This document shows positions 1-64,000 of a stretch of 64,000 bases of DNA, in pieces. A program made the position numbers and the translations under genes. Positions within the stretch are counted from its first letter, which is position 1. Every line of letters starts with the position of its first letter. Where the stretch lies: contig JAGAJO010000010.1 in the NCBI GenBank assembly GCA_017626015.1, forward strand, positions 1-64,000, in the 5' to 3' direction. The notes beneath the pieces are model-generated. The model did not search any database. It was not told where the DNA came from and worked only from the letters and a program-made list of their open reading frames with translations. Source of the DNA: Ruminococcus sp. (GTDB lineage: Bacteria > Bacillota > Clostridia > Oscillospirales > Ruminococcaceae).

Positions 1-6
1 CGCACT

Positions 7-138
7 GGCGAACCTTTATCTGGCTGACAAGAAAAACTTGCTGGCTTGATAAAGTGCGCCCTGCGGAACTAAAATATGTGAGGTATGTCTCTTTGACGAT
101 ATGCCTCGTTTTAGAAGGGCATTGTGCGGTGTTGCCCT
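7..138. other. Structured non-coding stretch with three successive hairpins
   Basis: No gene is visible in the first 186 bases. The stretch can fold into three consecutive hairpins. The first is 7-60 (GGCG/CGCC outer arm, CTTTATC 14-20 with GATAAAG 48-54, CAAG/CTTG at the tip). The second is 69-115 (CTAAAA/TTTTAG closing a GAGGTATGTC/GATATGCCTC stem). The third is 118-138 (GGGCA/TGCCC). It may be the 3' end of a structured RNA or a terminator region of a gene outside the window. I do not recognise the family, and the strand is unknown. Confidence 0.35.
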
Positions 139-186
139 AAGTATTTAAAACTTGAAGAAACAAAGAGTGCTGTAAATATTATGTTA

Positions 187-735
187 CTAATCCCAACTTC
201 CATCTAATACTCCGCCTACTGTTATCTTATTAATAATATCATAAGACAAATAATTTTCACTTGTATAATTTACCTCATAGACAGAGATGTCCTGAACACC
301 AATATGTGAAACATCTTCAGAATATTCTAAAACACAAAGAAGTAAAATCTCATAACTTTTTCCACTGTCTGTCTTAATTCCAACTATGTCACTAAAACCT
401 GTTCGTCGAATTGTTTCTCCATCCCTTCTTGTTCCACCCGTTTCCTCTGAATTAATTTTTTCGTATGAAATAATATTTCCGTCAATAAAATCAAATGCAT
501 TTTGTATTTCATCATTCAAATTATGAGAATCGGAAACGTTTTTACAGAAAATATTTTTAATAGTTTCAATATCATCGTTAATAAAAGCATCTATAGTTGT
601 TTGACCATAATCATTAAGCCCAATATTTTTATTAAAAGAAGACTTACTTATTTCAGAAATGTCATTACTACATGCAGAAAAAATAAATAACAACATCAGC
701 ACACAAAATATAGACAAACATTTTCTTAATGTCAT
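187..735 (-). CDS. DUF5104-family lipoprotein
   Basis: Predicted secreted lipoprotein of 182 residues. The start used here is the ATG at 735, because GGGAGG lies 8 bases upstream and the codon overlaps the stop of the preceding broken gene (TAATG). An upstream in-frame codon at 762 lacks this signal. Residues 1-22 form a lipoprotein signal ending in FIFSAC, so Cys22 would be lipidated. The body carries the pattern seen in DUF5104 proteins of Clostridia: an acidic stretch, then AFDFIDGNIISYE, then a segment on solute-exposed beta strands ending DISVYEV. Function is unknown. The coupled start suggests it was co-expressed with the DUF4474 gene upstream, now broken, possibly as its partner. The family call comes from pattern recognition and needs a profile search. 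Confidence 0.75.
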   Translation of the reverse strand: MTLRKCLSIFCVLMLLFIFSACSNDISEISKSSFNKNIGLNDYGQTTIDAFINDDIETIKNIFCKNVSDSHNLNDEIQNAFDFIDGNIISYEKINSEETGGTRRDGETIRRTGFSDIVGIKTDSGKSYEILLLCVLEYSEDVSHIGVQDISVYEVNYTSENYLSYDIINKITVGGVLDGSWD

Positions 736-1525
736 TATTCGATTCCTCCCCAATATACCCATACAATCCTATTTGTATCATCAAAAATAAAATGCTTATC
801 TAGGTTGTTTTGATATACATATGTTTTTAAAGAGCTATACATTTTTGCACAATCAAGTTTCTCAGTGACATTTGAAAAATCAACACTACCTACCATAAAC
901 AATCTATCGACACTAGGGTTCATGTATTCAAGATTAAATCCAGTTATCCACCACTGAGAATTTTCAGGTGCCCAATTAAAAACAGATTGTATATTAATCA
1001 AACTATGTTTATATAAACTAAGCGTCATAGGTAATTCAAAATCAACTGAGAACCAATGACCGTTATCTGATAACCAGCTTAATGCAGGAGAGAACAATGA
1101 CGGCATATCTGTATCGTTTTCGTTATATTTCTGATAAATTCCCATTTCTGCTCCTGCGCCAAGGTTCAGATAATCACCTCGCCAAATCCATAGAACATAT
1201 TCATTATTCCCATCGTTAAATAGAAATTTTTCCTTATCCATATTATTTTTGTACCCCATTTAAAAACTTCGTCATAAAAGTCGTTATAACCAAATGCTTT
1301 CTGCCATGTATCCAGTTTCTGATAAAAAAGCGAAAATCGTAATTGGGGATATTATTTTGAACTAAAATATTATCAATATATTCTACCATATCAGCAGTTG
1401 TTTGTGAATGTAATACTGTACCGTTCTCATCCAACCTAAACATTAGTAACAACGATCCTAATGAAGTAAACCCTTTTTGCCTTATGAATTTTGGAAATAA
1501 ATCATTAACAATCTTTTTCCCTCTG
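735..1525 (-). pseudogene. Broken DUF4474-domain gene (at least two frameshifts)
   Basis: Three reading frames must be joined to recover a DUF4474-like sequence. The first frame (down from about 1525) gives LFPKFIRQKGFTSLGS and an FRLDENG stretch. A second frame at about 1330-1262 gives LDTWQKAFGYNDFYDEVF. The third frame (1259-735) gives WIWRGDYLNLGAGAEMGIY and QWWITGFN. The motif order WQ..GY.D.YD, W.GDY..LGAGAE.GIY, WWITGF is that of DUF4474. The last frame alone has no ribosome binding site before its ATG codons at 1259 or 1241. The 5' end runs in frame into a DUF5104 lipoprotein remnant, so the locus is chimeric as well as frameshifted. DUF4474 domains occur in large clostridial proteins, some resembling secreted toxins; that role is not shown here. 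Confidence 0.7.
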
Positions 1526-1735
1526 TCAATTTGCGAATCAAGATCGTAATTGTCAGTTGCATATTCACTAAAAAACTTTTTAGAGTGTCCTTATCCTCAT
1601 TTTCAAAGCATTTCATTATTTCGGTTTGCATTTCTTCGGCTTGTTGGGTAGGAGTTTTGTACTCTCCGCTGCCGCAGCTACATAATGTGCTAAAAGCCAT
1701 AATGGTGACAATTAAAATAATAATTGCTTTTTCAT
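1526..1735 (-). pseudogene. Truncated DUF5104 lipoprotein copy
   Basis: Nearly identical to the first 70 or so codons of the intact lipoprotein gene that starts at 2272. Two one-base losses in A runs break it. One falls just after the ATG at 1735 (the AAA AAG run is one A shorter), giving an early stop. The other falls at about 1570, where six A replace seven. Homology ends abruptly at about 1526, and the sequence continues into the DUF4474 remnant. It kept its AGGAG ribosome binding site. This is a partial tandem duplication that has decayed. Confidence 0.8.
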
Positions 1736-1758
1736 TTTGTTGCTCCTTAATTTTGTCT
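1526..1758. repeat. Direct repeat, copy 1 of the lipoprotein 5' region
   Basis: Matches 2061-2296 at roughly 94% by eye, including ribosome binding site, signal peptide and N-terminal codons. It is about three bases shorter, mostly through loss of A residues in homopolymers. The two copies lie in the same orientation about 535 bp apart, as expected from unequal recombination or a tandem duplication followed by deletion. Confidence 0.85.
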
Positions 1759-1765
1759 GTACTAA

Positions 1766-2272
1766 TTAATCTTCTTCGCCGATATTAATATCATATTTTG
1801 CAGGGTTTTCATCTATTTCTTTTTGGGTAGCTGTTTTCATTAGAGTTTCATTACGAATGCCAATTAATATGACTCCAATTTCATCAGAATCTTTATTATT
1901 TGTAAGCCAGCCTTTAAATCCAATGCTATATTCTGTCCCTTTATCAGTTTTTATATTGGAAGTTTCTGCGCCATAAGCTTTTCTCTCGCTGCTGCCATCA
2001 GCCCTTCCAAATGGTTCATCATAAGAAACAATTTTACCATCGATAAAATCAAACGCTTCATCAATTTGAGAATCAAGATCATAATTGTCAGTCGCATATT
2101 CACTAAAAAAACTTTTTAGAGTGTCCTTATCCTCATTTTCAAAGCATTTCATTATTTCGGTTTGCATTTCTTTGGCTTGTTGGGTAGGAGTTTTGTACTC
2201 TCCGCTGCCGCAGCTGCACAATGTGCTAAAAGCCATAATGGTGACCATTAAAATTGTAATTACTTTTTTCAT
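1766..2272 (-). CDS. DUF5104-family lipoprotein
   Basis: Predicted lipoprotein of 168 residues. The ATG at 2272 is preferred over an in-frame codon at 2302, because AAGGAG sits 8 bases before it and the signal peptide begins there (MKKVITIL). Signal residues 1-20 end in STLCS, and Cys21 is the likely lipidated residue. The mature part has the DUF5104 hallmarks: ENEDKDTLKSFFSEYA, then EAFDFIDGKIVSYDE, then a NIKTDKGTEYSIGF strand. It is a paralogue of the protein at 187-735. The 5' end was duplicated into the broken copy at 1526-1758. Function unknown; extracellular, membrane-anchored. Confidence 0.78.
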   Translation of the reverse strand: MKKVITILMVTIMAFSTLCSCGSGEYKTPTQQAKEMQTEIMKCFENEDKDTLKSFFSEYATDNYDLDSQIDEAFDFIDGKIVSYDEPFGRADGSSERKAYGAETSNIKTDKGTEYSIGFKGWLTNNKDSDEIGVILIGIRNETLMKTATQKEIDENPAKYDINIGEED

Positions 2273-2296
2273 TTTGTCGCTCCTTAATTTTGTCTT
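2061..2296. repeat. Direct repeat, copy 2 of the lipoprotein 5' region
   Basis: Partner of 1526-1758. This copy holds the intact reading frame and is probably the source. The repeat ends upstream within the leader, just beyond the shared CTCCTTAATTTTGTCT. Confidence 0.85.
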
Positions 2297-2392
2297 CACC
2301 ACAATTTAAACCTTTAGGTTCCATTTTTTACAGCTAAAACATATACGCCTATTTTCCGGCTTTTTAGTAAGCCAAGCCTTGATCGCATTGCA

Positions 2393-3391
2393 TTACTTGC
2401 TGTAGCTGCTTTCTGAGTCTGCCTGGATTTCCGTATCGTATTTTATAGGTTCGTTTTCAAGACCGGGATCGTTGGATTCTTCACAGCGCTGGGTAACGTC
2501 GTCTACTATACGCTTGAAGACCTTGAAGCTTTTGTCATAATTCTCCTGAGATTCTTCTTTGGACAGATCCATAGTTTTTACAGGATATCTTATGGACATA
2601 TGAACGTCGTTTGGCATATATTCGTATTTAAGTTCATCTGCCATTAATCTGGAATTAAAGCTGAAACCAAGATCGTCTATATATTTATTTCCCGGGAAAC
2701 GTTCTTCGAGAGTTGAGTCCATAAGGGATTTGTAATCATCTTTTGTGTTTGAGTCGGTAATTACGATCATGCCTTCTCCAGTTTGCAGCTGTGCAAAAAA
2801 CTTGGAGCTGTATGCGTCGGCGGTCTGATAGTCATTATTCGGACTCATCGGAATATTAATGACTGCTACATGAACATATCCGTTCCCGTCTAAATCATCG
2901 GTATATTTTTCAAAAAATTCCTCAAGCTCGGTCTGTCTTTGAGAGAGGCCGTTATCAGCTATCATCATAACGGTAAGATCGGGACGTTCTCTTGTGATCT
3001 CACTGTAAAAGAGGAAGATAACTACCGCTGCGGTCAATAATGAAAAAATTATCACGTACTTATAATGATACCAGAAGTTTGACAGCCATGCCTTTCCCGT
3101 AAGCTTGACGGCTTCCTGATGCTCCTCCCTGATCGTGGCGTCATCCTCGTTTATAACGCCGTTTTTCAGCTGCAGCAGCTCCAGCTTTTCTTTGGCTATC
3201 TGCTTTTCACGTTCTTTTTCCGCCTGCCTGATACGTCGTTTCTGCTCATTTTCGGCTTCGGCTTGCTTTTTTTCGTATTCCTTTATGCGCTCACGTTCTT
3301 TATCCGCCAGAAGCTTTTCATACTCATAATCGTCTTGGTTTATAAGATTCGGGCTATCGTTTGATATTTTATTCTTAGCATCTTTTGACAT
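2393..3391 (-). CDS. Coiled-coil membrane-anchored protein of unknown function
   Basis: This 332-residue protein is not assigned to a family. Residues 20-95 are a highly charged, mostly helical stretch rich in Lys, Glu and Arg, likely a coiled coil in the cytoplasm. One membrane segment spans about 111-131 (YVIIFSLLTAAVVIFLFYS). The remaining 200 residues are predicted outside and begin with LTVMMIADNGLSQRQTELEEF, which looks like the start of an alpha/beta domain. The ATG at 3391 has GAAAGG 9 bases upstream. It stands alone, divergent from the polyphosphate kinase gene, with its own promoter. A long cytoplasmic coiled coil plus an external domain suggests a structural or signalling role, but nothing specific can be claimed. 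Confidence 0.6.
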   Translation of the reverse strand: MSKDAKNKISNDSPNLINQDDYEYEKLLADKERERIKEYEKKQAEAENEQKRRIRQAEKEREKQIAKEKLELLQLKNGVINEDDATIREEHQEAVKLTGKAWLSNFWYHYKYVIIFSLLTAAVVIFLFYSEITRERPDLTVMMIADNGLSQRQTELEEFFEKYTDDLDGNGYVHVAVINIPMSPNNDYQTADAYSSKFFAQLQTGEGMIVITDSNTKDDYKSLMDSTLEERFPGNKYIDDLGFSFNSRLMADELKYEYMPNDVHMSIRYPVKTMDLSKEESQENYDKSFKVFKRIVDDVTQRCEESNDPGLENEPIKYDTEIQADSESSYSK

Positions 3392-3436
3392 AGGAATTTG
3401 CCTTTCTATATAAAATATAATTGCATTATAGTATAC

Positions 3437-3464
3437 ATTATATTTATTAACTCCGTATTAACAA
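3437..3464 (-). promoter_or_regulatory. Sigma A promoter of the coiled-coil membrane protein
   Basis: On the minus strand TTGTTA (3464-3459), a 16-base spacer and TATAAT (3442-3437), about 45 bases before the ATG at 3391. Confidence 0.55.
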
Positions 3465-3556
3465 AAGATAAGGCGTTTTTTTATACAAAATTGCTATATA
3501 CTTTTTTGCTTTTTTTGTATATAATAAAATAAAGAATTATTTGAGGAGATGATTTT

Positions 3557-5062
3557 ATGCTGGAATGTATAGAACAGAAAAAAACTAAAAAAACAGAGGT
3601 ACAGGGGGAAATTGATTCTTTGAGGAAAGAGCTGTCATCGCTTGCAAACGTTGTCAAGTCAAAAAAGCTCCCTGTAATAATTACCTTTGACGGCTGGTCG
3701 GCTGCGGGAAAGGGTTCTCAGATATCCAAGCTTATAAAAAATCTTGACCCCAGATTTTATAAGGTCGTCTCTATACGTACTCCCGATGAAAAAGAGAAGA
3801 GGAAGCCGTGGCTTCACAGGTATTGGGAGGTGCTGCCCAAAAAAGGGGAGTTCCTGATCCTTGACCGCAGCTGGTATCGTGATACTGTAAATGCGTATAT
3901 GTTCGGTGAGATCAGTAAAAGCGAATATAAACGGCGTCTTGAAGATATAAATATTCTTGAAAGACAGCTTTCCGATGACGGATATCTTATCATCAAATTT
4001 TTCCTTCATATAACCAAAAAGGAACAGAGGGAACGAATAGAAAAGCTTGCTTCCTCGGATATAACAGACTGGCGTGTTGACAGGCACGATATTATAAATA
4101 TGGAAAGCTATGAGAAATTTATGCGGCTGTATGACAAGATGATCGTGTCAACTAACACAAAGTCTGCGGTATGGCATATTGTTCCGGCGAATGATAAGGT
4201 CACAGCAGAGTTTTCTGAGCTTGTGACTGTGACCAATTCCATTAAGGGCGCAGTCGCTGCGGAGGAAAGTAAAACGCAGTTCTCTGAAAAGCCGGAGCTT
4301 CCGTTGGCAGAGATAAAGCCGTGCATATTCAAAACAGCAGATCAACCCAAGCTTGCGGATATCGATATGAATAGATCCATTACCGATGAGGAATACGAAA
4401 AGAAACTTAAAAAATATCAGGACAAGCTTTTTAAGCTTCAGAATTTATGTTATCAGAAAAGGATTCCTGTTATAATAGCGTATGAAGGCTGGGACGCAGG
4501 AGGAAAGGGAGGCAACATCAAGCGTGTTGCAGCTGCTCTTGATCCGAGAGGCTATGAGGTCAAGCCTATAGCTGCGCCTGAACCCTCGGAGCTTGCAAGG
4601 CACTATTTGTGGAGATTCTGGACAAGACTGGAAAATGACGGACATTTCACTATATTCGACAGAACATGGTACGGCAGAGTCATGGTTGAGCCTATTGAAA
4701 AAATAACTCCGACAGAACGTGCTGAAATGGCTTATAGGGAGATAAACGAATTTGAGAAGCAGCTGACCGATTGGGGAGCAGTGGTCATAAAGTTCTGGAT
4801 AAATATCAGCAAGGACGAGCAGTACCGCCGTTTCAAGGAAAGAGAGAATACTCCTGAAAAGCGTTGGAAAATCACCGACGAGGACTGGCGCAACCGTGAG
4901 AAGTGGGATGAGTATGAAACCGCAGTAAATAAAATGATAAAGCGCACCTCGACAGATTTTGCACCGTGGACGGTTATAGAGGGCAACGACAAAAAGTATG
5001 CACGCATAAAGGCGCTGAAAATTATTTGCAGACGGTTAGAGGAAAGGCTTGAAAAGGACTAG
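3557..5062 (+). CDS. Two-domain polyphosphate kinase 2 (polyphosphate:AMP phosphotransferase type)
   Basis: This 501-residue protein is made of two PPK2 domains in tandem, the layout of polyphosphate:AMP phosphotransferases. Those transfer phosphate from polyphosphate to AMP to make ADP in the cytosol. Domain 1 has Walker A GWSAAGKGS (about 46-54) and Walker B LILDRSWYRD (about 100-108). Domain 2 has EGWDAGGKGG (about 309-318) and TIFDRTWYGR (about 365). In known two-domain members the second domain carries the catalytic activity, and here it is also the more canonical (GWDAxGKGG). GAGGAGA lies before the ATG. It is monocistronic and ends in a strong hairpin. It may recycle AMP, or buffer energy when ATP is short. 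Class is inferred from architecture. Confidence 0.88.
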   Translation: MLECIEQKKTKKTEVQGEIDSLRKELSSLANVVKSKKLPVIITFDGWSAAGKGSQISKLIKNLDPRFYKVVSIRTPDEKEKRKPWLHRYWEVLPKKGEFLILDRSWYRDTVNAYMFGEISKSEYKRRLEDINILERQLSDDGYLIIKFFLHITKKEQRERIEKLASSDITDWRVDRHDIINMESYEKFMRLYDKMIVSTNTKSAVWHIVPANDKVTAEFSELVTVTNSIKGAVAAEESKTQFSEKPELPLAEIKPCIFKTADQPKLADIDMNRSITDEEYEKKLKKYQDKLFKLQNLCYQKRIPVIIAYEGWDAGGKGGNIKRVAAALDPRGYEVKPIAAPEPSELARHYLWRFWTRLENDGHFTIFDRTWYGRVMVEPIEKITPTERAEMAYREINEFEKQLTDWGAVVIKFWINISKDEQYRRFKERENTPEKRWKITDEDWRNREKWDEYETAVNKMIKRTSTDFAPWTVIEGNDKKYARIKALKIICRRLEERLEKD

Positions 5063-5162
5063 GTAAATGCTGATTAATGTATCTGCGGGGCAGTGAATTT
5101 CAAAGCAGCGATTTAACCGGTGTTTCCCCGGCACATTGACTGAGGCAGATATAAATATTAAA

Positions 5163-5204
5163 GTCCTCCGGAAAGGCGAAAACAGTCTTCCCGGAGGACC
5201 TTTT
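5163..5204. terminator. Bidirectional terminator between the PPK2 gene and ackA
   Basis: GTCCTCCGG (5163-5171) pairs with CCGGAGGAC (5191-5199), followed by CTTTT on the plus strand and by an A/T-rich tail on the minus strand. It lies between two convergent genes. A looser stem, TATCTGC 5080-5086 with GCAGATA 5145-5151, precedes it. Confidence 0.8.
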
Positions 5205-5222
5205 GTGTTTTATTTTAAATGT

Positions 5223-6419
5223 TTATTTAGATATAAGTGCCAGAGTATCTCTTGCTATCAGAAGCTCCTCATTGGTAGGTATAACGTAAACCTTTACCTT
5301 TGAGTCATCCTCGGAAATTTCCTTGGTTATGCCTCTGCAAAGGTTCTTTTCTGCGTCGATCTTGATCCCAAGGAAATCAAGATTCGAGCAAGCCGCAGCT
5401 CTTACCTCGGGAGCATTTTCTCCGATTCCTCCGGTGAAGATGATACCGTCGATACCGTTCATAGCAGCAGCGTAGGAACCAATGAATTTTTTGATCTGGT
5501 ATGCAAATATCTCACTTACGATAAGCGCTCTTTCATTTCCGTCCTGAGCGGCAGCCTGAATATCCCTGTTGTCGGAGCCTATGCCGGAAAGTCCCAGAAA
5601 TCCTGATTTTTTATTCATATATTCCGTCATCTGATCAGGAGTAAATCCCATTTTCTTCTCAACATAGTCTACTGCGGACGGATCTACAGAGCCGCAGCGT
5701 GTTCCCATTACAAGACCGTCCAGCGGGGTAAAGCCCATAGACGTATCTACAGATTTTCCGCCGTTGATCGCTGTGATCGACGATCCGTTTCCAAGGTGGC
5801 AGGACACGATCTTGAGATCTTCAATAGGCTTGCCCATTATCTTTGCCATTTCGCCGGAAACATATCTGTGAGATGTACCGTGGAATCCGTATTTTCTGAC
5901 GTGAAGATCAGTATAGCATTCGTAGGGAAGTCCGTAGAGGAAAGCTTTTCTGGGCATTGTGGAATGGAAAGCCGTATCGAACACTACTACCTGAGGAGTT
6001 CCTTCCGGGAGTACCGCATTGCAGGCTCTCAGAGCAAGAGCGTGAGGGTGATTATGTACCGGAGCAAGCTCTGCAAGAGCGTCTATCTTGTCGATTACCT
6101 CGTCGGTCACAAGACAGGTTTCCTTGAATTCCTCAGCGCCCTGAACGATCCTGTGACCTACTGCGGAAATTTCCGACATGGAGTCGATAACCTTTGTTTC
6201 TCCGCTTGTAAGTACTTCGACCAGTTTTTCAAAGGCTTCTGTGTGGGTAGGGAAGCTGCATTCAGCCTCGTATGTTCTGCCGTCGCCTGTTTTGGCGCTT
6301 ACATGACCGTCTATGCCGATACGGTCGCAGTTGCCCTTTGCAATAACGGATTCGTCCGTCATATCGAGCAGCTGATATTTAAGAGATGATGAACCTGCGT
6401 TTACAACTAAGATTTTCAT
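5223..6419 (-). CDS. ackA: Acetate kinase
   Basis: This 398-residue cytosolic enzyme interconverts acetyl phosphate + ADP with acetate + ATP, the ATP-yielding last step of acetate fermentation. It is full length for the family. Motifs seen include NAGSSSLKY at the N-terminus, FDTAFHSTMP, KYGFHGTSHRYVS, and SCHLGNGSS followed by TGGIGENAPEVR near the C-terminus, all AckA/ASKHA signatures. GGAGGAAA precedes the ATG by 8 bases. The gene is monocistronic between a terminator and its own promoter. No phosphotransacetylase gene is next to it. It is divergent from tmcAL, whose product consumes acetate. Confidence 0.97.
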   Translation of the reverse strand: MKILVVNAGSSSLKYQLLDMTDESVIAKGNCDRIGIDGHVSAKTGDGRTYEAECSFPTHTEAFEKLVEVLTSGETKVIDSMSEISAVGHRIVQGAEEFKETCLVTDEVIDKIDALAELAPVHNHPHALALRACNAVLPEGTPQVVVFDTAFHSTMPRKAFLYGLPYECYTDLHVRKYGFHGTSHRYVSGEMAKIMGKPIEDLKIVSCHLGNGSSITAINGGKSVDTSMGFTPLDGLVMGTRCGSVDPSAVDYVEKKMGFTPDQMTEYMNKKSGFLGLSGIGSDNRDIQAAAQDGNERALIVSEIFAYQIKKFIGSYAAAMNGIDGIIFTGGIGENAPEVRAAACSNLDFLGIKIDAEKNLCRGITKEISEDDSKVKVYVIPTNEELLIARDTLALISK

Positions 6420-6490
6420 AAAAATTTCCTCCAGATCTAAATTGTAATATTATTGGACTTGACTTTAAGCCTATAATATCATATACTAAT

Positions 6491-6519
6491 AGTATATCAA
6501 ATTTCATTATGAATTTCAA
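6491..6519 (-). promoter_or_regulatory. Sigma A promoter of ackA
   Basis: Minus strand TTGAAA (6519-6514), 17-base spacer, TATACT (6496-6491), with a TG one base upstream of the -10. Confidence 0.7.
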
Positions 6520-6602
6520 GTGGATTTGATCCGAATTTACATATTGCACAATTTTTTACGGCTTTTTTTGGCAGCCGATCTTTGCTCATTGGGAGGACCG
6601 AC

Positions 6603-7754
6603 ATGGTAACTGCGGGAATTATAGCTGAGTACAATCCGTTCCATAACGGTCACAAATATCATATAGAGGAGACCCGTCGGGCAGGGGCTACTCATATTGC
6701 GGTCGTAATGAGCGGTACGGCGGTTCAGCGCGGAGACATCGCTGTCATGTCAAAATATTTGAGAGCGGAGCAGGCAGTAAAGTACGGGGCGGATCTGGTT
6801 ATAGAACTGCCTGCACCGTATTCCTGTTCCGGTGGAGAGATATTTGCCAGTGCGGCTGTAAAACTGCTTGCAGGATTGGGAGAGGGCGTTGTGAATATGC
6901 TCTCCTTCGGCAGCGAGTGCAGCGATATTGTTTGTCTGAAGGCTGCTGCTGATATTTCTGATTCTCTTGCTTCTTCGGACGAAGTCAAACGGCTTGTTTC
7001 CTCAGGTATGTCTTATCCTGCCGCTGTGGCGGCAGCGGCAGGACATGAAGCGGGCGGCGTCTTTTCTTCTCCAAACAATGTTCTTGCGGTGGAGTATATA
7101 AAATCCATAAAAAAACACGCCCCGTGGATCTCTCCGTACGCCATATGCCGCAATGGTGCGCAGCATGACAGCTTTGAGCATGGAAAAGACTTTGCCAGTG
7201 CGACATATATCCGTGATCTGATATTTAAAGGCGAGGATCATTCTTCCTTTGTTCCGGAAGCTGTTGCATTTGATCCGTCATTTCTTGAATACGCAGATAA
7301 AATAATAATGTATTCGGTAATGACGGCGGATAAGGACGTTCTGCTGAGAACGCCGGATATTTCCGAAAATCTTGCCAACAGATTTATCAAAGCAAGAAAC
7401 GGCTGCCGAAGCGCTGCGGAATTTCTTGCTGCTTTAAAGAGCAAAAATGTTACCCTTGCCAGAATACGCAGGGCATTGATCTGCCTTGTGCTGGGCATAC
7501 AAAAAGAGGATCTTCAGCCGCCTCCTTACGGCAGGATACTTGCGTTCAACCGCCGTGGACAGGAAATACTTGCACTTTCAAAAAACAGAACAGTTGCTTA
7601 CGGAACCTCGCTCAAGCGTCTTGAGGAGCTTTCCGTTTTTGCGGCGAGAATATCGGAGATCGAGCGCAGGGCTGTTGTTCTCCGAGATCTGTGTGTTAAA
7701 AAAAAGCCTGATTTCACCAATGAATACACCGTAAAGATCAAGTTGACGCAATAA
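6603..7754 (+). CDS. tmcAL: tRNA(Met) cytidine acetate ligase TmcAL
   Basis: This nucleotidyltransferase-fold protein (383 residues, formerly YlbM/DUF795) uses ATP and acetate to acetylate the wobble cytidine of elongator tRNA-Met (ac4C34). The N-terminus GIIAEYNPFHNGHKYHI holds the HIGH-like motif (HNGH). MSGTAVQRGD and ADLVIELPAPYS follow as in the family. The start at 6603 is chosen because GGGAGG lies 7 bases upstream; an in-frame codon at 6582 has none. It is divergent from acetate kinase and is followed 50 bases later by a secreted protease-like gene that may share its transcript. Confidence 0.93.
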   Translation: MVTAGIIAEYNPFHNGHKYHIEETRRAGATHIAVVMSGTAVQRGDIAVMSKYLRAEQAVKYGADLVIELPAPYSCSGGEIFASAAVKLLAGLGEGVVNMLSFGSECSDIVCLKAAADISDSLASSDEVKRLVSSGMSYPAAVAAAAGHEAGGVFSSPNNVLAVEYIKSIKKHAPWISPYAICRNGAQHDSFEHGKDFASATYIRDLIFKGEDHSSFVPEAVAFDPSFLEYADKIIMYSVMTADKDVLLRTPDISENLANRFIKARNGCRSAAEFLAALKSKNVTLARIRRALICLVLGIQKEDLQPPPYGRILAFNRRGQEILALSKNRTVAYGTSLKRLEELSVFAARISEIERRAVVLRDLCVKKKPDFTNEYTVKIKLTQ

Positions 7755-7803
7755 GCGTATGTCTGTCAGACAACGCTGTTTCAATATACAGGGGGATTGT
7801 AAA

Positions 7804-10800
7804 ATGAAAAAATGCAGACGGGCTATGTCTATTATGATCTCGGCAGTCATGTGCTGCACCGCACTGCCGATACCGGTCTCATCGAAAAAAAACGAAGCGG
7901 TTCTTGGAACGCTTGATATTTCCTTTTCCGATAATGCAATGGAATACACCATTGAGCAGCCGGAGGAAGGTTCGTTAAAAAGCAAAACATACAGATACGA
8001 TAATACCGGCATTTCCGAAGATACGGATGTACTGCCGGAGAAGTACAGCGCTGCGGACTGCGGAGTCGTTACGCCGGTAAAAGATCAGAAAAGCTCGACA
8101 GCCTGCTGGGCATTTTCAGCAGCTGCCTGCGCAGAGCATTACCTTGTTTCAAACGGAATGGAAAACAATACCGTCGATCTTTCCGAAGCGGCTCTTACAT
8201 GGTTTTCTCTTAACACCGCAATAGGCGGAAGCGAGGGAACTGTTTATGACGACGCTTTTCGTGAGGGCGGAAACTGGATCATATCAGCGCTTGCAATGTC
8301 AAGGCTTTCCGGAATTGAATATGAAGATTTTGAACCGTTTAATGACGGCAAAAGGGAAAGCATCGATATTTCGGATCTTCAGAGAGACGTTTGCGAATAC
8401 CAGCTTAAATCTGTAAGATCTATTCCTGCGGATAACAGCGGCGATATCAAAAAAGCAGTAATGGAAAACGGAGGAGTTTCCGTATCATATAATACTAACG
8501 ATGAATATTTTTCAGCCGATAATGAAAGCTATTTCAATCCGGACGGCGTAAAAATCAACCATACCGTAACGATCATCGGCTGGGATGACAGCTATTCAAG
8601 ATACAACTTCGATCCTGCCCATATTCCGGATAAGGACGGAGCATGGCTCGTAAAAGGCTCTTGGGGAAATTTTTCACATGACGGATGTTACTTTATTTCC
8701 TATGAAGAGCCTGAGCTGAAATATTTTTGCGCATATGAGCTGGAGGACAATTCGTGTGCGGACAGCGTATATACCCATACCTACGGTACCGGAATGGTAG
8801 CGACATATGCGGAAAGCGGGATCAAGGGCGGAAATATTTTCACTGCCGAAAAAGATGAGATACTGAAAAAGGTCTCATTTCTGATAATGAATACCAAAGG
8901 AGAAGACGTTTCGTACTCTGTTGACATGTATAAATCCCCTTCCGATACGTCACCTGAAAATTCTCAGCGTATTGCGGGAGCACGGGGTACAGTAAGCTGC
9001 GACGGTTACTATTCAGTGGGGCTTGACAGCAATCCGGAAATAAAAGCCGGCGAGAAATTTTCGGTTGTTCTGACGCTTGATTATTCCGGCAAATACAGCT
9101 ATATTATTTGCGAGGGAGGCAAAAATTCCTCCAGCAGCAAGGGAGAAAGCTTTATCGAAAGCAACGGCATATGGTATGACTGCAAAACATCGGGATATAA
9201 CAACATTTACATAAACGCATATACTTCAAACACCGAGCCTGCCGATAAAAGCGGACTTGAGGAGCTTATAGGACAGTATGAAAATACGCCCGGTTTGTTT
9301 AAAGAAACAGAAAATGCAAGAACGGTCATTTCAGATGAAAATGCGTCAGTATGTGATATAAGAAACGCATACCTGCTGTTAAGATCGGCTGCGGAAAAAG
9401 CAGGCTCAGCTCTGGTTATTTCAGATTACAGCGGCTGGTGCAGCTTTGCACAAAGGGTAAACGCCGGAGAAAGCTTCAGCGGAAAAAATGTGCTTCTTGA
9501 AAGCAACATTGATTTTGAAGGCAAGGAATTTATCCCGGCAGGTATCGGCGAAAACGGATTTGAGGGTTGCTTCGACGGTAACGGATTTATTTTCAGCAAT
9601 ATAAACTATGAAGATCCGTTGAAAAACGCAGGCGTCTTTGGAAGGGTCACAGGAAGCGGCTGTATAAAAAACCTCACAGTGACCAACAGCTGTTTTTCCG
9701 GTATCCGTGCAGGAGGTATCGCTGCTGATTTTGAAGGAGACAGTATCGTAGGTTGCGTTTTCAACGGAACCGTCATCGGTGAAAATACCTGTGGAACTAT
9801 TGCTGCGGATCTTGCAGGCGGATACGTACAGTCCTGTTACATAAATGAAAAATGCGGAGCGTTCGGAGAGGGTCCTAACGGAATGGTATATAACCTGTAT
9901 TCCGGTTCGGATATGGGATACGGAGCGTATATGCTCAACACCTCAGGGGGCGTTCAGAAGGACAGCCGTAAATGGACTTCAAACGACAACGCTGTATTTC
10001 AATGCAGGTACGGAAGCGAGCCTGCGCATAAAATAGTGTTCAATGCTGCCGACGCAGTTTACGAGTCTTTTTCCGATGAAAACGGACTTGCTGAATTTCC
10101 CGTACCCGAGATTCCTGAGGATTACACTTTAAGGTGGTATAAAAACGGAGAAGAGATCACGTCAGAGCATAGGTTCACCGAGAATTGCGAGGTGTCGTCA
10201 AAGCTTGTAATAAAGGGAAGCTTTGCAGTCAAGTACGAGCTTGACGGAGGTGACAATGCTCCGGAAAATCCGGAGTTCATACTTCCCGAGGAAACGGCTG
10301 AGCTGTTTGATCCGCAAAAGGAGGATAATATTTTTGCCGGCTGGTATACCGACAGTGAATTTGCCGGAGAGCCCGTTACTCAGCTTGCAAACGTATCATC
10401 TGATGTCGTTTTATATGCAAAGTGGGATGCGATAACGTACAAGGTCACTTTCCTTGACGCATACGGAAATGAGATAGATGTACAGAGCGTTAAGAAAGGG
10501 GAGTCTGCAAAAGCGCCGAAAGCTCCTGATGTAAAAGGATTGATATTTGCCGGCTGGGACGGCGGTTTTGACAGTGTTACCAATGATATAACGGTCAGTG
10601 CGGTTTATACTGTGGGTGCGGCTGATATTTCACTCTGCACCGTTTCTGGAATTGAAGAGTGTGTATACGACGGAGATCATCAGATGCAGGATAATATCTC
10701 TGTAAGTATCGGAAACGTTCGTCTGACAGAGGGTGTGCATTATGCTATCTCCTATGCGAATAACGTTTCTGCGGGCAGTGCATTTGTTATTGTCAGGGGT

Positions 10801-11583
10801 ATAGGCAAGTGCTTCGGAGTCAGATCTGTCATGTTTAAAATAACGCCTGCCGAGGTAACGGACGCTTCCATAGGTTCCATATTTACCCGTACATATACAG
10901 GTAAGGCTATCTGCCCTTCTGTAAAGCTGAACAGCGTTGAAAGAACCTATGAGTACGGCAAAGATTATACCGTTGAATACAGTAATAACATAAATGCGGG
11001 AGAAGCGGTCGTTAAGGTCATTTTTAAAGGAAATTACAAGGGAGAGATCTCTAAGAATTTCTATATACTCCCCGAATCTTCAAAAGATCTGAGTTATGAC
11101 AGCGATCCGTCGTTTGTTTACAGCGGAAATGAGATCATGCCGGAGGTAACTATCCTTGATGACGGCGTACCTGTCATTCAGGACAGGGATTATGATGTAC
11201 GCTATGTTGACAATCTGGAAACAGGTCTTGCAAGGGCTTTCCTTACATTTAAAGGCAACTATCAGGGCGTGAGGATCGTTTATTTCACTATCCTTCCACA
11301 GCGGACTAAACTCGTTTATGCTGAAGGCAGCGGGAACGGGGAACTTTCAGCACATTGGGAGAAGCTTGAAAGCGTAAACGGATATCAGATCGTTTATGCC
11401 GAAAGTCCGGATTTCAAGGGTATGAAGTACAAAACCTTTGCAGGCTCAGATATAGATTCAGGAAAAATTACCGGTCTGGAAAGCGGAAAAACATATTATG
11501 TAAAGGTAAGAGCGTATACTCAGCTAAATGAAAGAGTAAAGGGCTTCGGAGAGTATTCAGATGCAATGACAGTCACAGTTTAG
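7804..11583 (+). CDS. Large secreted papain-fold (C1) protein with beta-rich repeat domains
   Basis: A 1259-residue exported protein. The start is at 7804, after AGGGGG, where the signal peptide begins (residues 1-27, ending in PIPVSS). Residues 75-300 are a C1A peptidase fold: VKDQKSSTACWAFS gives oxyanion Gln95 and nucleophile Cys101, and INHTVTIIGW gives His253. The usual Asn of KNSWG is Gly285 (WLVKGSWG). Residues 320-475 resemble the lectin-like domain attached to bacterial C1 proteases. GLUG-like beta repeats follow at about 540-730, then two InlB-type repeats (FAGWYTDSEF, FAGWDGGFDS), three related beta modules and a C-terminal fibronectin III domain. There is no dockerin, LPXTG or membrane anchor, so it is probably released or held non-covalently. 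Activity is uncertain without the Asn. Confidence 0.82.
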   Translation: MKKCRRAMSIMISAVMCCTALPIPVSSKKNEAVLGTLDISFSDNAMEYTIEQPEEGSLKSKTYRYDNTGISEDTDVLPEKYSAADCGVVTPVKDQKSSTACWAFSAAACAEHYLVSNGMENNTVDLSEAALTWFSLNTAIGGSEGTVYDDAFREGGNWIISALAMSRLSGIEYEDFEPFNDGKRESIDISDLQRDVCEYQLKSVRSIPADNSGDIKKAVMENGGVSVSYNTNDEYFSADNESYFNPDGVKINHTVTIIGWDDSYSRYNFDPAHIPDKDGAWLVKGSWGNFSHDGCYFISYEEPELKYFCAYELEDNSCADSVYTHTYGTGMVATYAESGIKGGNIFTAEKDEILKKVSFLIMNTKGEDVSYSVDMYKSPSDTSPENSQRIAGARGTVSCDGYYSVGLDSNPEIKAGEKFSVVLTLDYSGKYSYIICEGGKNSSSSKGESFIESNGIWYDCKTSGYNNIYINAYTSNTEPADKSGLEELIGQYENTPGLFKETENARTVISDENASVCDIRNAYLLLRSAAEKAGSALVISDYSGWCSFAQRVNAGESFSGKNVLLESNIDFEGKEFIPAGIGENGFEGCFDGNGFIFSNINYEDPLKNAGVFGRVTGSGCIKNLTVTNSCFSGIRAGGIAADFEGDSIVGCVFNGTVIGENTCGTIAADLAGGYVQSCYINEKCGAFGEGPNGMVYNLYSGSDMGYGAYMLNTSGGVQKDSRKWTSNDNAVFQCRYGSEPAHKIVFNAADAVYESFSDENGLAEFPVPEIPEDYTLRWYKNGEEITSEHRFTENCEVSSKLVIKGSFAVKYELDGGDNAPENPEFILPEETAELFDPQKEDNIFAGWYTDSEFAGEPVTQLANVSSDVVLYAKWDAITYKVTFLDAYGNEIDVQSVKKGESAKAPKAPDVKGLIFAGWDGGFDSVTNDITVSAVYTVGAADISLCTVSGIEECVYDGDHQMQDNISVSIGNVRLTEGVHYAISYANNVSAGSAFVIVRGIGKCFGVRSVMFKITPAEVTDASIGSIFTRTYTGKAICPSVKLNSVERTYEYGKDYTVEYSNNINAGEAVVKVIFKGNYKGEISKNFYILPESSKDLSYDSDPSFVYSGNEIMPEVTILDDGVPVIQDRDYDVRYVDNLETGLARAFLTFKGNYQGVRIVYFTILPQRTKLVYAEGSGNGELSAHWEKLESVNGYQIVYAESPDFKGMKYKTFAGSDIDSGKITGLESGKTYYVKVRAYTQLNERVKGFGEYSDAMTVTV

Positions 11584-11614
11584 CTTGTTAATAGAATATT
11601 TATAAATAAAGCTA

Positions 11615-11643
11615 TTGGCAAATTCATATTGTTGTGGTATAAT
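11615..11643 (+). promoter_or_regulatory. Sigma A promoter of the ACT/PFL operon
   Basis: TTGGCA (11615-11620), 17-base spacer, TATAAT (11638-11643) with extended -10 TGTGG just upstream. The leader contains a small CGGC/GCCG hairpin before the ribosome binding site. Confidence 0.75.
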
Positions 11644-11701
11644 GAATAGGTTAAAGCGGCGTCAGCCGTGTATTTCCATAAACGGAAGGAAGGTATATAT
11701 A

Positions 11702-11971
11702 ATGAGAGCGGTAGTTACAGTTATAGGCAAGGACGCAGTCGGCATTCTTGCAAAGGTAAGCACGAAATGTGCAGAATATAATGCGAATGTGGTCGAGGTG
11801 ACCCAGTCGGTGCTTCAGGAGCTTTTCGCTATGATCATGCTTGTGGATATTTCAAAGCTTAATTCGGATTTTTCAACGCTTTCCGATGATCTGACAGCTC
11901 TTGGAGAAAAAATGGGAGTAAAGATCCATACCATGCATGAGGATATTTTCAACTGCATGCACCATATTTAA
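11702..11971 (+). CDS. ACT domain protein (UPF0237 family)
   Basis: An 89-residue protein that is a single ACT domain with little else. It begins MRAVVTVIGKDAVGILAKVS, whose GKD.VGI segment is the usual ligand-binding turn of ACT domains, and ends in a short tail with MHEDIFNCMHHI. GGAAGG precedes the ATG at 11702; an in-frame codon at 11615 lies inside the promoter. Proteins of this kind are presumed to bind a small ligand, often an amino acid, and are almost always paired with the PFL/UPF0210 protein encoded next, 18 bases downstream. Ligand unknown. Confidence 0.88.
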   Translation: MRAVVTVIGKDAVGILAKVSTKCAEYNANVVEVTQSVLQELFAMIMLVDISKLNSDFSTLSDDLTALGEKMGVKIHTMHEDIFNCMHHI

Positions 11972-11989
11972 CGAGAGGATTTCTGACAG

Positions 11990-13345
11990 ATGATAAACGC
12001 ATATGATATTCTTGAGACCATTCGTATGATTCAGGACGACTGTCTTGATATCCGTACTATAACAATGGGTATTTCGCTGCTTGACTGTATTGACAGCGAT
12101 ATAGATAAGGCCTGCGAAAAGGTATATAATAAGATAACAACAAAGGCTGCGCATCTTGTGGAGGTCGGTGAACAGATAGAGAAGGAGCTTGGAATACCGA
12201 TCATCAATAAGAGAATTTCCGTTACGCCTATTGCTATTATCTCAGCTGCCTGCAAATGCTCGCCTGTAAAGTTTGCTCACGCTATGGACAGAGCTGCAAA
12301 GGACGTTGGAGTAAACCTTATCGGAGGGTACACTGCGTTGGTGCAGAAGGGTTTTTCAGCAGGAGATACAGAGCTGATCAATTCAATTCCGGAAGCGCTG
12401 GCATCTACGGAAAGGGTTTGCTCCTCGGTAAATATCGGTTCCACCAAGACCGGTATCAATCTGGACGCCTGTAAGCTTATGGGCAGGATCATTAGGGAAT
12501 GTGCCGAAAAAACTGTGGACTCTGCCTGCTTCGGTGCGGCAAAGCTCGTTGTATTCTGCAATGCCGTTGATGATAATCCGTTTATGGCAGGAGCCTTTCA
12601 CGGAGTCGGTGAGCCTGACTGCATGATCAATGTGGGCGTATCCGGTCCGGGAGTTGTACGTTCTGCGCTTACAAAATATCCTGACGCTGACATTACCAAG
12701 ATTTCAGACGTTATAAAGGAAATTTCATATAAGATAACAAGGGTAGGTCAGCTTGTAGGAACCATTGCTTCCCAAAGACTTGGTGTTCCTTTCGGTATTG
12801 TGGATCTGTCTCTTGCTCCTACTCCCGCCGTTGGAGATTCCGTGGCGCATATACTTGAGGAGATCGGTCTTGAAAAATGCGGTACACACGGTACTACAGC
12901 AACGCTTGCACTGCTCAACGATGCGGTTAAAAAGGGCGGTGTAATGGCTTGCTCCAGAATAGGCGGACTTTCAGGCGCATTTATACCCGTATCGGAGGAC
13001 GCCGGAATGATAGACGCAGCAAAGAGCGGAGCGCTTTGCATTGAAAAGCTTGAGGCTATGACTGCGGTATGCTCCGTAGGACTTGATATGATCGTTGTTC
13101 CCGGAGATACTCCTGCAGATACTCTTTCGGCGATAATCGCAGACGAGGCGGCAATAGGAATGGTAAACTGTAAGACTACCGCCGTAAGGATCATTCCCGC
13201 TATCGGAAAAGATGTCGGCGACGAGCTTGATTGGGGCGGACTGTTCGGCTGCGGTCCCGTTATGCCTCTAAAGAAGGAATCGCCTTCTAAATTTATTAAC
13301 AGAGGCGGACAGATCCCTGCGCCGCTGCATTCGCTTAAAAACTGA
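11990..13345 (+). CDS. PFL family protein (UPF0210/DUF711)
   Basis: This 451-residue protein resembles the UPF0210/DUF711 group, which shares the fold of glycyl radical enzymes but not their radical chemistry; no clear function is established. The length is typical. Conserved pieces include [20 protein letters not shown] at the start, Gly-rich [12 protein letters not shown] in the middle, and [15 protein letters not shown] near the end. It follows the ACT protein by 18 bases and the two are a conserved pair, suggesting ligand sensing by ACT with action by this protein. The sequence GAGAGGATTTC lies before the ATG. Confidence 0.88.
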
Positions 13346-13407
13346 TATTGAAGCGGGAAAGGTCTGCTGATAAAGCATTCTTTTCCCGTTTTTTTGAGGA
13401 GATTTTT

Positions 13408-14196
13408 ATGAAGCTTAATATGTACGCCGATTTTACGTTTAAGATACCTTTTGAGGAACGGCTAATGCTTATAAAGAATAACGGTTTTGACGGTGTAATG
13501 CTGGGATTTTCCGAAGGACTTATGTACACTCAGTATGATATTGTGCGCAGCTTCGGACTGGATATCGAAAACGTTCATTCTCCGTTTGACAGAATGAATT
13601 CTCTCTGGGAGGTCACGCCTGTGAGCGAATATATTCTCAACCGTACTCTGGAATGTATAGATGTGTGCGAAAGAAACGGCATAAAAAAGGTTGTGATACA
13701 CCCTACTGACGGAATGACTGCTCCCGGGATCTCAAAATTCGGACTTGAAAATTTCGCCCGTATCGTTGACAGGGGAGAGAAAAGGGGAGTCGAGCTGCTG
13801 TTTGAAAATATCCAGATCCCGAAGTTTTTGAATGTGATTTTTGATAATTTCGGAAGCAGCCCGTATGTTAGGTTCTGCTATGATCTTGGTCATGAAAACT
13901 GCTTTTCCGTAGGCAGCGAATGTCTGAGATCCTTCGGAGACAGGCTTTCAGGACTTCATGTGCATGATAACGACGGAAAAACCGACGGTCATCTTGTTCC
14001 ATACGACGGGAATAGTGATTTTGACAGGTTCCTCAGTGAGCTTAAAAAGCTTGATTACGACGGTGCCATGTCGCTGGAGGTCTATATGGGCAAATCGTCT
14101 TTGTATGAGAGTGTATCCAGTGAAAGCTTTGTGGCTAAGGCTGCAAGAGCCGGGCGCTTTCTTGCAGAAAAATATCGCATGACGGAGGCTGATTAA
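13408..14196 (+). CDS. Sugar phosphate isomerase/epimerase-type TIM barrel protein
   Basis: A 262-residue AP-endonuclease-2/xylose-isomerase-like TIM barrel. Likely metal-binding segments are VHSPFD, KVVIHP, LLFENIQ, CYDLGHEN and GLHVHDNDG, the His/Glu/Asp pattern of this superfamily. Substrate cannot be told from sequence; it could be a sugar or an inositol derivative. The start at 13408 follows GAGGAG by 6 bases; an in-frame codon at 13348 overlaps the preceding spacer. Its stop is directly followed by the ATG of the PHP phosphatase, so the two are probably one unit and may act in one pathway. Confidence 0.8.
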   Translation: MKLNMYADFTFKIPFEERLMLIKNNGFDGVMLGFSEGLMYTQYDIVRSFGLDIENVHSPFDRMNSLWEVTPVSEYILNRTLECIDVCERNGIKKVVIHPTDGMTAPGISKFGLENFARIVDRGEKRGVELLFENIQIPKFLNVIFDNFGSSPYVRFCYDLGHENCFSVGSECLRSFGDRLSGLHVHDNDGKTDGHLVPYDGNSDFDRFLSELKKLDYDGAMSLEVYMGKSSLYESVSSESFVAKAARAGRFLAEKYRMTEAD

Positions 14197-15063
14197 ATGA
14201 GCGGAATTTTGTTGGATATGCATTCGCACAGCAGCTTTTCACCTGACGCGAACGACAGTTTAGAGAAAATGTATATCAGAGCGGCTGAACTGGGTTTTTC
14301 AGCCTATGCCGTTACAGAACACTGTGACTGTAACTTCTGGTATCCTGCTGAGCATTATTTTGACGACGTTTCACTTGCGTCAGATCCTGTAATGTACGGT
14401 TCGGGGGACTATGCAAAAACAAGTATTTCCGAGCAGACAAGATTAAGAGAATGTTTTGAGGGTAAATTGGATATTTCCGTAGGAATAGAGCTGGGGCAGC
14501 CGCTTCAGGATATTTCTCATGCCGAGGAAATTGTTAAGGATCCCCGTATCGATTTTGTTATCGGCTCGCATCATCAGAATGCGGGTATTAATGATTTTTA
14601 TTATCTTAAATACGATGAAATGTGTACAGATGAAATATATCGTTTGTTGGAGGAGTATTTTTTGCAAATGCTCGATATGTGCAAATGGGGTAAATTTGAC
14701 GTTCTTGGTCATCTTACCTATCCGCTGAGATATATCTGCGGGGACTACGGCATAGGAATAGATATCAGCCGCTTTGACGGGATAATAGAGATCATATTCA
14801 AAACTCTTGCTGAAAACGGTAAGGGAATTGAAATAAATACATCGGGATTAAGACAAAAGTATGGAAGAACCTTTCCGGAGCCTTATTATGTACAGCTGTA
14901 CAGGCAGCTTGGAGGCGAGATCATAACGGTAGGCTCTGACGCACACTGCACTGCGGATCTTGGAAAGGGGATACCTGAAGGAATTGAAATTATCCGGAAT
15001 GCGGGCTTTAAATATATATGTTGGTTTAAAAACAGAAAACCTGAGTTCATAAAGATCCGGTAA
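14197..15063 (+). CDS. PHP domain phosphatase, histidinol-phosphatase (HisJ) type
   Basis: A 288-residue PHP-fold metal-dependent phosphoesterase. The four PHP motifs are present: DMHSHSSFSPDA at residues 6-17, VTEHCD, GIELGQP, and GSHHQN, with GSDAHC near the C-terminus. These supply the His and Asp ligands of a trinuclear metal site. Length and motif spacing fit the HisJ histidinol phosphatases, which convert histidinol phosphate to histidinol. No other histidine genes are nearby, so another phosphoester substrate is possible. It starts on the base after the stop of the TIM-barrel gene. Confidence 0.82.
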   Translation: MSGILLDMHSHSSFSPDANDSLEKMYIRAAELGFSAYAVTEHCDCNFWYPAEHYFDDVSLASDPVMYGSGDYAKTSISEQTRLRECFEGKLDISVGIELGQPLQDISHAEEIVKDPRIDFVIGSHHQNAGINDFYYLKYDEMCTDEIYRLLEEYFLQMLDMCKWGKFDVLGHLTYPLRYICGDYGIGIDISRFDGIIEIIFKTLAENGKGIEINTSGLRQKYGRTFPEPYYVQLYRQLGGEIITVGSDAHCTADLGKGIPEGIEIIRNAGFKYICWFKNRKPEFIKIR

Positions 15064-15095
15064 ATAACAAGGAAAATTATTCCGCTTAAAATAAT

Positions 15096-15125
15096 GTATA
15101 CATATTTACTGCACAGGTAATAATT
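15096..15125 (+). promoter_or_regulatory. Sigma F/G-type promoter of sigG
   Basis: GTATA (15096-15100), 15-base spacer, GGTAATAATT (15116-15125). This fits the GYATA / GGnnAnAnTR forespore consensus at all but the last base. It lies 28 bases before the sigG ATG and has no TATAAT-type alternative, as expected for a gene turned on by sigma F and then autoregulated by sigma G. Confidence 0.65.
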
Positions 15126-15152
15126 ATAGTATCAAATATACAGGAGATACCT

Positions 15153-15923
15153 ATGCAGTATAATAAAGTCGAAATAAGCGGAGTAAATACCGGTGAGCTG
15201 AAGGTTCTTACCGAGGCTCAGAAGCATGATCTGCTGATAAAGGCACACAGCGGGGATAAGGCTGCAAGGGAGGAGCTTATAAAAGGCAACCTTCGTCTTG
15301 TTCTCAGTGTGCTTCAGCGTTTTACGGGAAGAACAGATTCCTCTGACGATCTGTTTCAGGTAGGAGTCGTAGGACTTATAAAAGCAATTGATAATTTTGA
15401 CGTTAATCTCAATGTAAAGCTAAGCACCTATGCGGTGCCGTTGATCTCGGGGGAAATCAAAAGATATCTTAGAGACTACCGGGCTATGAGGGTCAGTCGC
15501 TCTCTCAGGGATATGGCTTATAAAGCAATGCAGGCAAAGGAGTCGTATATCAGCCGTATGCAGAAGGAACCGACGGTGGACGAAATTGCTGAGATGATAG
15601 GAGAAAAACGTTCCGATGTTGTGACAGCTATGGAGTCTGTGACAGAACCGATGTCCCTTTACGAGCCGGTTTATTCCGACGCCGGGGACGCTCTGTATAT
15701 ACTGGATCAGATCGGGGATAATTACGATGATAAATCATGGCTGGACGAGCTGACCGTCAAGGATGCTATAAAAAGTCTTATGCCACGAGAAAAAAATATT
15801 CTCTATCTCAGATTTTTTCGAGGGAAAACCCAGGTGGAAGTCGCAAAGGAAATAGGGATCTCTCAGGCACAGGTTTCACGACTTGAAAAAAGTGCGCTTG
15901 AAAGGATAAAATCTCAGCTTTGA
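15153..15923 (+). CDS. sigG: RNA polymerase sporulation sigma factor SigG
   Basis: This 256-residue sigma-70-type factor directs late forespore transcription. The N-terminus NKVEISGVNTGELKVL and the segments LRLVLSVLQRF, DDLFQVGVVGLIKAIDNFD, KLSTYAVPLISGEIKRYLRD and VSRSLRDMAYKA match SigG rather than SigF or SigE. Region 4 has GKTQVEVAKEIGISQAQVSRLEK. AGGAGA precedes the ATG. In Bacillus and most Clostridia sigG directly follows spoIIGA-sigE; here those genes are 8 kb away on the other strand, while the ymxH gene typical of the sigG neighbourhood lies just downstream. Confidence 0.95.
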   Translation: MQYNKVEISGVNTGELKVLTEAQKHDLLIKAHSGDKAAREELIKGNLRLVLSVLQRFTGRTDSSDDLFQVGVVGLIKAIDNFDVNLNVKLSTYAVPLISGEIKRYLRDYRAMRVSRSLRDMAYKAMQAKESYISRMQKEPTVDEIAEMIGEKRSDVVTAMESVTEPMSLYEPVYSDAGDALYILDQIGDNYDDKSWLDELTVKDAIKSLMPREKNILYLRFFRGKTQVEVAKEIGISQAQVSRLEKSALERIKSQL

Positions 15924-16016
15924 TCCGATAATACGACATTTATTGACTTTATTAAAATATTCGATAAATAAATTATGAATATTTAATGTATTAAGTATAA
16001 ATAAGCACGATCGGAA

Positions 16017-16045
16017 TTGTGTAAGATGTAATAATTTGTTATAAT
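16017..16045 (+). promoter_or_regulatory. Sigma A promoter of the Spo0A-like gene
   Basis: TTGTGT (16017-16022), 17-base spacer, TATAAT (16040-16045), about 38 bases before the ATG. A TTCGATA at 15960-15966 is one mismatch from a 0A box (TTCGACA), but a single site is weak evidence. Confidence 0.6.
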
Positions 16046-16083
16046 GTAAAGGGAAAATGACATCAATGTAAGGACTTGCGACT

Positions 16084-16863
16084 ATGAATTCAGATTATTT
16101 AATTTTGCTTGCAAGAAATAAAGAGGAACAGTATAAACAGCTTGCCGAAACACTTTCAGACTACAATATTTCATTGCTTTACTGCAAAAATAATGGTATA
16201 GATCTAAGACTTAACGTCATTAGGCATAAACCCTTTGCTGTTATATTTGACAGCAGCGAGCTTGGTATGCAGGATATCATTGATGTTATTGAGGAATGCA
16301 GAGATCCCAATGGATTGCCGATTTTCTACAATATATACACTTACGAGGACGGTGAGCGTATAAAGCAGCTGGAAGAATCCGGCGTCCATTTCAATGTGCC
16401 GACGCCTTATAACAGCAGTGCGATCGCAGGTCACCTCAAACTTCTGTGTGAAAACACTCCTGTTGACGAAAGGGAATTTTGCGATAATATCCGCAGCGAA
16501 ATATATGACATTATGCTGGAGCTTTGTATTTCGCCTTCAAGGACAAGCTGGAATTATATTATGGAGAGCATAATGTGCCTTTTGTTTTCCGGCGGCGGAA
16601 GATTTACCGTATGCAGATCGGTTTATGAGTCGGTAGCTTCAAAGCTTGACGTCAGCATAAGCAGTATGGAAAGAACCATAAGAACAGCTGTTGAAGGTTC
16701 ATGGAAAAATGCGCCGGAAGACGTAAAGCAAAAGTATTTTCCCGAATTTTATCTGACAGCAGGAAAACCAAAGAATATGGATTTCATATATAGACTCGCT
16801 GAGTATGTATATCGTCAGCACAAAGGACTTTTTAACAAATATTATGACTCACAATGTAATTAA
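16084..16863 (+). CDS. Spo0A-like DNA-binding protein with degenerate receiver domain
   Basis: A 259-residue protein with two parts. Residues 1-120 look like a response-regulator receiver that kept only the acceptor position (VIFDS, Asp56). The acidic pocket is ARN at 10-12 instead of a DD pair, and the conserved Lys is replaced in FNVPTPYN (Thr107). Residues 135-245 resemble the Spo0A C-terminal DNA-binding domain, with the recognition-helix region VSISSMERTIRTAVEGSW and a following KPKNMDFIYRLAEYVY segment. It sits between sigG and ymxH with its own sigma A promoter. It is probably a paralogue of Spo0A that works without normal phosphorylation; it could modulate Spo0A target promoters. It is not likely to be the master Spo0A itself. 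Confidence 0.75.
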   Translation: MNSDYLILLARNKEEQYKQLAETLSDYNISLLYCKNNGIDLRLNVIRHKPFAVIFDSSELGMQDIIDVIEECRDPNGLPIFYNIYTYEDGERIKQLEESGVHFNVPTPYNSSAIAGHLKLLCENTPVDEREFCDNIRSEIYDIMLELCISPSRTSWNYIMESIMCLLFSGGGRFTVCRSVYESVASKLDVSISSMERTIRTAVEGSWKNAPEDVKQKYFPEFYLTAGKPKNMDFIYRLAEYVYRQHKGLFNKYYDSQCN

Positions 16864-16869
16864 ACAAGC

Positions 16870-16977
16870 CCTCCCCGCAGTATAATATACGGTAGAATCA
16901 AATTCCTGTGATGTGTGACAGCTTAAAAGCTTACGGAACAGGTTTCAAGGGATACCGTGATCAATACTGCGGGGAGG
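16870..16977 (+). promoter_or_regulatory. Nested hairpin leader that sequesters the ymxH ribosome binding site
   Basis: CCTCCCCGCAGTAT (16870-16883) is perfectly complementary to ATACTGCGGGGAGG (16964-16977), and the 3' arm contains the GGGGAGG ribosome binding site of the next gene. Inside are ACGGTA 16890-16895 with TACCGT 16953-16958, CCTGT with ACAGG, and AGCTT with AAGCT at the tip. The helices are collinear, giving one long interrupted hairpin. There is no U-run, so it is not a plain terminator. It does not match a riboswitch I know. Confidence 0.75.
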
Positions 16978-16984
16978 CGTAATT

Positions 16985-17275
16985 ATGATATGCAGTTTTT
17001 CAAATTTGAGAAACAAGGAGATCGTAAATATCAAAACGGGACTTAAGATCGGATATGCCGATGATATCGAGCTTGATACTGCAAATAGCAGCGTTGTTTC
17101 AATTGTGGTATACGGCAAGGCGAGGGCATTCGGAATAATGGGACGTGACGATGATATCGTGATCAAATGCAGTAATATCCAGCTTATCGGAGAGGATACT
17201 ATTCTTGTAAGCTTTGACGATTCGGCAAAATGCACCAAGAATATAAGTTGTAAAATTGATAATTTGTTGAAATAG
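16985..17275 (+). CDS. ymxH: YlmC/YmxH family sporulation protein
   Basis: A 96-residue protein of the PRC-barrel-like YlmC/YmxH family, named after Bacillus ylmC and ymxH and linked to sporulation by gene context and regulation. It has the typical beginning SNLRNKEIVNIKTGLKIGYADDIELD followed by a beta-rich part (GIMGRDDDIVIKCSNIQLIGEDTILV). GGGGAGG lies 7 bases before the ATG and is part of the long hairpin upstream, so translation may depend on opening that structure. In related genomes this gene follows sigG, as it does here after one inserted regulator. Biochemical function unknown. Confidence 0.88.
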   Translation: MICSFSNLRNKEIVNIKTGLKIGYADDIELDTANSSVVSIVVYGKARAFGIMGRDDDIVIKCSNIQLIGEDTILVSFDDSAKCTKNISCKIDNLLK

Positions 17276-17289
17276 ACGAATAAAAAAGC

Positions 17290-17318
17290 TTGCAAAAAAT
17301 ACTGAAATATGGTATAAT
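17290..17318 (+). promoter_or_regulatory. Sigma A promoter of rpsB-tsf
   Basis: TTGCAA (17290-17295), 17-base spacer, TATAAT (17313-17318), with TGG immediately before the -10 (extended -10). Transcription would start about 130 bases before rpsB, leaving a long leader. Confidence 0.8.
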
Positions 17319-17331
17319 ATTAAAGCAATTC

Positions 17332-17415
17332 GCACGGACGGTTTTTGCCGTTGGTCCCGAGCGCTCATGCAGGGTGAAGGCAATTAAAGCTGTCCGGAGG
17401 ATAAGTGATCCGTGC
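17332..17415 (+). promoter_or_regulatory. Structured rpsB leader RNA (candidate autoregulatory element)
   Basis: GCACGGA (17332-17338) pairs with TCCGTGC (17409-17415), enclosing an ACGG/CCGT hairpin (17338-17351), a self-complementary GAGCGCTC and a GTCC that could pair with GGAC. The fold lies between the promoter and the GGAGG of rpsB. Ribosomal protein operons often use such leaders as binding sites for their own product, here S2. I infer that role from position and structure only. Confidence 0.5.
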
Positions 17416-17453
17416 TATACGGAAATTTAAAACCAAAACAGGAGGTTACTACA

Positions 17454-18200
17454 ATGGGAGTAGTATCAATGAAGCAGCTTCTTGAAGCGGGCGTTCACTT
17501 CGGACACCAGACAAGAAGATGGAATCCGAAAATGGCTCCGTACATTTTCACAGAGAGAAACGGAATTTACATCATCGATCTGCAGAAGACGGTTAAAAAG
17601 CTTGAAGAAGCTTATATGTTTATCCGTGACATTTCTGCCAACGGAGAAGAGGTTCTTTTCGTAGGAACAAAGAAGCAGGCGGGTGATTCCGTAAAGGAAG
17701 AAGCTCTCAGAGCTAACGCACATTATGTAAACGCAAGATGGCTCGGTGGAATGATGACGAATTTCAAGACCATTGAGCAGAGAATAAAGAGACTTGAGCA
17801 GCTTCACGCTATGGAAGAGGACGGCACATTTGAGCTTCTTCCCAAGAAGGAAGTTACAAAGCTCAAGCTTGAAATTGAAAAGCTTGAGAAGTTCATGGGC
17901 GGTATCAAGAACATGAAGAAGCTTCCCGGAGCACTGTTTGTAGTTGACCCGAGAAAGGAAAAAATTGCAGTTGCCGAGGCTAAGAAGCTCGGTATCCCTG
18001 TTGTAGCTATTGTTGATACAAACTGCGATCCTGACGATGTAGACTACGTGATCCCCGGCAACGATGACGCTATCAGAGCAGTTAAGCTTATTGCCGGCTG
18101 CATGGCTAACGCTATTATCGAGGGCAGACAGGGGGAGGACGCTGAGGCTTCAGCTGAAGAGGCTGAAAAGGTTGAGGAGTCCGACGAGGCTGCTGAGTAA
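17454..18200 (+). CDS. rpsB: 30S ribosomal protein S2
   Basis: This 248-residue ribosomal protein binds the small subunit between head and body. The hallmark [26 protein letters not shown] near the start, [12 protein letters not shown], and [19 protein letters not shown] with [11 protein letters not shown] are all present. GGAGG precedes the ATG at 17454; the in-frame codon at 17412 lies inside the leader fold. The C-terminal tail is acidic ([21 protein letters not shown]-like) as in many Clostridia. It is followed 71 bases later by tsf, the universal partner gene. Confidence 0.98.
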
Positions 18201-18271
18201 TATTGAATTTTCAAGGCAGACATTTGATAAAATTTGTCTGCCTTATCTTAAATGATTTGGAGGAATAAATA

Positions 18272-19189
18272 ATGGGTAAGGTATCCGTACAGGAAATAAA
18301 AGAGTTGATGACAGCTACCGGCGTTGGCATGATGGACTGCAAAAAGGCGCTTGTTGCAGCTGACGGCGATATGGACAAGGCTATTGAGCTTCTCAGAGAA
18401 AAAGGACTTGCTACTCAGGCTAAAAAGAGCGGCAGAGCTGCTGCAGAGGGTATTGTTGAGGCAGTCGTAAAGGACAAGGTCGGCGTTCTTCTTGAGGTAA
18501 ACACAGAGACTGACTTTGCTGCAAATACAGATGATTTCAAGGCGTTCGTTGCTGCTGTTGCAGATACGATCATTGAAAAGAATCCCGCAGACGTTGAGGC
18601 TCTTAAGGCTGAGACGATCAGCGGCGGAAGCGTTACTGTTGACGCTGCTCTTACAGAGCTTGCCGGAATGAAGATAAGAGAGAACATCGTTATCCGCAGA
18701 TTTACAAGACTTGAGGGTACACTTGCTTCATACGTTCATAACGGCGGAAGCATCGGCGTGCTTGTAAAGCTTGATACAGACATTGCGTCTGATGAAGTTT
18801 TTACAGTAGGAAAGGACGTTGCTATGCAGTCTGCGGCGCTTAATCCCGCATATCTTAACAGAGAGCAGGTACCTGCTGAGGTCATTGAAAAGGAAAAGGA
18901 GATTATGCTCGCTCAGATGTCCGAGGATCCTAAAATGGCTAACAAGCCTGAGCAGGTAAGAGTTAAGATCGTTGAAGGCAAGGTCGGAAAGTATTATAAG
19001 GAAAATTGTCTCCTTGAGCAGGCTTTCGTTAAGGACGATAAGGTTTCGGTACAGAGCTATGTAAATGCTGAGGCTAAGAGACTTGGCGGCACTATCACCG
19101 TTTCTGACGTTATCCGTTATGAGCGCGGCGAAGGTGTTGAGAAGAAGGAAGAAAACTTTGCTGACGAAATTGCTTCTATGATAAAGTGA
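18272..19189 (+). CDS. tsf: Elongation factor Ts
   Basis: This 305-residue guanine nucleotide exchange factor recycles EF-Tu-GDP to EF-Tu-GTP. The N-terminal UBA-like domain has ELMTATGVGMMDCKKAL, and the exchange motif TDFAANTDDF is at about residue 80. Full length for the family. GGAGG is 8 bases before the ATG. It is the second gene of rpsB-tsf and ends at a strong terminator, so the operon is these two genes. Confidence 0.98.
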   Translation: MGKVSVQEIKELMTATGVGMMDCKKALVAADGDMDKAIELLREKGLATQAKKSGRAAAEGIVEAVVKDKVGVLLEVNTETDFAANTDDFKAFVAAVADTIIEKNPADVEALKAETISGGSVTVDAALTELAGMKIRENIVIRRFTRLEGTLASYVHNGGSIGVLVKLDTDIASDEVFTVGKDVAMQSAALNPAYLNREQVPAEVIEKEKEIMLAQMSEDPKMANKPEQVRVKIVEGKVGKYYKENCLLEQAFVKDDKVSVQSYVNAEAKRLGGTITVSDVIRYERGEGVEKKEENFADEIASMIK

Positions 19190-19210
19190 TCGATTATTGA
19201 TAATAATTAA

Positions 19211-19245
19211 GGCTGTGCGGTTCACACGGACCGCACAGCCTTTTT
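19211..19245 (+). terminator. Rho-independent terminator of rpsB-tsf
   Basis: GGCTGTGCGGT (19211-19221) and ACCGCACAGCC (19230-19240) form a perfect 11-bp stem followed by TTTTT. Confidence 0.92.
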
Positions 19246-19249
19246 ATAT

Positions 19250-20794
19250 TTACTTATACTGTGTCAACACCTCGCAAGCCCAGTTTTTATTCGGTTTGGG
19301 TAAAATGCCCTTTTTTATGCATTCTGATAAAACTGCATCGTACAGCGCTGTAAAGACTCCGTGGCAAAGTCTTTGTGCATCATCGTTAAGATGCTTCGGG
19401 AAAAGTTTTTTTGACCCGGCTATAAATTTTTTTACACATTCTGAATATTCAGACATGATCGGGCTGAATATTTTGTCGGTAATTTCATCAAAACGTTTTT
19501 TGTTTTCTTTGGAGAATGCCGGGATCGTTACCATAAGATCACCGTTTTCATTTCTTTTTAAATATCCGTTTTTTATTGCTATTGCGACACTTTCTTCATC
19601 GCTTATCTCGGCTCCGGACAAAATATCCTCACAGACGTTTATATAATTGTCATACATCAGTTCTGCAAATTTAAAGCCGCTTAATCCCCAGTCATTGTAC
19701 ATGAAAGTGCCTCTGGAGCCTCGGTTTGCGCTGCATCTGCGTCCTATGATTATTGGGTGGTATTTTCCGCTTTCCATATTTGCAATATAACGCCACCTGC
19801 TGCCGTCGTAATTTTCGGGGATCTTGGGATAATCTATATCGCTGTACTTACCGTCGAGATATTCAAACGCCATTATGCCGTAAAGATACCTCAGTTCGTT
19901 TTCGCTTTTTTCACCGCGGTAAAAATCGATTTTGTCAGCTTCCGAGTAAAGCTTTTCAAGTGCAGAGACAAGTCTATCCATAACCGGCATAAGTGCTACA
20001 GACGCATTTTCTTCGTAATATTTTCCGTATTTGTCCGTCAGGATCAGGAAATCCGCCTGATATTTTCCTTTGACAGGCTGTATGACGGCGCATCGTTTTA
20101 CCAGATTATCTATCCTGTCCTCGATATAAAATGCGGGAACTCCGCAAAGCTTTGCCAGATCTTCAATATTGCGGGGAGTATCATAGCAATAGTACAGTAT
20201 ATTCTGTGAAAGTGCGTCGTTGATATACTGACCCGGGAAAGGGATCGTATCTCCGTTGTAATTTCCTTCTCCGTATATACTTATGCCCATTTTTATCGGT
20301 CTTAATGTAGTTTCATTCATATTACAGCACTCCTTTTTTAATTTTCGTCTGGCTTCCGAAAGTCTCCATGTTACCGTGCCTTCAGGTATTTCCAGACGTC
20401 CTGCGATTTCTTTTGTTGAAAGCTCGTCATAGTAGTAGAGTATGATGATATCACGATAGATCTTGGACAGCATTGTTATCTTTTTATGAAGCATAGCGTA
20501 AAGCTCTTCATCGGAATCTGTAAGACCGTCTGTTTCAAATATTATGTCCGGAGCATCATAAACATACATCGCGCGCTGTCTGCTCATATTTCTCCTGAAT
20601 TTTTTTGAAACATTTGAGGCTAAGGACCATAGCCATGGTTCAAACCGTTCCTCGTTTCTCAGTTGTGAAAGACCTGATATCGCCGTAAGCAGAATTTCCT
20701 GAGATAACTCCTCGGCTTCCTCTGATGAAAATGTTTTGCTTAATGCAAATGTGTAAATTTTTTCGGTGTAGTTAGTAATTACCGACTTATCCAT
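19250..20794 (-). CDS. ECF sigma factor fused to a winged-helix regulator domain
   Basis: A 514-residue protein whose first 155 residues are an ECF-type sigma factor. Region 2 has SSEEAEELSQEILLTA and PWLWSLASN; region 4 has SKIYRDIIILYYYDELSTKEIAGRL and PEGTVTWRLSEARRKL. The rest is not sigma. It contains a winged-helix-like segment (IEDLAKLCGVPAFYIEDRIDNLV, then KGKYQADFLILTD) and about 240 unassigned residues. GGGCGGTG precedes the ATG at 20794; an in-frame codon at 20821 has no such site. At the junction there is an internal AGGAG 9 bases before an in-frame ATG at 20320, so the C-terminal 356 residues could also be made alone. No anti-sigma gene is adjacent. A CGTG-N5-CACG inverted repeat lies upstream (20832-20844). 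Confidence 0.82.
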   Translation of the reverse strand: MDKSVITNYTEKIYTFALSKTFSSEEAEELSQEILLTAISGLSQLRNEERFEPWLWSLASNVSKKFRRNMSRQRAMYVYDAPDIIFETDGLTDSDEELYAMLHKKITMLSKIYRDIIILYYYDELSTKEIAGRLEIPEGTVTWRLSEARRKLKKECCNMNETTLRPIKMGISIYGEGNYNGDTIPFPGQYINDALSQNILYYCYDTPRNIEDLAKLCGVPAFYIEDRIDNLVKRCAVIQPVKGKYQADFLILTDKYGKYYEENASVALMPVMDRLVSALEKLYSEADKIDFYRGEKSENELRYLYGIMAFEYLDGKYSDIDYPKIPENYDGSRWRYIANMESGKYHPIIIGRRCSANRGSRGTFMYNDWGLSGFKFAELMYDNYINVCEDILSGAEISDEESVAIAIKNGYLKRNENGDLMVTIPAFSKENKKRFDEITDKIFSPIMSEYSECVKKFIAGSKKLFPKHLNDDAQRLCHGVFTALYDAVLSECIKKGILPKPNKNWACEVLTQYK

Positions 20795-20870
20795 TGCTTC
20801 ACCGCCCTTGACTGCTTTCATATATAAAGTGCGTGAATTACACGATCCATTGGGTACTTTTCTAAAAATA

Positions 20871-21055
20871 TTTTAAGGTCACCTCTAAAAACCACCGGCT
20901 ATCGCCTTATCACCTCATCTGCTTGCATATCTTTCCGTCATATTGCACCAAAACTCCTTGACTTACGTCAGTAAGCCTGCGTCGTTTTAGTACAATCTGA
21001 CGAAAGATCTGACTACGCATCTGAGGCACTATGGTTTTCAGAGGTGACCTTAAAA
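20871..21055. repeat. 185-bp fold-back (MITE-like) element
   Basis: The ends TTTTAAGGTCACCTCT (from 20871) and AGAGGTGACCTTAAAA (to 21055) are inverted copies. The homology continues inward with scattered mismatches (CTTTC.GTCA, ACTAAAACG against CAAAACT) to a central CTTAC-GTCA-GTAAG. The whole stretch can form one long hairpin and codes for nothing. Such non-autonomous fold-back repeats are usually present in many copies per genome; that cannot be tested in this window, where I see only one. Confidence 0.8.
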
Positions 21056-21064
21056 AGATCAGCC

Positions 21065-21310
21065 CTATTCGGACTGATCTTTGTTTACATTACTGTCTTT
21101 ATTTTTGAGTGCATCGTATTTTCGTTCATAGTAAACATTCATGATTGAAGTTACTATCGCAAGTATGCATAGGATCAGCAGCAGCTTGTTGGAAGCTTTT
21201 CTGCCTGTGAAATTCATTACAGGATTTATTATGTCAAGTATCCAGAAAACTATGAACATTCCCGCAAGAATAATTGTCATGTGAGGTAAAATTCTGTTAA
21301 AACGTTTCAT
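21065..21310 (-). CDS. Small two-helix membrane protein
   Basis: An 81-residue protein with two hydrophobic segments (HMTIILAGMFIVFWILDII at about 10-28 and LLLILCILAIVTSIM at about 43-57) and a charged C-terminus. No family recognised. The GGAGG that starts it overlaps the end of the phosphodiester glycosidase gene, whose stop is one base upstream of the ATG, so the two are translationally coupled. It is the last gene of the GT2-glycosidase operon and may be a small accessory subunit. Confidence 0.62.
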   Translation of the reverse strand: MKRFNRILPHMTIILAGMFIVFWILDIINPVMNFTGRKASNKLLLILCILAIVTSIMNVYYERKYDALKNKDSNVNKDQSE

Positions 21311-21311
21311 G

Positions 21312-22445
21312 TCAGCCTCCGATATAAATGATGTCGCTTATGTCACGTCCTCCGCCGTCGGGCTTATTGACGATCTCGCCGTCAAAATACATCATCGCCG
21401 ATTTTCCTCCGTCGATATTATAAGCGTATTTGCAGCCTTCATCTGCCATGATCGCCGCAAGCTCACTGAGGGTAGCTCCCTTGGAATAACCCTCCATACG
21501 TCCGTCGACGGTGGCAAAAATATAATGTCCCGGAGCTATATATCCCACTGCTGAACGTGGATTTTGGCTGTTAAGGTAGGTAGTAGTGTTAAAATCGGAA
21601 AGTATATTTCCCTGACCGTCAAGAAGCTCCGGACCGAAGCACCATGCCTGCCACGCTCCCTGAGAAACGACCAGATCGGTATCAAATTCGTCTGCAGTAT
21701 ATGTCTGCATCGTTCCGTCTGTAAAAAGCACGCAGATATCTGCGTCGTTAAGATTGTCACGGTATTTTACTCCATTGCGGATAACGATGCCTTCCTCTGA
21801 ATTTCCGTAAAAGTCGCCGTTTACCGCCCAGATGGCATTATGCTCCTGAGCCATCTGACTAACGCTTGCTTTGATATTTTTTCCGTAGGTCTCATTGGCA
21901 AACGCAGTTTGTATTACTCCCGCATTGGTGACATATGCATCTAAAACATAGTAAGTGATCTTGTCGTTTCCTTCTCCGACGGATTTTTTATAGAGAGTGA
22001 TATCGGAAACATCGTTTGCAAAATGGTTCAGCTCTTCGCTTGAGATCTGTGCATTTGTTATACTGCTTATTGCGTTCTGATCTGCCGCATAATCGTCTGT
22101 TCCTGTGTTATCGTACCAGTTTGCGGTTGTCCTTTTGGGCTTTTTCTCCTGCTTTGGAGCTGTAGTTACCGCAGGAGTTGTTTTTTCTGTCTGACTTTCA
22201 GCAGAGCTTATCGAAGAATTGCCCCCTTGCGCCGAACTGTTTTCTTCGGATCTGCCTTTTTCTGACGGCAGTGCAAATGTATTTTCCGCACTGCTGTCCA
22301 CTTGCGCAACTACTGTTCCTTTATTGTTTCCGGCATGAGGCATAACGTAGTCGAAAAGCATAAAAACTCCCACTGACGCCGCCATAAGCAGAGTATCTGT
22401 GACTATCATAGCCCATACGGGCATACGCTTATTTTTTTTGTTCAT
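21312..22445 (-). CDS. Phosphodiester glycosidase (NAGPA-domain) membrane protein
   Basis: A 377-residue protein with one N-terminal membrane segment (about 11-31), a Ser/Thr/Lys-rich linker to about residue 115 and a C-terminal NAGPA domain. Domain signatures include AVNGDFYG, NPRSAVGYIAPGHYIFATVDGR, TLSELAAIMADEGCKYAYNIDGGKSAMMYFDG. The family includes the uncovering enzyme for mannose 6-phosphate and bacterial wall or exopolysaccharide phosphodiester glycosidases. The catalytic part would face outward. It overlaps the upstream glycosyltransferase gene by 17 bases, so it probably trims or remodels a surface glycan made with that enzyme. Confidence 0.85.
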   Translation of the reverse strand: MNKKNKRMPVWAMIVTDTLLMAASVGVFMLFDYVMPHAGNNKGTVVAQVDSSAENTFALPSEKGRSEENSSAQGGNSSISSAESQTEKTTPAVTTAPKQEKKPKRTTANWYDNTGTDDYAADQNAISSITNAQISSEELNHFANDVSDITLYKKSVGEGNDKITYYVLDAYVTNAGVIQTAFANETYGKNIKASVSQMAQEHNAIWAVNGDFYGNSEEGIVIRNGVKYRDNLNDADICVLFTDGTMQTYTADEFDTDLVVSQGAWQAWCFGPELLDGQGNILSDFNTTTYLNSQNPRSAVGYIAPGHYIFATVDGRMEGYSKGATLSELAAIMADEGCKYAYNIDGGKSAMMYFDGEIVNKPDGGGRDISDIIYIGG

Positions 22446-23490
22446 TTACATGAACCGTTCCTTTCTTTTTGACAAATACAAATTTTTTCTGTACTATCCA
22501 GCTTATGAAAAACAGCAGGATCTCAATAAGGATCTTTGCAATAAATTTATTTTTGATCAAATATTCCGTGCAAAGCTTCAGAAGCAGCGTGTTGGCGGCA
22601 AGAATACAAGCGGCAAGCAGAAAATATTTTCCTGCCGTTTTTGTAAGCTTGTCCTTATTATTGAAAACGAACTTTTTGTTCATAGCAAAGTTGAAGACCG
22701 AGCTTACGACTCTTGCGCATACATTGGAAATGGTTGTGCTGTCGGAAATAATAATCAACAGCGAATATAAGGCATAGTCAACCAGAAAGCTTGCAAAGGA
22801 CGAAAAAGAGAATTTAAGTATATCCTTATAAATTCTGAACGAGTCCTTAATAGGGTTAAAATGAGAGCTTTCGTTTTTGCCTATGTAAACTGTTTCAATA
22901 GGAACTTCAAAGAACGTTATTCCTTCCCTTGCACATTCCAGCAGCATATTCATTTCAAATTCATAGCGGTCGCCTTTGACAGCCAGCATAAATGGAATAT
23001 GTTCCGAAGAAAATCCACGGAGTCCTGTTTGTGTATCGCTCACTTTAACGCCGGATGCCATGGCAAAAACAAGCTTTGTGACATTGTTTCCGAATTTGCT
23101 CCTTGCAGGTATTTTTCCTGTGAATTTCCGGCAGCCCATTATAAGACTGTCGGGATTTTTATTCAAGGCTTCAGCTACTCTTTTTACATCTTCGACCTTG
23201 TGCTGTCCGTCTGCGTCTACAATGATGATGCCGGATGCAGACGGTAAATTATCTTTTATATACTTAAGCGCAGTTTTTATTCCGGCGCCTTTACCCATAT
23301 TGACCGTATGAGTAAGTACCTGCGCATTTTCAGATGCCCGTTTAAAAAGCGGTTCCTTATCCTTTCCGCTTCCGTCGTTCACGACGATTATGCTATAGTC
23401 GGTCTGCTTTGTGATACTGTCAATGACATCAAGCATTTTTTCGTCCGGCTCATAGGCGGGAATGATAATAAAAATATTTTTAAAAGTCAT
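22429..23490 (-). CDS. Family 2 glycosyltransferase with C-terminal GtrA domain
   Basis: A 353-residue bifunctional protein. Residues 1-220 are a GT2 domain of the dolichyl/undecaprenyl-phosphate sugar synthase type (IIIPAYEPDE, VVNDGSG, NMGKGAGIKTAL, DADGQH, DTQTGLRGF). Residues 230-345 are a GtrA-like four-helix membrane domain (FASFLVDYALYSLLII, then SRV-type ARVVSSVFNFAMNKKFVF and a second NKKFVF-like KKFVFVKK). Together they would make and help flip a lipid-linked sugar. First gene of the operon, with AAAGGGG before the ATG and its own promoter. Confidence 0.88.
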   Translation of the reverse strand: MTFKNIFIIIPAYEPDEKMLDVIDSITKQTDYSIIVVNDGSGKDKEPLFKRASENAQVLTHTVNMGKGAGIKTALKYIKDNLPSASGIIIVDADGQHKVEDVKRVAEALNKNPDSLIMGCRKFTGKIPARSKFGNNVTKLVFAMASGVKVSDTQTGLRGFSSEHIPFMLAVKGDRYEFEMNMLLECAREGITFFEVPIETVYIGKNESSHFNPIKDSFRIYKDILKFSFSSFASFLVDYALYSLLIIISDSTTISNVCARVVSSVFNFAMNKKFVFNNKDKLTKTAGKYFLLAACILAANTLLLKLCTEYLIKNKFIAKILIEILLFFISWIVQKKFVFVKKKGTVHVNEQKK

Positions 23491-23537
23491 AGCCGATTGT
23501 CAGCCCCTTTTTATTCGGATTGTTATTCTACCAGATA

Positions 23538-23566
23538 ATTATACCACAGTTATTTCAAAATTACAA
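23538..23566 (-). promoter_or_regulatory. Sigma A promoter of the GT2-glycosidase operon
   Basis: Minus strand TTGTAA (23566-23561), 17-base spacer, TATAAT (23543-23538), with extended -10 TGTGG. Confidence 0.75.
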
Positions 23567-23589
23567 TAAAAATTATAAAAAAACTCATC

Positions 23590-23623
23590 AAAAAGCGGAA
23601 CGGTATCTGTGAACCGTTCCGCT
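23590..23623 (-). terminator. Terminator of spoIIGA-sigE
   Basis: AGCGGAACGGT/ACCGTTCCGCT (23594-23604 with 23613-23623), an 11-bp perfect stem; on the minus strand it is followed by TTTTTGATGAGTTTTTTT. Confidence 0.88.
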
Positions 23624-23630
23624 GTCCCGA

Positions 23631-24353
23631 TCAGCATATTTTTTCAAGGTTTGCCTTTATAGACTTGATTATGCGTTTTTCCAATCTTGAGATATATGAT
23701 TGGGATATTCCTACCGTGTCTGCGACCTGCTTCTGAGTCATTTCCTTACCGGTAACGAGACCGAAACGCATTTGCATTATTTGTTTTTCCCGATCCTCCA
23801 GCTTGTCGATCTCACGCTTCAGAAGCTGTTTTTCTACCTCGCACTCTATCCCCCTGTTGACTGTGTCCTCGTCTGTTCCCAGGATATCGGACAAAAGCAG
23901 CTCGTTTCCGTCCCAATCTATATTGAGAGGTTCGTCTATAGATATTTCATTTCTGTACTGTGACGATTTACGCAAAAACATAAGGATCTCGTTTTCAATG
24001 CACCTTGAAGCATAGGTTGCAAGCTTGATATTTTTCTCCGGGCAAAAGGTCTTTACCGCTTTGATCAATCCTATGGAACCTATCGATATCAGATCCTCCA
24101 TGCCTATGCCGGTAGCTTCAAATTTTTTTGCTATGTATACCACAAGACGCAGATTATGGACAATAAGCAGTTCTCTGGCTTTTTTCTCATCGGTTTTGAA
24201 AAGCTCGAATGCTCTGCGTTCTTCTTCTTTAGTAAGTGGCGGCGGGAGCGAATCTGCGCCGTTTATATAATCCACAGTGTCGGCTGAGCCGTTATGTGAG
24301 AGCCTCGCAAGTATATTTGAAAGCTCTGATGTAATATGTTCTAAAATGTTCAT
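23631..24353 (-). CDS. sigE: Pro-sigma E, mother-cell sporulation sigma factor
   Basis: This 240-residue sigma factor runs early mother-cell transcription. From residue 36 on ([16 protein letters not shown]) it matches Sig[73 protein letters not shown], and [21 protein letters not shown]. The first 35 residues would be the pro-sequence removed by SpoIIGA. Here it is nearly neutral, lacking the strongly basic amphipathic look of the Bacillus pro-region. AAGGAG precedes the ATG. It lies 16 bases after spoIIGA and is not followed by sigG. Confidence 0.96.
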
Positions 24354-24369
24354 TTTTTTGTCTCCTTTG

Positions 24370-25200
24370 TCATTCTATAAGCAGCGGGTTAAAAATTGCC
24401 CGTGATTTTCCGTTTTCAGCCTTCATAACGCCTGCATAGCATCTGACGTCAGTTTTGCAGCCTTTATCATCGATAATAGTGACTTTTCCCTTTGGAGTAA
24501 CCGCTATCAGACCGCTTCCTCCCACTGAGTTGAAAGGAACATACCGAAATCCTCCGCCCACACACATTTCGGGACGCTGAAGATTGTAGTGATAGTACAT
24601 TTCGCTGCAATAAAAAATGACAACAGGCATTCCCGTAAAGCTGTCACACAGCTTGTTGCCGCTGTCTGCAACGGCAGGCAGCGTAAGTTCATATGTGCCG
24701 TTGCTGTACACCGCTTTGTAGCCCTCAGAGCGTCCGTGAAATCGTCTGATAATAAATTCATATACGCAAAGCATGATATAGGCGCTTATTACTGCTATCA
24801 GCAATTTTATCAGCGATATGTCAAAGTAAGCCGTGTAATTTCTCACGTAAATTCTCTTACTGTCCGACAACTGCCAATAAATAAGTATCATTCCGGTATA
24901 AGCGGCTCGGATCGCTATGTATATAAGGAAGTTTTTTAAAAACTGCCATAGGTTTTTGAACCCCGAGGCGATGAGCAGCGTAACAGCCATGCATACCCAT
25001 TTTATAATTGTTATTATGATCGCCTGTACAAAGCTTTCACCGTTAAAAATTAAAATGAGAGAGAAAAAACCTCCTGCCAGAGCCGCAAGTCCAAGACGGA
25101 CGTTCTCGATCTTTCTGTGAATTATTTTAGCGAATGTCTCCAGATAAATCAGATTCAAAATGCTGTTGGTAATTATGAGAATATCTATATAGATCTTCAT
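24370..25200 (-). CDS. spoIIGA: Sigma E processing peptidase SpoIIGA
   Basis: This 276-residue membrane aspartic protease processes pro-sigma E at the sporulation septum. The first 150 residues hold about five membrane segments (from [20 protein letters not shown] on). The C-terminal half carries the catalytic [19 protein letters not shown] motif, with the DSG aspartate. The ATG at 25200 is chosen because GGAGGTG lies 6 bases upstream; the codon at 25233 has no site. A TATAAT at 25227-25222 and a TGTCGCT about 21 bases further upstream recall the sigma A plus Spo0A-box layout of the spoIIG promoter. Confidence 0.92.
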
Positions 25201-25221
25201 CGGTACACCTCCGATGATCCT

Positions 25222-25255
25222 ATTATATATCACCCCCCGAAAAAAAATTGTCGCT
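25222..25255 (-). promoter_or_regulatory. Candidate spoIIGA promoter with a partial 0A box
   Basis: Minus strand AGCGACA (25255-25249) shares the CGACA core with TTCGACA and lies 21 bases before TATAAT (25227-25222). Bacillus spoIIG also has an over-long spacer bridged by Spo0A. Only one degenerate box is visible. Confidence 0.4.
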
Positions 25256-25275
25256 TATAGTATAGTTTAAAAAAA

Positions 25276-25304
25276 TTCCCGGCGAAAGTTTTTTCGTCGG
25301 GGAA
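25276..25304 (-). terminator. Second hairpin downstream of the M18 aminopeptidase gene
   Basis: TTCCCGGCGAAA with TTTCGTCGGGGAA (one mismatch), followed on the minus strand by AATTTTTTT. It looks like the working terminator. Confidence 0.65.
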
Positions 25305-25314
25305 ATACATTAGA

Positions 25315-25353
25315 CCTCCTCGGAAACCGGTGCGTCGGAAGTTTCCGAGGAGG
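25315..25353 (-). terminator. First hairpin downstream of the M18 aminopeptidase gene
   Basis: CCTCCTCGGAAAC (25315-25327) and GTTTCCGAGGAGG (25341-25353), a perfect 13-bp stem without a clear U-run. Tandem with the next hairpin. Confidence 0.65.
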
Positions 25354-25359
25354 CTATTA

Positions 25360-26769
25360 TCAGTCTGCAAAAAATACGGAAAAAGCTTTATAAGCCATAT
25401 AGGTATCAAGCTTTGAGGTCACTTCGAACGGAGCGTGCATTGAAAGCACCGGTACTCCTACGTCGATAACGTCAAGGTCGAGGTTAGCTATATACTGTGC
25501 AACGGTTCCTCCTCCTCCGCCGTCTACCTTGCCAAGCTCACCGGTCTGCCAGATAACGTTATTTTTATCGAAAAGCCGTCTTATGCGTCCCACAAACTCA
25601 GCGGACGCATCTGAGGTCCCTGACTTTCCTCTGGAACCGGTAAATTTTGTTGCAACGACCCCGTAGTTGATCTGCGAAGCGTTTCTTATCTCAAAAGGTT
25701 CACTGAAGGTAGGGTCCACAGCAGCGTTTACATCTGCCGAGAGACATTCTGATGCGGACATAACGTTTCTGCCTTCAAGTCCGTATACTGCCGCAAGGTT
25801 TGAAATGAAGTAGGGGAGATATGAGCTGTTAAGTCCGGTGTTGCCGTCGCTGCCCGTTTCCTCCTTGTCGGTGAGTACCGTCATGCAGGTGTTTTCAGGA
25901 TCCTTGCAGTCAAGTATCGCCTTGAGCGCTGTGTATGCGCATACCCTGTCGTCCTGACCGTAAGAGCCTACCATGCTCCTGTCAAAGCCTATGTCTCTTG
26001 CCTTAAATGCAGGAACCGCTTCAAGCTCAGCGGAAATGAAATCGTCCTCGACGATGTCGTATTTTTCATTTAGAATTGCCATGATGCTGAGCTTTACCTT
26101 GTTGGAGATCTTATCGTCCTTAAAAGGTCTTGAACCGATAAGCAGATTAAGCTCCTCGCCCTTGACAAGCTGCGGTGCCGGTCTTTTCATCTGTGCATCC
26201 GCCAGATGAGGAAGCAGATCCGTAACACAGAATACAGGATCCTCGGGATCTTCGCCGATATTTACCGTAATCTTTTCTCCGTTACTCTTGACGATAACTC
26301 CGTGCAGCGACATAGGAACCGTTGTCCACTGGTATTTTTTTATTCCTCCGTAGTAGTGCGTCTTGAACAGGCAAAGCTCCTTATCCTCATAAAGAGGGTT
26401 CTGCTTAAGATCAAGACGGGGAGAGTCTATATGAGCCGCAGCCAGTCTTATACCGCTGCCGAGATCTTTTTTACCCATAACGGTAAGTATTACCGCCTTG
26501 TCTCTGTTGACAAAGTAGAATTTGTCTCCGGCAGAGTATTTTTTACCCTCTTCAAATCTTTCAAAGCCTGCTTTTTCAGCCATAGCAGTCGAGAGACTGA
26601 CCGCCTCACGTTCCGTTTTGGCTTTGTCAAGAAAATACTTGTAATCCTCGCAGAATTTGTCGGCAGCATCAAGCTCCTCTCCGGAAATTCTCAGAACGCC
26701 GTTCTTTTTGTCGGATAACAGTTTTTCCGTAAGCAGCTCAGCAGGGGATTTCTCCTTGTTGTTTTCCAT
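25360..26769 (-). CDS. M18 family aminopeptidase
   Basis: This 469-residue metalloaminopeptidase is cytosolic, with two zinc ions expected. Metal and catalytic motifs appear in family order: AAAHIDSPRLDLK (His and Asp), GQDDRVCAYTAL (bridging Asp), TDKEETGSDGNTG (Glu pair), ECLSADVNAA (Asp) and VLSMHAPFEV (His near the C-terminus). Enzymes of this group remove acidic or neutral N-terminal residues and usually form dodecamers. GAGGAATT before the ATG. It lies 25 bases downstream of the lytic transglycosylase gene and is probably the last gene of the prfA operon, before two tandem hairpins. Confidence 0.92.
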   Translation of the reverse strand: MENNKEKSPAELLTEKLLSDKKNGVLRISGEELDAADKFCEDYKYFLDKAKTEREAVSLSTAMAEKAGFERFEEGKKYSAGDKFYFVNRDKAVILTVMGKKDLGSGIRLAAAHIDSPRLDLKQNPLYEDKELCLFKTHYYGGIKKYQWTTVPMSLHGVIVKSNGEKITVNIGEDPEDPVFCVTDLLPHLADAQMKRPAPQLVKGEELNLLIGSRPFKDDKISNKVKLSIMAILNEKYDIVEDDFISAELEAVPAFKARDIGFDRSMVGSYGQDDRVCAYTALKAILDCKDPENTCMTVLTDKEETGSDGNTGLNSSYLPYFISNLAAVYGLEGRNVMSASECLSADVNAAVDPTFSEPFEIRNASQINYGVVATKFTGSRGKSGTSDASAEFVGRIRRLFDKNNVIWQTGELGKVDGGGGGTVAQYIANLDLDVIDVGVPVLSMHAPFEVTSKLDTYMAYKAFSVFFAD

Positions 26770-26794
26770 AAAAAATTCCTCCTAAATTTATATA

Positions 26795-27475
26795 TTACCG
26801 GTCAATGTCGGAAGCGTCGGAGCTTTCCAGCACCTCCTTGTAGCCGTTGTAAGCTTTCATTATTTTGTTGACATAGTGCGAGGTCTGGTCGTTTTCTTCG
26901 GGAATATCCTTAACGTCGAAATTTTCGGCGTCGATCGTACCGTCCTCCAGCCAGCCGTCCACCAGTCCCATACCGCAGTGATATGCGGCGGCGGTAAGCT
27001 CTATAGAACCGTCGTATTTTTCCATAAGGTAGCTTAAATAATAGCATCCGTACTGTATATTCAGCTCGGGATCGTACATAGCGTCGTAGGAGTGTTCCCG
27101 TTCATCTCCGATCCTGAATTTTACCCAGTCGTATGCGTCGCTCATAAGCTGCATAAGCCCTCTTGCTCCGGCGTCAGATTCGGCGTCAGGATCAAAATTG
27201 CTTTCCACCTTTATGACAGCGAAAACCAACGTAGCGTCAATTTCATATTCCTTGCTGTATTTTACCACATATTCTTCATACTGAGTCGGATATGTAAAAC
27301 CGTTGGGAGTGTAGTCATCCACCTTTTCCTTTAACCCGCCGAGTCCATTTATAAGTGCGTTTCTGAAAAAGTAACCGACGGTAAGAATAAGAAGAATAAC
27401 GATCAGTATCGCCAGAATTATCGCTCCGCTGTTGTATTTTTTATTTTTCCTTTTTTTTGCTTTGGTTTTAGCCAT
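26795..27475 (-). CDS. Membrane-anchored lytic transglycosylase (SLT domain)
   Basis: A 226-residue protein with a Lys-rich start, one membrane segment (about 18-38) and an external SLT domain that cleaves peptidoglycan between MurNAc and GlcNAc with anhydro-MurNAc formation. The catalytic Glu is in VIKVESNFDPDA. Other SLT signatures are GARGLMQLM, LNIQYGCYYLSYLM and TAAAYHCGMGLVDGWL, where the family more often has AAYNAG. The ATG follows the coaE stop directly. This pairing of a wall enzyme with coaE is seen in many Clostridia and need not mean a shared pathway. Confidence 0.9.
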   Translation of the reverse strand: MAKTKAKKRKNKKYNSGAIILAILIVILLILTVGYFFRNALINGLGGLKEKVDDYTPNGFTYPTQYEEYVVKYSKEYEIDATLVFAVIKVESNFDPDAESDAGARGLMQLMSDAYDWVKFRIGDEREHSYDAMYDPELNIQYGCYYLSYLMEKYDGSIELTAAAYHCGMGLVDGWLEDGTIDAENFDVKDIPEENDQTSHYVNKIMKAYNGYKEVLESSDASDIDR

Positions 27476-28069
27476 TTAACTTTCCTTTATCATACCTATG
27501 ATTTTTTCAGCCTGTTCTGCGGCAGACTCCGCTTCACCGTTGTTGTATATTACATAATCGCATTTTTCTTTAAAGAAATCCGCTGAATGCTGTGAGGAAA
27601 AACGCTTTTTTGCAAGCGTTTCGCTGATGCCGTCACGCTGCATTATTCTTTCGAGCCTGATCTCCGGATCTGCCAGAACAGCGATCTTTATACTGCAAAG
27701 CTTATCGGCACCAGCCTCAAAAAGTGTTGGAGCGTCAAGGAGAATATAGTCATATTCTCCGGAAAGACGCAAAATTTCCTTTTCTATAAGCTTTGTAATG
27801 TATGGGTAGATTATCGTTCCAAGTATCTTATTTTTATCAGGATCTCCGAAAACCTCCCGGGAAAGCGCTTTTCTGTCCAGCATAAAATTTTCGTCAAAGC
27901 AGTCCGGGAAAAATTCTGCCAGCTGCTTGTTGCATTCGCTGCCGTTCTCGGTGGCTTTTCTGGCGATAAGATCGCAGTTTATTACTCCGAACCCGTTTTT
28001 TGCAAATATCTCGGAAACTGTCGTTTTCCCTGCGCCGCTTTGTCCCGTAAGACCTATTATCTTTGTCAT
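27476..28069 (-). CDS. coaE: Dephospho-CoA kinase
   Basis: A 197-residue P-loop kinase that phosphorylates the 3'-hydroxyl of dephospho-CoA, the last step of coenzyme A synthesis. Walker A is GLTGQSGAGKTT at residues 6-17. INCDLIARKAT carries the substrate-binding Asp, and LLDAPTLFEAGADKLC with QRDGISETLAKKRFSSQ is the lid region. Its ATG overlaps the tsaC stop by four bases (ATGA), so translation is coupled. Confidence 0.95.
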   Translation of the reverse strand: MTKIIGLTGQSGAGKTTVSEIFAKNGFGVINCDLIARKATENGSECNKQLAEFFPDCFDENFMLDRKALSREVFGDPDKNKILGTIIYPYITKLIEKEILRLSGEYDYILLDAPTLFEAGADKLCSIKIAVLADPEIRLERIMQRDGISETLAKKRFSSQHSADFFKEKCDYVIYNNGEAESAAEQAEKIIGMIKES

Positions 28070-29091
28070 AGCTTTATCACCCTGAAAGCTGCCGCTCTGA
28101 GCAGTCTGTTATATACTGCAAGTCCTACTCCGCTTTTGGAAGGACATCTTGCAAAAGCCTGCTTTACACCGATATTGTCAAGCTCTCTCAGCACGTCGAA
28201 AAGATTTCTTGCCTGCTCCTCGTCCGTTTTTCCGCAGCAAAGCGCAGGGAAGTCAATCCCTTCGGCGTCCGACTTTTCAAAAATCATAAGTGCTGTATCA
28301 GTATTCCCGTTTTTTATTGCATAATTCCTGAATTTTTCCAAATCACCGTCTATTATGGTGATCTCCGCTTTCGGAGCGTAGTGCTTGTACTTCATTCCCG
28401 GAGACCGAACCTTTGCGTCAGCGCCGAGCGATTCCGTCACGCCCTTGTCGATTATTACGTTTTCCGTTATTTCTCTGAGATCCTCAGGCGAAACAAATCC
28501 CGGACGAAGCAGACGTATCCCATCGGTACCCTCAAATGAAATGACAGTTGATTCAACTCCGACTCCGCAGAAACCTCCGTCAATGATTGCGGGAATACGT
28601 CCGTTCATATCCTTGAAAACGTGCTGAGCCGTAGTGGGAGAAGGACTTCCCGAAAGATTGGCGGAAGGGGCGGCAAGCGGAAATCCGCAGGCGGAAATAA
28701 GACGTCCGGCAGTTTTGTCGGAGGGCATTCTGATCCCCACCGTATCAAGTCCTCCGCTAGTAGTGTCGGGTATCTTATCCGACTTAGGCATTATCATTGT
28801 AAGCGGACCGGGCCAGAAAGCCTTAGCGCATTTTACAGCGAGAGCAGGTATTTCCGTAACAAGTCCGTCAAGCTGTTCAAATCCCGAAATATGCACGATA
28901 AGAGGATTATCTCCCGGTCTTCCCTTAGCCTGAAATATTTTTTTTACTGCACTGCCGTCAAAAGCGTTGGCGCCCAGTCCGTAAACGGTTTCGGTAGGGA
29001 ATCCCACAACCTCCCCGTCTTTAAGAAGCCGAGCTGCCAGCATTATGCTTTCTTCGCTGCTGTCTAGCAATTTAGTGTCATACATTTTCAT
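28066..29091 (-). CDS. L-threonylcarbamoyladenylate synthase (Sua5/YwlC type)
   Basis: This 341-residue enzyme makes threonylcarbamoyl-AMP from threonine, bicarbonate and ATP for t6A37 of ANN-decoding tRNAs. The N-terminal YrdC domain has [32 protein letters not shown] and [12 protein letters not shown], including the KxR/SxN substrate residues. The longer form with a C-terminal Sua5 domain is indicated by the linker [11 protein letters not shown] and following Rossmann-like part. It overlaps prfA and coaE by four bases on each side. Confidence 0.94.
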
Positions 29092-30167
29092 TCTTCTTCC
29101 TGTTTTGCAAGCTTTGCCGCCTGATCTGCGGTAGCAAGTGCGTCTATGACCTCGTCCAGATTTCCGTTAAGTATCTGCTCAAGGCGGTAGATCGTAAGAC
29201 CTATTCTATGGTCGGAGATCCTTCCCTCAGGGTAATTGTACGTCCTTATTCTCTCTGATCTGTCTCCGGTACCTACCTGTGAGCGGCGGTCAGCGGCGAT
29301 CGCATCAGTCTGCGCACGCTGCTTCTGATCCAAAAGGCGTGAGCGCAGTACCTTAAGCGCCTTATCTTTGTTTTTAAACTGGGAACGCTCATCCTGACAT
29401 TCAACGACCATTCCTGTGGGAATATGCGTAATGCGTATTGCCGAGGATGTTTTATTGATGTGCTGTCCGCCTGCGCCTGAGGAGCGGAAAACATCTATTT
29501 TAAGATCCTTTTCTTCATTCAGATCAAGCTCTACCTCGTCAGCTTCCGGGAGAACGGCTACCGTGACCGTAGACGTGTGTACCCGTCCCTGAGATTCCGT
29601 TTCGGGAACACGCTGGACCCTGTGAACTCCGCTTTCGTACTTGAATCTGGAATATGCGCCGTCTCCGGAAACGCTGAAGGTTATTTCCTTGTATCCGCCC
29701 AGCTCGGTCTCGTTGGCGTTCATTACCTCGATAGTCCATTTTTTCTGAGCTGCATACATAGAGTACATTCTGTAAAGCGTACCGGCAAACAGTGCCGCTT
29801 CCTCGCCGCCTGCTCCTCCTCTGATCTCGATTATAACGTTCCTGTCATCATTAGGGTCTTTGGGGAGCAGCATAAGCTTAAGCTCCTCCTCAAGCTCTGC
29901 CATTTTCTCCTTGGATTCGTCATACTGAGCCTGAACCATTTCTTTGAATTCTTTATCCAGACCGCCGCCCTCTGTAAGCTCTACAGCTTCGTCGAAAGCA
30001 TTTTTGGCTGATCTGTATTCAACAAGCTTTGACACAATAGGTTCCAGCGTTTTATATTCCTTCATAAGTTCGGTATACTGTTTAGCGTCGTTTACGACAT
30101 CAGGCTGCATTAGTCTTTCGTTTATTTCGTTGAATTTATCTTCAAGCGCTTTTAACTTTTCAAACAT
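29088..30167 (-). CDS. prfA: Peptide chain release factor 1
   Basis: This 359-residue factor terminates translation at UAA and UAG. The catalytic GGQ is in [17 protein letters not shown], and the codon-reading tripeptide is PET in [12 protein letters not shown], as in Firmicute RF1. [15 protein letters not shown] in domain 2 is also typical. No prmC methyltransferase gene lies next to it. It heads the overlapping chain prfA-tsaC-coaE and is 62 bases after the DUF951 gene. Confidence 0.97.
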
Positions 30168-30229
30168 GATTTTTCTCCTTTGCGTTTGCGGTTTAAGAAT
30201 TTTTAATTTCCGTCAAAAAACATACGCCG

Positions 30230-30418
30230 CTATGATTCAGCCTCACGGATCACATTTTTGACGTTTTTTTCCGCCTTGCTCCTTGCGATCATAAATTCTC
30301 TGCCGCAGCCTTCGCAGCGCAGTCTGAAATCCATTCCGGAACGCAGCACCAGCATTCGGTTGCTGCCGCAGGGATGCTTCTTTTTCATAACAAGAACATC
30401 ATCTTTCTGAATATCCAA
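30230..30418 (-). CDS. DUF951 family small protein
   Basis: A 62-residue protein of DUF951, a conserved Firmicute family of unknown function. The match runs over the length: MDIQKDDVLVMKKKHPCGSN, GMDFRLRCEGCGREFM and RSKAEK. The CG pattern with CxxC suggests a metal or nucleic-acid binding knuckle. The start is a TTG at 30418, supported by GGAGCGAGGAG upstream and by family length; the next in-frame ATG would remove the conserved N-terminus. A consensus promoter lies 40 bases upstream. Confidence 0.88.
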   Translation of the reverse strand: MDIQKDDVLVMKKKHPCGSNRMLVLRSGMDFRLRCEGCGREFMIARSKAEKNVKNVIREAES

Positions 30419-30459
30419 AGCTCCTCGCTCCTTTCAGTTTTTTTAAAAAATTCCTATAC

Positions 30460-30488
30460 ATTATACCACATTTTTTTACTTATGGCAA
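30460..30488 (-). promoter_or_regulatory. Sigma A promoter of the DUF951-prfA operon
   Basis: Minus strand TTGCCA (30488-30483), 17-base spacer, TATAAT (30465-30460), with extended -10 TGTGG. Confidence 0.78.
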
Positions 30489-30572
30489 TACCTTTTACTG
30501 AGTGTTCTGAAAATTTCACTTCATCTGTATAAATCGGACGATTTAGTACTTTAAAAAAACGCTTTTTATCGG

Positions 30573-30601
30573 TTGACAAATTTGCGGAAAGGTTATATAA
30601 T
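30573..30601 (+). promoter_or_regulatory. Consensus sigma A promoter of miaB operon
   Basis: TTGACA (30573-30578), 17-base spacer, TATAAT (30596-30601): a perfect consensus at both hexamers. It probably drives miaB through hfq. Confidence 0.85.
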
Positions 30602-30657
30602 TAAATAGTATGCAAGTTTCTTTGGAAACGTCAGATTATGTTGAAATGAGGATTTTA

Positions 30658-32040
30658 ATGGCAGAAAATCAACGTACTCCGCAGGAATGTCTGCTTGCAT
30701 GGTCGGAGGATTACAAAATACGCAGCGGTCACAGACCGTTGGCGTATATCCACTCCTACGGCTGCCAGCAGAATGTCAGTGACGGTGAAAAAATAAAGGG
30801 ATCGCTATCGAAGATCGGATATGATTTTACAGATAATACTGATGAAGCTCAGCTTATATTGCTTAACACCTGCGCTGTCAGAGAAAATGCCGAGGACAGG
30901 GTCTTTGGCAATATCGGCGGAATGAAACATCTTAAAGAGAAGAACAGAGAGCTTGTTATCGGCGTATGCGGCTGTATGGCTCAGCAGAAGCATATTGCAG
31001 ATAAGATCAAGGATGCTTACAGACAGGTCGATCTTGTTTTTGGTACCTTTGCCTATAACGATCTGTATGCTATGCTGTGGGAGGTCATTTCCAAACGAAT
31101 ACGCATTTTCAATCTGTCGGAAAACAGTTTTGAGATCAGTGAGGATTTTCTACAGCTGCGTGATGATAAGATCAGAGCTTTTATACCTATTATGTACGGC
31201 TGCAATAATTTCTGCACCTACTGTATAGTGCCATATGTCCGTGGACGTGAGCGAAGCCGCAGACCGGAGGCGGTCATAAACGAGGTCAAAGCCCTTGTTG
31301 ACCGTGGTTATAAGGAGATCACGCTGCTGGGACAGAATGTAAATTCATACAGCTACGGTTTTCCTGCACTTTTAAGAAAGCTCAATGAGATCCCGGGAAA
31401 TTTTCGTATAAGGTTTATGTCAAGCCACCCCAAGGATGCTACAGAGGAGCTTATCGATACTATCATTGAATGTGAAAAGGTATGTACTCATCTTCATCTT
31501 CCAGTTCAAGCGGGATCTGACAGGATACTTAAGGCTATGAACCGCAGATATACAACGGCGGATTATCTTAAAATTATTGAATATGCCAGGAGCAAGGATC
31601 CGGATTTTTCATTTACTACCGACCTTATTGTAGGTTTTCCCGGAGAAACCTATGAGGAATTCTGCATGACCAAGGAGCTTATAAAAAAGGTAAAGTACGA
31701 CAATATCTATTCCTTTGTATATTCCCGCAGAAAAGGTACCAGGGCGGCGGAAATGGAAGATAATATTTCCGATAAGCAGAAGGGACTGTGGCTCAGGGAG
31801 CTTTTGCTTGAGCAGAGAGAAATTACCTCAGAATGGCTGGGAAGATTTGTTGGAAAAACGGTTACAATATTAGCAGAAGGAGAGGGAAGGACCGCTCCGG
31901 ACTATATAACGGGCAAGACTGATGAGAACATAATAGTCGAGGTCAAGGCCGATAAAAAATATATAGGAGAGTTTATAAAGGTTCGCATTACAAAGGCAAT
32001 GAACTGGGCTTTGGAGGGCGAGCTTGAAAATAATTTGTAA
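30658..32040 (+). CDS. miaB: tRNA-2-methylthio-N6-dimethylallyladenosine synthase MiaB
   Basis: This 460-residue radical-SAM methylthiotransferase adds the methylthio group to i6A37 of tRNA. The N-terminal cluster cysteines are in HSYGCQQN, LNTCAVRENAEDR and GVCGCMAQ; the radical-SAM cluster is CNNFCTYC. A C-terminal TRAM domain ends the protein. The ATG at 30658 is preferred, since GAGG is 7 bases upstream; a codon at 30610 overlaps the promoter. miaA, which makes its substrate, lies in the same operon. Order matches Bacillus ymcB-ymcA-mutS-mutL-miaA-hfq. Confidence 0.96.
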   Translation: MAENQRTPQECLLAWSEDYKIRSGHRPLAYIHSYGCQQNVSDGEKIKGSLSKIGYDFTDNTDEAQLILLNTCAVRENAEDRVFGNIGGMKHLKEKNRELVIGVCGCMAQQKHIADKIKDAYRQVDLVFGTFAYNDLYAMLWEVISKRIRIFNLSENSFEISEDFLQLRDDKIRAFIPIMYGCNNFCTYCIVPYVRGRERSRRPEAVINEVKALVDRGYKEITLLGQNVNSYSYGFPALLRKLNEIPGNFRIRFMSSHPKDATEELIDTIIECEKVCTHLHLPVQAGSDRILKAMNRRYTTADYLKIIEYARSKDPDFSFTTDLIVGFPGETYEEFCMTKELIKKVKYDNIYSFVYSRRKGTRAAEMEDNISDKQKGLWLRELLLEQREITSEWLGRFVGKTVTILAEGEGRTAPDYITGKTDENIIVEVKADKKYIGEFIKVRITKAMNWALEGELENNL

Positions 32041-32053
32041 GGAGAATAATTTT

Positions 32054-32464
32054 ATGAACGTTATTGAAATGACAAGAGAGCTTGGAAAGGCTATCCAGCA
32101 GGACGAAAGATATAAAAAATATATGGCGGCGTGTGCTGAAAACGATACGAACACTGAGATCCAGAACAAGATCGGTAAGTTCAATCAGCTTCGTTCGCAG
32201 CTCAGCGTAGAAATGCAGAAGCCGGATAAGAATGCAGATGCTCTTACCTCCCTTGACAGAGAGATCAAAGAGCTTTATGATGAAATCATGGCTATGCCGT
32301 CTATGGTAAGATTCAACGAGTCAAAGGCGGAAATGGACGCTCTTATCAATTCGGTAAACTATATCATTACCTCAGCGGCAAACGGTGAGGATCCGGAAAC
32401 CTGCCCTGCGGAGCCTCCTCAGTCATGCAGCGGAAGCTGCGCTACCTGCGGCGGCTGTCACTGA
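32054..32464 (+). CDS. YlbF/YmcA family protein with a Cys-rich tail
   Basis: A 136-residue helical protein of the DUF964 (YlbF/YmcA) family, placed exactly where Bacillus has ymcA. In Bacillus YlbF, YmcA and YaaT form an iron-sulfur complex that affects Spo0A activation and RNase Y-dependent RNA maturation. Residues 1-110 are the usual helices (VIEMTRELGKAIQQDERYKKY, then IGKFNQLRSQLSVEMQ). The end is unusual: six cysteines in CPAEPPQSCSGSCATCGGCH, plausible as ligands for a cluster or metal. AGGAG precedes the ATG at 32054. Confidence 0.88.
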   Translation: MNVIEMTRELGKAIQQDERYKKYMAACAENDTNTEIQNKIGKFNQLRSQLSVEMQKPDKNADALTSLDREIKELYDEIMAMPSMVRFNESKAEMDALINSVNYIITSAANGEDPETCPAEPPQSCSGSCATCGGCH

Positions 32465-32495
32465 TTACAAAAGACCTGAACAGGAGTGAGTTTAA

Positions 32496-35111
32496 GTGGA
32501 AACCAAGGATATTGATTTCTCAAAGCTGTCGCCGATGATGCAGCAGTATTTTGAGGTCAAGAAAAAATATAAAAATCATATTCTGTTTTACAGACTGGGA
32601 GATTTTTACGAAATGTTTTTCGATGACGCTATAACGGCGTCACGAGAGCTTGAGCTCACCCTGACCGGCAGGGACTGCGGTTTGCCGGAGCGTGCCCCTA
32701 TGTGCGGCGTTCCTCACCATGCGTGCGACATATATCTGAAAAAGCTTATTGAAAAAGGTTATATGGTCGCTATCTGCGAACAGACTATGGATCCCGCCAA
32801 ATGCAAGGGTATCGTACCCAGGGAGGTCATAAGGGTCGTTACTCCCGGAACGCTTATTGAAAGCAGTATGCTGGACGAAACCTCCAACAATTACATATGC
32901 GCTCTCTACATAAAAGGAAAAGAAAGCGCTCTGTGCCTTGCGGATATTTCTACCGGAGAGGTGCATCTGTTTGAATTTTCGGGAAAGGAAATGCAGACGT
33001 CTGTCATAAACGAGCTTTCAAGATTTTCTCCTGTTGAAGTGCTTATCAATGACGCCGTACTTTCATGCAAGGATATTTCCCAGTTCGTCCGTCAGAAGCT
33101 TAAGGCGGCTGTCCAGCTGCTGGACGAAAAGGACTTTTCTCCGCTTATCCATACGGATGAGGTGCTGAGTCAATTTTCCGTCGCAAGTCTCGATTCTCTG
33201 GGTGTAAATGCCGAAGATCTTTCAGCGTGTGCCGTGTGCGGACTTTTTTACTATATTCATGATACTCAAAAGGCGCTTGTAGGAAGGTTTTCCTCGATAA
33301 TCAAGCATGACTGTGATCCCATAATGACTATCGGATTTACCGCCAGACGTAATCTGGAGCTTACCGAAACACTCAGGAATAAAGAGAAAAAAGGCTCGCT
33401 TCTGTGGGTGCTTGACAATACGAAAACTTCCATGGGAAAGCGTATGCTCAAATCGTGGCTGGAGCAGCCGCTTATCAAGCCCGCAGCTATTATAGACAGA
33501 CTTAACGCAGTGGAACAGCTTACGGAAAATCCGGTCCTGCTGGGAGAGCTAAAGGATACGCTTAACGGCGTTTACGATCTTGAAAGACTTATGACCAGGG
33601 TAATGTATAAAACTGCAAGTCCGAGGGATCTTAAGTCGCTTTCTCTTACGGCGCTCAGGCTTCCGGAGATCAAGGACACTTTAAACCAATTCACATCTAA
33701 GCTCATTTCTCAGTGCAACGGCAGGATATCCACACTGGAGGCAGTTTCAAATCTTATTGAAAACGCTTTGGTTGACGAACCGCCTGTAAATGTGAAGGAC
33801 GGGGGAGTTATCAAGGACGGATTTAACGAGCAGCTTGACGGATTGAGAAATATTATTTCCGGCGGTAAGGGCATTATTGAAGACATTGAATCGCGTGAGC
33901 GTGAAAAGACAGGCATAAAGAATCTGAAGATCGGATATAACAGGGTTTTCGGATATTACATAGAGGTCACAAAATCATATTACGATCTAGTGCCGGAAAA
34001 TTATATAAGAAAACAAACGCTTGCAAATTGCGAGAGATTTATCACCGATGAGCTTAAGGTCGCAGAAAACACGATTTTAGGAGCAAGTGATAAGATAATT
34101 TCCTTGGAGCAGGAAATTTTTACGGAAGTAAGGGATTTTATCGCAACTCAGCTAAGACTTGTGCAGGAAACTGCTACGGCGGTTGCCGAAATTGACGTAC
34201 TGTGTTCATTTGCGTCGGCTTCAGTCAAGAATAATTATACCAAGCCGGAGATCGCCATTGACGGTATTATCGATATTAAAAACGGCAGACATCCGGTAGT
34301 GGAGCTTATGCAGACGGAGGAGGTGTTTGTTCCCAACGATACCTACCTTGATCTTACCGACAACAGAATGTCTGTTATCACGGGACCTAATATGTCGGGT
34401 AAATCCACATATATGCGTCAGGTGGCGCTTATAACTCTTATGGCGCAGATCGGCTGCTTTGTACCTGCTGACTACGCTAAGATCTCGGTGGTGGATCAGA
34501 TATTCACAAGAATAGGAGCTTCCGACGATCTGACAGCGGGACAATCGACTTTTATGGTTGAAATGAGCGAGGTTGCGGACATTGTAAAGCACGCTACCAA
34601 AAACAGTCTTGTAATTCTCGACGAGGTTGGAAGAGGTACGTCTACCTTTGACGGAATATCAATTGCGAGAGCTGTTTCTGAGTATATTTCCACTTCGAGA
34701 TCACTCGGCTGCAAAACGCTGTTTGCAACTCATTATCATGAGCTTATCTGTCTTGAAAACGAGCTTACAGGTGTGAGAAATTACTCCGTTGCGGTCAAAC
34801 GTCAGGGAGACGGCATTAAATTCCTTCGTAAGATCGTAAGGGGAGGAGTTGACGAAAGCTACGGTATCGAGGTAGCAAAGCTGGCGGGACTCCCCAATAA
34901 AATAATTTCACGGGCACGATCTCTTCTTGCTCAGTTTGAGGAGGAAAATACAAGGGCTAAGGAGGCTCTTGAAAAAAGCGACGAAAATCAGATCTCTTTT
35001 GATAAGATCAGTGAAAGCGTCGTAACGGACAAGCTGAGAAAAACCAATATCGACGAGATGGACGATACGGAACTCAGGGAGTTTGTCAGGGAGCTTCTGA
35101 GGTATGTTTGA
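32496..35111 (+). CDS. mutS: DNA mismatch repair protein MutS
   Basis: This 871-residue ATPase recognises mispairs. The N-terminal domain has the mismatch-wedge motif HILFYRLGDFYEMFFDDA (Phe-x-Glu). The core ATPase has Walker A TGPNMSGKSTYMRQ, ASDDLTAGQSTFMVEM and Walker B SLVILDEVGRGTSTFDG, then ATHYHEL. It is full length. The start is GTG at 32496 with AGGAG 9 bases upstream. The C-terminal EMDDTELREFVRELL resembles the tetramer/clamp region. It is followed by a broken kinase gene and mutL. Confidence 0.97.
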   Translation: METKDIDFSKLSPMMQQYFEVKKKYKNHILFYRLGDFYEMFFDDAITASRELELTLTGRDCGLPERAPMCGVPHHACDIYLKKLIEKGYMVAICEQTMDPAKCKGIVPREVIRVVTPGTLIESSMLDETSNNYICALYIKGKESALCLADISTGEVHLFEFSGKEMQTSVINELSRFSPVEVLINDAVLSCKDISQFVRQKLKAAVQLLDEKDFSPLIHTDEVLSQFSVASLDSLGVNAEDLSACAVCGLFYYIHDTQKALVGRFSSIIKHDCDPIMTIGFTARRNLELTETLRNKEKKGSLLWVLDNTKTSMGKRMLKSWLEQPLIKPAAIIDRLNAVEQLTENPVLLGELKDTLNGVYDLERLMTRVMYKTASPRDLKSLSLTALRLPEIKDTLNQFTSKLISQCNGRISTLEAVSNLIENALVDEPPVNVKDGGVIKDGFNEQLDGLRNIISGGKGIIEDIESREREKTGIKNLKIGYNRVFGYYIEVTKSYYDLVPENYIRKQTLANCERFITDELKVAENTILGASDKIISLEQEIFTEVRDFIATQLRLVQETATAVAEIDVLCSFASASVKNNYTKPEIAIDGIIDIKNGRHPVVELMQTEEVFVPNDTYLDLTDNRMSVITGPNMSGKSTYMRQVALITLMAQIGCFVPADYAKISVVDQIFTRIGASDDLTAGQSTFMVEMSEVADIVKHATKNSLVILDEVGRGTSTFDGISIARAVSEYISTSRSLGCKTLFATHYHELICLENELTGVRNYSVAVKRQGDGIKFLRKIVRGGVDESYGIEVAKLAGLPNKIISRARSLLAQFEEENTRAKEALEKSDENQISFDKISESVVTDKLRKTNIDEMDDTELREFVRELLRYV

Positions 35112-35117
35112 TTTTAT

Positions 35118-35621
35118 ATGAAAAACATTTTTATTATAAGCGGCACAATGTGAGTAGGAAAAACTACTGTGTGTCAGAGTCTGAAAACAGTGCTTGATAA
35201 CAGCGCTTTTCTTGACGGCGACTGGTGCTGGGATATGCATCCGTTTCAGGTCAATAAAGAAACCAAGGAAATAGTCATTGAAAATATCTGCTTTTTGCTT
35301 AATAATTTTATCAGATGTTCTGTCTTTAAAAATGTTATTTTCTGTTGGGTAATGGACAGACAGGAAATAATTGACAGCATAGCTTCAAGGCTGGATCTGT
35401 CGGCGTGCAGAATGTATTCCGTTTCGCTTGTGTGCAGTCCCGAGACTTTGAAAAAACGGCTGCACGGGGATATTGAAAAACAGCTTCGTACATCTGATAT
35501 TATTGCTCGAAGTCTGGAAAGACTTCCGCATTATGAGCAGCTTGATACAGTTAAGATCGACGTTTCCGATAAGAACGTCGGACAAATCGTTAACGAAATT
35601 TTAAATCTGAAAAAGATTTGA
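35118..35621 (+). pseudogene. P-loop nucleotide kinase-like gene with an in-frame TGA in its Walker A motif
   Basis: From ATG 35118 the frame gives MKNIFIISGTM, then TGA at 35151-35153, then VGKTTVCQSL and an uninterrupted 150 codons. Bridging the stop restores GTM-x-VGKTT, a clean Walker A (GxxxxGKT). The usual residue there is Gly, and GGA to TGA is one change. The rest looks intact, with FLDGDWCWDMHPF and VIFCWVMDRQEIIDSI, a pattern of small clostridial AAA-type kinases that act on small molecules. No ribosome binding site serves a later start, so the product is probably truncated to 11 residues. The gene lies between mutS and mutL. Recent inactivation, a sequencing error, or readthrough are the options. 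Confidence 0.78.
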
Positions 35622-35655
35622 CTGTTTAAAACAGTGCGTAGAAAAGGATAATCAA

Positions 35656-37731
35656 ATGTCAGAAATCAAAGTTTTAAGCAAGGAGGTCTCCGAGCTTATT
35701 GCTGCCGGAGAGGTTATTGACAGACCTGCTTCGATCGTCAAGGAACTTCTTGAAAACGCTATTGATGCCGGAGCAAACGTTATAACCGTTGAAATAAAAA
35801 ACGGCGGACGAACCTATATAAGAGTTACCGACAACGGAAAAGGCATATCCTCAGACGATCTGCCTACTGCGTTCCTTCGTCACGCAACCAGCAAGATCTC
35901 CCGAAAAAACGATCTTGACAGCATTATGACCCTTGGCTTCAGGGGCGAGGCGCTTGCGTCCATATGTGCGGTCGCAAAGGTGGAGGTGCTTACAAAGCGG
36001 TTGGAGGACAGCTACGGTTCTCATTTCGTTATAGAAGGCGCCCAGCAAAAATGCTGCGAGCAGTGCGGCTGTCCTGACGGTACAACCTTTGTTGTCAGAG
36101 ATATTTTTTATAACGTTCCCGCAAGACTTAAGTTTCTTAAAAAGGATTCATCGGAGGGAAACCATGTTGCCGAGCTGGTGACTAAGCTTACGCTTTCCCA
36201 CCCTGAGATCTCCTTTAAATTTATAAGGGATAATAGGGTGGAGACGCTTACTGCCGGCGACGGGAAAATTTATTCTGCCGTGTATTCGGTTTACGGCAGG
36301 GAGTTTGCCAATTCTCTTCTGAGCGTTGACTACACCTGGCAGAATATCCATGTAGGCGGTTTTACCGTCAAGCCGCTTTGTTCAAAGCCAAACAGAAAAT
36401 TTCAGAATTTTTTTGTGAACAGAAGATATGTTAAGTCCAAGGCGTGCGCTGCCGCATTGGAGGAAGCGTACAGAAACGTTATAATGACGGGAAAATTTCC
36501 AGCCTGTGTGCTTTATATCGATATTCCGCCGAATACTATAGATGTAAACGTTCATCCCACCAAGATCGAGGTAAGATTTTCAGATGAAAAGCTTATGCAT
36601 GAAGCGGTTTATTTCGCAGTGAAAAACGCTCTTATGGAAAGGGACGAGCCTAACCGTATGTCTCTTGAAAAACGTAAGAATTTTACGCATCATGAGCTTT
36701 TTGATTTTCCCAAAGAGGATAAAAGCGTTCAGATGCAGTTTTCTGTGGAGGATACGTACGGCAGGGCGGCGGAGAGCGCTGTAAATTCGCAAAAAAATGT
36801 TTATGCGGAAGATGAGGTATCTTATTCCTCTAATATTCCGATCCCAGAAGAACCGCCGGAGGTCAAGGCTTTTTCACCGGTAGTTACAAGAGTGGAAAAT
36901 CTTCCGGTAAGCGAGGAGGATAGAAAGTCAGGCGAGGATCTGTTCCTGGCGGCTTTGAACGATCCCCAGCCCGCACGATCTCACAGCGGATCCGAAAAGC
37001 CGCACGAAAAAATCACGGTGGAGGAAATAAACCGCATAGTCGGCGAGATCCCGATTCCGGAGGAGCCTGATCCGGAAGAAAAGCAGGGATATCAGTTCAT
37101 AGACAAAAACAGCTTTGTGAAAAGATCTGTGGTAGTGGAGAAAAGCCTTGAGCCTGAAAAACCAAAGCCTGTAGTGATCGGCGAACTTTTTAAGACTTAT
37201 GTGGTCGCTCAGTGCGGAGACGAAATGCTTTTAATGGATAAACATGCCGCTCACGAGCGTTACATATTTGAGAAAATAAAGAACGACGCCAGCGAACTTG
37301 AAACGCAGATGCTGTTAGAGCCTGTTATGGTACTGCTTTCCTACGACGAATTTGACGCTCTTTCCGCCAATACAGAAACTGTGAGGAAGCTTGGCTTCGA
37401 GATCGAGCCTGACGTTGCGCCGACTGTTGCCGTAAAGGGAGTACCGATCATTCTCGGTGAAGATAATCCTACTGATATAGTTTCGGATCTGGCTAAGAAT
37501 TTTATTGATTCAAAGCTTGATCCTCAGCTGGAGATCTTCGACGATCTGTATCATTCCATAGCCTGTAAAGCGGCGATAAAGGCAAATGATAAAAACGATA
37601 TACTGGAGCTTCAGGCGCTGCTTAATGCGGTTTACGGCAATGAAAATATCAGATACTGTCCTCACGGCAGACCTGTGCTTATAACACTGTCAAAAAAGGA
37701 TATTGAAAAACAGTTTAAACGAGTTTTATAA
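35656..37731 (+). CDS. mutL: DNA mismatch repair protein MutL
   Basis: This 691-residue mismatch-repair ATPase has an endonuclease C-terminus. The GHKL ATPase domain carries IAAGEVIDRPASIVKELLENAIDAGA, TDNGKGI and FRGEALASI. A low-complexity acidic and Pro-rich linker runs from about residue 340 to 500. The C-terminal part has LLMDKHAAHERYIFE, matching the DQHA(x)2E(x)4E nicking motif of MutL from organisms lacking MutH, together with ACKAAIKAND and CPHGRPV. So it should nick the nascent strand itself. AAAGGA precedes the ATG. Confidence 0.96.
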   Translation: MSEIKVLSKEVSELIAAGEVIDRPASIVKELLENAIDAGANVITVEIKNGGRTYIRVTDNGKGISSDDLPTAFLRHATSKISRKNDLDSIMTLGFRGEALASICAVAKVEVLTKRLEDSYGSHFVIEGAQQKCCEQCGCPDGTTFVVRDIFYNVPARLKFLKKDSSEGNHVAELVTKLTLSHPEISFKFIRDNRVETLTAGDGKIYSAVYSVYGREFANSLLSVDYTWQNIHVGGFTVKPLCSKPNRKFQNFFVNRRYVKSKACAAALEEAYRNVIMTGKFPACVLYIDIPPNTIDVNVHPTKIEVRFSDEKLMHEAVYFAVKNALMERDEPNRMSLEKRKNFTHHELFDFPKEDKSVQMQFSVEDTYGRAAESAVNSQKNVYAEDEVSYSSNIPIPEEPPEVKAFSPVVTRVENLPVSEEDRKSGEDLFLAALNDPQPARSHSGSEKPHEKITVEEINRIVGEIPIPEEPDPEEKQGYQFIDKNSFVKRSVVVEKSLEPEKPKPVVIGELFKTYVVAQCGDEMLLMDKHAAHERYIFEKIKNDASELETQMLLEPVMVLLSYDEFDALSANTETVRKLGFEIEPDVAPTVAVKGVPIILGEDNPTDIVSDLAKNFIDSKLDPQLEIFDDLYHSIACKAAIKANDKNDILELQALLNAVYGNENIRYCPHGRPVLITLSKKDIEKQFKRVL

Positions 37732-37745
37732 CAAGAGGTGCAGAT

Positions 37746-38714
37746 TTGGAAGGATCCATGACAAAAATACCGCTGCTGGTCATTGCTGGACCTACGGCTT
37801 CCGGAAAAACCGCTTTATCGGTAGAACTTGCAAAGATCTATGGCGGTGAGGTAGTTTCAGCCGACTCAATGCAGATATATAAGGGTCTGAGCATTGCAAC
37901 GGCAAAGCCTACCGAGGAGGAAATGCAGGGAATACCTCATCATCTTATAGATTTTCTTACGCCTGACAAGCCGTTCAGCGTTGCAGATTATGTGTCGCTT
38001 GCAGGAAAAACCGTAAGAGATATTTACTCCCAGGGCAAGCTGCCGATCGTCTGCGGGGGTACCGGACTTTATATAAGCTCACTGATAAATAATATTATTT
38101 TCGACGATACCGGTTCGGATCCGTCCGTAAGAGCCAGGCTTGAAGGGATAGCCGGATCAGAGGGAAATCACGCCTTATGGCTCAGACTTGAGAAAATCGA
38201 TCCTGAGACGGCGCAGAAGGTACACGAAAATAACCTTCCCAGAGTTATACGTGCGCTGGAGGTTTTTGAGACTACGGGAGTTCCGTTGTCCCGTCATAAG
38301 ATCAACAGCAGGAGAGAGGGCTCTCCCTATGACGCCTGCATTATCGGTCTTACGGCTTCGGACAGGCAGTTTTTGTACGACAGAATAAACAAACGTGTGG
38401 ATATAATGATCGAAAAAGGTCTCGTAGAGGAATGCCGTAGCGTATATTTGAATGGTACGCTTGCAACAGCCTGTCAGGCTATAGGCTATAAGGAGCTTAT
38501 ACCATATTTTGAAGAAAAGTGCAGCCTTGAGGCTTGCATAGACAAAATCAAGCAGGAAACCCGTCATTATGCTAAAAGACAGCTTACCTGGTTTAGACGA
38601 GTTGACAATATTTCATGGGTTGAAATTGATAAATTTGACGATTTGAAAAAAATTATTGAAAATGTTCAAAATACAGTAGCCAAATCGAAAATTATGTGCT
38701 ATAATATAAGTTAA
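37746..38714 (+). CDS. miaA: tRNA dimethylallyltransferase MiaA
   Basis: This P-loop enzyme transfers dimethylallyl from DMAPP to A37 of tRNAs reading U-starting codons, making the substrate of MiaB. Signatures are VIAGPTASGKTALSVELA, VSADSMQIYKGL, GIPHHLIDFL, PIVCGGTGLYI, AIGYKEL and HYAKRQLTWFRR. Two starts are possible. TTG at 37746 has AGAGGTG 5 bases upstream. ATG at 37758 has GGAAGG 4 bases upstream. I list the former with little preference. It lies 14 bases after mutL. Confidence 0.94.
   Translation: MEGSMTKIPLLVIAGPTASGKTALSVELAKIYGGEVVSADSMQIYKGLSIATAKPTEEEMQGIPHHLIDFLTPDKPFSVADYVSLAGKTVRDIYSQGKLPIVCGGTGLYISSLINNIIFDDTGSDPSVRARLEGIAGSEGNHALWLRLEKIDPETAQKVHENNLPRVIRALEVFETTGVPLSRHKINSRREGSPYDACIIGLTASDRQFLYDRINKRVDIMIEKGLVEECRSVYLNGTLATACQAIGYKELIPYFEEKCSLEACIDKIKQETRHYAKRQLTWFRRVDNISWVEIDKFDDLKKIIENVQNTVAKSKIMCYNIS
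38697..38705 (+). promoter_or_regulatory. Candidate extended -10 promoter for hfq
   Basis: TGCTATAAT at 38697-38705, inside the end of miaA and 64 bases before hfq. No good -35 is seen, so it would rely on the TGn extension. Confidence 0.45.
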
Positions 38715-38768
38715 CGAATATTTTCGGTTCAAGGACTTTTTCAGTGTAAAAACAAGGAGTGTTTAATT

Positions 38769-39011
38769 ATGAACAAAAATCTTAATCTTCAGGACGTTTT
38801 CCTTAATCAGGCAAGAAAGGATAAAATGCTCGTTACCATGATACTTATGAACGGATATCAGTTCAAAGGTGTTGTAAAGGGTTTTGACAGCTATATCGTT
38901 ATTCTTGACTGTGAGGGAAAGCAGAATGTAGTTTATAAGCACGCAATTTCTACGATAGTGCCTGCACGTCCCATTAATATTCTTGATGCGGAAGCAAATT
39001 CGGACTTCTGA
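38769..39011 (+). CDS. hfq: RNA chaperone Hfq
   Basis: An 80-residue Sm-like protein forming a hexamer that binds small RNAs and mRNAs. Sm1 is [27 protein letters not shown] with the Gln and Asp-Ser rim residues (FDSYIV). Sm2 is the YKHAIST motif. Length and absence of a long tail are typical of Firmicute Hfq. AAGGAG is 10 bases before the ATG. It follows miaA as in Bacillus and Escherichia. Confidence 0.97.
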
Positions 39012-39025
39012 GAAAGAAGCAGTTT

Positions 39026-40270
39026 ATGAATTCATTGACCGTAAAAATACTTGCGGCTCTGGTTTCCGTGCTGATGATCACCACCATATGCTCTCAGATA
39101 TATTACTTTCTTCACGATAGGCATGATACTGAAGAGGCGGTTCTTGTTACGATAAACGAGGATATCGTTTTCGACGGTATCATCGTCAGGGATGAAAAAG
39201 TAATAACCTACGGCGGAGGCGGAGTTCTTGATTACGAGCATCCGGACGGAAGCAAGCTTTCGGTGAACAATACCATTGCCGAGGTATATTCTTCTGAGGA
39301 CGCTATTGCGGCTAAAGACAAAATTGCTCTGATAGATGACGAAATTGCCGATCTGGAGCGTGCGCAGAATCCCGGAACAACAAATTATGTGGAGCCGGAG
39401 GCGATACGATCCAGGATAGATAGCCGCTATAACGAGCTGCTGTCTCTTACAGCAACAAAGGATTTCTCACGTCTTGCCGAGGTCAAGTCTGAGCTTTCGC
39501 TGGTTATGAATATTTATAATATCGTTACCAATACCGAAACGGATTTTAACGATAAGATAAACCGGCTTAAGGAGGAGCGTAACAGTCTTAAGGCTGTGGC
39601 AGGATCTCCCGATGACGTTATCAAAGCGTCTGAAACCGGATATTTTGTTTCATATGCGGACGGCTATGAGGACATTTTATCTATGGATAAGGTGGATACC
39701 CTTACGGAAAAGGATATAAAGAGGGTTTTCGACGGGGACGCTCAGCCGCCTGATAATGCTGTGGGAAAGATGTTCAGCAGCTATTCCTGTAAAATTGTCG
39801 GAATAGCGGATACCGATTCGAGAATAACAGAGGACGCCGAGCTTTCGCTTATGCTTAATACCTCCAAAAATGTTTATGACGTTACGGTTGAATCGGTAAA
39901 GGTTTACGGCGACGAAGAGGAAAAAATGCTGGTGGTGCTTGACTGCGATCGGCTTGATAAAAATCTTGTGGAGAGCAGAGCTTTATCCGCAAAACTGATA
40001 TTCGATGAGTATCAGGGTATTAAAGTACCGAGGAGCGCTATACGGTTCAACGATAAAAATGAAAAGGGAGTATATGTGATCCTTGGCAATGATACGCAGT
40101 TCAAGAAGATAAATGTTATTTACGAAGGAGACGGTTTTGTACTGTCCGAGAACACTTCGGACGAAAATTATCTTCTCCTTTACGACCAAATTCTGCTAGA
40201 GGTGGTATCAAATAAAGATGTGTCAGCAAGCAGCAAATCAAATGGCGCAGAATCAGACGGATCCGGTTGA
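39026..40270 (+). CDS. HlyD-like membrane-fusion/adaptor protein
   Basis: A 414-residue protein with one N-terminal membrane segment (residues 5-28) and an external part. It has a lipoyl/barrel-sandwich start (EDIVFDGIIVRDEKVI, then GVLDYEHPDGSKLSVNNTIAEVY), a helical hairpin at about 95-195 and a second half-lipoyl segment (GSPDDVIKASETGYFVSYADGYE). That order is the fold of HlyD-type adaptors. No transporter is adjacent. In many related genomes this gene heads the yggS-sepF cluster, so it may act in envelope growth or division. Its end overlaps yggS. Confidence 0.72.
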   Translation: MNSLTVKILAALVSVLMITTICSQIYYFLHDRHDTEEAVLVTINEDIVFDGIIVRDEKVITYGGGGVLDYEHPDGSKLSVNNTIAEVYSSEDAIAAKDKIALIDDEIADLERAQNPGTTNYVEPEAIRSRIDSRYNELLSLTATKDFSRLAEVKSELSLVMNIYNIVTNTETDFNDKINRLKEERNSLKAVAGSPDDVIKASETGYFVSYADGYEDILSMDKVDTLTEKDIKRVFDGDAQPPDNAVGKMFSSYSCKIVGIADTDSRITEDAELSLMLNTSKNVYDVTVESVKVYGDEEEKMLVVLDCDRLDKNLVESRALSAKLIFDEYQGIKVPRSAIRFNDKNEKGVYVILGNDTQFKKINVIYEGDGFVLSENTSDENYLLLYDQILLEVVSNKDVSASSKSNGAESDGSG

Positions 40271-40961
40271 ATATCCGGATGTGCTTGAAAATATTAAGGA
40301 AATATGCTATAATGTAGAAAATGCAAAAGCGAAATACAGAAAAAGCGGAGATGAAGTCCGCATTATGGCGGTTACAAAAACCGTTCCTGCCGAGAAGATA
40401 AATTTTGCGGTAAAAAACGGTTTTACCCTGCTGGGCGAGAACAGAGTTCAGGAATATCTTTCCAAAAAAGATTTATACGACAAAACGGCGGAGGTCCAGT
40501 TTATAGGACATCTGCAAACCAATAAGGTAAAATATATCGTTGACGAGGTCTCTCTTATTCAATCGGTGGACAGCCTTAAGCTTGCAGCGGAAATAGACAG
40601 GCTTGCAGGTAAAAAAGGTAGGATAATGAATGTGCTGGCAGAAATAAATATCGGCGGAGAGCTTAGCAAGAGCGGAGTTTCCGTTGAAGGACTTGAAGAG
40701 CTTATTTACGGTATTTCCGGGATGAACAACATTTCTTTGAAGGGACTCATGGCAATACCGCCGGTAGGCTCAGGGGAGGAAGTCTTCGATAAAATGCATG
40801 GTATTTTTCTGAGTGTAAAGGAAAAATCCATTCCGAATGTTTCTATGGATATACTCTCAATGGGTATGTCTGGAGATTACGAGACGGCAATAAAGCACGG
40901 CTCTAATCTTGTACGTATAGGAACACGGCTTTTTGGAGCAAGAAAATATTTGGAGGGTTAA
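40218..40961 (+). CDS. YggS/PLPBP family pyridoxal phosphate homeostasis protein
   Basis: This 247-residue PLP-binding protein controls vitamin B6 and amino-acid pools without a known catalytic reaction. VRIMAVTKTVPAEKINFAV holds the PLP lysine in the family position; LLGENRVQEYLSK, FIGHLQTNKVKY and SMGMSGDYETAIKHGSNLVRIGTRLFG are diagnostic. The start is uncertain: 40218 overlaps the HlyD-like gene by 53 bases, and the Met at 40242 is an alternative; neither has a strong site. A well-formed promoter lies inside its 5' region. Equivalent to Bacillus ylmE. Confidence 0.9.
   Translation: MCQQAANQMAQNQTDPVEYPDVLENIKEICYNVENAKAKYRKSGDEVRIMAVTKTVPAEKINFAVKNGFTLLGENRVQEYLSKKDLYDKTAEVQFIGHLQTNKVKYIVDEVSLIQSVDSLKLAAEIDRLAGKKGRIMNVLAEINIGGELSKSGVSVEGLEELIYGISGMNNISLKGLMAIPPVGSGEEVFDKMHGIFLSVKEKSIPNVSMDILSMGMSGDYETAIKHGSNLVRIGTRLFGARKYLEG
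40285..40313 (+). promoter_or_regulatory. Intragenic sigma A promoter candidate within yggS
   Basis: TTGAAA (40285-40290), 17-base spacer, TATAAT (40308-40313) with TGC directly before the -10. It would give the sepF-ylmH-divIVA part its own transcript start inside yggS. Confidence 0.5.
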
Positions 40962-40963
40962 AA

Positions 40964-41500
40964 ATGGGTATTATGAAGGGATTAAAAAATCTGTTCGTCG
41001 GCGAAGACGATTCGGATCAGGTAGAGTTTCAGCCTAATTATGACAGTTCTTACGAGTACAGCCGTGAAAATTCCGGAGCAAGACGAAATTACAGCGAAGA
41101 TTTCGGAAATTACAGCAGCAGAAGCGGTTCCGGATACGGAAATTACAATGATTACAGCAGCTATTCAGCTCAGAGAAATGAAAATCAGGAGAGTGAACGT
41201 CAGATGAACGTAGAACAGACAAAGACATTGCAGATCGTCCTTGCAAGACCGGAGGATTTTTCGGAGGTAAGGGATATCGGAGACGATATAAACGCACTTA
41301 AGACAGTTATTCTTAATCTTGAAATGGTCAAGAGTGACGACGCAAAGAGAATACTTGATTTTCTTTCCGGCGTTGCATATGCAAATAAAGCGCAGATAAA
41401 GATGATGGCTCAGAAAACTTTTGCCATTATGGCGAAAAACGTTGAATTTGACGGTAAGGATCTTATGACAGAGCTCGAAAACAACGGTTACAGCTTCTGA
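40964..41500 (+). CDS. sepF: Cell division protein SepF
   Basis: This 178-residue protein bundles FtsZ filaments and tethers the Z ring to the membrane. The N-terminal amphipathic helix MGIMKGLKNLFVG would bind membrane. A Tyr/Ser/Asn-rich linker spans about 15-75. The globular SepF domain follows (QTKTLQIVLARPEDFSEVRDIGDDINALKTVILNLE, then RILDFLSGVAYA). GGAGGG precedes the ATG, two bases after yggS. Bacillus ylmF equivalent; ylmG is absent from this cluster. Confidence 0.95.
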   Translation: MGIMKGLKNLFVGEDDSDQVEFQPNYDSSYEYSRENSGARRNYSEDFGNYSSRSGSGYGNYNDYSSYSAQRNENQESERQMNVEQTKTLQIVLARPEDFSEVRDIGDDINALKTVILNLEMVKSDDAKRILDFLSGVAYANKAQIKMMAQKTFAIMAKNVEFDGKDLMTELENNGYSF

Positions 41501-41505
41501 GATCG

Positions 41506-42288
41506 ATGAAACAGAGAAATTTCTCTTTTTTGCAGAATATTACCGATGACGACAGGATCATGCTGTCCCGGACTCTTGATTGGGCAGAAATGTCGGAAGA
41601 AAGGTATGTTACCAAATACTCTTTTTTCCTGGACGAAAGGCAATGTGAGCTTAATGAAAAGATCCTTGCGTCTGTAAAATTTGAAAACTATTTGCTGTGG
41701 GGCGGATATGAAAATGCAGAGCGGAAAATACTTTGCGTTGCTGCGCCTTACAGTGATATAGATAAAAAGGATTTTCCTGTTGTTCCCATCACTTTTACAT
41801 ACAGAGACGAGGACAGGCTGTCACACAGGGATTTTCTGGGGTCACTTATGTCTCTGAAGATTTCCAGAGATTCTGTAGGGGATATTTTGGTCGGAACAGG
41901 AAAAACATCGGTTTTCCTAAGGGATTCGATCGTTCACGATGTAATTGATAATATCAGTAAAATAGGGAGAACAGGTGTAAAAAGTTCTGTCGGATTTGAT
42001 GAAACGCTTGTTGTTGAACGTGAGTTCAGTGAGATCTCCGGAACAGTTGCGTCCCTACGTCTTGACAGTGTGATCTCATTAGCGCTTAAGATCTCTCGTG
42101 AAAAAGCTTCTGCGCTCATTCGCAGCGGTTTGGCTGAGGTAAATCACACGACGGCAGATTCGCCCAAAAAGCTTATTTGCGAGGGCGATAAATTTTCTGT
42201 ACGAGGTTTCGGAAAATTTCTTTTTAAGTCAGTGAACGGAGCTACTAAAAAAGACAGGTTACATATAACTGTTTGTAAATATATTTAG
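41506..42288 (+). CDS. ylmH: YlmH family RNA-binding protein (S4 domain)
   Basis: This 260-residue protein, in the ylmH position of the division cluster, has a C-terminal S4 RNA-binding domain (SLRLDSVISLALKISREKASALIRSGLAEVNHT). The N-terminal domain is typical of the family (YSFFLDERQCELNE, then a WGGYENAERKILCVA segment). Homologues act in ribosome quality control by helping release stalled nascent chains; earlier work linked them to division by location. It starts five bases after sepF. Confidence 0.92.
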   Translation: MKQRNFSFLQNITDDDRIMLSRTLDWAEMSEERYVTKYSFFLDERQCELNEKILASVKFENYLLWGGYENAERKILCVAAPYSDIDKKDFPVVPITFTYRDEDRLSHRDFLGSLMSLKISRDSVGDILVGTGKTSVFLRDSIVHDVIDNISKIGRTGVKSSVGFDETLVVEREFSEISGTVASLRLDSVISLALKISREKASALIRSGLAEVNHTTADSPKKLICEGDKFSVRGFGKFLFKSVNGATKKDRLHITVCKYI

Positions 42289-42300
42289 GAGGATGTAGTT

Positions 42301-43110
42301 ATGATCAAACCAAGCAATATTAAAGGCAAGACCTTTGAGACAACAAAAAACGGATATAATCAATCCGCTGTAGATTCATTTCTTTCAGAGGTCGCAGCTG
42401 ATTATGCTGAAGCAATTGCGGCGAATCAGGAAAATGAAGATAAAATAATGAAACTTGTTGAAAAGATCAACGAGTACCGTGAGGACGAGGATGCTATAAA
42501 AATGGCGCTGCTTTCTGCACAGAAGGAAGCTAATAAGATCCTTGCCGACGCTAAGGCCAGGGCTAAGGATATTATTGAAAGCGCAAAGAGCGAGCAGATG
42601 AAGCTTGCCGAGCAGAGCGCTTCCGAGTGTGAAAAAATCGTGAGGGAGCATAAGGAAAGATGCGCTCAGCTTATAAAGGAAAATACTGAGATCACAGAGA
42701 AGAAAATCACTGCTCTCAGGGAGGCTTATAACGATGAAAAGGCTGCTTATGACGAGCTGAGAGCCGAGGTTACATATTTTAAGGCTAATCTTACAGGTCT
42801 TTATAACGAGCAGATCAAGCTTATAATGCAGCTTCCCACCCTGACAGATGAGGAGCTTGAGGCTTACGAACAGGGTTATATCGATGAGGAGACTTCAGAA
42901 GAGGAGTATTATGAGGAAGAAACAGAAGGCGAGTATTATGATGATGAGCCTGCTTCCGAAGAAGAATATGAAGAAGCTCCCGAAGAAGAGACCTCAGAGG
43001 AAAAGATCACCGAGCAGTCTGAAATTGACAAGGTCCTCAATACGGGTTCATTTGAACCTGTGATACCCAAGTCCTCCTTCAGCGATCTGAAGTTTGGAAA
43101 GAATAACTGA
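42301..43110 (+). CDS. divIVA: DivIVA cell division/polarity protein
   Basis: This 269-residue coiled-coil protein recognises negatively curved membrane at poles and septa. The N-terminal DivIVA domain is clear (IKGKTFETTKNGYNQSAVDSFLSEVAADY), followed by a coiled coil to about residue 180 and an acidic C-terminal tail rich in Glu and Tyr (EEYYEEETEGEYYDDE). The conserved membrane-insertion Phe/Arg near position 17-18 is not exact (FETTKNGY). GGAGGATG precedes the ATG. A 14-bp hairpin follows. Confidence 0.95.
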   Translation: MIKPSNIKGKTFETTKNGYNQSAVDSFLSEVAADYAEAIAANQENEDKIMKLVEKINEYREDEDAIKMALLSAQKEANKILADAKARAKDIIESAKSEQMKLAEQSASECEKIVREHKERCAQLIKENTEITEKKITALREAYNDEKAAYDELRAEVTYFKANLTGLYNEQIKLIMQLPTLTDEELEAYEQGYIDEETSEEEYYEEETEGEYYDDEPASEEEYEEAPEEETSEEKITEQSEIDKVLNTGSFEPVIPKSSFSDLKFGKNN

Positions 43111-43116
43111 TTCCAG

Positions 43117-43150
43117 CGTTATAGGCTCTGTACCGGCAGAGCCTATAACG
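43117..43150 (+). terminator. Hairpin between divIVA and lspA (attenuator or partial terminator)
   Basis: CGTTATAGGCTCTG (43117-43130) and CAGAGCCTATAACG (43137-43150) form a perfect 14-bp stem with a 6-base loop. No U-run follows, so full termination is doubtful. A smaller CCATAG/CTATGG hairpin lies just downstream. Confidence 0.6.
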
Positions 43151-43220
43151 GCGTAAAGCCATAGTGTTTTCCGCAGCACACCCTATGGTTATTATCTTGC
43201 TGCGGAGAACAGGGGACAGA

Positions 43221-43724
43221 GTGTTTGCTTTTTCTTTAGCGCTTGCAGCGGTATTGACGGCTATTGATCAGATCATAAAATTTGCGGTAAACGATCGTAT
43301 CGGTCTCGGCGAAATCATTGAAGTGATAAAGTTCGGAGACGTAAAGATATTTAGCCTTACCCATATAAGAAATGCAGGAGCGGCATGGAGTATGATGGAA
43401 GGAAAAACATGGTTCCTTGTTTTACTTCCTGTTGCAGTCTGTATTGTCGGGATATTTTATATGTACAAGATCAGAAATGAGTCCCGGTTGGAGCTTATCT
43501 CCATTGCGATGATAATTGCCGGAGGAGTCGGGAACCTTATTGACAGGATAAGGCTCAAAGAGGTCATAGACTATATCCGGTTCGAGCCTGTTGATTTTCC
43601 GATCTTTAACTTTGCTGATATATGCGTTGTTATCGGTGCGTTTATTTTCTGCGGTTCTATGATTTTTTCTGATATGAAGGCTTCCGGTAAAGATAAGAAG
43701 ATCAAAGAGGCTGAAAATGAGTAG
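43221..43724 (+). CDS. lspA: Lipoprotein signal peptidase
   Basis: This roughly 167-residue membrane aspartic protease cleaves signal peptides of lipidated prolipoproteins. It would process the DUF5104 lipoproteins. Four membrane segments are visible. Catalytic Asp residues are in GGVGNLIDRIRLKEVIDYI and FNFADICVVIGA, and HIRNAGAAWSMM is the substrate-site motif. I choose GTG at 43221, since AGGGGA lies 4 bases upstream and the protein then begins directly with helix 1 (VFAFSLALAAVLTAIDQIIKF). ATG 43185 lacks a site. Confidence 0.9.
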   Translation: MFAFSLALAAVLTAIDQIIKFAVNDRIGLGEIIEVIKFGDVKIFSLTHIRNAGAAWSMMEGKTWFLVLLPVAVCIVGIFYMYKIRNESRLELISIAMIIAGGVGNLIDRIRLKEVIDYIRFEPVDFPIFNFADICVVIGAFIFCGSMIFSDMKASGKDKKIKEAENE

Positions 43725-44628
43725 CTATTCATATAAAGCCGATTTAGAGATCTCAGGAATAAGAATAGATAAGTTTCTATCAGAACAGGACATAGGCGTT
43801 ACAAGATCTGCCGTTCAAAAGCTTATAGACGGCGGTTTTGTTCGGGTAAACGGGAATATTGTTGAAAAGAATTACAAGCTAAAAAACGGCGATATGATCG
43901 TTGTTGAAGTCCCTGAGCCTGAGGAGCTTGACGTAAAACCGCAGAATATTCCTATCGAAATTGTATATGAGGACGACAGCCTGCTCGTTGTCAACAAACC
44001 AAAGGGTATGGTCGTGCATCCTGCGGCTGGGAATCCCGACGGTACTTTGGTAAACGCTTTGCTTTATCACTGCAAGGGTCGGCTTTCTTCGATAAACGGC
44101 GTAATACGTCCCGGAATAGTCCATAGAATAGATAAAAATACCAGCGGATTGCTTATGGTCGCTAAAACGGATAAAGCTCATAACAGTCTTGCCGCTCAGA
44201 TAAAGGAGCATAGCTTCACAAGAGAGTATCAAGCAATTTTACTTGGCAGACTTAAAGAGCATGAAGGAGTTATTGACGCACCGATCGGCAGAAGCAGATT
44301 TGACCGTAAGAAAATGTGTGTAACGGAGCTGAATTCAAAGAATGCAGTTACCCATTATAACGTGCTTGATGAATTTGGTCAGTATTCTCTGGTTCAATTC
44401 AGACTTGAGACCGGCAGAACTCATCAGATAAGGGTACACAGCGCTTACCTCGGACACCCGGTGCTTGGGGATGACGTTTACGGAAAACCCTTTAAGGGCT
44501 TGGATGGTCAGTGCCTTCATGCCAAGAAGATCGGTTTTGTTCATCCGGAAACGGAAAAATATATGGAATTTGACAGCGAGCTGCCGGAGTATTTTAAATC
44601 AGTGCTGAAAAAGCTCATGAAAGGATAG
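43717..44628 (+). CDS. RluD-family 23S rRNA pseudouridine synthase
   Basis: This 303-residue enzyme isomerises uridine to pseudouridine in 23S rRNA. The N-terminal S4 domain (IRIDKFLSEQDIGVTRSAVQKLIDGGFVRVNG) precedes the catalytic domain with HRIDKNTSGLLMVAKTD, holding the catalytic Asp, and RLETGRTHQIRVHSAYLGHPVLGDDVYG. It overlaps lspA by eight bases, the same arrangement as Bacillus lspA-ylyB. Exact target uridine not known. Confidence 0.93.
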   Translation: MSSYSYKADLEISGIRIDKFLSEQDIGVTRSAVQKLIDGGFVRVNGNIVEKNYKLKNGDMIVVEVPEPEELDVKPQNIPIEIVYEDDSLLVVNKPKGMVVHPAAGNPDGTLVNALLYHCKGRLSSINGVIRPGIVHRIDKNTSGLLMVAKTDKAHNSLAAQIKEHSFTREYQAILLGRLKEHEGVIDAPIGRSRFDRKKMCVTELNSKNAVTHYNVLDEFGQYSLVQFRLETGRTHQIRVHSAYLGHPVLGDDVYGKPFKGLDGQCLHAKKIGFVHPETEKYMEFDSELPEYFKSVLKKLMKG

Positions 44629-44632
44629 CTAT

Positions 44633-45451
44633 ATGTTTGAAGATATAAACAAGGTTCTTCTTATCACGGATATGGACGGAACTTTTCTTCCCAAAAGCAA
44701 GATCCCGGGAGTTAATTCGCTGAAAGCTATTGCGGATTTTCAATCAAGGGGCGGAAAATTTTCCATTGCAACAGGCAGAGCAATTCAGGCTGCCAGGCAG
44801 TATTTTAATTCTTTTTCTGTAAATTGTCCCATAATAATGTGCAACGGCGGAATGGTTTATGATTTAAACAATAAAAAGCAGATCTACGATGTGTTTGTTC
44901 CCGAATACACAAGGGAAATAGTTAAGGCTGTTTTATCCGATAATCCCGATGTTGGCTGTGAAGTTCTAACGCTTGACAATGTGTATGTTCCGCAGATGAC
45001 GGAGATGGAGGCCGTGCATAATGAAATCTGCATGGTCGATCCTGTAATCTGTACTGTGGATGAGATTCCGCCTGATTGGTATAAGGTGTTGTTTGCAATA
45101 GAACCTGAGAACATGGAACGCCTTATAAGCTCTGTAAAGGGTAAGAACTGGACAGGCGTGGAATTTGTTCGTTCCAGCAGCGAATATTATGAGATACTGC
45201 CGATGAATATTTCAAAGGGCTATGCTCTAAAAAAAATGCGTGAAATATGCTCTTTGGAGGATTTTACAATTGTCGCTATGGGAGATTACAACAACGATCT
45301 GGAAATGCTTAAGGTAGCCGATTTTTCAATTTGCCCTTCAAATGCTGTTGACGAGATCAAAGCGGTGTCAGATCTGATACTTCCGGTCTCCTGCGAGGAA
45401 GACGCAGTATGTGCTGCAATCAAATATATATATAAACAGTTAAAAAATTAA
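44633..45451 (+). CDS. Cof-type HAD family phosphatase
   Basis: A 272-residue HAD hydrolase with a C2-type cap. Motif I is LLITDMDGTFLP (nucleophile Asp and general acid Asp), motif II is FSIATGR, motif III is the Lys of SKGYALKKM, and motif IV is VAMGDYNNDLEML. Such enzymes dephosphorylate sugar phosphates or flavin and pyridoxal phosphates; the substrate cannot be told here. It starts four bases after the pseudouridine synthase and may be the end of the division operon. Confidence 0.88.
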   Translation: MFEDINKVLLITDMDGTFLPKSKIPGVNSLKAIADFQSRGGKFSIATGRAIQAARQYFNSFSVNCPIIMCNGGMVYDLNNKKQIYDVFVPEYTREIVKAVLSDNPDVGCEVLTLDNVYVPQMTEMEAVHNEICMVDPVICTVDEIPPDWYKVLFAIEPENMERLISSVKGKNWTGVEFVRSSSEYYEILPMNISKGYALKKMREICSLEDFTIVAMGDYNNDLEMLKVADFSICPSNAVDEIKAVSDLILPVSCEEDAVCAAIKYIYKQLKN

Positions 45452-45470
45452 TAAATTATGGAGGTTTTTT

Positions 45471-46310
45471 ATGGACTCTACATTAAAAAAACAGCTGCAA
45501 ATCACTGCCTGTAAGGTCAGGCTGGGAATTCTTGAAGGCGTTTTCAATGCAAAATCCGGACATCCGGGCGGTTCGCTTTCTATTGCAGATCTGCTCACAT
45601 ATCTGTATTTTGCAAAGATGAACGTATATCCTGACAAGCCTGACGAGCCTTCAAGGGACAGATTGGTGCTTTCCAAGGGACATACCGCTCCCGCACTTTA
45701 CTCAACTCTTGCTCAGAAGGGATTTTTCCCGGAAGAGGAACTTAAGAGCCTCAGACATATAGGCGCTCTTTTGCAGGGACATCCATGCATTCACATTCCC
45801 GGTGTGGATATGTCTTCCGGTTCGTTGGGACAGGGAATTTCCGTTGCCTGCGGAATGGCTCTTTCGGGAAAGATCTCTGACAGCACGTATAAGGTATACA
45901 CAATTCTCGGAGACGGCGAAATAGAAGAGGGTCAGGTGTGGGAGGCTGCAATGTTTGCGGCTCACTATAAGCTTGATAATCTTGTTGCCATTGTCGACAA
46001 TAACGGACTCCAGATCGACGGAAAGATCGAAGACGTTATGTCCCCCTATCCGATCACAGATAAATTCAGCGCTTTCGGCTGGCATGTGATCGAAGCGGAC
46101 GCACATGATTTCGACTCGCTCGAAAAAGCGTTTGACGAAGCTGAGACCATTGCAAATCAACCTGTTTGTATTGTTATGAAGAGCGTTAAGGGCAAGGGTG
46201 TTTCCTTTATGGAGAATAATGTTTCATGGCATGGTTCCGCCCCGAATGCCGAGCAGTATGCACAGGCAGTTTCTGAGCTTACGGCGCAGCTTAAAGAATT
46301 GGAGGGTTGA
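45471..46310 (+). CDS. Transketolase, N-terminal (thiamine diphosphate-binding) subunit
   Basis: A 279-residue half of a split transketolase. It matches the first domain of TktA-type enzymes: HPGGSLSIADLLTYLYF, DRLVLSKGHTAPALYSTLA, GSLGQGISVACGMAL, and the ThDP motif GDGEIEEGQVWEAAMFAAHYKLDNLVAIVDNN. The pentose pathway reaction moves two-carbon units between ketose donors and aldose acceptors. It needs the next gene for its pyrimidine domain. GGAGG precedes the ATG. Confidence 0.95.
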   Translation: MDSTLKKQLQITACKVRLGILEGVFNAKSGHPGGSLSIADLLTYLYFAKMNVYPDKPDEPSRDRLVLSKGHTAPALYSTLAQKGFFPEEELKSLRHIGALLQGHPCIHIPGVDMSSGSLGQGISVACGMALSGKISDSTYKVYTILGDGEIEEGQVWEAAMFAAHYKLDNLVAIVDNNGLQIDGKIEDVMSPYPITDKFSAFGWHVIEADAHDFDSLEKAFDEAETIANQPVCIVMKSVKGKGVSFMENNVSWHGSAPNAEQYAQAVSELTAQLKELEG

Positions 46311-46314
46311 AAAA

Positions 46315-47262
46315 ATGGCTGATGTAAAGAAGATTGCTACCAGAGAAAGCTACGGCAATGCGCTTGCCGAGCTTGGTGATAAATACGAAAATCTTTATGT
46401 TTTGGACGCTGACCTTGCAGCAGCTACCAAGACGGGTATATTCAAGAAAAAATTCCCTGACAGATTTTTTGACTGCGGAATTGCCGAGGGCAATATGATG
46501 GGCGTTGCCGCCGGACTTGCGGCAACGGGTAAGATCCCTTTTGCCTCAACCTTTGCGATGTTTGCATCCGGAAGGGCTTTTGAGCAGGTAAGGAATTCTA
46601 TAGGATACCCGCATTTAAACGTTAAGATCGGTGCTACTCACGCAGGAATTTCCGTGGGTGAGGACGGTGCGACTCACCAGTGCAACGAGGATATAGCTCT
46701 TATGAGAACTATTCCGGGAATGACGATCATCAACCCTGCGGACGATATTGAAGCCAAGGCTGCCGTTGAAGCTGCGATCCTTCATGACGGACCTGTTTAC
46801 ATGAGATTCGGAAGACTTGCCGCTCCTGTATTCAACGATCCTGCGACATATAAATTTGAGTTGGGAAAGGGTATACAGCTAAGGGAAGGCAGTGACATTA
46901 CAATAATTGCCACTGGTCTTATGGTTGCCGAGGCTATTGAGGCGGCTAAGACGCTTTCTGCTGACGGTATCGACGCTGCGGTTGTAAACATTCACACGAT
47001 AAAACCGATAGATGAGGAGATCATTGTCAACGCAGCAAAGAAAACAGGACTTATTCTTACGGTGGAGGAGCATAGCGTGATCGGCGGACTGGGCTCTGCA
47101 GTTGCGGATGTTCTGGCGCAGAATTACCCTGCAAAGCTGATAAAGATAGGCGTTAACGACGAGTTCGGACATTCGGGTCCGGCGGTTGATCTGCTTAAGG
47201 AATTCGGACTTTGTGCAGAAAATATTGTTTCAGTAGCAAGCAAAGCAGTTAGATCCAAGTGA
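46315..47262 (+). CDS. Transketolase, C-terminal subunit
   Basis: This 315-residue protein is the pyrimidine and C-terminal part of the split transketolase. YVLDADLAAATKTG, DRFFDCGIAEGNMMGVAAGLA, FAMFASGRAFEQVRNSIGY and GATHAGISVGEDGATHQCNEDIALMRTIPGM are conserved. EEHSVIGGLGSAVADVLAQN lies in the last domain. The ATG at 46315 follows GGAGGG and begins five bases after the first subunit ends, allowing equal synthesis. An in-frame codon at 46198 is inside the first gene. Confidence 0.95.
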   Translation: MADVKKIATRESYGNALAELGDKYENLYVLDADLAAATKTGIFKKKFPDRFFDCGIAEGNMMGVAAGLAATGKIPFASTFAMFASGRAFEQVRNSIGYPHLNVKIGATHAGISVGEDGATHQCNEDIALMRTIPGMTIINPADDIEAKAAVEAAILHDGPVYMRFGRLAAPVFNDPATYKFELGKGIQLREGSDITIIATGLMVAEAIEAAKTLSADGIDAAVVNIHTIKPIDEEIIVNAAKKTGLILTVEEHSVIGGLGSAVADVLAQNYPAKLIKIGVNDEFGHSGPAVDLLKEFGLCAENIVSVASKAVRSK

Positions 47263-47268
47263 TAAAAG

Positions 47269-47304
47269 CGGCATTCGGGATATGAACTTCCGAATGCCGT
47301 TTAA
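47269..47304 (+). terminator. Terminator of the transketolase pair
   Basis: CGGCATTCGG (47269-47278) with CCGAATGCCG (47290-47299), followed by TTTAATATTTAA. Confidence 0.75.
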
Positions 47305-47376
47305 TATTTAATGAGTTTTTATTTTACCTTCTGCGATCGCTATGGAAACGCTGTAAAACGAGACAGAGTTTGATTT

Positions 47377-47404
47377 TCACATTTTTTTTGTGTTGCCGTA
47401 TAAT
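47377..47404 (+). promoter_or_regulatory. Candidate sigma E promoter of yunB
   Basis: TCACATT (47377-47383), 13-base spacer, CGTATAAT (47397-47404). Sigma E consensus is about KMATATT and CATACAAT with 13-15 bases between. It stands just upstream of a known sigma E regulon gene. Confidence 0.5.
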
Positions 47405-47428
47405 AATTTATGATTGGACGGTGATATA

Positions 47429-48052
47429 ATGAGCGCATACAGATCAACAGTGAAATGCAAGTTCTCATATCTTGTTTTGTGCATACTGACCGCCTTATGT
47501 CTTGTGATCGTTTCTTTCTTTTCTCAGCTGGGACGTCATATTGAAGAGATAGGAGAATACAAAGGCAGAGAAGCGGCAAACAGCGTTATTTCAAGAGCTG
47601 TTGAAAAAAGCCTTAAAGACTTTTCCAATACCGAATTTATTACTGTTTGCAGAGACAGCGAGGGAAAAATCATTTCGGCGGACGTAAACTCGGCGGAGGT
47701 AAACGGTATACAGAACGCTCTGGCAAGAGAGATCAACTTACAGTTAAAAAATCTTGACGATGAGAAGGAAAGTATTCCTATCGGTACTCTTACAGGAATT
47801 ACATATCTTTCGGGAAAGGGTTTTGACGTCGGACTGAGATTTCATCAGCTGGGAGCTGCAAATTATGAAATGAAAAGCAGTTTTGAAGGTGCTGGAATAA
47901 ATCAGACCAAATTCAGGCTTTATATCCATGTTGATACTGAAATAAAGTCTGTTCTCCCCGGAAAATCTTCCGAAGTGACGGTAAGTGCAGATTATCTTGT
48001 TGCTGAAACCGTTATAATCGGCGAGGTTCCGGAAATGTATCTGTCAAAGTAA
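47429..48052 (+). CDS. yunB: Sporulation protein YunB
   Basis: This 207-residue mother-cell sporulation protein has one N-terminal membrane segment (about 10-32) and an external or intermembrane domain. Typical segments are KGREAANSVISRAVEKSL, IISADVNSAEVNGIQNALA, IPIGTLTGITYLSGKG and FRLYIHVDTEIKSVLPG. Loss of yunB in Bacillus lowers sporulation; molecular role is unknown. The start ATG 47429 follows GGACGGTG; a TTG at 47414 is the other in-frame choice. It is monocistronic, with a candidate sigma E promoter. Confidence 0.9.
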   Translation: MSAYRSTVKCKFSYLVLCILTALCLVIVSFFSQLGRHIEEIGEYKGREAANSVISRAVEKSLKDFSNTEFITVCRDSEGKIISADVNSAEVNGIQNALAREINLQLKNLDDEKESIPIGTLTGITYLSGKGFDVGLRFHQLGAANYEMKSSFEGAGINQTKFRLYIHVDTEIKSVLPGKSSEVTVSADYLVAETVIIGEVPEMYLSK

Positions 48053-48059
48053 AAAATAC

Positions 48060-48088
48060 TTGTAATTTACAATAAAATATGGTATAAT
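48060..48088 (+). promoter_or_regulatory. Sigma A promoter of ligA
   Basis: TTGTAA (48060-48065), 17-base spacer, TATAAT (48083-48088), with TGG directly before the -10. Confidence 0.78.
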
Positions 48089-48090
48089 AA

Positions 48091-50103
<2,013 letters not shown>

Positions 50104-50177
50104 ACGGGGTATATGTATGTGTGCCGTTTGCATAGGCACAGATATTTTCAAAAAGTATGAAATGGGAGTGATACTGC

Positions 50178-50732
50178 ATGGAGCCGTTATTTACATTAAA
50201 AACAACCATAACAGAGGAACAGTACCGCAGGGGAGTAGGCTCGGGAATAAACAGGATACGGTTTAATATACTTTCTGTTTTTTTTGTCGGAGTAGCTATA
50301 TTTTATGCGTATCAGACCTATTCTCTGATCGCTATGCGGGGCGTTTATGCCGACGATGCAGAGATCTATATTCTTAACGGATTTATCTCGGCAATGTCCG
50401 TATATTTTGCGGTAAAATTTTTGAGGCTTCCTAAAAAGGTCATTCAGAATGCGGTAAATCAGGTGGCAGTAAAAACCGGCTCCACAACGCTGAAAAGCGA
50501 CCTGTTTTTTTACGAAAATGAGATCGTAAATAAAGCTGAAAATTCTCAGAATGAAGGTCATGTATCTTATGCCGATGTATCGGAGATAAGGGATTTCGGG
50601 GATTTTCTGCTGTTTCAGAGCATAAGGAATGTCGCAGTTTATCTTAATAAAAATCAGGTCCCTGATTATCAGGGCTTTCAGCAGTTTATTATTCAGAAAT
50701 GTCCCGCTGCAAAGTGGAAAACTATATATTAG
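50178..50732 (+). CDS. YcxB-like membrane protein
   Basis: A 184-residue protein with two membrane segments (about 30-50 and 66-85) and a soluble C-terminal domain like the YcxB C-terminal domain: LFFYENEIVNKAENSQNEGHVSYADVSEIRDFGDFLLFQ, then PDYQGFQQFIIQKCP, a PH-like pattern. Function unknown. GGGAG precedes the ATG and it lies 12 bases before gatC. A small TGTGCC/GGCACA hairpin occurs between ligA and this gene. Confidence 0.72.
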   Translation: MEPLFTLKTTITEEQYRRGVGSGINRIRFNILSVFFVGVAIFYAYQTYSLIAMRGVYADDAEIYILNGFISAMSVYFAVKFLRLPKKVIQNAVNQVAVKTGSTTLKSDLFFYENEIVNKAENSQNEGHVSYADVSEIRDFGDFLLFQSIRNVAVYLNKNQVPDYQGFQQFIIQKCPAAKWKTIY

Positions 50733-50744
50733 GAGGAATGTAAA

Positions 50745-51014
50745 ATGAACATTGACATCAGACACATTGCCAAGCTGGCAAGGCTCCGTATTGAGGACGA
50801 CCAGCTTGAAAAGTTTGAATCTGAAATGCAGAATATCGTCAATATGGTAGAAAAGCTTCCCGATATCGACGATGAAATGACGCTGGACGAAAACAATCCC
50901 ATGAAGCTTCGTGAGGACGTCATTTGTGAGGAAAAGCTTACCAGACAGGAGCTTATGCAGAATGCCCCTAAGGTAAAAGCAGGCTGTCTTGTCGTGCCTA
51001 AAACAGTAGAGTAA
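50745..51014 (+). CDS. gatC: Aspartyl/glutamyl-tRNA amidotransferase subunit C
   Basis: An 89-residue subunit that wraps around GatA and stabilises GatCAB. IRHIAKLARLRIEDDQLEKFESEMQNIVNMVEKL is the conserved helical part; NPMKLREDV lies in the belt region. GGAGGAA before the ATG. The complex converts Glu-tRNA-Gln and Asp-tRNA-Asn to the amide forms, so this organism probably lacks glutaminyl-tRNA synthetase. Confidence 0.95.
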   Translation: MNIDIRHIAKLARLRIEDDQLEKFESEMQNIVNMVEKLPDIDDEMTLDENNPMKLREDVICEEKLTRQELMQNAPKVKAGCLVVPKTVE

Positions 51015-51026
51015 GGAGTGTTGAAT

Positions 51027-52484
51027 TTGGAACTTTATGAGAAAAATGCATGGGAGCTTTCCGAAATGCTTAAATCAAAGGAGATCAGCTCCGCAGAGCT
51101 TACAAGATCTGTTTTTGACAGAATAAAGTCAGTGGAGGATAAGGTCGATGCTTACCTTACTCTGAACGAGGAAAACGCAATCGAGACAGCTTCGGAGATC
51201 GATAAAAAACGCTTGGCCGGGGATCAGCTTTCCGATCTTGCAGGTATTCCTGTGGGAATTAAGGACAATATTTCTACAAAGGGTCTGAGAACGACCTGCG
51301 CCTCAAAAATGCTGGAAAATTATGTTCCGCCATTTAACGCAACTGTCATGGATAAAATGACCAATGCGGGAGCTGTTATAACAGGAAAGCTTAATATGGA
51401 TGAATTTGCTATGGGCTCCTCAACGGAAAATTCATACTTCAAGCCGACCAGAAATCCGTTTGATACGGAAAGAATACCGGGAGGATCGTCCGGCGGTTCT
51501 GCCGCATCTGTTGCGGCGTGCGAAGCGGTGGTATCACTTGGCTCCGATACCGGCGGATCTATCAGGCAGCCGGCTTCATACTGCGGAGTCGTTGGTTTAA
51601 AGCCTACCTACGGTTCGGTATCAAGATACGGACTTGTTGCGTTTGCTTCCTCTTTGGATCAGATCGGACCTTTGGGCAGGTGCGTTAAGGACGTTGCAAT
51701 GGTACAGTCTGTTATTGCAGGTCATGACGGTATGGACGCAACCTCCGCTTACAGGGAGTATCCGGATTACGCTGCGGCTCTTAACGCAGATATTGATGGA
51801 CTGAGGATCGGTCTTCCTAAGGAGTATTTCGGCGAAGGCATAGATCCGTTTGTAAAGCAGTCCGTACTTAACGCAGTAAAGGAAATGGAAAAGCAGGGCG
51901 CTGTAGTCAAGGAGATCTCGCTGCCTTCAACGGACTATGCGCTGTCTTCATATTACATTATTTCCTCAGCCGAGGCATCTTCAAACCTTGCAAGATACGA
52001 CGGAGTAAGATACGGCTTCAGAGCTGAGAATTACGACGGACTTGTGGATATGTATGAGAGAACACGTTCAGAGGGATTCGGAGATGAGGTCAAAAGAAGG
52101 ATCATGCTCGGTACCTTCGTTCTGAGTTCCGGCTTCTATGACGCATATTATAAGAAAGCAAAGCTTTTGCAGAGACGGATACTCGGGGAATTTACAAGTC
52201 AGTTCCGGGATGTTGATGTGATCGCAACGCCTACCGTTCCCACGACTGCATTTAAGATAGGTGAAAACACCGATGATCCGCTGAAGATGTATGCCACGGA
52301 TATATGTACCGTTACGGTCAATATTGCAGGACTTCCCGCAATAAGCGTACCCTGCGCATATGATGAAAAGGGACTGCCCGCAGGACTTCAGCTTATCGGA
52401 AACAAATTCACCGAGCAGACTCTTCTTAACGCCGCTTACGCATATGAATGTATTTCAGGCGGATTCAGAAAGCCTGAGCTTTAA
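51027..52484 (+). CDS. gatA: Aspartyl/glutamyl-tRNA amidotransferase subunit A
   Basis: This 485-residue amidase subunit releases ammonia from glutamine. The Ser-cisSer-Lys triad is seen as Lys in [21 protein letters not shown] and [16 protein letters not shown] with the nucleophilic Ser in the last two. I choose TTG at 51027, since AAGGAG ends 8 bases before it and the protein then begins with the conserved [18 protein letters not shown] at 51018 would overlap that site. Confidence 0.96.
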
Positions 52485-52502
52485 GACAGGAGGGCTAGAA
52501 AA

Positions 52503-53942
52503 ATGGTTAAAGGTTATGAAGTTGTTATAGGTCTCGAGGTTCATGCGGAGCTTAACACCGATTCAAAAATATATTGCAGCTGCAAAAATCAGTTCGGTCT
52601 GGAGGTAAACTCTCAGGTATGTCCGATTTGTATGGGTATGCCCGGAACTCTTCCTACGCTGAATAAAAAAGTCGTCGATTACGCTATAAGAATGGGACAT
52701 GCTCTTAACTGTTCTATAAACAGGGTGTGCAAGCAGGATAGAAAAAATTATTTCTATCCCGATCTTCCCAAGGCGTACCAGATCTCCCAGGCGGAGGTAC
52801 CGCTTTGCGAAAACGGATATGTTGATATTCTTGTGGACGGCGAGGAGAGAAGAATAGGCGTCACAAGGATCCATATTGAGGAGGACGCAGGAAAGCTGCT
52901 CCATTCGGATAAATTTGACGGCGTTTCGCTGGTAGATCTTAACCGCTGCGGAGTACCGCTTATAGAAATTGTTTCCGAGCCTGATATGAGATCATCTAAG
53001 GAAGCACACGTTTATCTGGAGACGCTAAAGTCTATTTTGCAGTATCTGGGAATATGTGACTGCAAAATGCAGGAGGGTTCTATACGCTGCGATGTCAACG
53101 TGTCGGTTCACAAGCCGGGCGAGCCTATGGGAACACGTTCGGAGATGAAGAACGTAAACAGCTTTTCCGCTGCGGTAAGAGGTATCGACTACGAGGTGGA
53201 AAGACAGATCTCCGTTCTTGAAGCAGGCGGAACGATCGTGCAGGAAACACGCCGCTGGGACGATGTCAAGGGCATAAGCACTTCTATGCGTTCAAAGGAG
53301 GACGCTCAGGATTACAGATATTTCCCTGAGCCTGATCTGCTTACCATTGTTGTTGAGCAGGAGAGGGTAGACGAGCTTAAGGCTACGATACCTGAGCTTC
53401 CTAATATAAAGATACTGAGATACGTCAAGGAGTTCGGTCTTAATATCAAAGACGCTACATTTATTGCCGAGTCGGTGGAGCTGGCGGGATTTTTTGACGC
53501 TTGTATGGCAAAGGGCAGATTCGGAGCTAAATGCTATACAACATGGATACTCGGGGAGCTTGTCAAGTTTATGAACGAAACAGGCAAGACACTTGCAGAC
53601 ACAAAGCTTACTCCTGAAAATCTTACCGACCTTGCAGAGGTCATTGAGAATAAGACGATCTCCAATGCGGGAGGAAAGAAAGTATTTGCGGTCATTCTGA
53701 ACGAGGATAAGCCTGTTGCTGAGATCATAAAGGAGCAGGGACTGGCTCAGGTATCTGACGACAGTGTTCTTGAAAAGATCGCTGACGAAGTTCTTGCAGC
53801 AAATGAAAAGTCTGTAAACGACTATAAGGGCGGAAAGACCAATGCGCTTGGATATCTTGTTGGACAGTGCATGAAAGCGTCCAAGGGCAAGGCAAATCCG
53901 GGAAAAATGAAAGAGATCATACTGAAAAAGATCGGAGAATAA
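52503..53942 (+). CDS. gatB: Aspartyl/glutamyl-tRNA amidotransferase subunit B
   Basis: This 479-residue subunit binds tRNA and activates the acyl group with ATP before amidation. The N-terminus YEVVIGLEVHAELNTDSKIYCSC is diagnostic; CPICMGMPGTLP provides zinc ligands, and GVTRIHIEEDAGK with DLNRCGVPLIEIVSEPD lies in the kinase core. The C-terminal tail domain (YLVGQCMKASKGKANPGKM) contacts the tRNA elbow. GGAGGG precedes the ATG, 18 bases after gatA. Confidence 0.97.
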   Translation: MVKGYEVVIGLEVHAELNTDSKIYCSCKNQFGLEVNSQVCPICMGMPGTLPTLNKKVVDYAIRMGHALNCSINRVCKQDRKNYFYPDLPKAYQISQAEVPLCENGYVDILVDGEERRIGVTRIHIEEDAGKLLHSDKFDGVSLVDLNRCGVPLIEIVSEPDMRSSKEAHVYLETLKSILQYLGICDCKMQEGSIRCDVNVSVHKPGEPMGTRSEMKNVNSFSAAVRGIDYEVERQISVLEAGGTIVQETRRWDDVKGISTSMRSKEDAQDYRYFPEPDLLTIVVEQERVDELKATIPELPNIKILRYVKEFGLNIKDATFIAESVELAGFFDACMAKGRFGAKCYTTWILGELVKFMNETGKTLADTKLTPENLTDLAEVIENKTISNAGGKKVFAVILNEDKPVAEIIKEQGLAQVSDDSVLEKIADEVLAANEKSVNDYKGGKTNALGYLVGQCMKASKGKANPGKMKEIILKKIGE

Positions 53943-54073
53943 TATACATCTGAAATAAGCTGCTTCCTGTGCGGAGTTGTGATGTCATCATTAAAAATCA
54001 GGAGAAGTAAATTCCGGCTTATCGTATGAATACTTCTACAGAAGGAAATATAAGTTAAGGGAGGTGATGTTAT

Positions 54074-54787
54074 ATGAAAAAAATTCATATTCATCCCTCC
54101 CTTTTGGCTTTTTTATCTGTTGCACTTATGATGCTTTATCTGCATTTGACCAGACCCGATAAATGGTTTCATGACGGATTAATGAATCACAGTCTGAAAG
54201 AGATACGTCTGTTTTTGATCTTAAGGCTGTTAGCACTTATTCCGTTGTCAGCTTTTTATTTTTATTCCTGTGTGAAGTTTGCACGGTGCGTTCAGTCATA
54301 CAGCGAAAAATGGGCTTCCGATCCTGTCTGGCGGGCTGCGAGTATAAAAAGAAAGCAAACTTCATATCTTGGAAAGGGGGCAGTCCCTGTTTACTTTTTC
54401 ATGATATGGTTTTTTCTTTGCTTTTGTGGCAGCGGAATGTACAAACCGGTTCTTTCTTATTATTCTACGCCGTTCTCAGATATTTCCGCTGTTATCAATA
54501 TAACCAAGGATCTCAATGCCGAGCCGCAAGAAGTTCGGTGCAGCAGCTGTTGGGGTGGCAGAGCACTTTTTCCTTATACAGCTGAATCGGGACAATTGTA
54601 TGATCAATATCTGAACGGATTGAAAGGGGATCGTGAATATCTGGAGTCGGTATCCGAAGAAATGACGATTTTGCAGCATAGAAATAACTGTATGGTAATT
54701 GTGTACTATCCCAATTCAAGAATTATTAAAGACGTATTTATTGAGGATACAGCAAGCACTGCACTGAAAACGGCAGACGGAAAATGA
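54074..54787 (+). CDS. Membrane protein of unknown function
   Basis: A 237-residue protein with three likely membrane segments (about 9-25, 45-67 and 107-125) and a C-terminal part of about 110 residues, probably outside. I see no known domain. CSSCWGG in the soluble part gives a CxxC that could bind metal or form a disulfide. The ribosome binding site GGGAGGTGATG is strong. It lies 131 bases after gatB, with no promoter I can call, so it may be read from the gatCAB transcript. Its end overlaps a terminator stem. Confidence 0.6.
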   Translation: MKKIHIHPSLLAFLSVALMMLYLHLTRPDKWFHDGLMNHSLKEIRLFLILRLLALIPLSAFYFYSCVKFARCVQSYSEKWASDPVWRAASIKRKQTSYLGKGAVPVYFFMIWFFLCFCGSGMYKPVLSYYSTPFSDISAVINITKDLNAEPQEVRCSSCWGGRALFPYTAESGQLYDQYLNGLKGDREYLESVSEEMTILQHRNNCMVIVYYPNSRIIKDVFIEDTASTALKTADGK

Positions 54788-54806
54788 ACCGTCTGCCGTT
54801 TTTTAT
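54767..54806 (+). terminator. Terminator after the unknown membrane protein gene
   Basis: AAAACGGCAGACGG (54767-54780) and CCGTCTGCCGTTTT (54789-54802) with a U-run beyond. The stem begins inside the coding end. It is symmetrical enough to also work for mutS2 from the other side. Confidence 0.88.
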
Positions 54807-54814
54807 AATGTAGT

Positions 54815-54845
54815 CAATACCGAACAACCATTGTGTGCGGTATTG
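54815..54845 (-). terminator. Hairpin downstream of mutS2
   Basis: CAATACCG (54815-54822) with CGGTATTG (54838-54845). Read from mutS2 it is followed by ACTACATTATAAAAAACGG, not a clean U-run, so the neighbouring hairpin may do the main work. Confidence 0.5.
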
Positions 54846-54872
54846 CCTTATAATTTATATCGGATCTGTAGC

Positions 54873-57272
54873 TTATTTCAGTTCCACTATAGTAACTCCG
54901 TCCTCTCCTTCGCCGTATACTCCTGGACGGTATGATTTTACAGAGGGGTGACGCTTAAGGTGCGATCTAATTGCATTTTTCAGTACGCCCGTACCTCTTC
55001 CGTGAATTACGGTAAGCATCGTTATGCCTGACATGACTGCATTGTCAATAAAGCTGTCGACCTCGTGTACTCCCTCGTCAGAAGCATATCCCCGTATGTC
55101 AAGCTCGGTGGAAAAACGGCGGGTCATTCTGCTTTCAACGCCCTTTGTAGAAACACCCTTATTCTGAGGTTTTTTCTTCTGAGGTGCTTTTCCCGGCTGT
55201 TCTTTTTCGACTAAACGCAGCTTTTTCACATCAATTTTCGCTTTCATTACGCCTGTCTGCACAAAGCACATACCCTTGTCGTCCGGGGGAGAAACAACGA
55301 TACCACGGCGCTTGGTGTCAGTGATTAACACGCTGTCGCCTTTCTTTAACGCCCTTGGAAGCACATATCCGTCATCATGCTGTTCTGATACCGGATTTGC
55401 TTCAAGATAAAGCTTGTTCATTGTTGATCTCTGCTTGTGCTTTGCGTCAATAGCTCTCTGAGCAAAGGATTCTTTTTCTTTCTCCTTCCGCAGACTGTCA
55501 AGCTCGTCCACCAAAGCTTGTGACTGACGCTGGACACGGCTTACAATGCTGCTTGCCTCACGTCTTGCTTTTTCAAGCTCGGCTTCCTTTTGCTCATAAA
55601 GCTTTTCACGCTCTGAGGCAAGCTCGTTTCTGAGCCGTTCAGCTTCAGAACGGTATTTCTCTGCGAGACGGTTATTTTCCTCAAGCTCTGTTCTTGCCTT
55701 TTCAAGATTGTCTATAATAGTTTCAAAACGTCTGTTTTCAGCGGAAATAAGTGACTTTGCATAGCTGATGATCTCGCTGTCGATCCCCAGACTTGCGGAA
55801 ATAGCAAAAGCGTTGGATTTTCCCGGAGAACCTATGATAAGCCTGTATGTGGGCTTCAGAGTGTTAACGTCAAATTCGCAGGAGGCATTCTCCACTCCTG
55901 CGGTGTCAAGAGCGTACATCTTAAGCTCCTGATAATGAGTAGTGGTCACAAGAGTTGCACCAAGCTGCCTGAGTCTCTCAATGATCGAAACAGCCAGAGC
56001 AGCGCCTTCTACAGGATCGGTGCCTGAACCAAGCTCATCTATAAGTACGAGACTTTGGAAATCCGCCGTATCAAGAATGTCTTTGACTCTGTTTATGTGC
56101 GAGGAAAATGTTGACAGATTATGTTCTATAGATTGTCTGTCTCCTATGTCCACAAGGATATTCTGATAAACGGAGATCCTGCTACCGTCGGATGCGGGAA
56201 TAAGCATTCCGCACATTGTCATAAGGGTGAGAAGTCCCACAGTTTTAAGCGTAACTGTTTTTCCGCCTGTGTTAGGACCTGTAATTATAAGCGCCGAATA
56301 GCTTTCGCCTACGGAAAAGTTAATAGGTACAGCTTTTTTTTCATCAAGAAGAGGATGCCGTGCCTTATTTAATATTATCACTCCGTCATCGGAAATTTCG
56401 GGAGGCATTGCCTTCATTTTTGCTCCCAGATTGGCCTTTGCAAAGTATAAATTAAGCTTCACGGCAGCGTCATAGCTTGAAATGATCTGTTCCCGCATTT
56501 CTGCGCACTCTCTTGAAAATTCTGCAAGTATGCGGCGTATCTCGTCCTGCTCCCTGCCTTGAAGAATGCGTATATCGTTGTTTGCCTCTACCACTGAAAT
56601 AGGCTCGATAAACAGCGTAGAGCCCGTCTGTGATGTGTCATGTACAAGTCCGTTTACATTGCCTTTGAATTCGGTTTTTACCGGTAGTACAAAACGTCCG
56701 TCACGCATGGTTATAATAGATTCCTGCAAATACTTCTGCGTTGATGGAGATTTTATCATTTTATCAAGGGTTTCTCTGATTTTAAGTCCCGAACGCATAA
56801 TTTTTTGTCTTATTGACCTCAGTTCGGGGCTTGCGTCATCTGAAAGATTTTCATCGTCCAGAATAGCATTTTCAAGCTTCTGCCACAGCTGCTTGTCAGG
56901 GAAGAGACTTTCAAACAGATATGATAGGGAAGTTTCTTTCCTGTCCGTTTGTTCATACCAGCGTGAAAGCTCATAGGTCTGACCAAGAACCTTTTTTATT
57001 TCCAGAAGCTCCGGCAATGACAAAACCCCTCCGGAGTGCGCTCTGTTCAGAGAAGCGGTAACGTTGTGTATACTGTAAAATCCGGGAGTACCGTATTTTA
57101 CCGACAGATCAAAAGCATCGGCTGTTTTGCCTACCTCCTGTCTGACAGTATACAGATCACAGCTCGGTTCGATCGCAAGCGCAGCCTGTCTGCTGTCCTC
57201 GCTGGAGCATTCAGCCGCAAGCATTTGCAGTACCTTGTCAAGCTCCAGTATTTCATAATTTTTATTATTCAT
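54873..57272 (-). CDS. mutS2: MutS2 family protein
   Basis: A 799-residue MutS-like ATPase without mismatch domains. Walker A is TGPNTGGKTVTLKTVGL, Walker B LVLIDELGSGTDPVEGAALAV. Next is a long coiled coil (about 505-620), then a KOW-like segment and a C-terminal Smr nuclease domain (LDIRGYASDEGVHEVDSFIDNA and VIHGRGTGVLKNAIR). In Bacillus MutS2 splits collided ribosomes and suppresses or affects recombination. Present together with mutS/mutL here. Located 48 bases downstream of recO. Confidence 0.95.
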   Translation of the reverse strand: MNNKNYEILELDKVLQMLAAECSSEDSRQAALAIEPSCDLYTVRQEVGKTADAFDLSVKYGTPGFYSIHNVTASLNRAHSGGVLSLPELLEIKKVLGQTYELSRWYEQTDRKETSLSYLFESLFPDKQLWQKLENAILDDENLSDDASPELRSIRQKIMRSGLKIRETLDKMIKSPSTQKYLQESIITMRDGRFVLPVKTEFKGNVNGLVHDTSQTGSTLFIEPISVVEANNDIRILQGREQDEIRRILAEFSRECAEMREQIISSYDAAVKLNLYFAKANLGAKMKAMPPEISDDGVIILNKARHPLLDEKKAVPINFSVGESYSALIITGPNTGGKTVTLKTVGLLTLMTMCGMLIPASDGSRISVYQNILVDIGDRQSIEHNLSTFSSHINRVKDILDTADFQSLVLIDELGSGTDPVEGAALAVSIIERLRQLGATLVTTTHYQELKMYALDTAGVENASCEFDVNTLKPTYRLIIGSPGKSNAFAISASLGIDSEIISYAKSLISAENRRFETIIDNLEKARTELEENNRLAEKYRSEAERLRNELASEREKLYEQKEAELEKARREASSIVSRVQRQSQALVDELDSLRKEKEKESFAQRAIDAKHKQRSTMNKLYLEANPVSEQHDDGYVLPRALKKGDSVLITDTKRRGIVVSPPDDKGMCFVQTGVMKAKIDVKKLRLVEKEQPGKAPQKKKPQNKGVSTKGVESRMTRRFSTELDIRGYASDEGVHEVDSFIDNAVMSGITMLTVIHGRGTGVLKNAIRSHLKRHPSVKSYRPGVYGEGEDGVTIVELK

Positions 57273-57320
57273 ATTATTATATCCCTTAATTTATTCAGGA
57301 ATTTTCTCCTTTCGGTATCT

Positions 57321-58073
57321 TTAGATCTTTCTGTAAAAATCAAGAGCGGAAAAATCGCTGTTCAGATGACAGCCTACGAAGCGTTCAGTAAACAGCGTAA
57401 GCTTTTTCTGATATTTTGAGCTTATTTTAAAGGAAAAAAGACGATCAAACTCTGTCAGAGCGATAAAACGGATTATGTAAAGCATAGTTTTATCCATGAC
57501 AAAATCGTTTATATCGTCATTACCGTCATAGCAGTCGCTGCAAAGCAGATTATTATCGTGAAAGCTGAAATGCATCTGATCGGATTCATAAGCAAAGCAG
57601 TTTGAACATCCCACAAGCTCCGGACGAAGACCTATTTCACAAAGCAGTCTGAGTTCAAACACTGATTTCAGCAATTCCATATCCCTTTCGCCCTTGTTGA
57701 GATAATAGAAGGTATTGAGCGCAAGACGCATGATCTCGCTGCAATTTTCGTTTTCTGTTCCTGTATATATAAGTAGCTGAGAAAAATACGAAGCCAGCGC
57801 CAGACGTTTTGCGTCAAGCCTTATATTATAAAACAGCTTGACAGGCTCGCTGCTGTTTAAAAAGTAGCTGACCTGTCCTAAGGCGTTTTTCTTTTCTTCA
57901 AGACATAGCGCCGAATATGTGAACGACTGAGTTGACGAAGCAGTTTTGGAGCTTTTCTTTCCTCCTCTGATAAAAACATATATAACGCCCTTTTCGGCAG
58001 TCAGAACACATATGGATTTGCTTGCTTCGCCCCTGTCGCTTTCCTTAAGTATCAGACCCTTTAAGGTTGTCAT
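57321..58073 (-). CDS. recO: DNA repair protein RecO
   Basis: This 250-residue protein loads RecA onto SSB-coated DNA with RecR. The N-terminal OB fold is seen in LKGLILKESDRGEASKSICVLTAEKG. The zinc finger has CSNC and, 20 residues on, LLCSDC, all four Cys intact. KKSSKTASSTQSFTYSAL follows the OB fold. It starts inside the end of the small YqzL-like gene (29-base overlap), the usual arrangement in Clostridia. Confidence 0.93.
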   Translation of the reverse strand: MTTLKGLILKESDRGEASKSICVLTAEKGVIYVFIRGGKKSSKTASSTQSFTYSALCLEEKKNALGQVSYFLNSSEPVKLFYNIRLDAKRLALASYFSQLLIYTGTENENCSEIMRLALNTFYYLNKGERDMELLKSVFELRLLCEIGLRPELVGCSNCFAYESDQMHFSFHDNNLLCSDCYDGNDDINDFVMDKTMLYIIRFIALTEFDRLFSFKISSKYQKKLTLFTERFVGCHLNSDFSALDFYRKI

Positions 58074-58158
58074 TTTCCGCTACCTCTTTTTCATAACGTG
58101 TGTAATTGATGTAATCTATGATCTTACCGCTCATATAAAACCTGTCCCAAAGACTCAT
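58045..58158 (-). CDS. YqzL-like small protein
   Basis: A 37-residue ORF reading MSLWDRFYMSGKIIDYINYT and then RYEKEVAENDN. The W..F..SG.I..Y..Y pattern and position just before recO fit the YqzL group of Firmicutes. A strong AAGGCGGTGG lies 5 bases before the ATG at 58158. It overlaps recO in another frame, suggesting translational coupling. Too short for most gene finders. Function unknown. Confidence 0.72.
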   Translation of the reverse strand: MSLWDRFYMSGKIIDYINYTRYEKEVAENDNLKGSDT

Positions 58159-58230
58159 TAAGTCCACCGCCTTTCAAAGCTATTATTTGCCCTTGAAAAT
58201 AAAAATATAAGCGGTAAATTTTTCGTTCGG

Positions 58231-59136
58231 TTATGAAAGACCGAAATTCTTTATCATTCCCTCACGGTTTCTCCAGCCCTCTTTGACCTTTACCCAGCAC
58301 TGAAGATTGACCTTTATACGGAAAAAGTCCTCAAGATCCGCTCTTGCGTCCTGTCCTATCTTTCTGAGCATAGAGCCTCCCTTACCTATGACGATACCCT
58401 TGTGCGATTCTCGTTCGCAGAAAATAGTAGCTGTTATGTCCAGAATGGGAGTCCCGCTTCTGTCTTCACGCTCATTAAGGCTTTCGATAGTTACGGCTAT
58501 TCCGTGGGGGACCTCCTCGTTAAGATTCATAAGCGCCTTTTCACGAATGATCTCCGACATAATGACTTTTTCAGGCTGATCTGTAAATTTGTCATCCGGA
58601 AAATAATGCGGACCGTTTCCGGCGTATTTCTCAAGGATCTCCATAAGCAGATCCAGCCCCTCGCCGTTCAGGACGCTTACAGGGATAATTTCCTCAAAAT
58701 CGTAAAGTCCTGAATATTCCGCAAGCTTTTCTATAAGCCTGTCCTTATTTTCCAGCAGATCTATCTTGTTGAGCAGAAGTATTACCTTTGACTTTTCGCC
58801 GCTGATGTTTTTTATAAGATCAGTTTCGTTCTCAGATATTTTTTTCGTACAGTCGCACATCAGTAAAATTACGTCAACACCGGTTACTGTTTCACTGACA
58901 GTGTTGATCATATGCTCGGAAAGCTTATTCCTTGCCCTGTGCATTCCCGGAGTATCCATAAAAACATACTGGATCTCGCCCTTTGTAAGAACTCCGGTGA
59001 TTTTTGTGCGGGTAGTCTGAGGCTTGTCGCTTACCGCTGCGATTTTCTCTCCTACAAGCGCATTAAGCAAAGAAGATTTTCCTGCATTGGCACGACCTGC
59101 GATAGTAACAAATAAATTTTTTTTGTTTGTGTTCAT
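58231..59136 (-). CDS. era: GTPase Era
   Basis: This 301-residue GTPase assembles the 30S subunit by binding the 3' end of 16S rRNA. G1 is GRANAGKSSLLNAL, G2 lies in KPQTTRTKITGV, G3 is MDTPGMH and G4 LLNKIDLL. The C-terminal KH domain has ERESHKGIVIGKGGSMLRKIGQDARADLE. It is 10 bases after the diacylglycerol kinase gene in the phoH-ybeY-dgkA-era order; cytidine deaminase, often between, is absent. Confidence 0.97.
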   Translation of the reverse strand: MNTNKKNLFVTIAGRANAGKSSLLNALVGEKIAAVSDKPQTTRTKITGVLTKGEIQYVFMDTPGMHRARNKLSEHMINTVSETVTGVDVILLMCDCTKKISENETDLIKNISGEKSKVILLLNKIDLLENKDRLIEKLAEYSGLYDFEEIIPVSVLNGEGLDLLMEILEKYAGNGPHYFPDDKFTDQPEKVIMSEIIREKALMNLNEEVPHGIAVTIESLNEREDRSGTPILDITATIFCERESHKGIVIGKGGSMLRKIGQDARADLEDFFRIKVNLQCWVKVKEGWRNREGMIKNFGLS

Positions 59137-59146
59137 AATCCATTCC

Positions 59147-59632
59147 TTAATTATTTATTTTATCCTTTTTTATGGCAAAGACCCATACCAGCCATACTGC
59201 GCAGAAAATTGCCATTATTACGGCAAGATAAGGCTTTTCGTAAATAAGACATTTAAGAGCGTTGATTGAGTTTTTTCTGAGAAATAATATTCCTCCAACG
59301 CAAAGCGAAATTACAGCAGCACACAGTACTCCTCCGGCAGCACAGTCCTTTGCAGCTTTTGCAACGGGGGATCTTTTCTCGCCGCATATCAGATCAACGG
59401 CATATTCCACTGCCGTGTTTATACATTCCATTGCCAGAACGGCTCCGATAGACAAAAATACTGCGCATTTTTCCGCAGCTGTAAGACCGCACGCAAAGGA
59501 AAGGAACGCAGCAATGATCGCTGCGCCTGTATGAAATCTCATATTACGCTGAGTTTTTACGCAGCAGATCATTCCGTTCCATGCAAAACGAAATCCGTTC
59601 AGAAAGCTTTTGATCTCAGTTTTTATGCTCAT
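59147..59632 (-). CDS. dgkA: Diacylglycerol/undecaprenol kinase family protein
   Basis: This integral membrane kinase (161 residues) phosphorylates undecaprenol in Gram-positives, feeding lipid carrier recycling. Signatures are FLNGFRFAWNGM, TQRNMRFHTGAA, and ECINTAVEYAVDLICGEKRSPVAKAAKDCAAGGVL, with the catalytic Glu and metal-binding residues. Three core helices are followed by an extra C-terminal hydrophobic pair. I choose ATG 59632, 17 bases into the ybeY end; a TTG at 59644 is also open. Confidence 0.92.
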   Translation of the reverse strand: MSIKTEIKSFLNGFRFAWNGMICCVKTQRNMRFHTGAAIIAAFLSFACGLTAAEKCAVFLSIGAVLAMECINTAVEYAVDLICGEKRSPVAKAAKDCAAGGVLCAAVISLCVGGILFLRKNSINALKCLIYEKPYLAVIMAIFCAVWLVWVFAIKKDKINN

Positions 59633-60128
59633 GCTCGCCGACAAAGGTTTCGTCTCTGGAAATACCCAGACTGCCGAGGATAGCCTCTTCCTTTTCTCTC
59701 ATGATACGCTCCTGAAGGCTGCTTTCTTCATGGTCGTAGCCCAGCAGATGAAGCATGGAGTGAACAGTCAGGAACCCGACCTCACGCTCCAGCGAGTGAC
59801 CGTAAATTTCCGCCTGTCTGCACGCCGTTTCAAGACTGATTACTATATCCCCAAGAAGCTTTGCGCCAGTTTCATGATTTATATCGTATTCACCGTTTTC
59901 ACCCAACGGGAAGCTCAGAACGTCTGTAGCCCTGTCTATGTCTCTGTGCTGCAAGTTAAGCTCATGAATTGTTTTATCGTTTACAAATGAGACCGATACC
60001 TCGAAATCATCGTCAAAGCCTTCGTATTCTGTAACGGCATGGCAGCATCTTCTTACAAGCATTCTTATGCCCACAGGAATTTTTATTTCAGTCTGATTAT
60101 TTGAAATCATTACCTTAACCTTGCCCAT
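59616..60128 (-). CDS. ybeY: rRNA maturation RNase YbeY
   Basis: This zinc endoribonuclease (170 residues) acts in 16S rRNA 3' end maturation and ribosome quality control. The metal motif HSMLHLLGYDHE (HxxxHxxGxDH) is intact, preceded by DVLSFPLG and GDIVISLETA. ATG 60128 follows AAGGAG and lies 14 bases inside the end of phoH. Confidence 0.95.
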   Translation of the reverse strand: MGKVKVMISNNQTEIKIPVGIRMLVRRCCHAVTEYEGFDDDFEVSVSFVNDKTIHELNLQHRDIDRATDVLSFPLGENGEYDINHETGAKLLGDIVISLETACRQAEIYGHSLEREVGFLTVHSMLHLLGYDHEESSLQERIMREKEEAILGSLGISRDETFVGEHEHKN

Positions 60129-61092
60129 TGTTTTTCCCACTCCTTTTTGAATATTTTTCATATGCGAGAATTATATCCTGCACAAGCTTGTGCCTTACAA
60201 CGTCCTTATCGGAAAAACGGTTAACGGCAATTCCGTCGATATCCTTCAATATGTGCGTTGCCTGTATCAGTCCGGATTTTTTTCTGTCAGGAAGATCTAT
60301 CTGGGTTATATCGCCTGTTATAACTATTTTTGAGTTGAAACCAAGACGGGTCAGGAACATTTTCATCTGCTCGTGGGTAGTATTCTGTGCCTCGTCCAGA
60401 ATTATAAATGCATCATCAAGCGTTCTTCCTCTCATGTACGCTAAAGGAGCGACTTCGATACATCCACGCTCCTGCTGTCTTGCAAAGGATTCGGGACCAA
60501 GCATTTCAAATAATGCGTCATAAAGCGGCCTCAGATAAGGGTCGACCTTGTTCTGCAGGTCGCCGGGAAGAAATCCAAGCTTTTCACCGGCTTCTACCGC
60601 AGGGCGTGTGAGAATTATTTTTTCGACCTCATGCGCTTTGAACGCCTTCACTGCCATTGCAACCGCAAGATAGGTCTTTCCTGTTCCAGCCGGTCCGACT
60701 CCTAATACTATGGTATTTTTCTTTATTAACTCAACATAGCGTTTTTGTCCAAGAGTCTTGGGCTTGACTATTTTGCCGGAAGCCGTAACGCAGATACCGT
60801 CGTCGCTCATGTTTTTAAGCTCATACTGTCTGCCTTCTTTTACGAGGGTAAAAACATATCTGACGACCTGTTCGTCGATCTTTTCACCCTTTTCTATCAA
60901 GGAAACAAGACCGTCTACCGCCTGTGAGGCATTAAAAACCTCTTCCTCACCGCCGGTTATCCTTATTTCTCCGCCCCTTGCCAGGATCGTTACATTATAT
61001 TCCCGCTGAATAAGGTTTACATTTTCATCATAGTTGCCGAACAGATTTGCAACAGTTTCCATTCTGTCAACGCTGATATTTTTTTCTGCCAT
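60115..61092 (-). CDS. phoH: PhoH family ATPase
   Basis: A 325-residue protein with an N-terminal KH-like segment (about 20-80) and a PhoH ATPase domain: Walker A GVGPAGTGKTYLAVAMA, RPAVEAGEKLGFLPGDL, Walker B AFIILDEAQNTTHEQMKMFLTRLG and ITGDITQIDLP. The family is linked to RNA metabolism together with YbeY. GGGATGG precedes the ATG and a good promoter lies about 50 bases upstream. Confidence 0.95.
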   Translation of the reverse strand: MAEKNISVDRMETVANLFGNYDENVNLIQREYNVTILARGGEIRITGGEEEVFNASQAVDGLVSLIEKGEKIDEQVVRYVFTLVKEGRQYELKNMSDDGICVTASGKIVKPKTLGQKRYVELIKKNTIVLGVGPAGTGKTYLAVAMAVKAFKAHEVEKIILTRPAVEAGEKLGFLPGDLQNKVDPYLRPLYDALFEMLGPESFARQQERGCIEVAPLAYMRGRTLDDAFIILDEAQNTTHEQMKMFLTRLGFNSKIVITGDITQIDLPDRKKSGLIQATHILKDIDGIAVNRFSDKDVVRHKLVQDIILAYEKYSKRSGKNNGQG

Positions 61093-61140
61093 TAATTTAC
61101 CATCCCGTCCGATAAGAATTTATTTCATTAATACAGAATT

Positions 61141-61169
61141 ATTATATCACATTTCCGTAAAAAAAGCAA
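61141..61169 (-). promoter_or_regulatory. Sigma A promoter of phoH-ybeY-dgkA-era-recO
   Basis: Minus strand TTGCTT (61169-61164), 17-base spacer, TATAAT (61146-61141) with extended TGTGA. It separates the housekeeping part from the sporulation genes yqfC-yqfD upstream. Confidence 0.75.
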
Positions 61170-61197
61170 TATATTCAGCAATATTTACATAATTATT

Positions 61198-62385
61198 TCA
61201 TTTTGGTATAAAAAATTCAGACTCCTTGCTTATTACGCCGTAAAGTGTGTAAGTAACGGTAAGCTCCACGCCATTGTCGGTAATTTCGGTATTACATTTT
61301 CTGTCCTTAAGTTCGTAATCCTTAAGAAAATTCTGTTCGTACGTGTACGCCTTGTCTCCTGCAAGTCCGACTGCTTCATTTTCGGAAAGCTTTTTTGTGA
61401 TATAATCGTATTCCCTCAGATCAAGATCAGTTATTCCTATAGGAAGCTTCCAGCCGAAGATCCTTGGTACGCTTACACTTTCGCTGCTTGTAAAATAGCC
61501 CTTTGGCATATGGGTAAAAAGAGGAATATCTGCGCTGAAGAAATTGAGATATCTTACGGTTTCTTCACGCCCGGTAGATATCCTCACCCTTTCCTCAAAA
61601 GGCTGACTGAAGGTCACGACACGTTCAAATGTACCGTATACTTTACCTATGCTCCTGGCGTATGTCGTTTTTGTTTCCACGACTTCTTTCCCGTCTACCC
61701 AGCTTGATTTAGAGGTTATTATTTCTCCTCCTACAATTATATCTCCCTTTGTGACCCCGCTTCCCGTGCATATTTTCACCTGTCCGTCCAGAATATCCAG
61801 CTTTTCTATAACACCGTTTTCACAAGCTATAAGATTACTTGGGAGCCTTGAGGTAAAGCCTTTTGGTTTGGGTATATTTTCAATAACGTCTACCGTAAGG
61901 CGGTTGCCATCCTGGGAGATACCTATCCACGAAACCTCGCTTACACGTTTCATGACCTCACGTTCTACCACCGGGTAGTTTATATCAGGGATATATGTTC
62001 CCGGAGAAACTCCCTCGACCTCCAGCGCCTGAATGATTTCTTTTTGTAACTCTCTGTCCTCTGTCTGTATATCCAGACGCATGACCGTATTGGAATAATA
62101 TGTGCAAAGCGCTGCCGCTGCTGCTGCTCCTGCTATCAGTCCCGGACGTTTTTTCAGTGTCCGGAAAAGCTTCAGCATTCCGTTGTGTTTTAAAATATCG
62201 GCGGTGCAGTTGCATTCATTACATATCTTTTCAAATTTTCTTTGGTATTCATAAGAAAGTCTGAGGTAAAGACAGCCGTCTTTTTCGTGTATGCGCTCTG
62301 CCGGGATTTTGTCCTTGATCAGTCTTCTGTAAAGTCTTGGTATTCCGCTGCCTTCTATTTTATAGTCAACGCTTCCGAAAATCAT
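61198..62385 (-). CDS. yqfD: Sporulation protein YqfD
   Basis: This 395-residue mother-cell protein is needed for efficient sporulation in Bacillus. A cytoplasmic N-terminal domain (GSVDYKIEGSGIPRLYRRLIKDKIP) is followed by one membrane segment (about 82-98, GLIAGAAAAAALCTYY) and an outside region with WIGISQDGNRLTVDVIENIPKP, AC.NGVIEKLDILDGQV and VTKGDIIVGGEI, the family hallmarks. It overlaps yqfC by four bases. Confidence 0.94.
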   Translation of the reverse strand: MIFGSVDYKIEGSGIPRLYRRLIKDKIPAERIHEKDGCLYLRLSYEYQRKFEKICNECNCTADILKHNGMLKLFRTLKKRPGLIAGAAAAAALCTYYSNTVMRLDIQTEDRELQKEIIQALEVEGVSPGTYIPDINYPVVEREVMKRVSEVSWIGISQDGNRLTVDVIENIPKPKGFTSRLPSNLIACENGVIEKLDILDGQVKICTGSGVTKGDIIVGGEIITSKSSWVDGKEVVETKTTYARSIGKVYGTFERVVTFSQPFEERVRISTGREETVRYLNFFSADIPLFTHMPKGYFTSSESVSVPRIFGWKLPIGITDLDLREYDYITKKLSENEAVGLAGDKAYTYEQNFLKDYELKDRKCNTEITDNGVELTVTYTLYGVISKESEFFIPK

Positions 62386-62666
62386 GATTCACGCTCCCTT
62401 ATCCGCCTGGAGGTCAGCTTTATCTGCTCGATAGTGCCGTGTATTTCCACACATTCTTCGGTGTAATTGGAAAGCATCAGTTCCGCCCCCCATATCTCCA
62501 CCTCAAAGGATCCGGTCATCACTCTTACGCAAACGTCCGTGCATTCGCAGATCTGTTTGCAGTTTTCCACGATCGCTTCGGTGTTGTCGGCTATCCGTAT
62601 ATAGGACTTAAGATAGGCAAGCTCTCCTGTAAGCCCGAAAAAGCTCAGAATAGGTATTTTTTTCAA
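62382..62666 (-). CDS. yqfC: Sporulation protein YqfC
   Basis: This 94-residue protein, always paired with yqfD, is in the sigma E regulon of Bacillus. IRIADNTEAIVENCKQICECTDVCVRV and the GSFEVEIWGAELMLSNYTEECVEIHGTIEQI region are family typical. It starts with TTG at 62666, 8 bases after GGAGG. Divergent from ylbJ, also a sporulation gene. Confidence 0.92.
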   Translation of the reverse strand: MKKIPILSFFGLTGELAYLKSYIRIADNTEAIVENCKQICECTDVCVRVMTGSFEVEIWGAELMLSNYTEECVEIHGTIEQIKLTSRRIRERES

Positions 62667-62696
62667 TGTCTTGTCCTCCAGATGTTTTTTGTATAA

Positions 62697-62725
62697 TTAT
62701 ATTATTGATCTTTGCGGCATATACA
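62697..62725 (+). promoter_or_regulatory. Candidate sigma E promoter of ylbJ
   Basis: TTATATT (62697-62703), 14-base spacer, CATATACA (62718-62725). The -35 and spacing fit sigma E; the -10 matches five of eight. ylbJ is a sigma E regulon gene in Bacillus. Confidence 0.5.
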
Positions 62726-62745
62726 TTGGACAAGGAGGAATAACT

Positions 62746-63837
62746 ATGTGCAGTAAAACAGGAATAATTTTAAAACGACTTGAAATATTTTTTTTCGCCT
62801 TACTTATATTGCTTTTGTGCGCCTCGCTAATATTGTTTGCCCCGTCTGTGGGAAATGCGTCGACGCTGGCTGTTGAAAGATGTCTTAACATAATAATACC
62901 GTCGCTGTTTGCATTTATGGCTGTCTCTCAGATCGTTATCAGCAGCGGCGTATATAAATATATTTCAATGCCTTTTTATCCGATAGCAAAATATGTCACG
63001 GCAATACCGCCGGAGCTTTTTTTTGTTTTTCTTATGGGGAGTCTGGCGGGATATCCGGTCGGGATAAAGCTGTTGGGAGATATGAAAAGCAAAGGAACGG
63101 TTTCAGATAAAACTGCGGAAATAATGTCGGTATTCTGCTGCTGCGGAGGACCTGCTTTTTATTCTGGAACAGTGGGACTTGCCGTATTCGGCAGTCAGAA
63201 GATCGGAATGCTGATCTTTGTGTCTGTACTGGGAGCAAATTTTCTTTCCGCATGTCTGATTTGCAGGATAAAAAAGCCGGAGGGAGTTTGCAGAGCTACA
63301 AGGATAAAATTCAGCGCAGAAACGATTACCAGTGGAGTACGATCCGCCGGAAGCTCTCTTTTTACGATCTGCGCTATGATAATTTTTTGTTCGGCTCTGT
63401 TGGCTGTTATCGATTCACTGGGACTGTTCAGATATATACAAAGCCTTTTCGGATTGTCCGATAACGAAATCACACTGATAAGATCCTGTCTGGAAATTAC
63501 TAATCTGACGCAAATACAGGGTATGCCTTACAATTTGTTGCCGTATATAGCCGCAGTGTGTTCTTTCGGCGGCTTTTGCGTTATCGCCCAGATCCTAGCG
63601 CTGAACGGGGCAGCGTTCAGCCTGAAATATTTTATTCTTAGCCGACCGTTTAATGCGGCATTAAGTGCGCTTATTTGTTACTTATGTAAACCTTTGTTTT
63701 TACCTGACGCTGTAGAAGCTGCTGTTTATAAAAAGGTTTTAGTCAATTTCAACAATTTTGTGCCTTCAATATGTTTAATATTAATGATTTTATTGCTGAA
63801 TTTAAAAAAAAGTCTAGTATTTTCAAAAAAATTATGA
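62746..63837 (+). CDS. ylbJ: Sporulation integral membrane protein YlbJ
   Basis: A 363-residue polytopic membrane protein with nucleoside-recognition (Gate) domains. Conserved parts are LNIIIPSLFAFMAVSQIV, PELFFVFLMGSLAGYPVGIKLLGDM, FCCCGGPAFYSGTVG and LEITNLTQIQGMP. YlbJ is needed for stable, heat-resistant spores; transported ligand unknown. ATG 62746 has AAGGAGG 6 bases upstream; a codon at 62671 lies within the yqfC leader. Confidence 0.92.
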   Translation: MCSKTGIILKRLEIFFFALLILLLCASLILFAPSVGNASTLAVERCLNIIIPSLFAFMAVSQIVISSGVYKYISMPFYPIAKYVTAIPPELFFVFLMGSLAGYPVGIKLLGDMKSKGTVSDKTAEIMSVFCCCGGPAFYSGTVGLAVFGSQKIGMLIFVSVLGANFLSACLICRIKKPEGVCRATRIKFSAETITSGVRSAGSSLFTICAMIIFCSALLAVIDSLGLFRYIQSLFGLSDNEITLIRSCLEITNLTQIQGMPYNLLPYIAAVCSFGGFCVIAQILALNGAAFSLKYFILSRPFNAALSALICYLCKPLFLPDAVEAAVYKKVLVNFNNFVPSICLILMILLLNLKKSLVFSKKL

Positions 63838-63892
63838 TATAATAACTTTAAAACAATGTATATATTATTTCGCAAAAGGAGTTGCATATAAA

Positions 63893-64000
63893 ATGGCAAA
63901 GAAAAACTATTTCGGTAATAAGATCTCGCCCTCATGCTCTTACTGTATGTTCGGCAACCGTTCTAAGGAAGGAAATAAGGTGCTTTGCGAGAAGCAGGGA
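63893..64000 (+). CDS. Start of a small Cys-containing protein (runs off the window)
   Basis: Only the first 36 codons are present: MAKKNYFGNKISPSCSYCM, then GNRSKEGNKVLCEKQG. CxxC followed by a third Cys suggests a metal knuckle. AAAAGGAG lies before the ATG, and TGATATAAT (63835-63843) could be an extended -10. No family recognised; it is cut by the window end. Confidence 0.6.
   Translation, partial: MAKKNYFGNKISPSCSYCMFGNRSKEGNKVLCEKQG

Follow-up and report, generated by a model that had tools for sequence, protein, structure and literature searches.

A hairpin that silences read-through RNA has been proposed for the sporulation gene sigG (spoIIIG) of Bacillus subtilis. According to the passages on this gene in PMC5942855, a hairpin of 20+ bp would block translation of RNA reading through from the sigE operon, and it is unable to form in RNA from the sporulation promoter of sigG itself. 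A related arrangement is described for gene e and I-TevI of phage T4, where a longer early RNA hides the ribosome-binding site and the late-promoter RNA, which lacks the 5' part of the structure, is translated (sections on these genes in PMC3014915). In yeast LUTI (NDC80), a longer isoform with an upstream start is likewise reported to remain undecoded and a shorter one to be decoded; unlike the case treated here, LUTI involves transcription interference and no hairpin. Silencing in LUTI runs via upstream reading frames. The sporulation gene ylmC is sporulation specific and sigE dependent in Clostridium perfringens and is reported likewise for B. subtilis, as stated in the relevant passages of PMC9332280; ylmC and ymxH are absent from the main text of PMC517825. 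A literature search limited to open-licence papers found no report of a hairpin at ymxH or ylmC.

In this study, we examined a hairpin upstream of ymxH in a stretch of 64,000 nucleotides (positions 1 to 64,000 of contig JAGAJO010000010.1, Ruminococcus sp.), here called the window. The locus is of the same kind as B. subtilis sigG and appears to follow the same logic; it differs in that the gene is ymxH, that the hairpin recurs with independent arms, and that some of the loci have a T-rich tail (compared with the sigG passages of PMC5942855). As in T4 gene e, RNA from upstream would occlude the ribosome-binding site and RNA from a late promoter would escape. The T4 case involves phage late promoters and experimental tests (lysozyme synthesis about 100-fold lower), whereas the ymxH promoter is a predicted sporulation promoter (T4 sections of PMC3014915). 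By analogy, the ymxH hairpin would work like the sigG and T4 gene e type, an assignment that depends on the predicted promoter and on presumed silencing. We read the feature, with a probability of roughly 0.7, as a hairpin that silences read-through RNA and has a developmental promoter embedded in it. This reading builds on the hairpin, its overlap with a promoter-like motif, its in-silico loss on trimming, its recurrence and covariation, and a bias toward co-directional loci. As far as the open-licence literature shows, the novelty lies in the gene, in a hairpin that recurs in two families with independent arms, and in a putative form fused to a terminator.

The ymxH locus and its hairpin

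The genes and hairpin elements of the locus are as follows.

15153..15923, plus strand: sigG, forespore sigma factor (NCBIfam NF006071 (SigG), 374.5 bits, cut-off 372)
16084..16863, plus strand: Spo0A_C-domain gene directly upstream of ymxH (Pfam Spo0A_C, E 8.8e-17)
16870..16883, plus strand: 5' arm (anti-Shine-Dalgarno), also predicted promoter spacer and first five -10 bases (repeat search, fold, promoter motif)
16888..16894, plus strand: second helix, 5' strand, pairing with 16953-16959 and mostly absent from RNA made from the predicted start (fold)
16953..16959, plus strand: second helix, 3' strand (fold)
16964..16977, plus strand: 3' arm, including the Shine-Dalgarno sequence GGGGAGG at 16971-16977 (repeat search, fold)
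16985..17275, plus strand: ymxH, YlmC/YmxH family sporulation protein, PRC barrel (TIGR02888, 63.3 bits, cut-off 44.2; Pfam PRC)

The Spo0A_C-domain gene points in the same direction as ymxH, and a scan limited to loops of 3-8 found no intrinsic terminator at 15900-17480. This gene is the likely source of read-through RNA into ymxH, and sigG, for which a second SigG model (TIGR02850) scored under its cut-off (363.5 of 457), is a possible one.

A first-pass annotation made from the sequence had described a perfect 14-bp GC-rich inverted repeat that encloses three further collinear helices and carries the ymxH Shine-Dalgarno sequence in its 3' arm. The arms, CCTCCCCGCAGTAT at 16870-16883 and ATACTGCGGGGAGG at 16964-16977, are indeed an exact 14-bp inverted repeat, one of four perfect repeats in the window (arms >=14, within 200 nt), where 20 shuffles averaged 0.15. 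Past a bulge, the stem is lengthened by two pairs (16868-16869). It encloses helices of 7 bp (16888-16894 with 16953-16959) and 5 bp and a bulged one of 4+4 bp, which makes three if the last is counted as one. Both sequence and fold place GGGGAGG in the 3' arm, where it stops 7 nt short of the ymxH ATG at 16985. The RNA 16840-17020 folds to -60.6 kcal/mol (z = -6.13), which 0 of 200 shuffles matched; for the complementary strand of the hairpin region, the fold is -49.0 kcal/mol (z -3.9). In silico, the Shine-Dalgarno sequence thus lies buried in a stable helix in RNA derived from upstream, and the modeled fold supports the earlier proposal that the hairpin hides the ribosome-binding site and should block translation. 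No U-run follows the 3' arm in the window, as had been noted before, so the hairpin should act on translation. The form of an intrinsic terminator, a GC-rich hairpin directly followed by a U-run, is therefore absent here and is seen in some relatives.

The product of 16084-16863, the gene adjoining sigG and ymxH, carries Spo0A_C in its C-terminal half, with no Pfam domain in the remainder, and reached 33.7 of 200 bits with the NCBIfam Spo0A model, far under the cut-off; by sequence, it is possibly a diverged Spo0A relative. Downstream of ymxH, an ORF from 17412 is presumably rpsB, judging by its sequence. The leader before this putative rpsB (17320-17460) contains a long helix but reaches only z -1.5 against shuffles.

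A predicted promoter overlapping the 5' arm

Relatives of the locus were collected in two sets. The ymxH family search took loci from the best 30 matches plus 60 more, of 123 genomes with a match. The first set comprised 149 upstream regions, reduced to 139 by similarity. The second set retained 137 of 152 loci, 5 of them from the window's family; 15 were dropped for similarity, short upstream sequence or lack of a detectable start. Hairpins in loci L124 to L134, taken as close to the second family, had been seen before that family was chosen. Visual inspection of 29 loci, 21 of them retained, preceded the formal second-set test. In L124, L127, L128, L129 and L134, z is below -2 at four of the five loci, and visual inspection suggests pairing at the remaining one; the gene preceding ymxH in these five encodes what we take, by sequence resemblance, to be a P-type ATPase.

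Upstream regions of ymxH in the relatives share a two-block motif of about KMATANT-N15-CATATAAT, in the first set often with ACAAGC between the blocks. The motif was fitted on the 139 upstream regions of the first set, 96 of which exceed the null 95% level, on the same set as was used for fitting. Out of sample, 62 of the 137 second-set loci pass the 5% level of mononucleotide shuffles, compared with 2/137 for a control stretch further upstream. In the window, the motif comprises three blocks.

16857..16863, plus strand: -35-like element TAATTAA, a weak, partial match to the fitted motif that overlaps the Spo0A_C-domain gene's stop codon
16864..16869, plus strand: ACAAGC, candidate SpoIIID site, frequent at the equivalent place in the first set
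16879..16886, plus strand: -10-like element AGTATAAT (score 13.8, the null's 95th percentile being 9.9; the window belongs to the set used for fitting)

The blocks (16857-16886) are weak yet in register, and the stop codon of the Spo0A_C-domain gene abuts the motif. Overlap of the 5' arm with this predicted promoter is a feature that the first-pass annotation did not contain. We take the sigma-E consensus to have a -35 like KMATATT and a -10 like CATACANT at suitable spacing, which the family motif fits and the window matches weakly. The family motif resembles sigma-E promoters, and the window's predicted promoter is most likely of the sigma-E type; the sigma-G class, which is similar, may be an alternative.

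TTAA with the following ACAAGC presumably fits the SpoIIID consensus, and a SpoIIID gene was found in the window's own genome. Of 96 first-set promoters, 35 have ACA right behind the -35; of 62 in the second set, 1 does. A general role of ACAAGC in promoters was rejected: the spaced pattern occurs only twice in the own genome, at ymxH and in an apparent coding sequence.

Judged by the motif, transcription would start at about 16892-16893. RNA from this predicted start would lack the 5' arm (16870-16883), which serves as the spacer of the predicted promoter and extends over its first five -10 bases. RNA from 16893 folds to -29.0 kcal/mol (z -1.5), compared with -60.6 kcal/mol (z -6.1) for the RNA with both arms, and the mean unpaired probability of the Shine-Dalgarno core is 0.10 in read-through RNA versus 0.66 in predicted-start RNA in silico. 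An own, late promoter sited to skip the 5' arm is suggested by a motif that is backed by relatives and the held-out set and is weak in the window, with a predicted start.

Trimming to the predicted start was also applied to those relatives in which the motif passes the threshold and the predicted start precedes the Shine-Dalgarno sequence. On average, the Shine-Dalgarno core was freed in co-directional loci, i.e., those whose upstream gene points the same way (0.289 to 0.406; n 47, p 0.006), and in opposing loci too (0.344 to 0.443; n 23, p 0.04). A clear switch from closed to open was seen in 3/47 co-directional and 3/23 opposing loci, the reverse in 1/47 and 0/23. Because both orientations respond and clear switches are few, the trimming effect holds for the window and is not a general proof.

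The proposed mechanism supposes promoter activity, the predicted start, a sporulation sigma factor, read-through RNA and translational silencing. Polymerase passing the Spo0A_C-domain gene would produce an RNA with both arms, in which the Shine-Dalgarno sequence would be buried and ymxH would stay untranslated. A sporulation sigma factor, most likely sigma-E in the mother cell, would initiate at the promoter whose spacer and -10 form the 5' arm; the resulting RNA would begin past this arm, the hairpin could not form, and ymxH would be translated. Since own-promoter RNA would start past the 5' arm, the hairpin would be confined to read-through RNA, and because it would silence that RNA, ymxH would be tied to its own promoter despite the lack of a detected terminator toward its neighbor. 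The earlier suggestion of a "developmental delay device in a sporulation locus" comes close to this best explanation.

Hairpins recur with different arms

The three nearest ymxH relatives encode proteins 81, 76 and 73% identical to that of the window. Like the window, each has a strong hairpin that includes the -10, which the 5' arm overlaps, and all four have different arms (hairpin z of -6.1 for the window and -4.5, -3.7 and -5.9 for the relatives). The Shine-Dalgarno sequence lies in the promoter-overlapping stem in two of the four (window and G014). In the closest relative, the arms differ from those of the window with complementarity kept, the Shine-Dalgarno sequence is again in the 3' arm, and TTTTT-ATG follows; the second-nearest has its hairpin upstream of the Shine-Dalgarno sequence, and in the third the hairpin ends in TTTTTTT, followed by the Shine-Dalgarno sequence. 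G001 has a hairpin with TTTTTTT and its -10 within the 5' arm. Distant relatives (L125, L177, L234, L280, L290) have wholly new arms that are still complementary, and their loop or inner stem contains a -10-like word. Such a word lies inside the hairpin in 28 of 29 second-set loci with strong occlusion (>0.95, see below), an uncontrolled count of words that are common in AT-rich DNA.

A MAFFT alignment of the four nearest leaders was poor and was left out of pair counting. Compensatory changes, which the first-pass annotation had asked for, are seen in the closest relative, where both arms have changed jointly. Searching the genus at the DNA level gave matches in 19 of 29 genomes, the own included; all non-self matches start at 16972, inside the Shine-Dalgarno sequence, or later, and no similarity to arms or loop beyond the Shine-Dalgarno sequence was found. 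The concern that the arms exist only in this strain is thus true of the letters and untrue of the architecture.

In a first swap test, the real stretch gave 22 and 8 of 139 loci at the 0.05 and 0.01 levels, and a control stretch further upstream 8 and 4 of 138. At co-directional loci, native arm/Shine-Dalgarno duplexes exceed swapped duplexes in stability (permutation p = 0.0002 for the 85 loci and likewise for the 63), a further sign of compensatory change; the same holds for opposing loci, more weakly (p = 0.0004 and 0.006).

Strong predicted occlusion is commoner with a co-directional upstream gene

For all loci, we used a uniform measure, the probability that the Shine-Dalgarno core pairs with upstream sequence, which sees 130 nt upstream; values >0.95 were counted as strong occlusion. 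Gene orientation was called by a longest-ORF rule, and 7 and 5 loci of the two sets without a called upstream gene were excluded from the orientation counts. Among the pooled 264 upstream regions, strong occlusion was found at 37/148 co-directional and 11/116 opposing loci (Fisher one-sided p 0.0008). The first set gave 16/85 (shuffles 4.9) against 3/47 (1.6), and the second 21/63 (4.2) against 8/69 (4.0; Fisher one-sided p 0.0024). Second-set loci not viewed beforehand showed the same direction, with 19/51 (3.6) co-directional versus 7/60 (3.7) opposing (p 0.0015), and the second set minus its 5 window-family loci gave 21/59 versus 8/68. Other genes, filtered for a good Shine-Dalgarno sequence and a gap of 40-350 nt and taken from the window and L088-L141, with none from the second set, showed little excess by the same measure (co-directional 4/80, shuffles 2.2; opposing 0/40, 1.6).

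Over the whole distribution of the uniform measure, the Mann-Whitney p value is 0.31 in the first set, 0.0057 in the second and 0.03 in the pool; the orientation effect sits in the strong tail. The pairing measure had been altered between the earlier test, which used a distance cut (15/71 vs 9/68, p 0.26), and the second-set test, and the new one was rerun on the first set. By a z-score measure, the first set differs by orientation with p 0.0024. The window itself scores 0.86, which 3 of 50 shuffles equal, and lies outside the 37 counted loci because this is under 0.95.

The strong hairpin is absent from most ymxH loci (111/148 co-directional). The BLAST cluster of the Spo0A_C-domain gene supplies the upstream ORFs of 17 of the 139 first-set loci, the window included, and 13 of these 17 are without a strong hairpin (criterion z below -2). 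Of the 21 second-set co-directional hairpin loci, only 13 have a motif above threshold. A tendency of hairpin loci to lack other terminators was considered and dropped, as there was no difference (9/22 vs 11/41; 5/18 vs 17/67), some of the "terminators" being the hairpin itself.

Tentatively, at somewhat less than even odds, the device has been re-invented recurrently within the window's order, presumably Oscillospirales, in two families or more, with promoter, anti-Shine-Dalgarno stem or terminator, and ribosome-binding site superimposed, such that initiation inside would erase the hairpin. In the tightest cases, about 45 nt would suffice: one arm would be the promoter spacer, the loop or inner stem the -10, and the other arm the Shine-Dalgarno sequence, with a U-run in some cases as the spacer ahead of the start codon. 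If true, this may be a general way of insulating developmental genes inside growth-phase transcription units. A lone odd hairpin would become a testable rule, by which a spore gene is kept silent in growth without a separate terminator, and the ymxH loci offer many natural versions with independent arms. It further suggests that what was proposed for B. subtilis sigG is a solution that recurs; where a hairpin covers a sporulation start site, an insulator should then come to mind ahead of a riboswitch.

Alternative explanations

An unlikely reading, although the best placed of the alternatives, is that the relatives' hairpin plus U-run serves as a terminator fused to the ribosome-binding site; it would end read-through transcription, and occlusion of the Shine-Dalgarno sequence would be a by-product. 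In co-directional loci, 5 or more of the 7 nt preceding the start codon are T with 12 of 34 short-range hairpins versus 15 of 114 other loci (Fisher p 0.0056), and the TTTTT-ATG of the closest relative and the TTTTTTT of G001 are of this form. The window version has no U-run, though, and 22 of the 34 short-range co-directional hairpins have fewer than 5 T. Opposing loci gave 4/17 versus 13/99 (p 0.27), a similar trend that makes the orientation contrast for T-rich spacers weak, and the spacer test was conceived after examples had been seen. These data suggest that terminator and ribosome-binding site can fuse in some relatives, where termination and hiding of the Shine-Dalgarno sequence could fall to a single hairpin; for the window, we prefer the silencing of read-through RNA at the level of translation.

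It is quite improbable that the hairpin is a chance or neutral structure or the remnant of a mobile repeat. In favor of chance, some 3 to 7 per cent of shuffles reach occlusion >0.95 as well, and the native-over-swapped signal is partly present in opposing loci. Against this stand the z of -6.1, the enrichment over shuffles and over other genes, and the single copy of the hairpin in the genome, where other matches cover just 14-19 bases. A dispersed repeat, MITE or mobile element was ruled out, the only full copy being the window's own.

A translational switch responding to a ligand or protein (riboswitch, thermometer or protein-binding leader), in which a signal would open the hairpin, had been offered by the first-pass annotation and is very improbable. 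A stable structure over the Shine-Dalgarno sequence is compatible with such switches. However, Rfam gave no match for the hairpin at gathering level, neither to a riboswitch, in line with what had been stated before, nor to a trivial element; the relaxed level yielded just two chance-level matches, both to one miRNA family and far under its cut-off. The genus search, with no similarity to arms or loop outside the Shine-Dalgarno sequence, likewise lends such a switch no support, and so stable a stem would probably make a poor thermometer. No opener would be required if, as in the preferred reading, transcription starts between the arms.

Least probable of all is a DNA-level element, in which a protein would bind two half-sites at the promoter and start region, e.g., by looping; one arm overlaps the promoter-like motif and the adjacent ACAAGC may be a SpoIIID site, but arm sequences differ between species while complementarity persists, which RNA pairing would predict and a binding site would not.

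Other inverted repeats in the window

On the minus strand, positions 20860-21070 form a near-perfect extended palindrome of 211 nt, with a fold of -97.6 kcal/mol (z -12.5); it lies upstream of a gene (19250-20821) whose product has sigma-70 regions 2 and 4. The palindrome has no Rfam hit and 38 genome matches at E <=0.01, with itself and its own arms counted, and looks like a dispersed palindromic repeat or MITE. Right after the stop codon of a minus-strand M18 aminopeptidase gene, a perfect 13-bp inverted repeat (25315-25353) is possibly a terminator.
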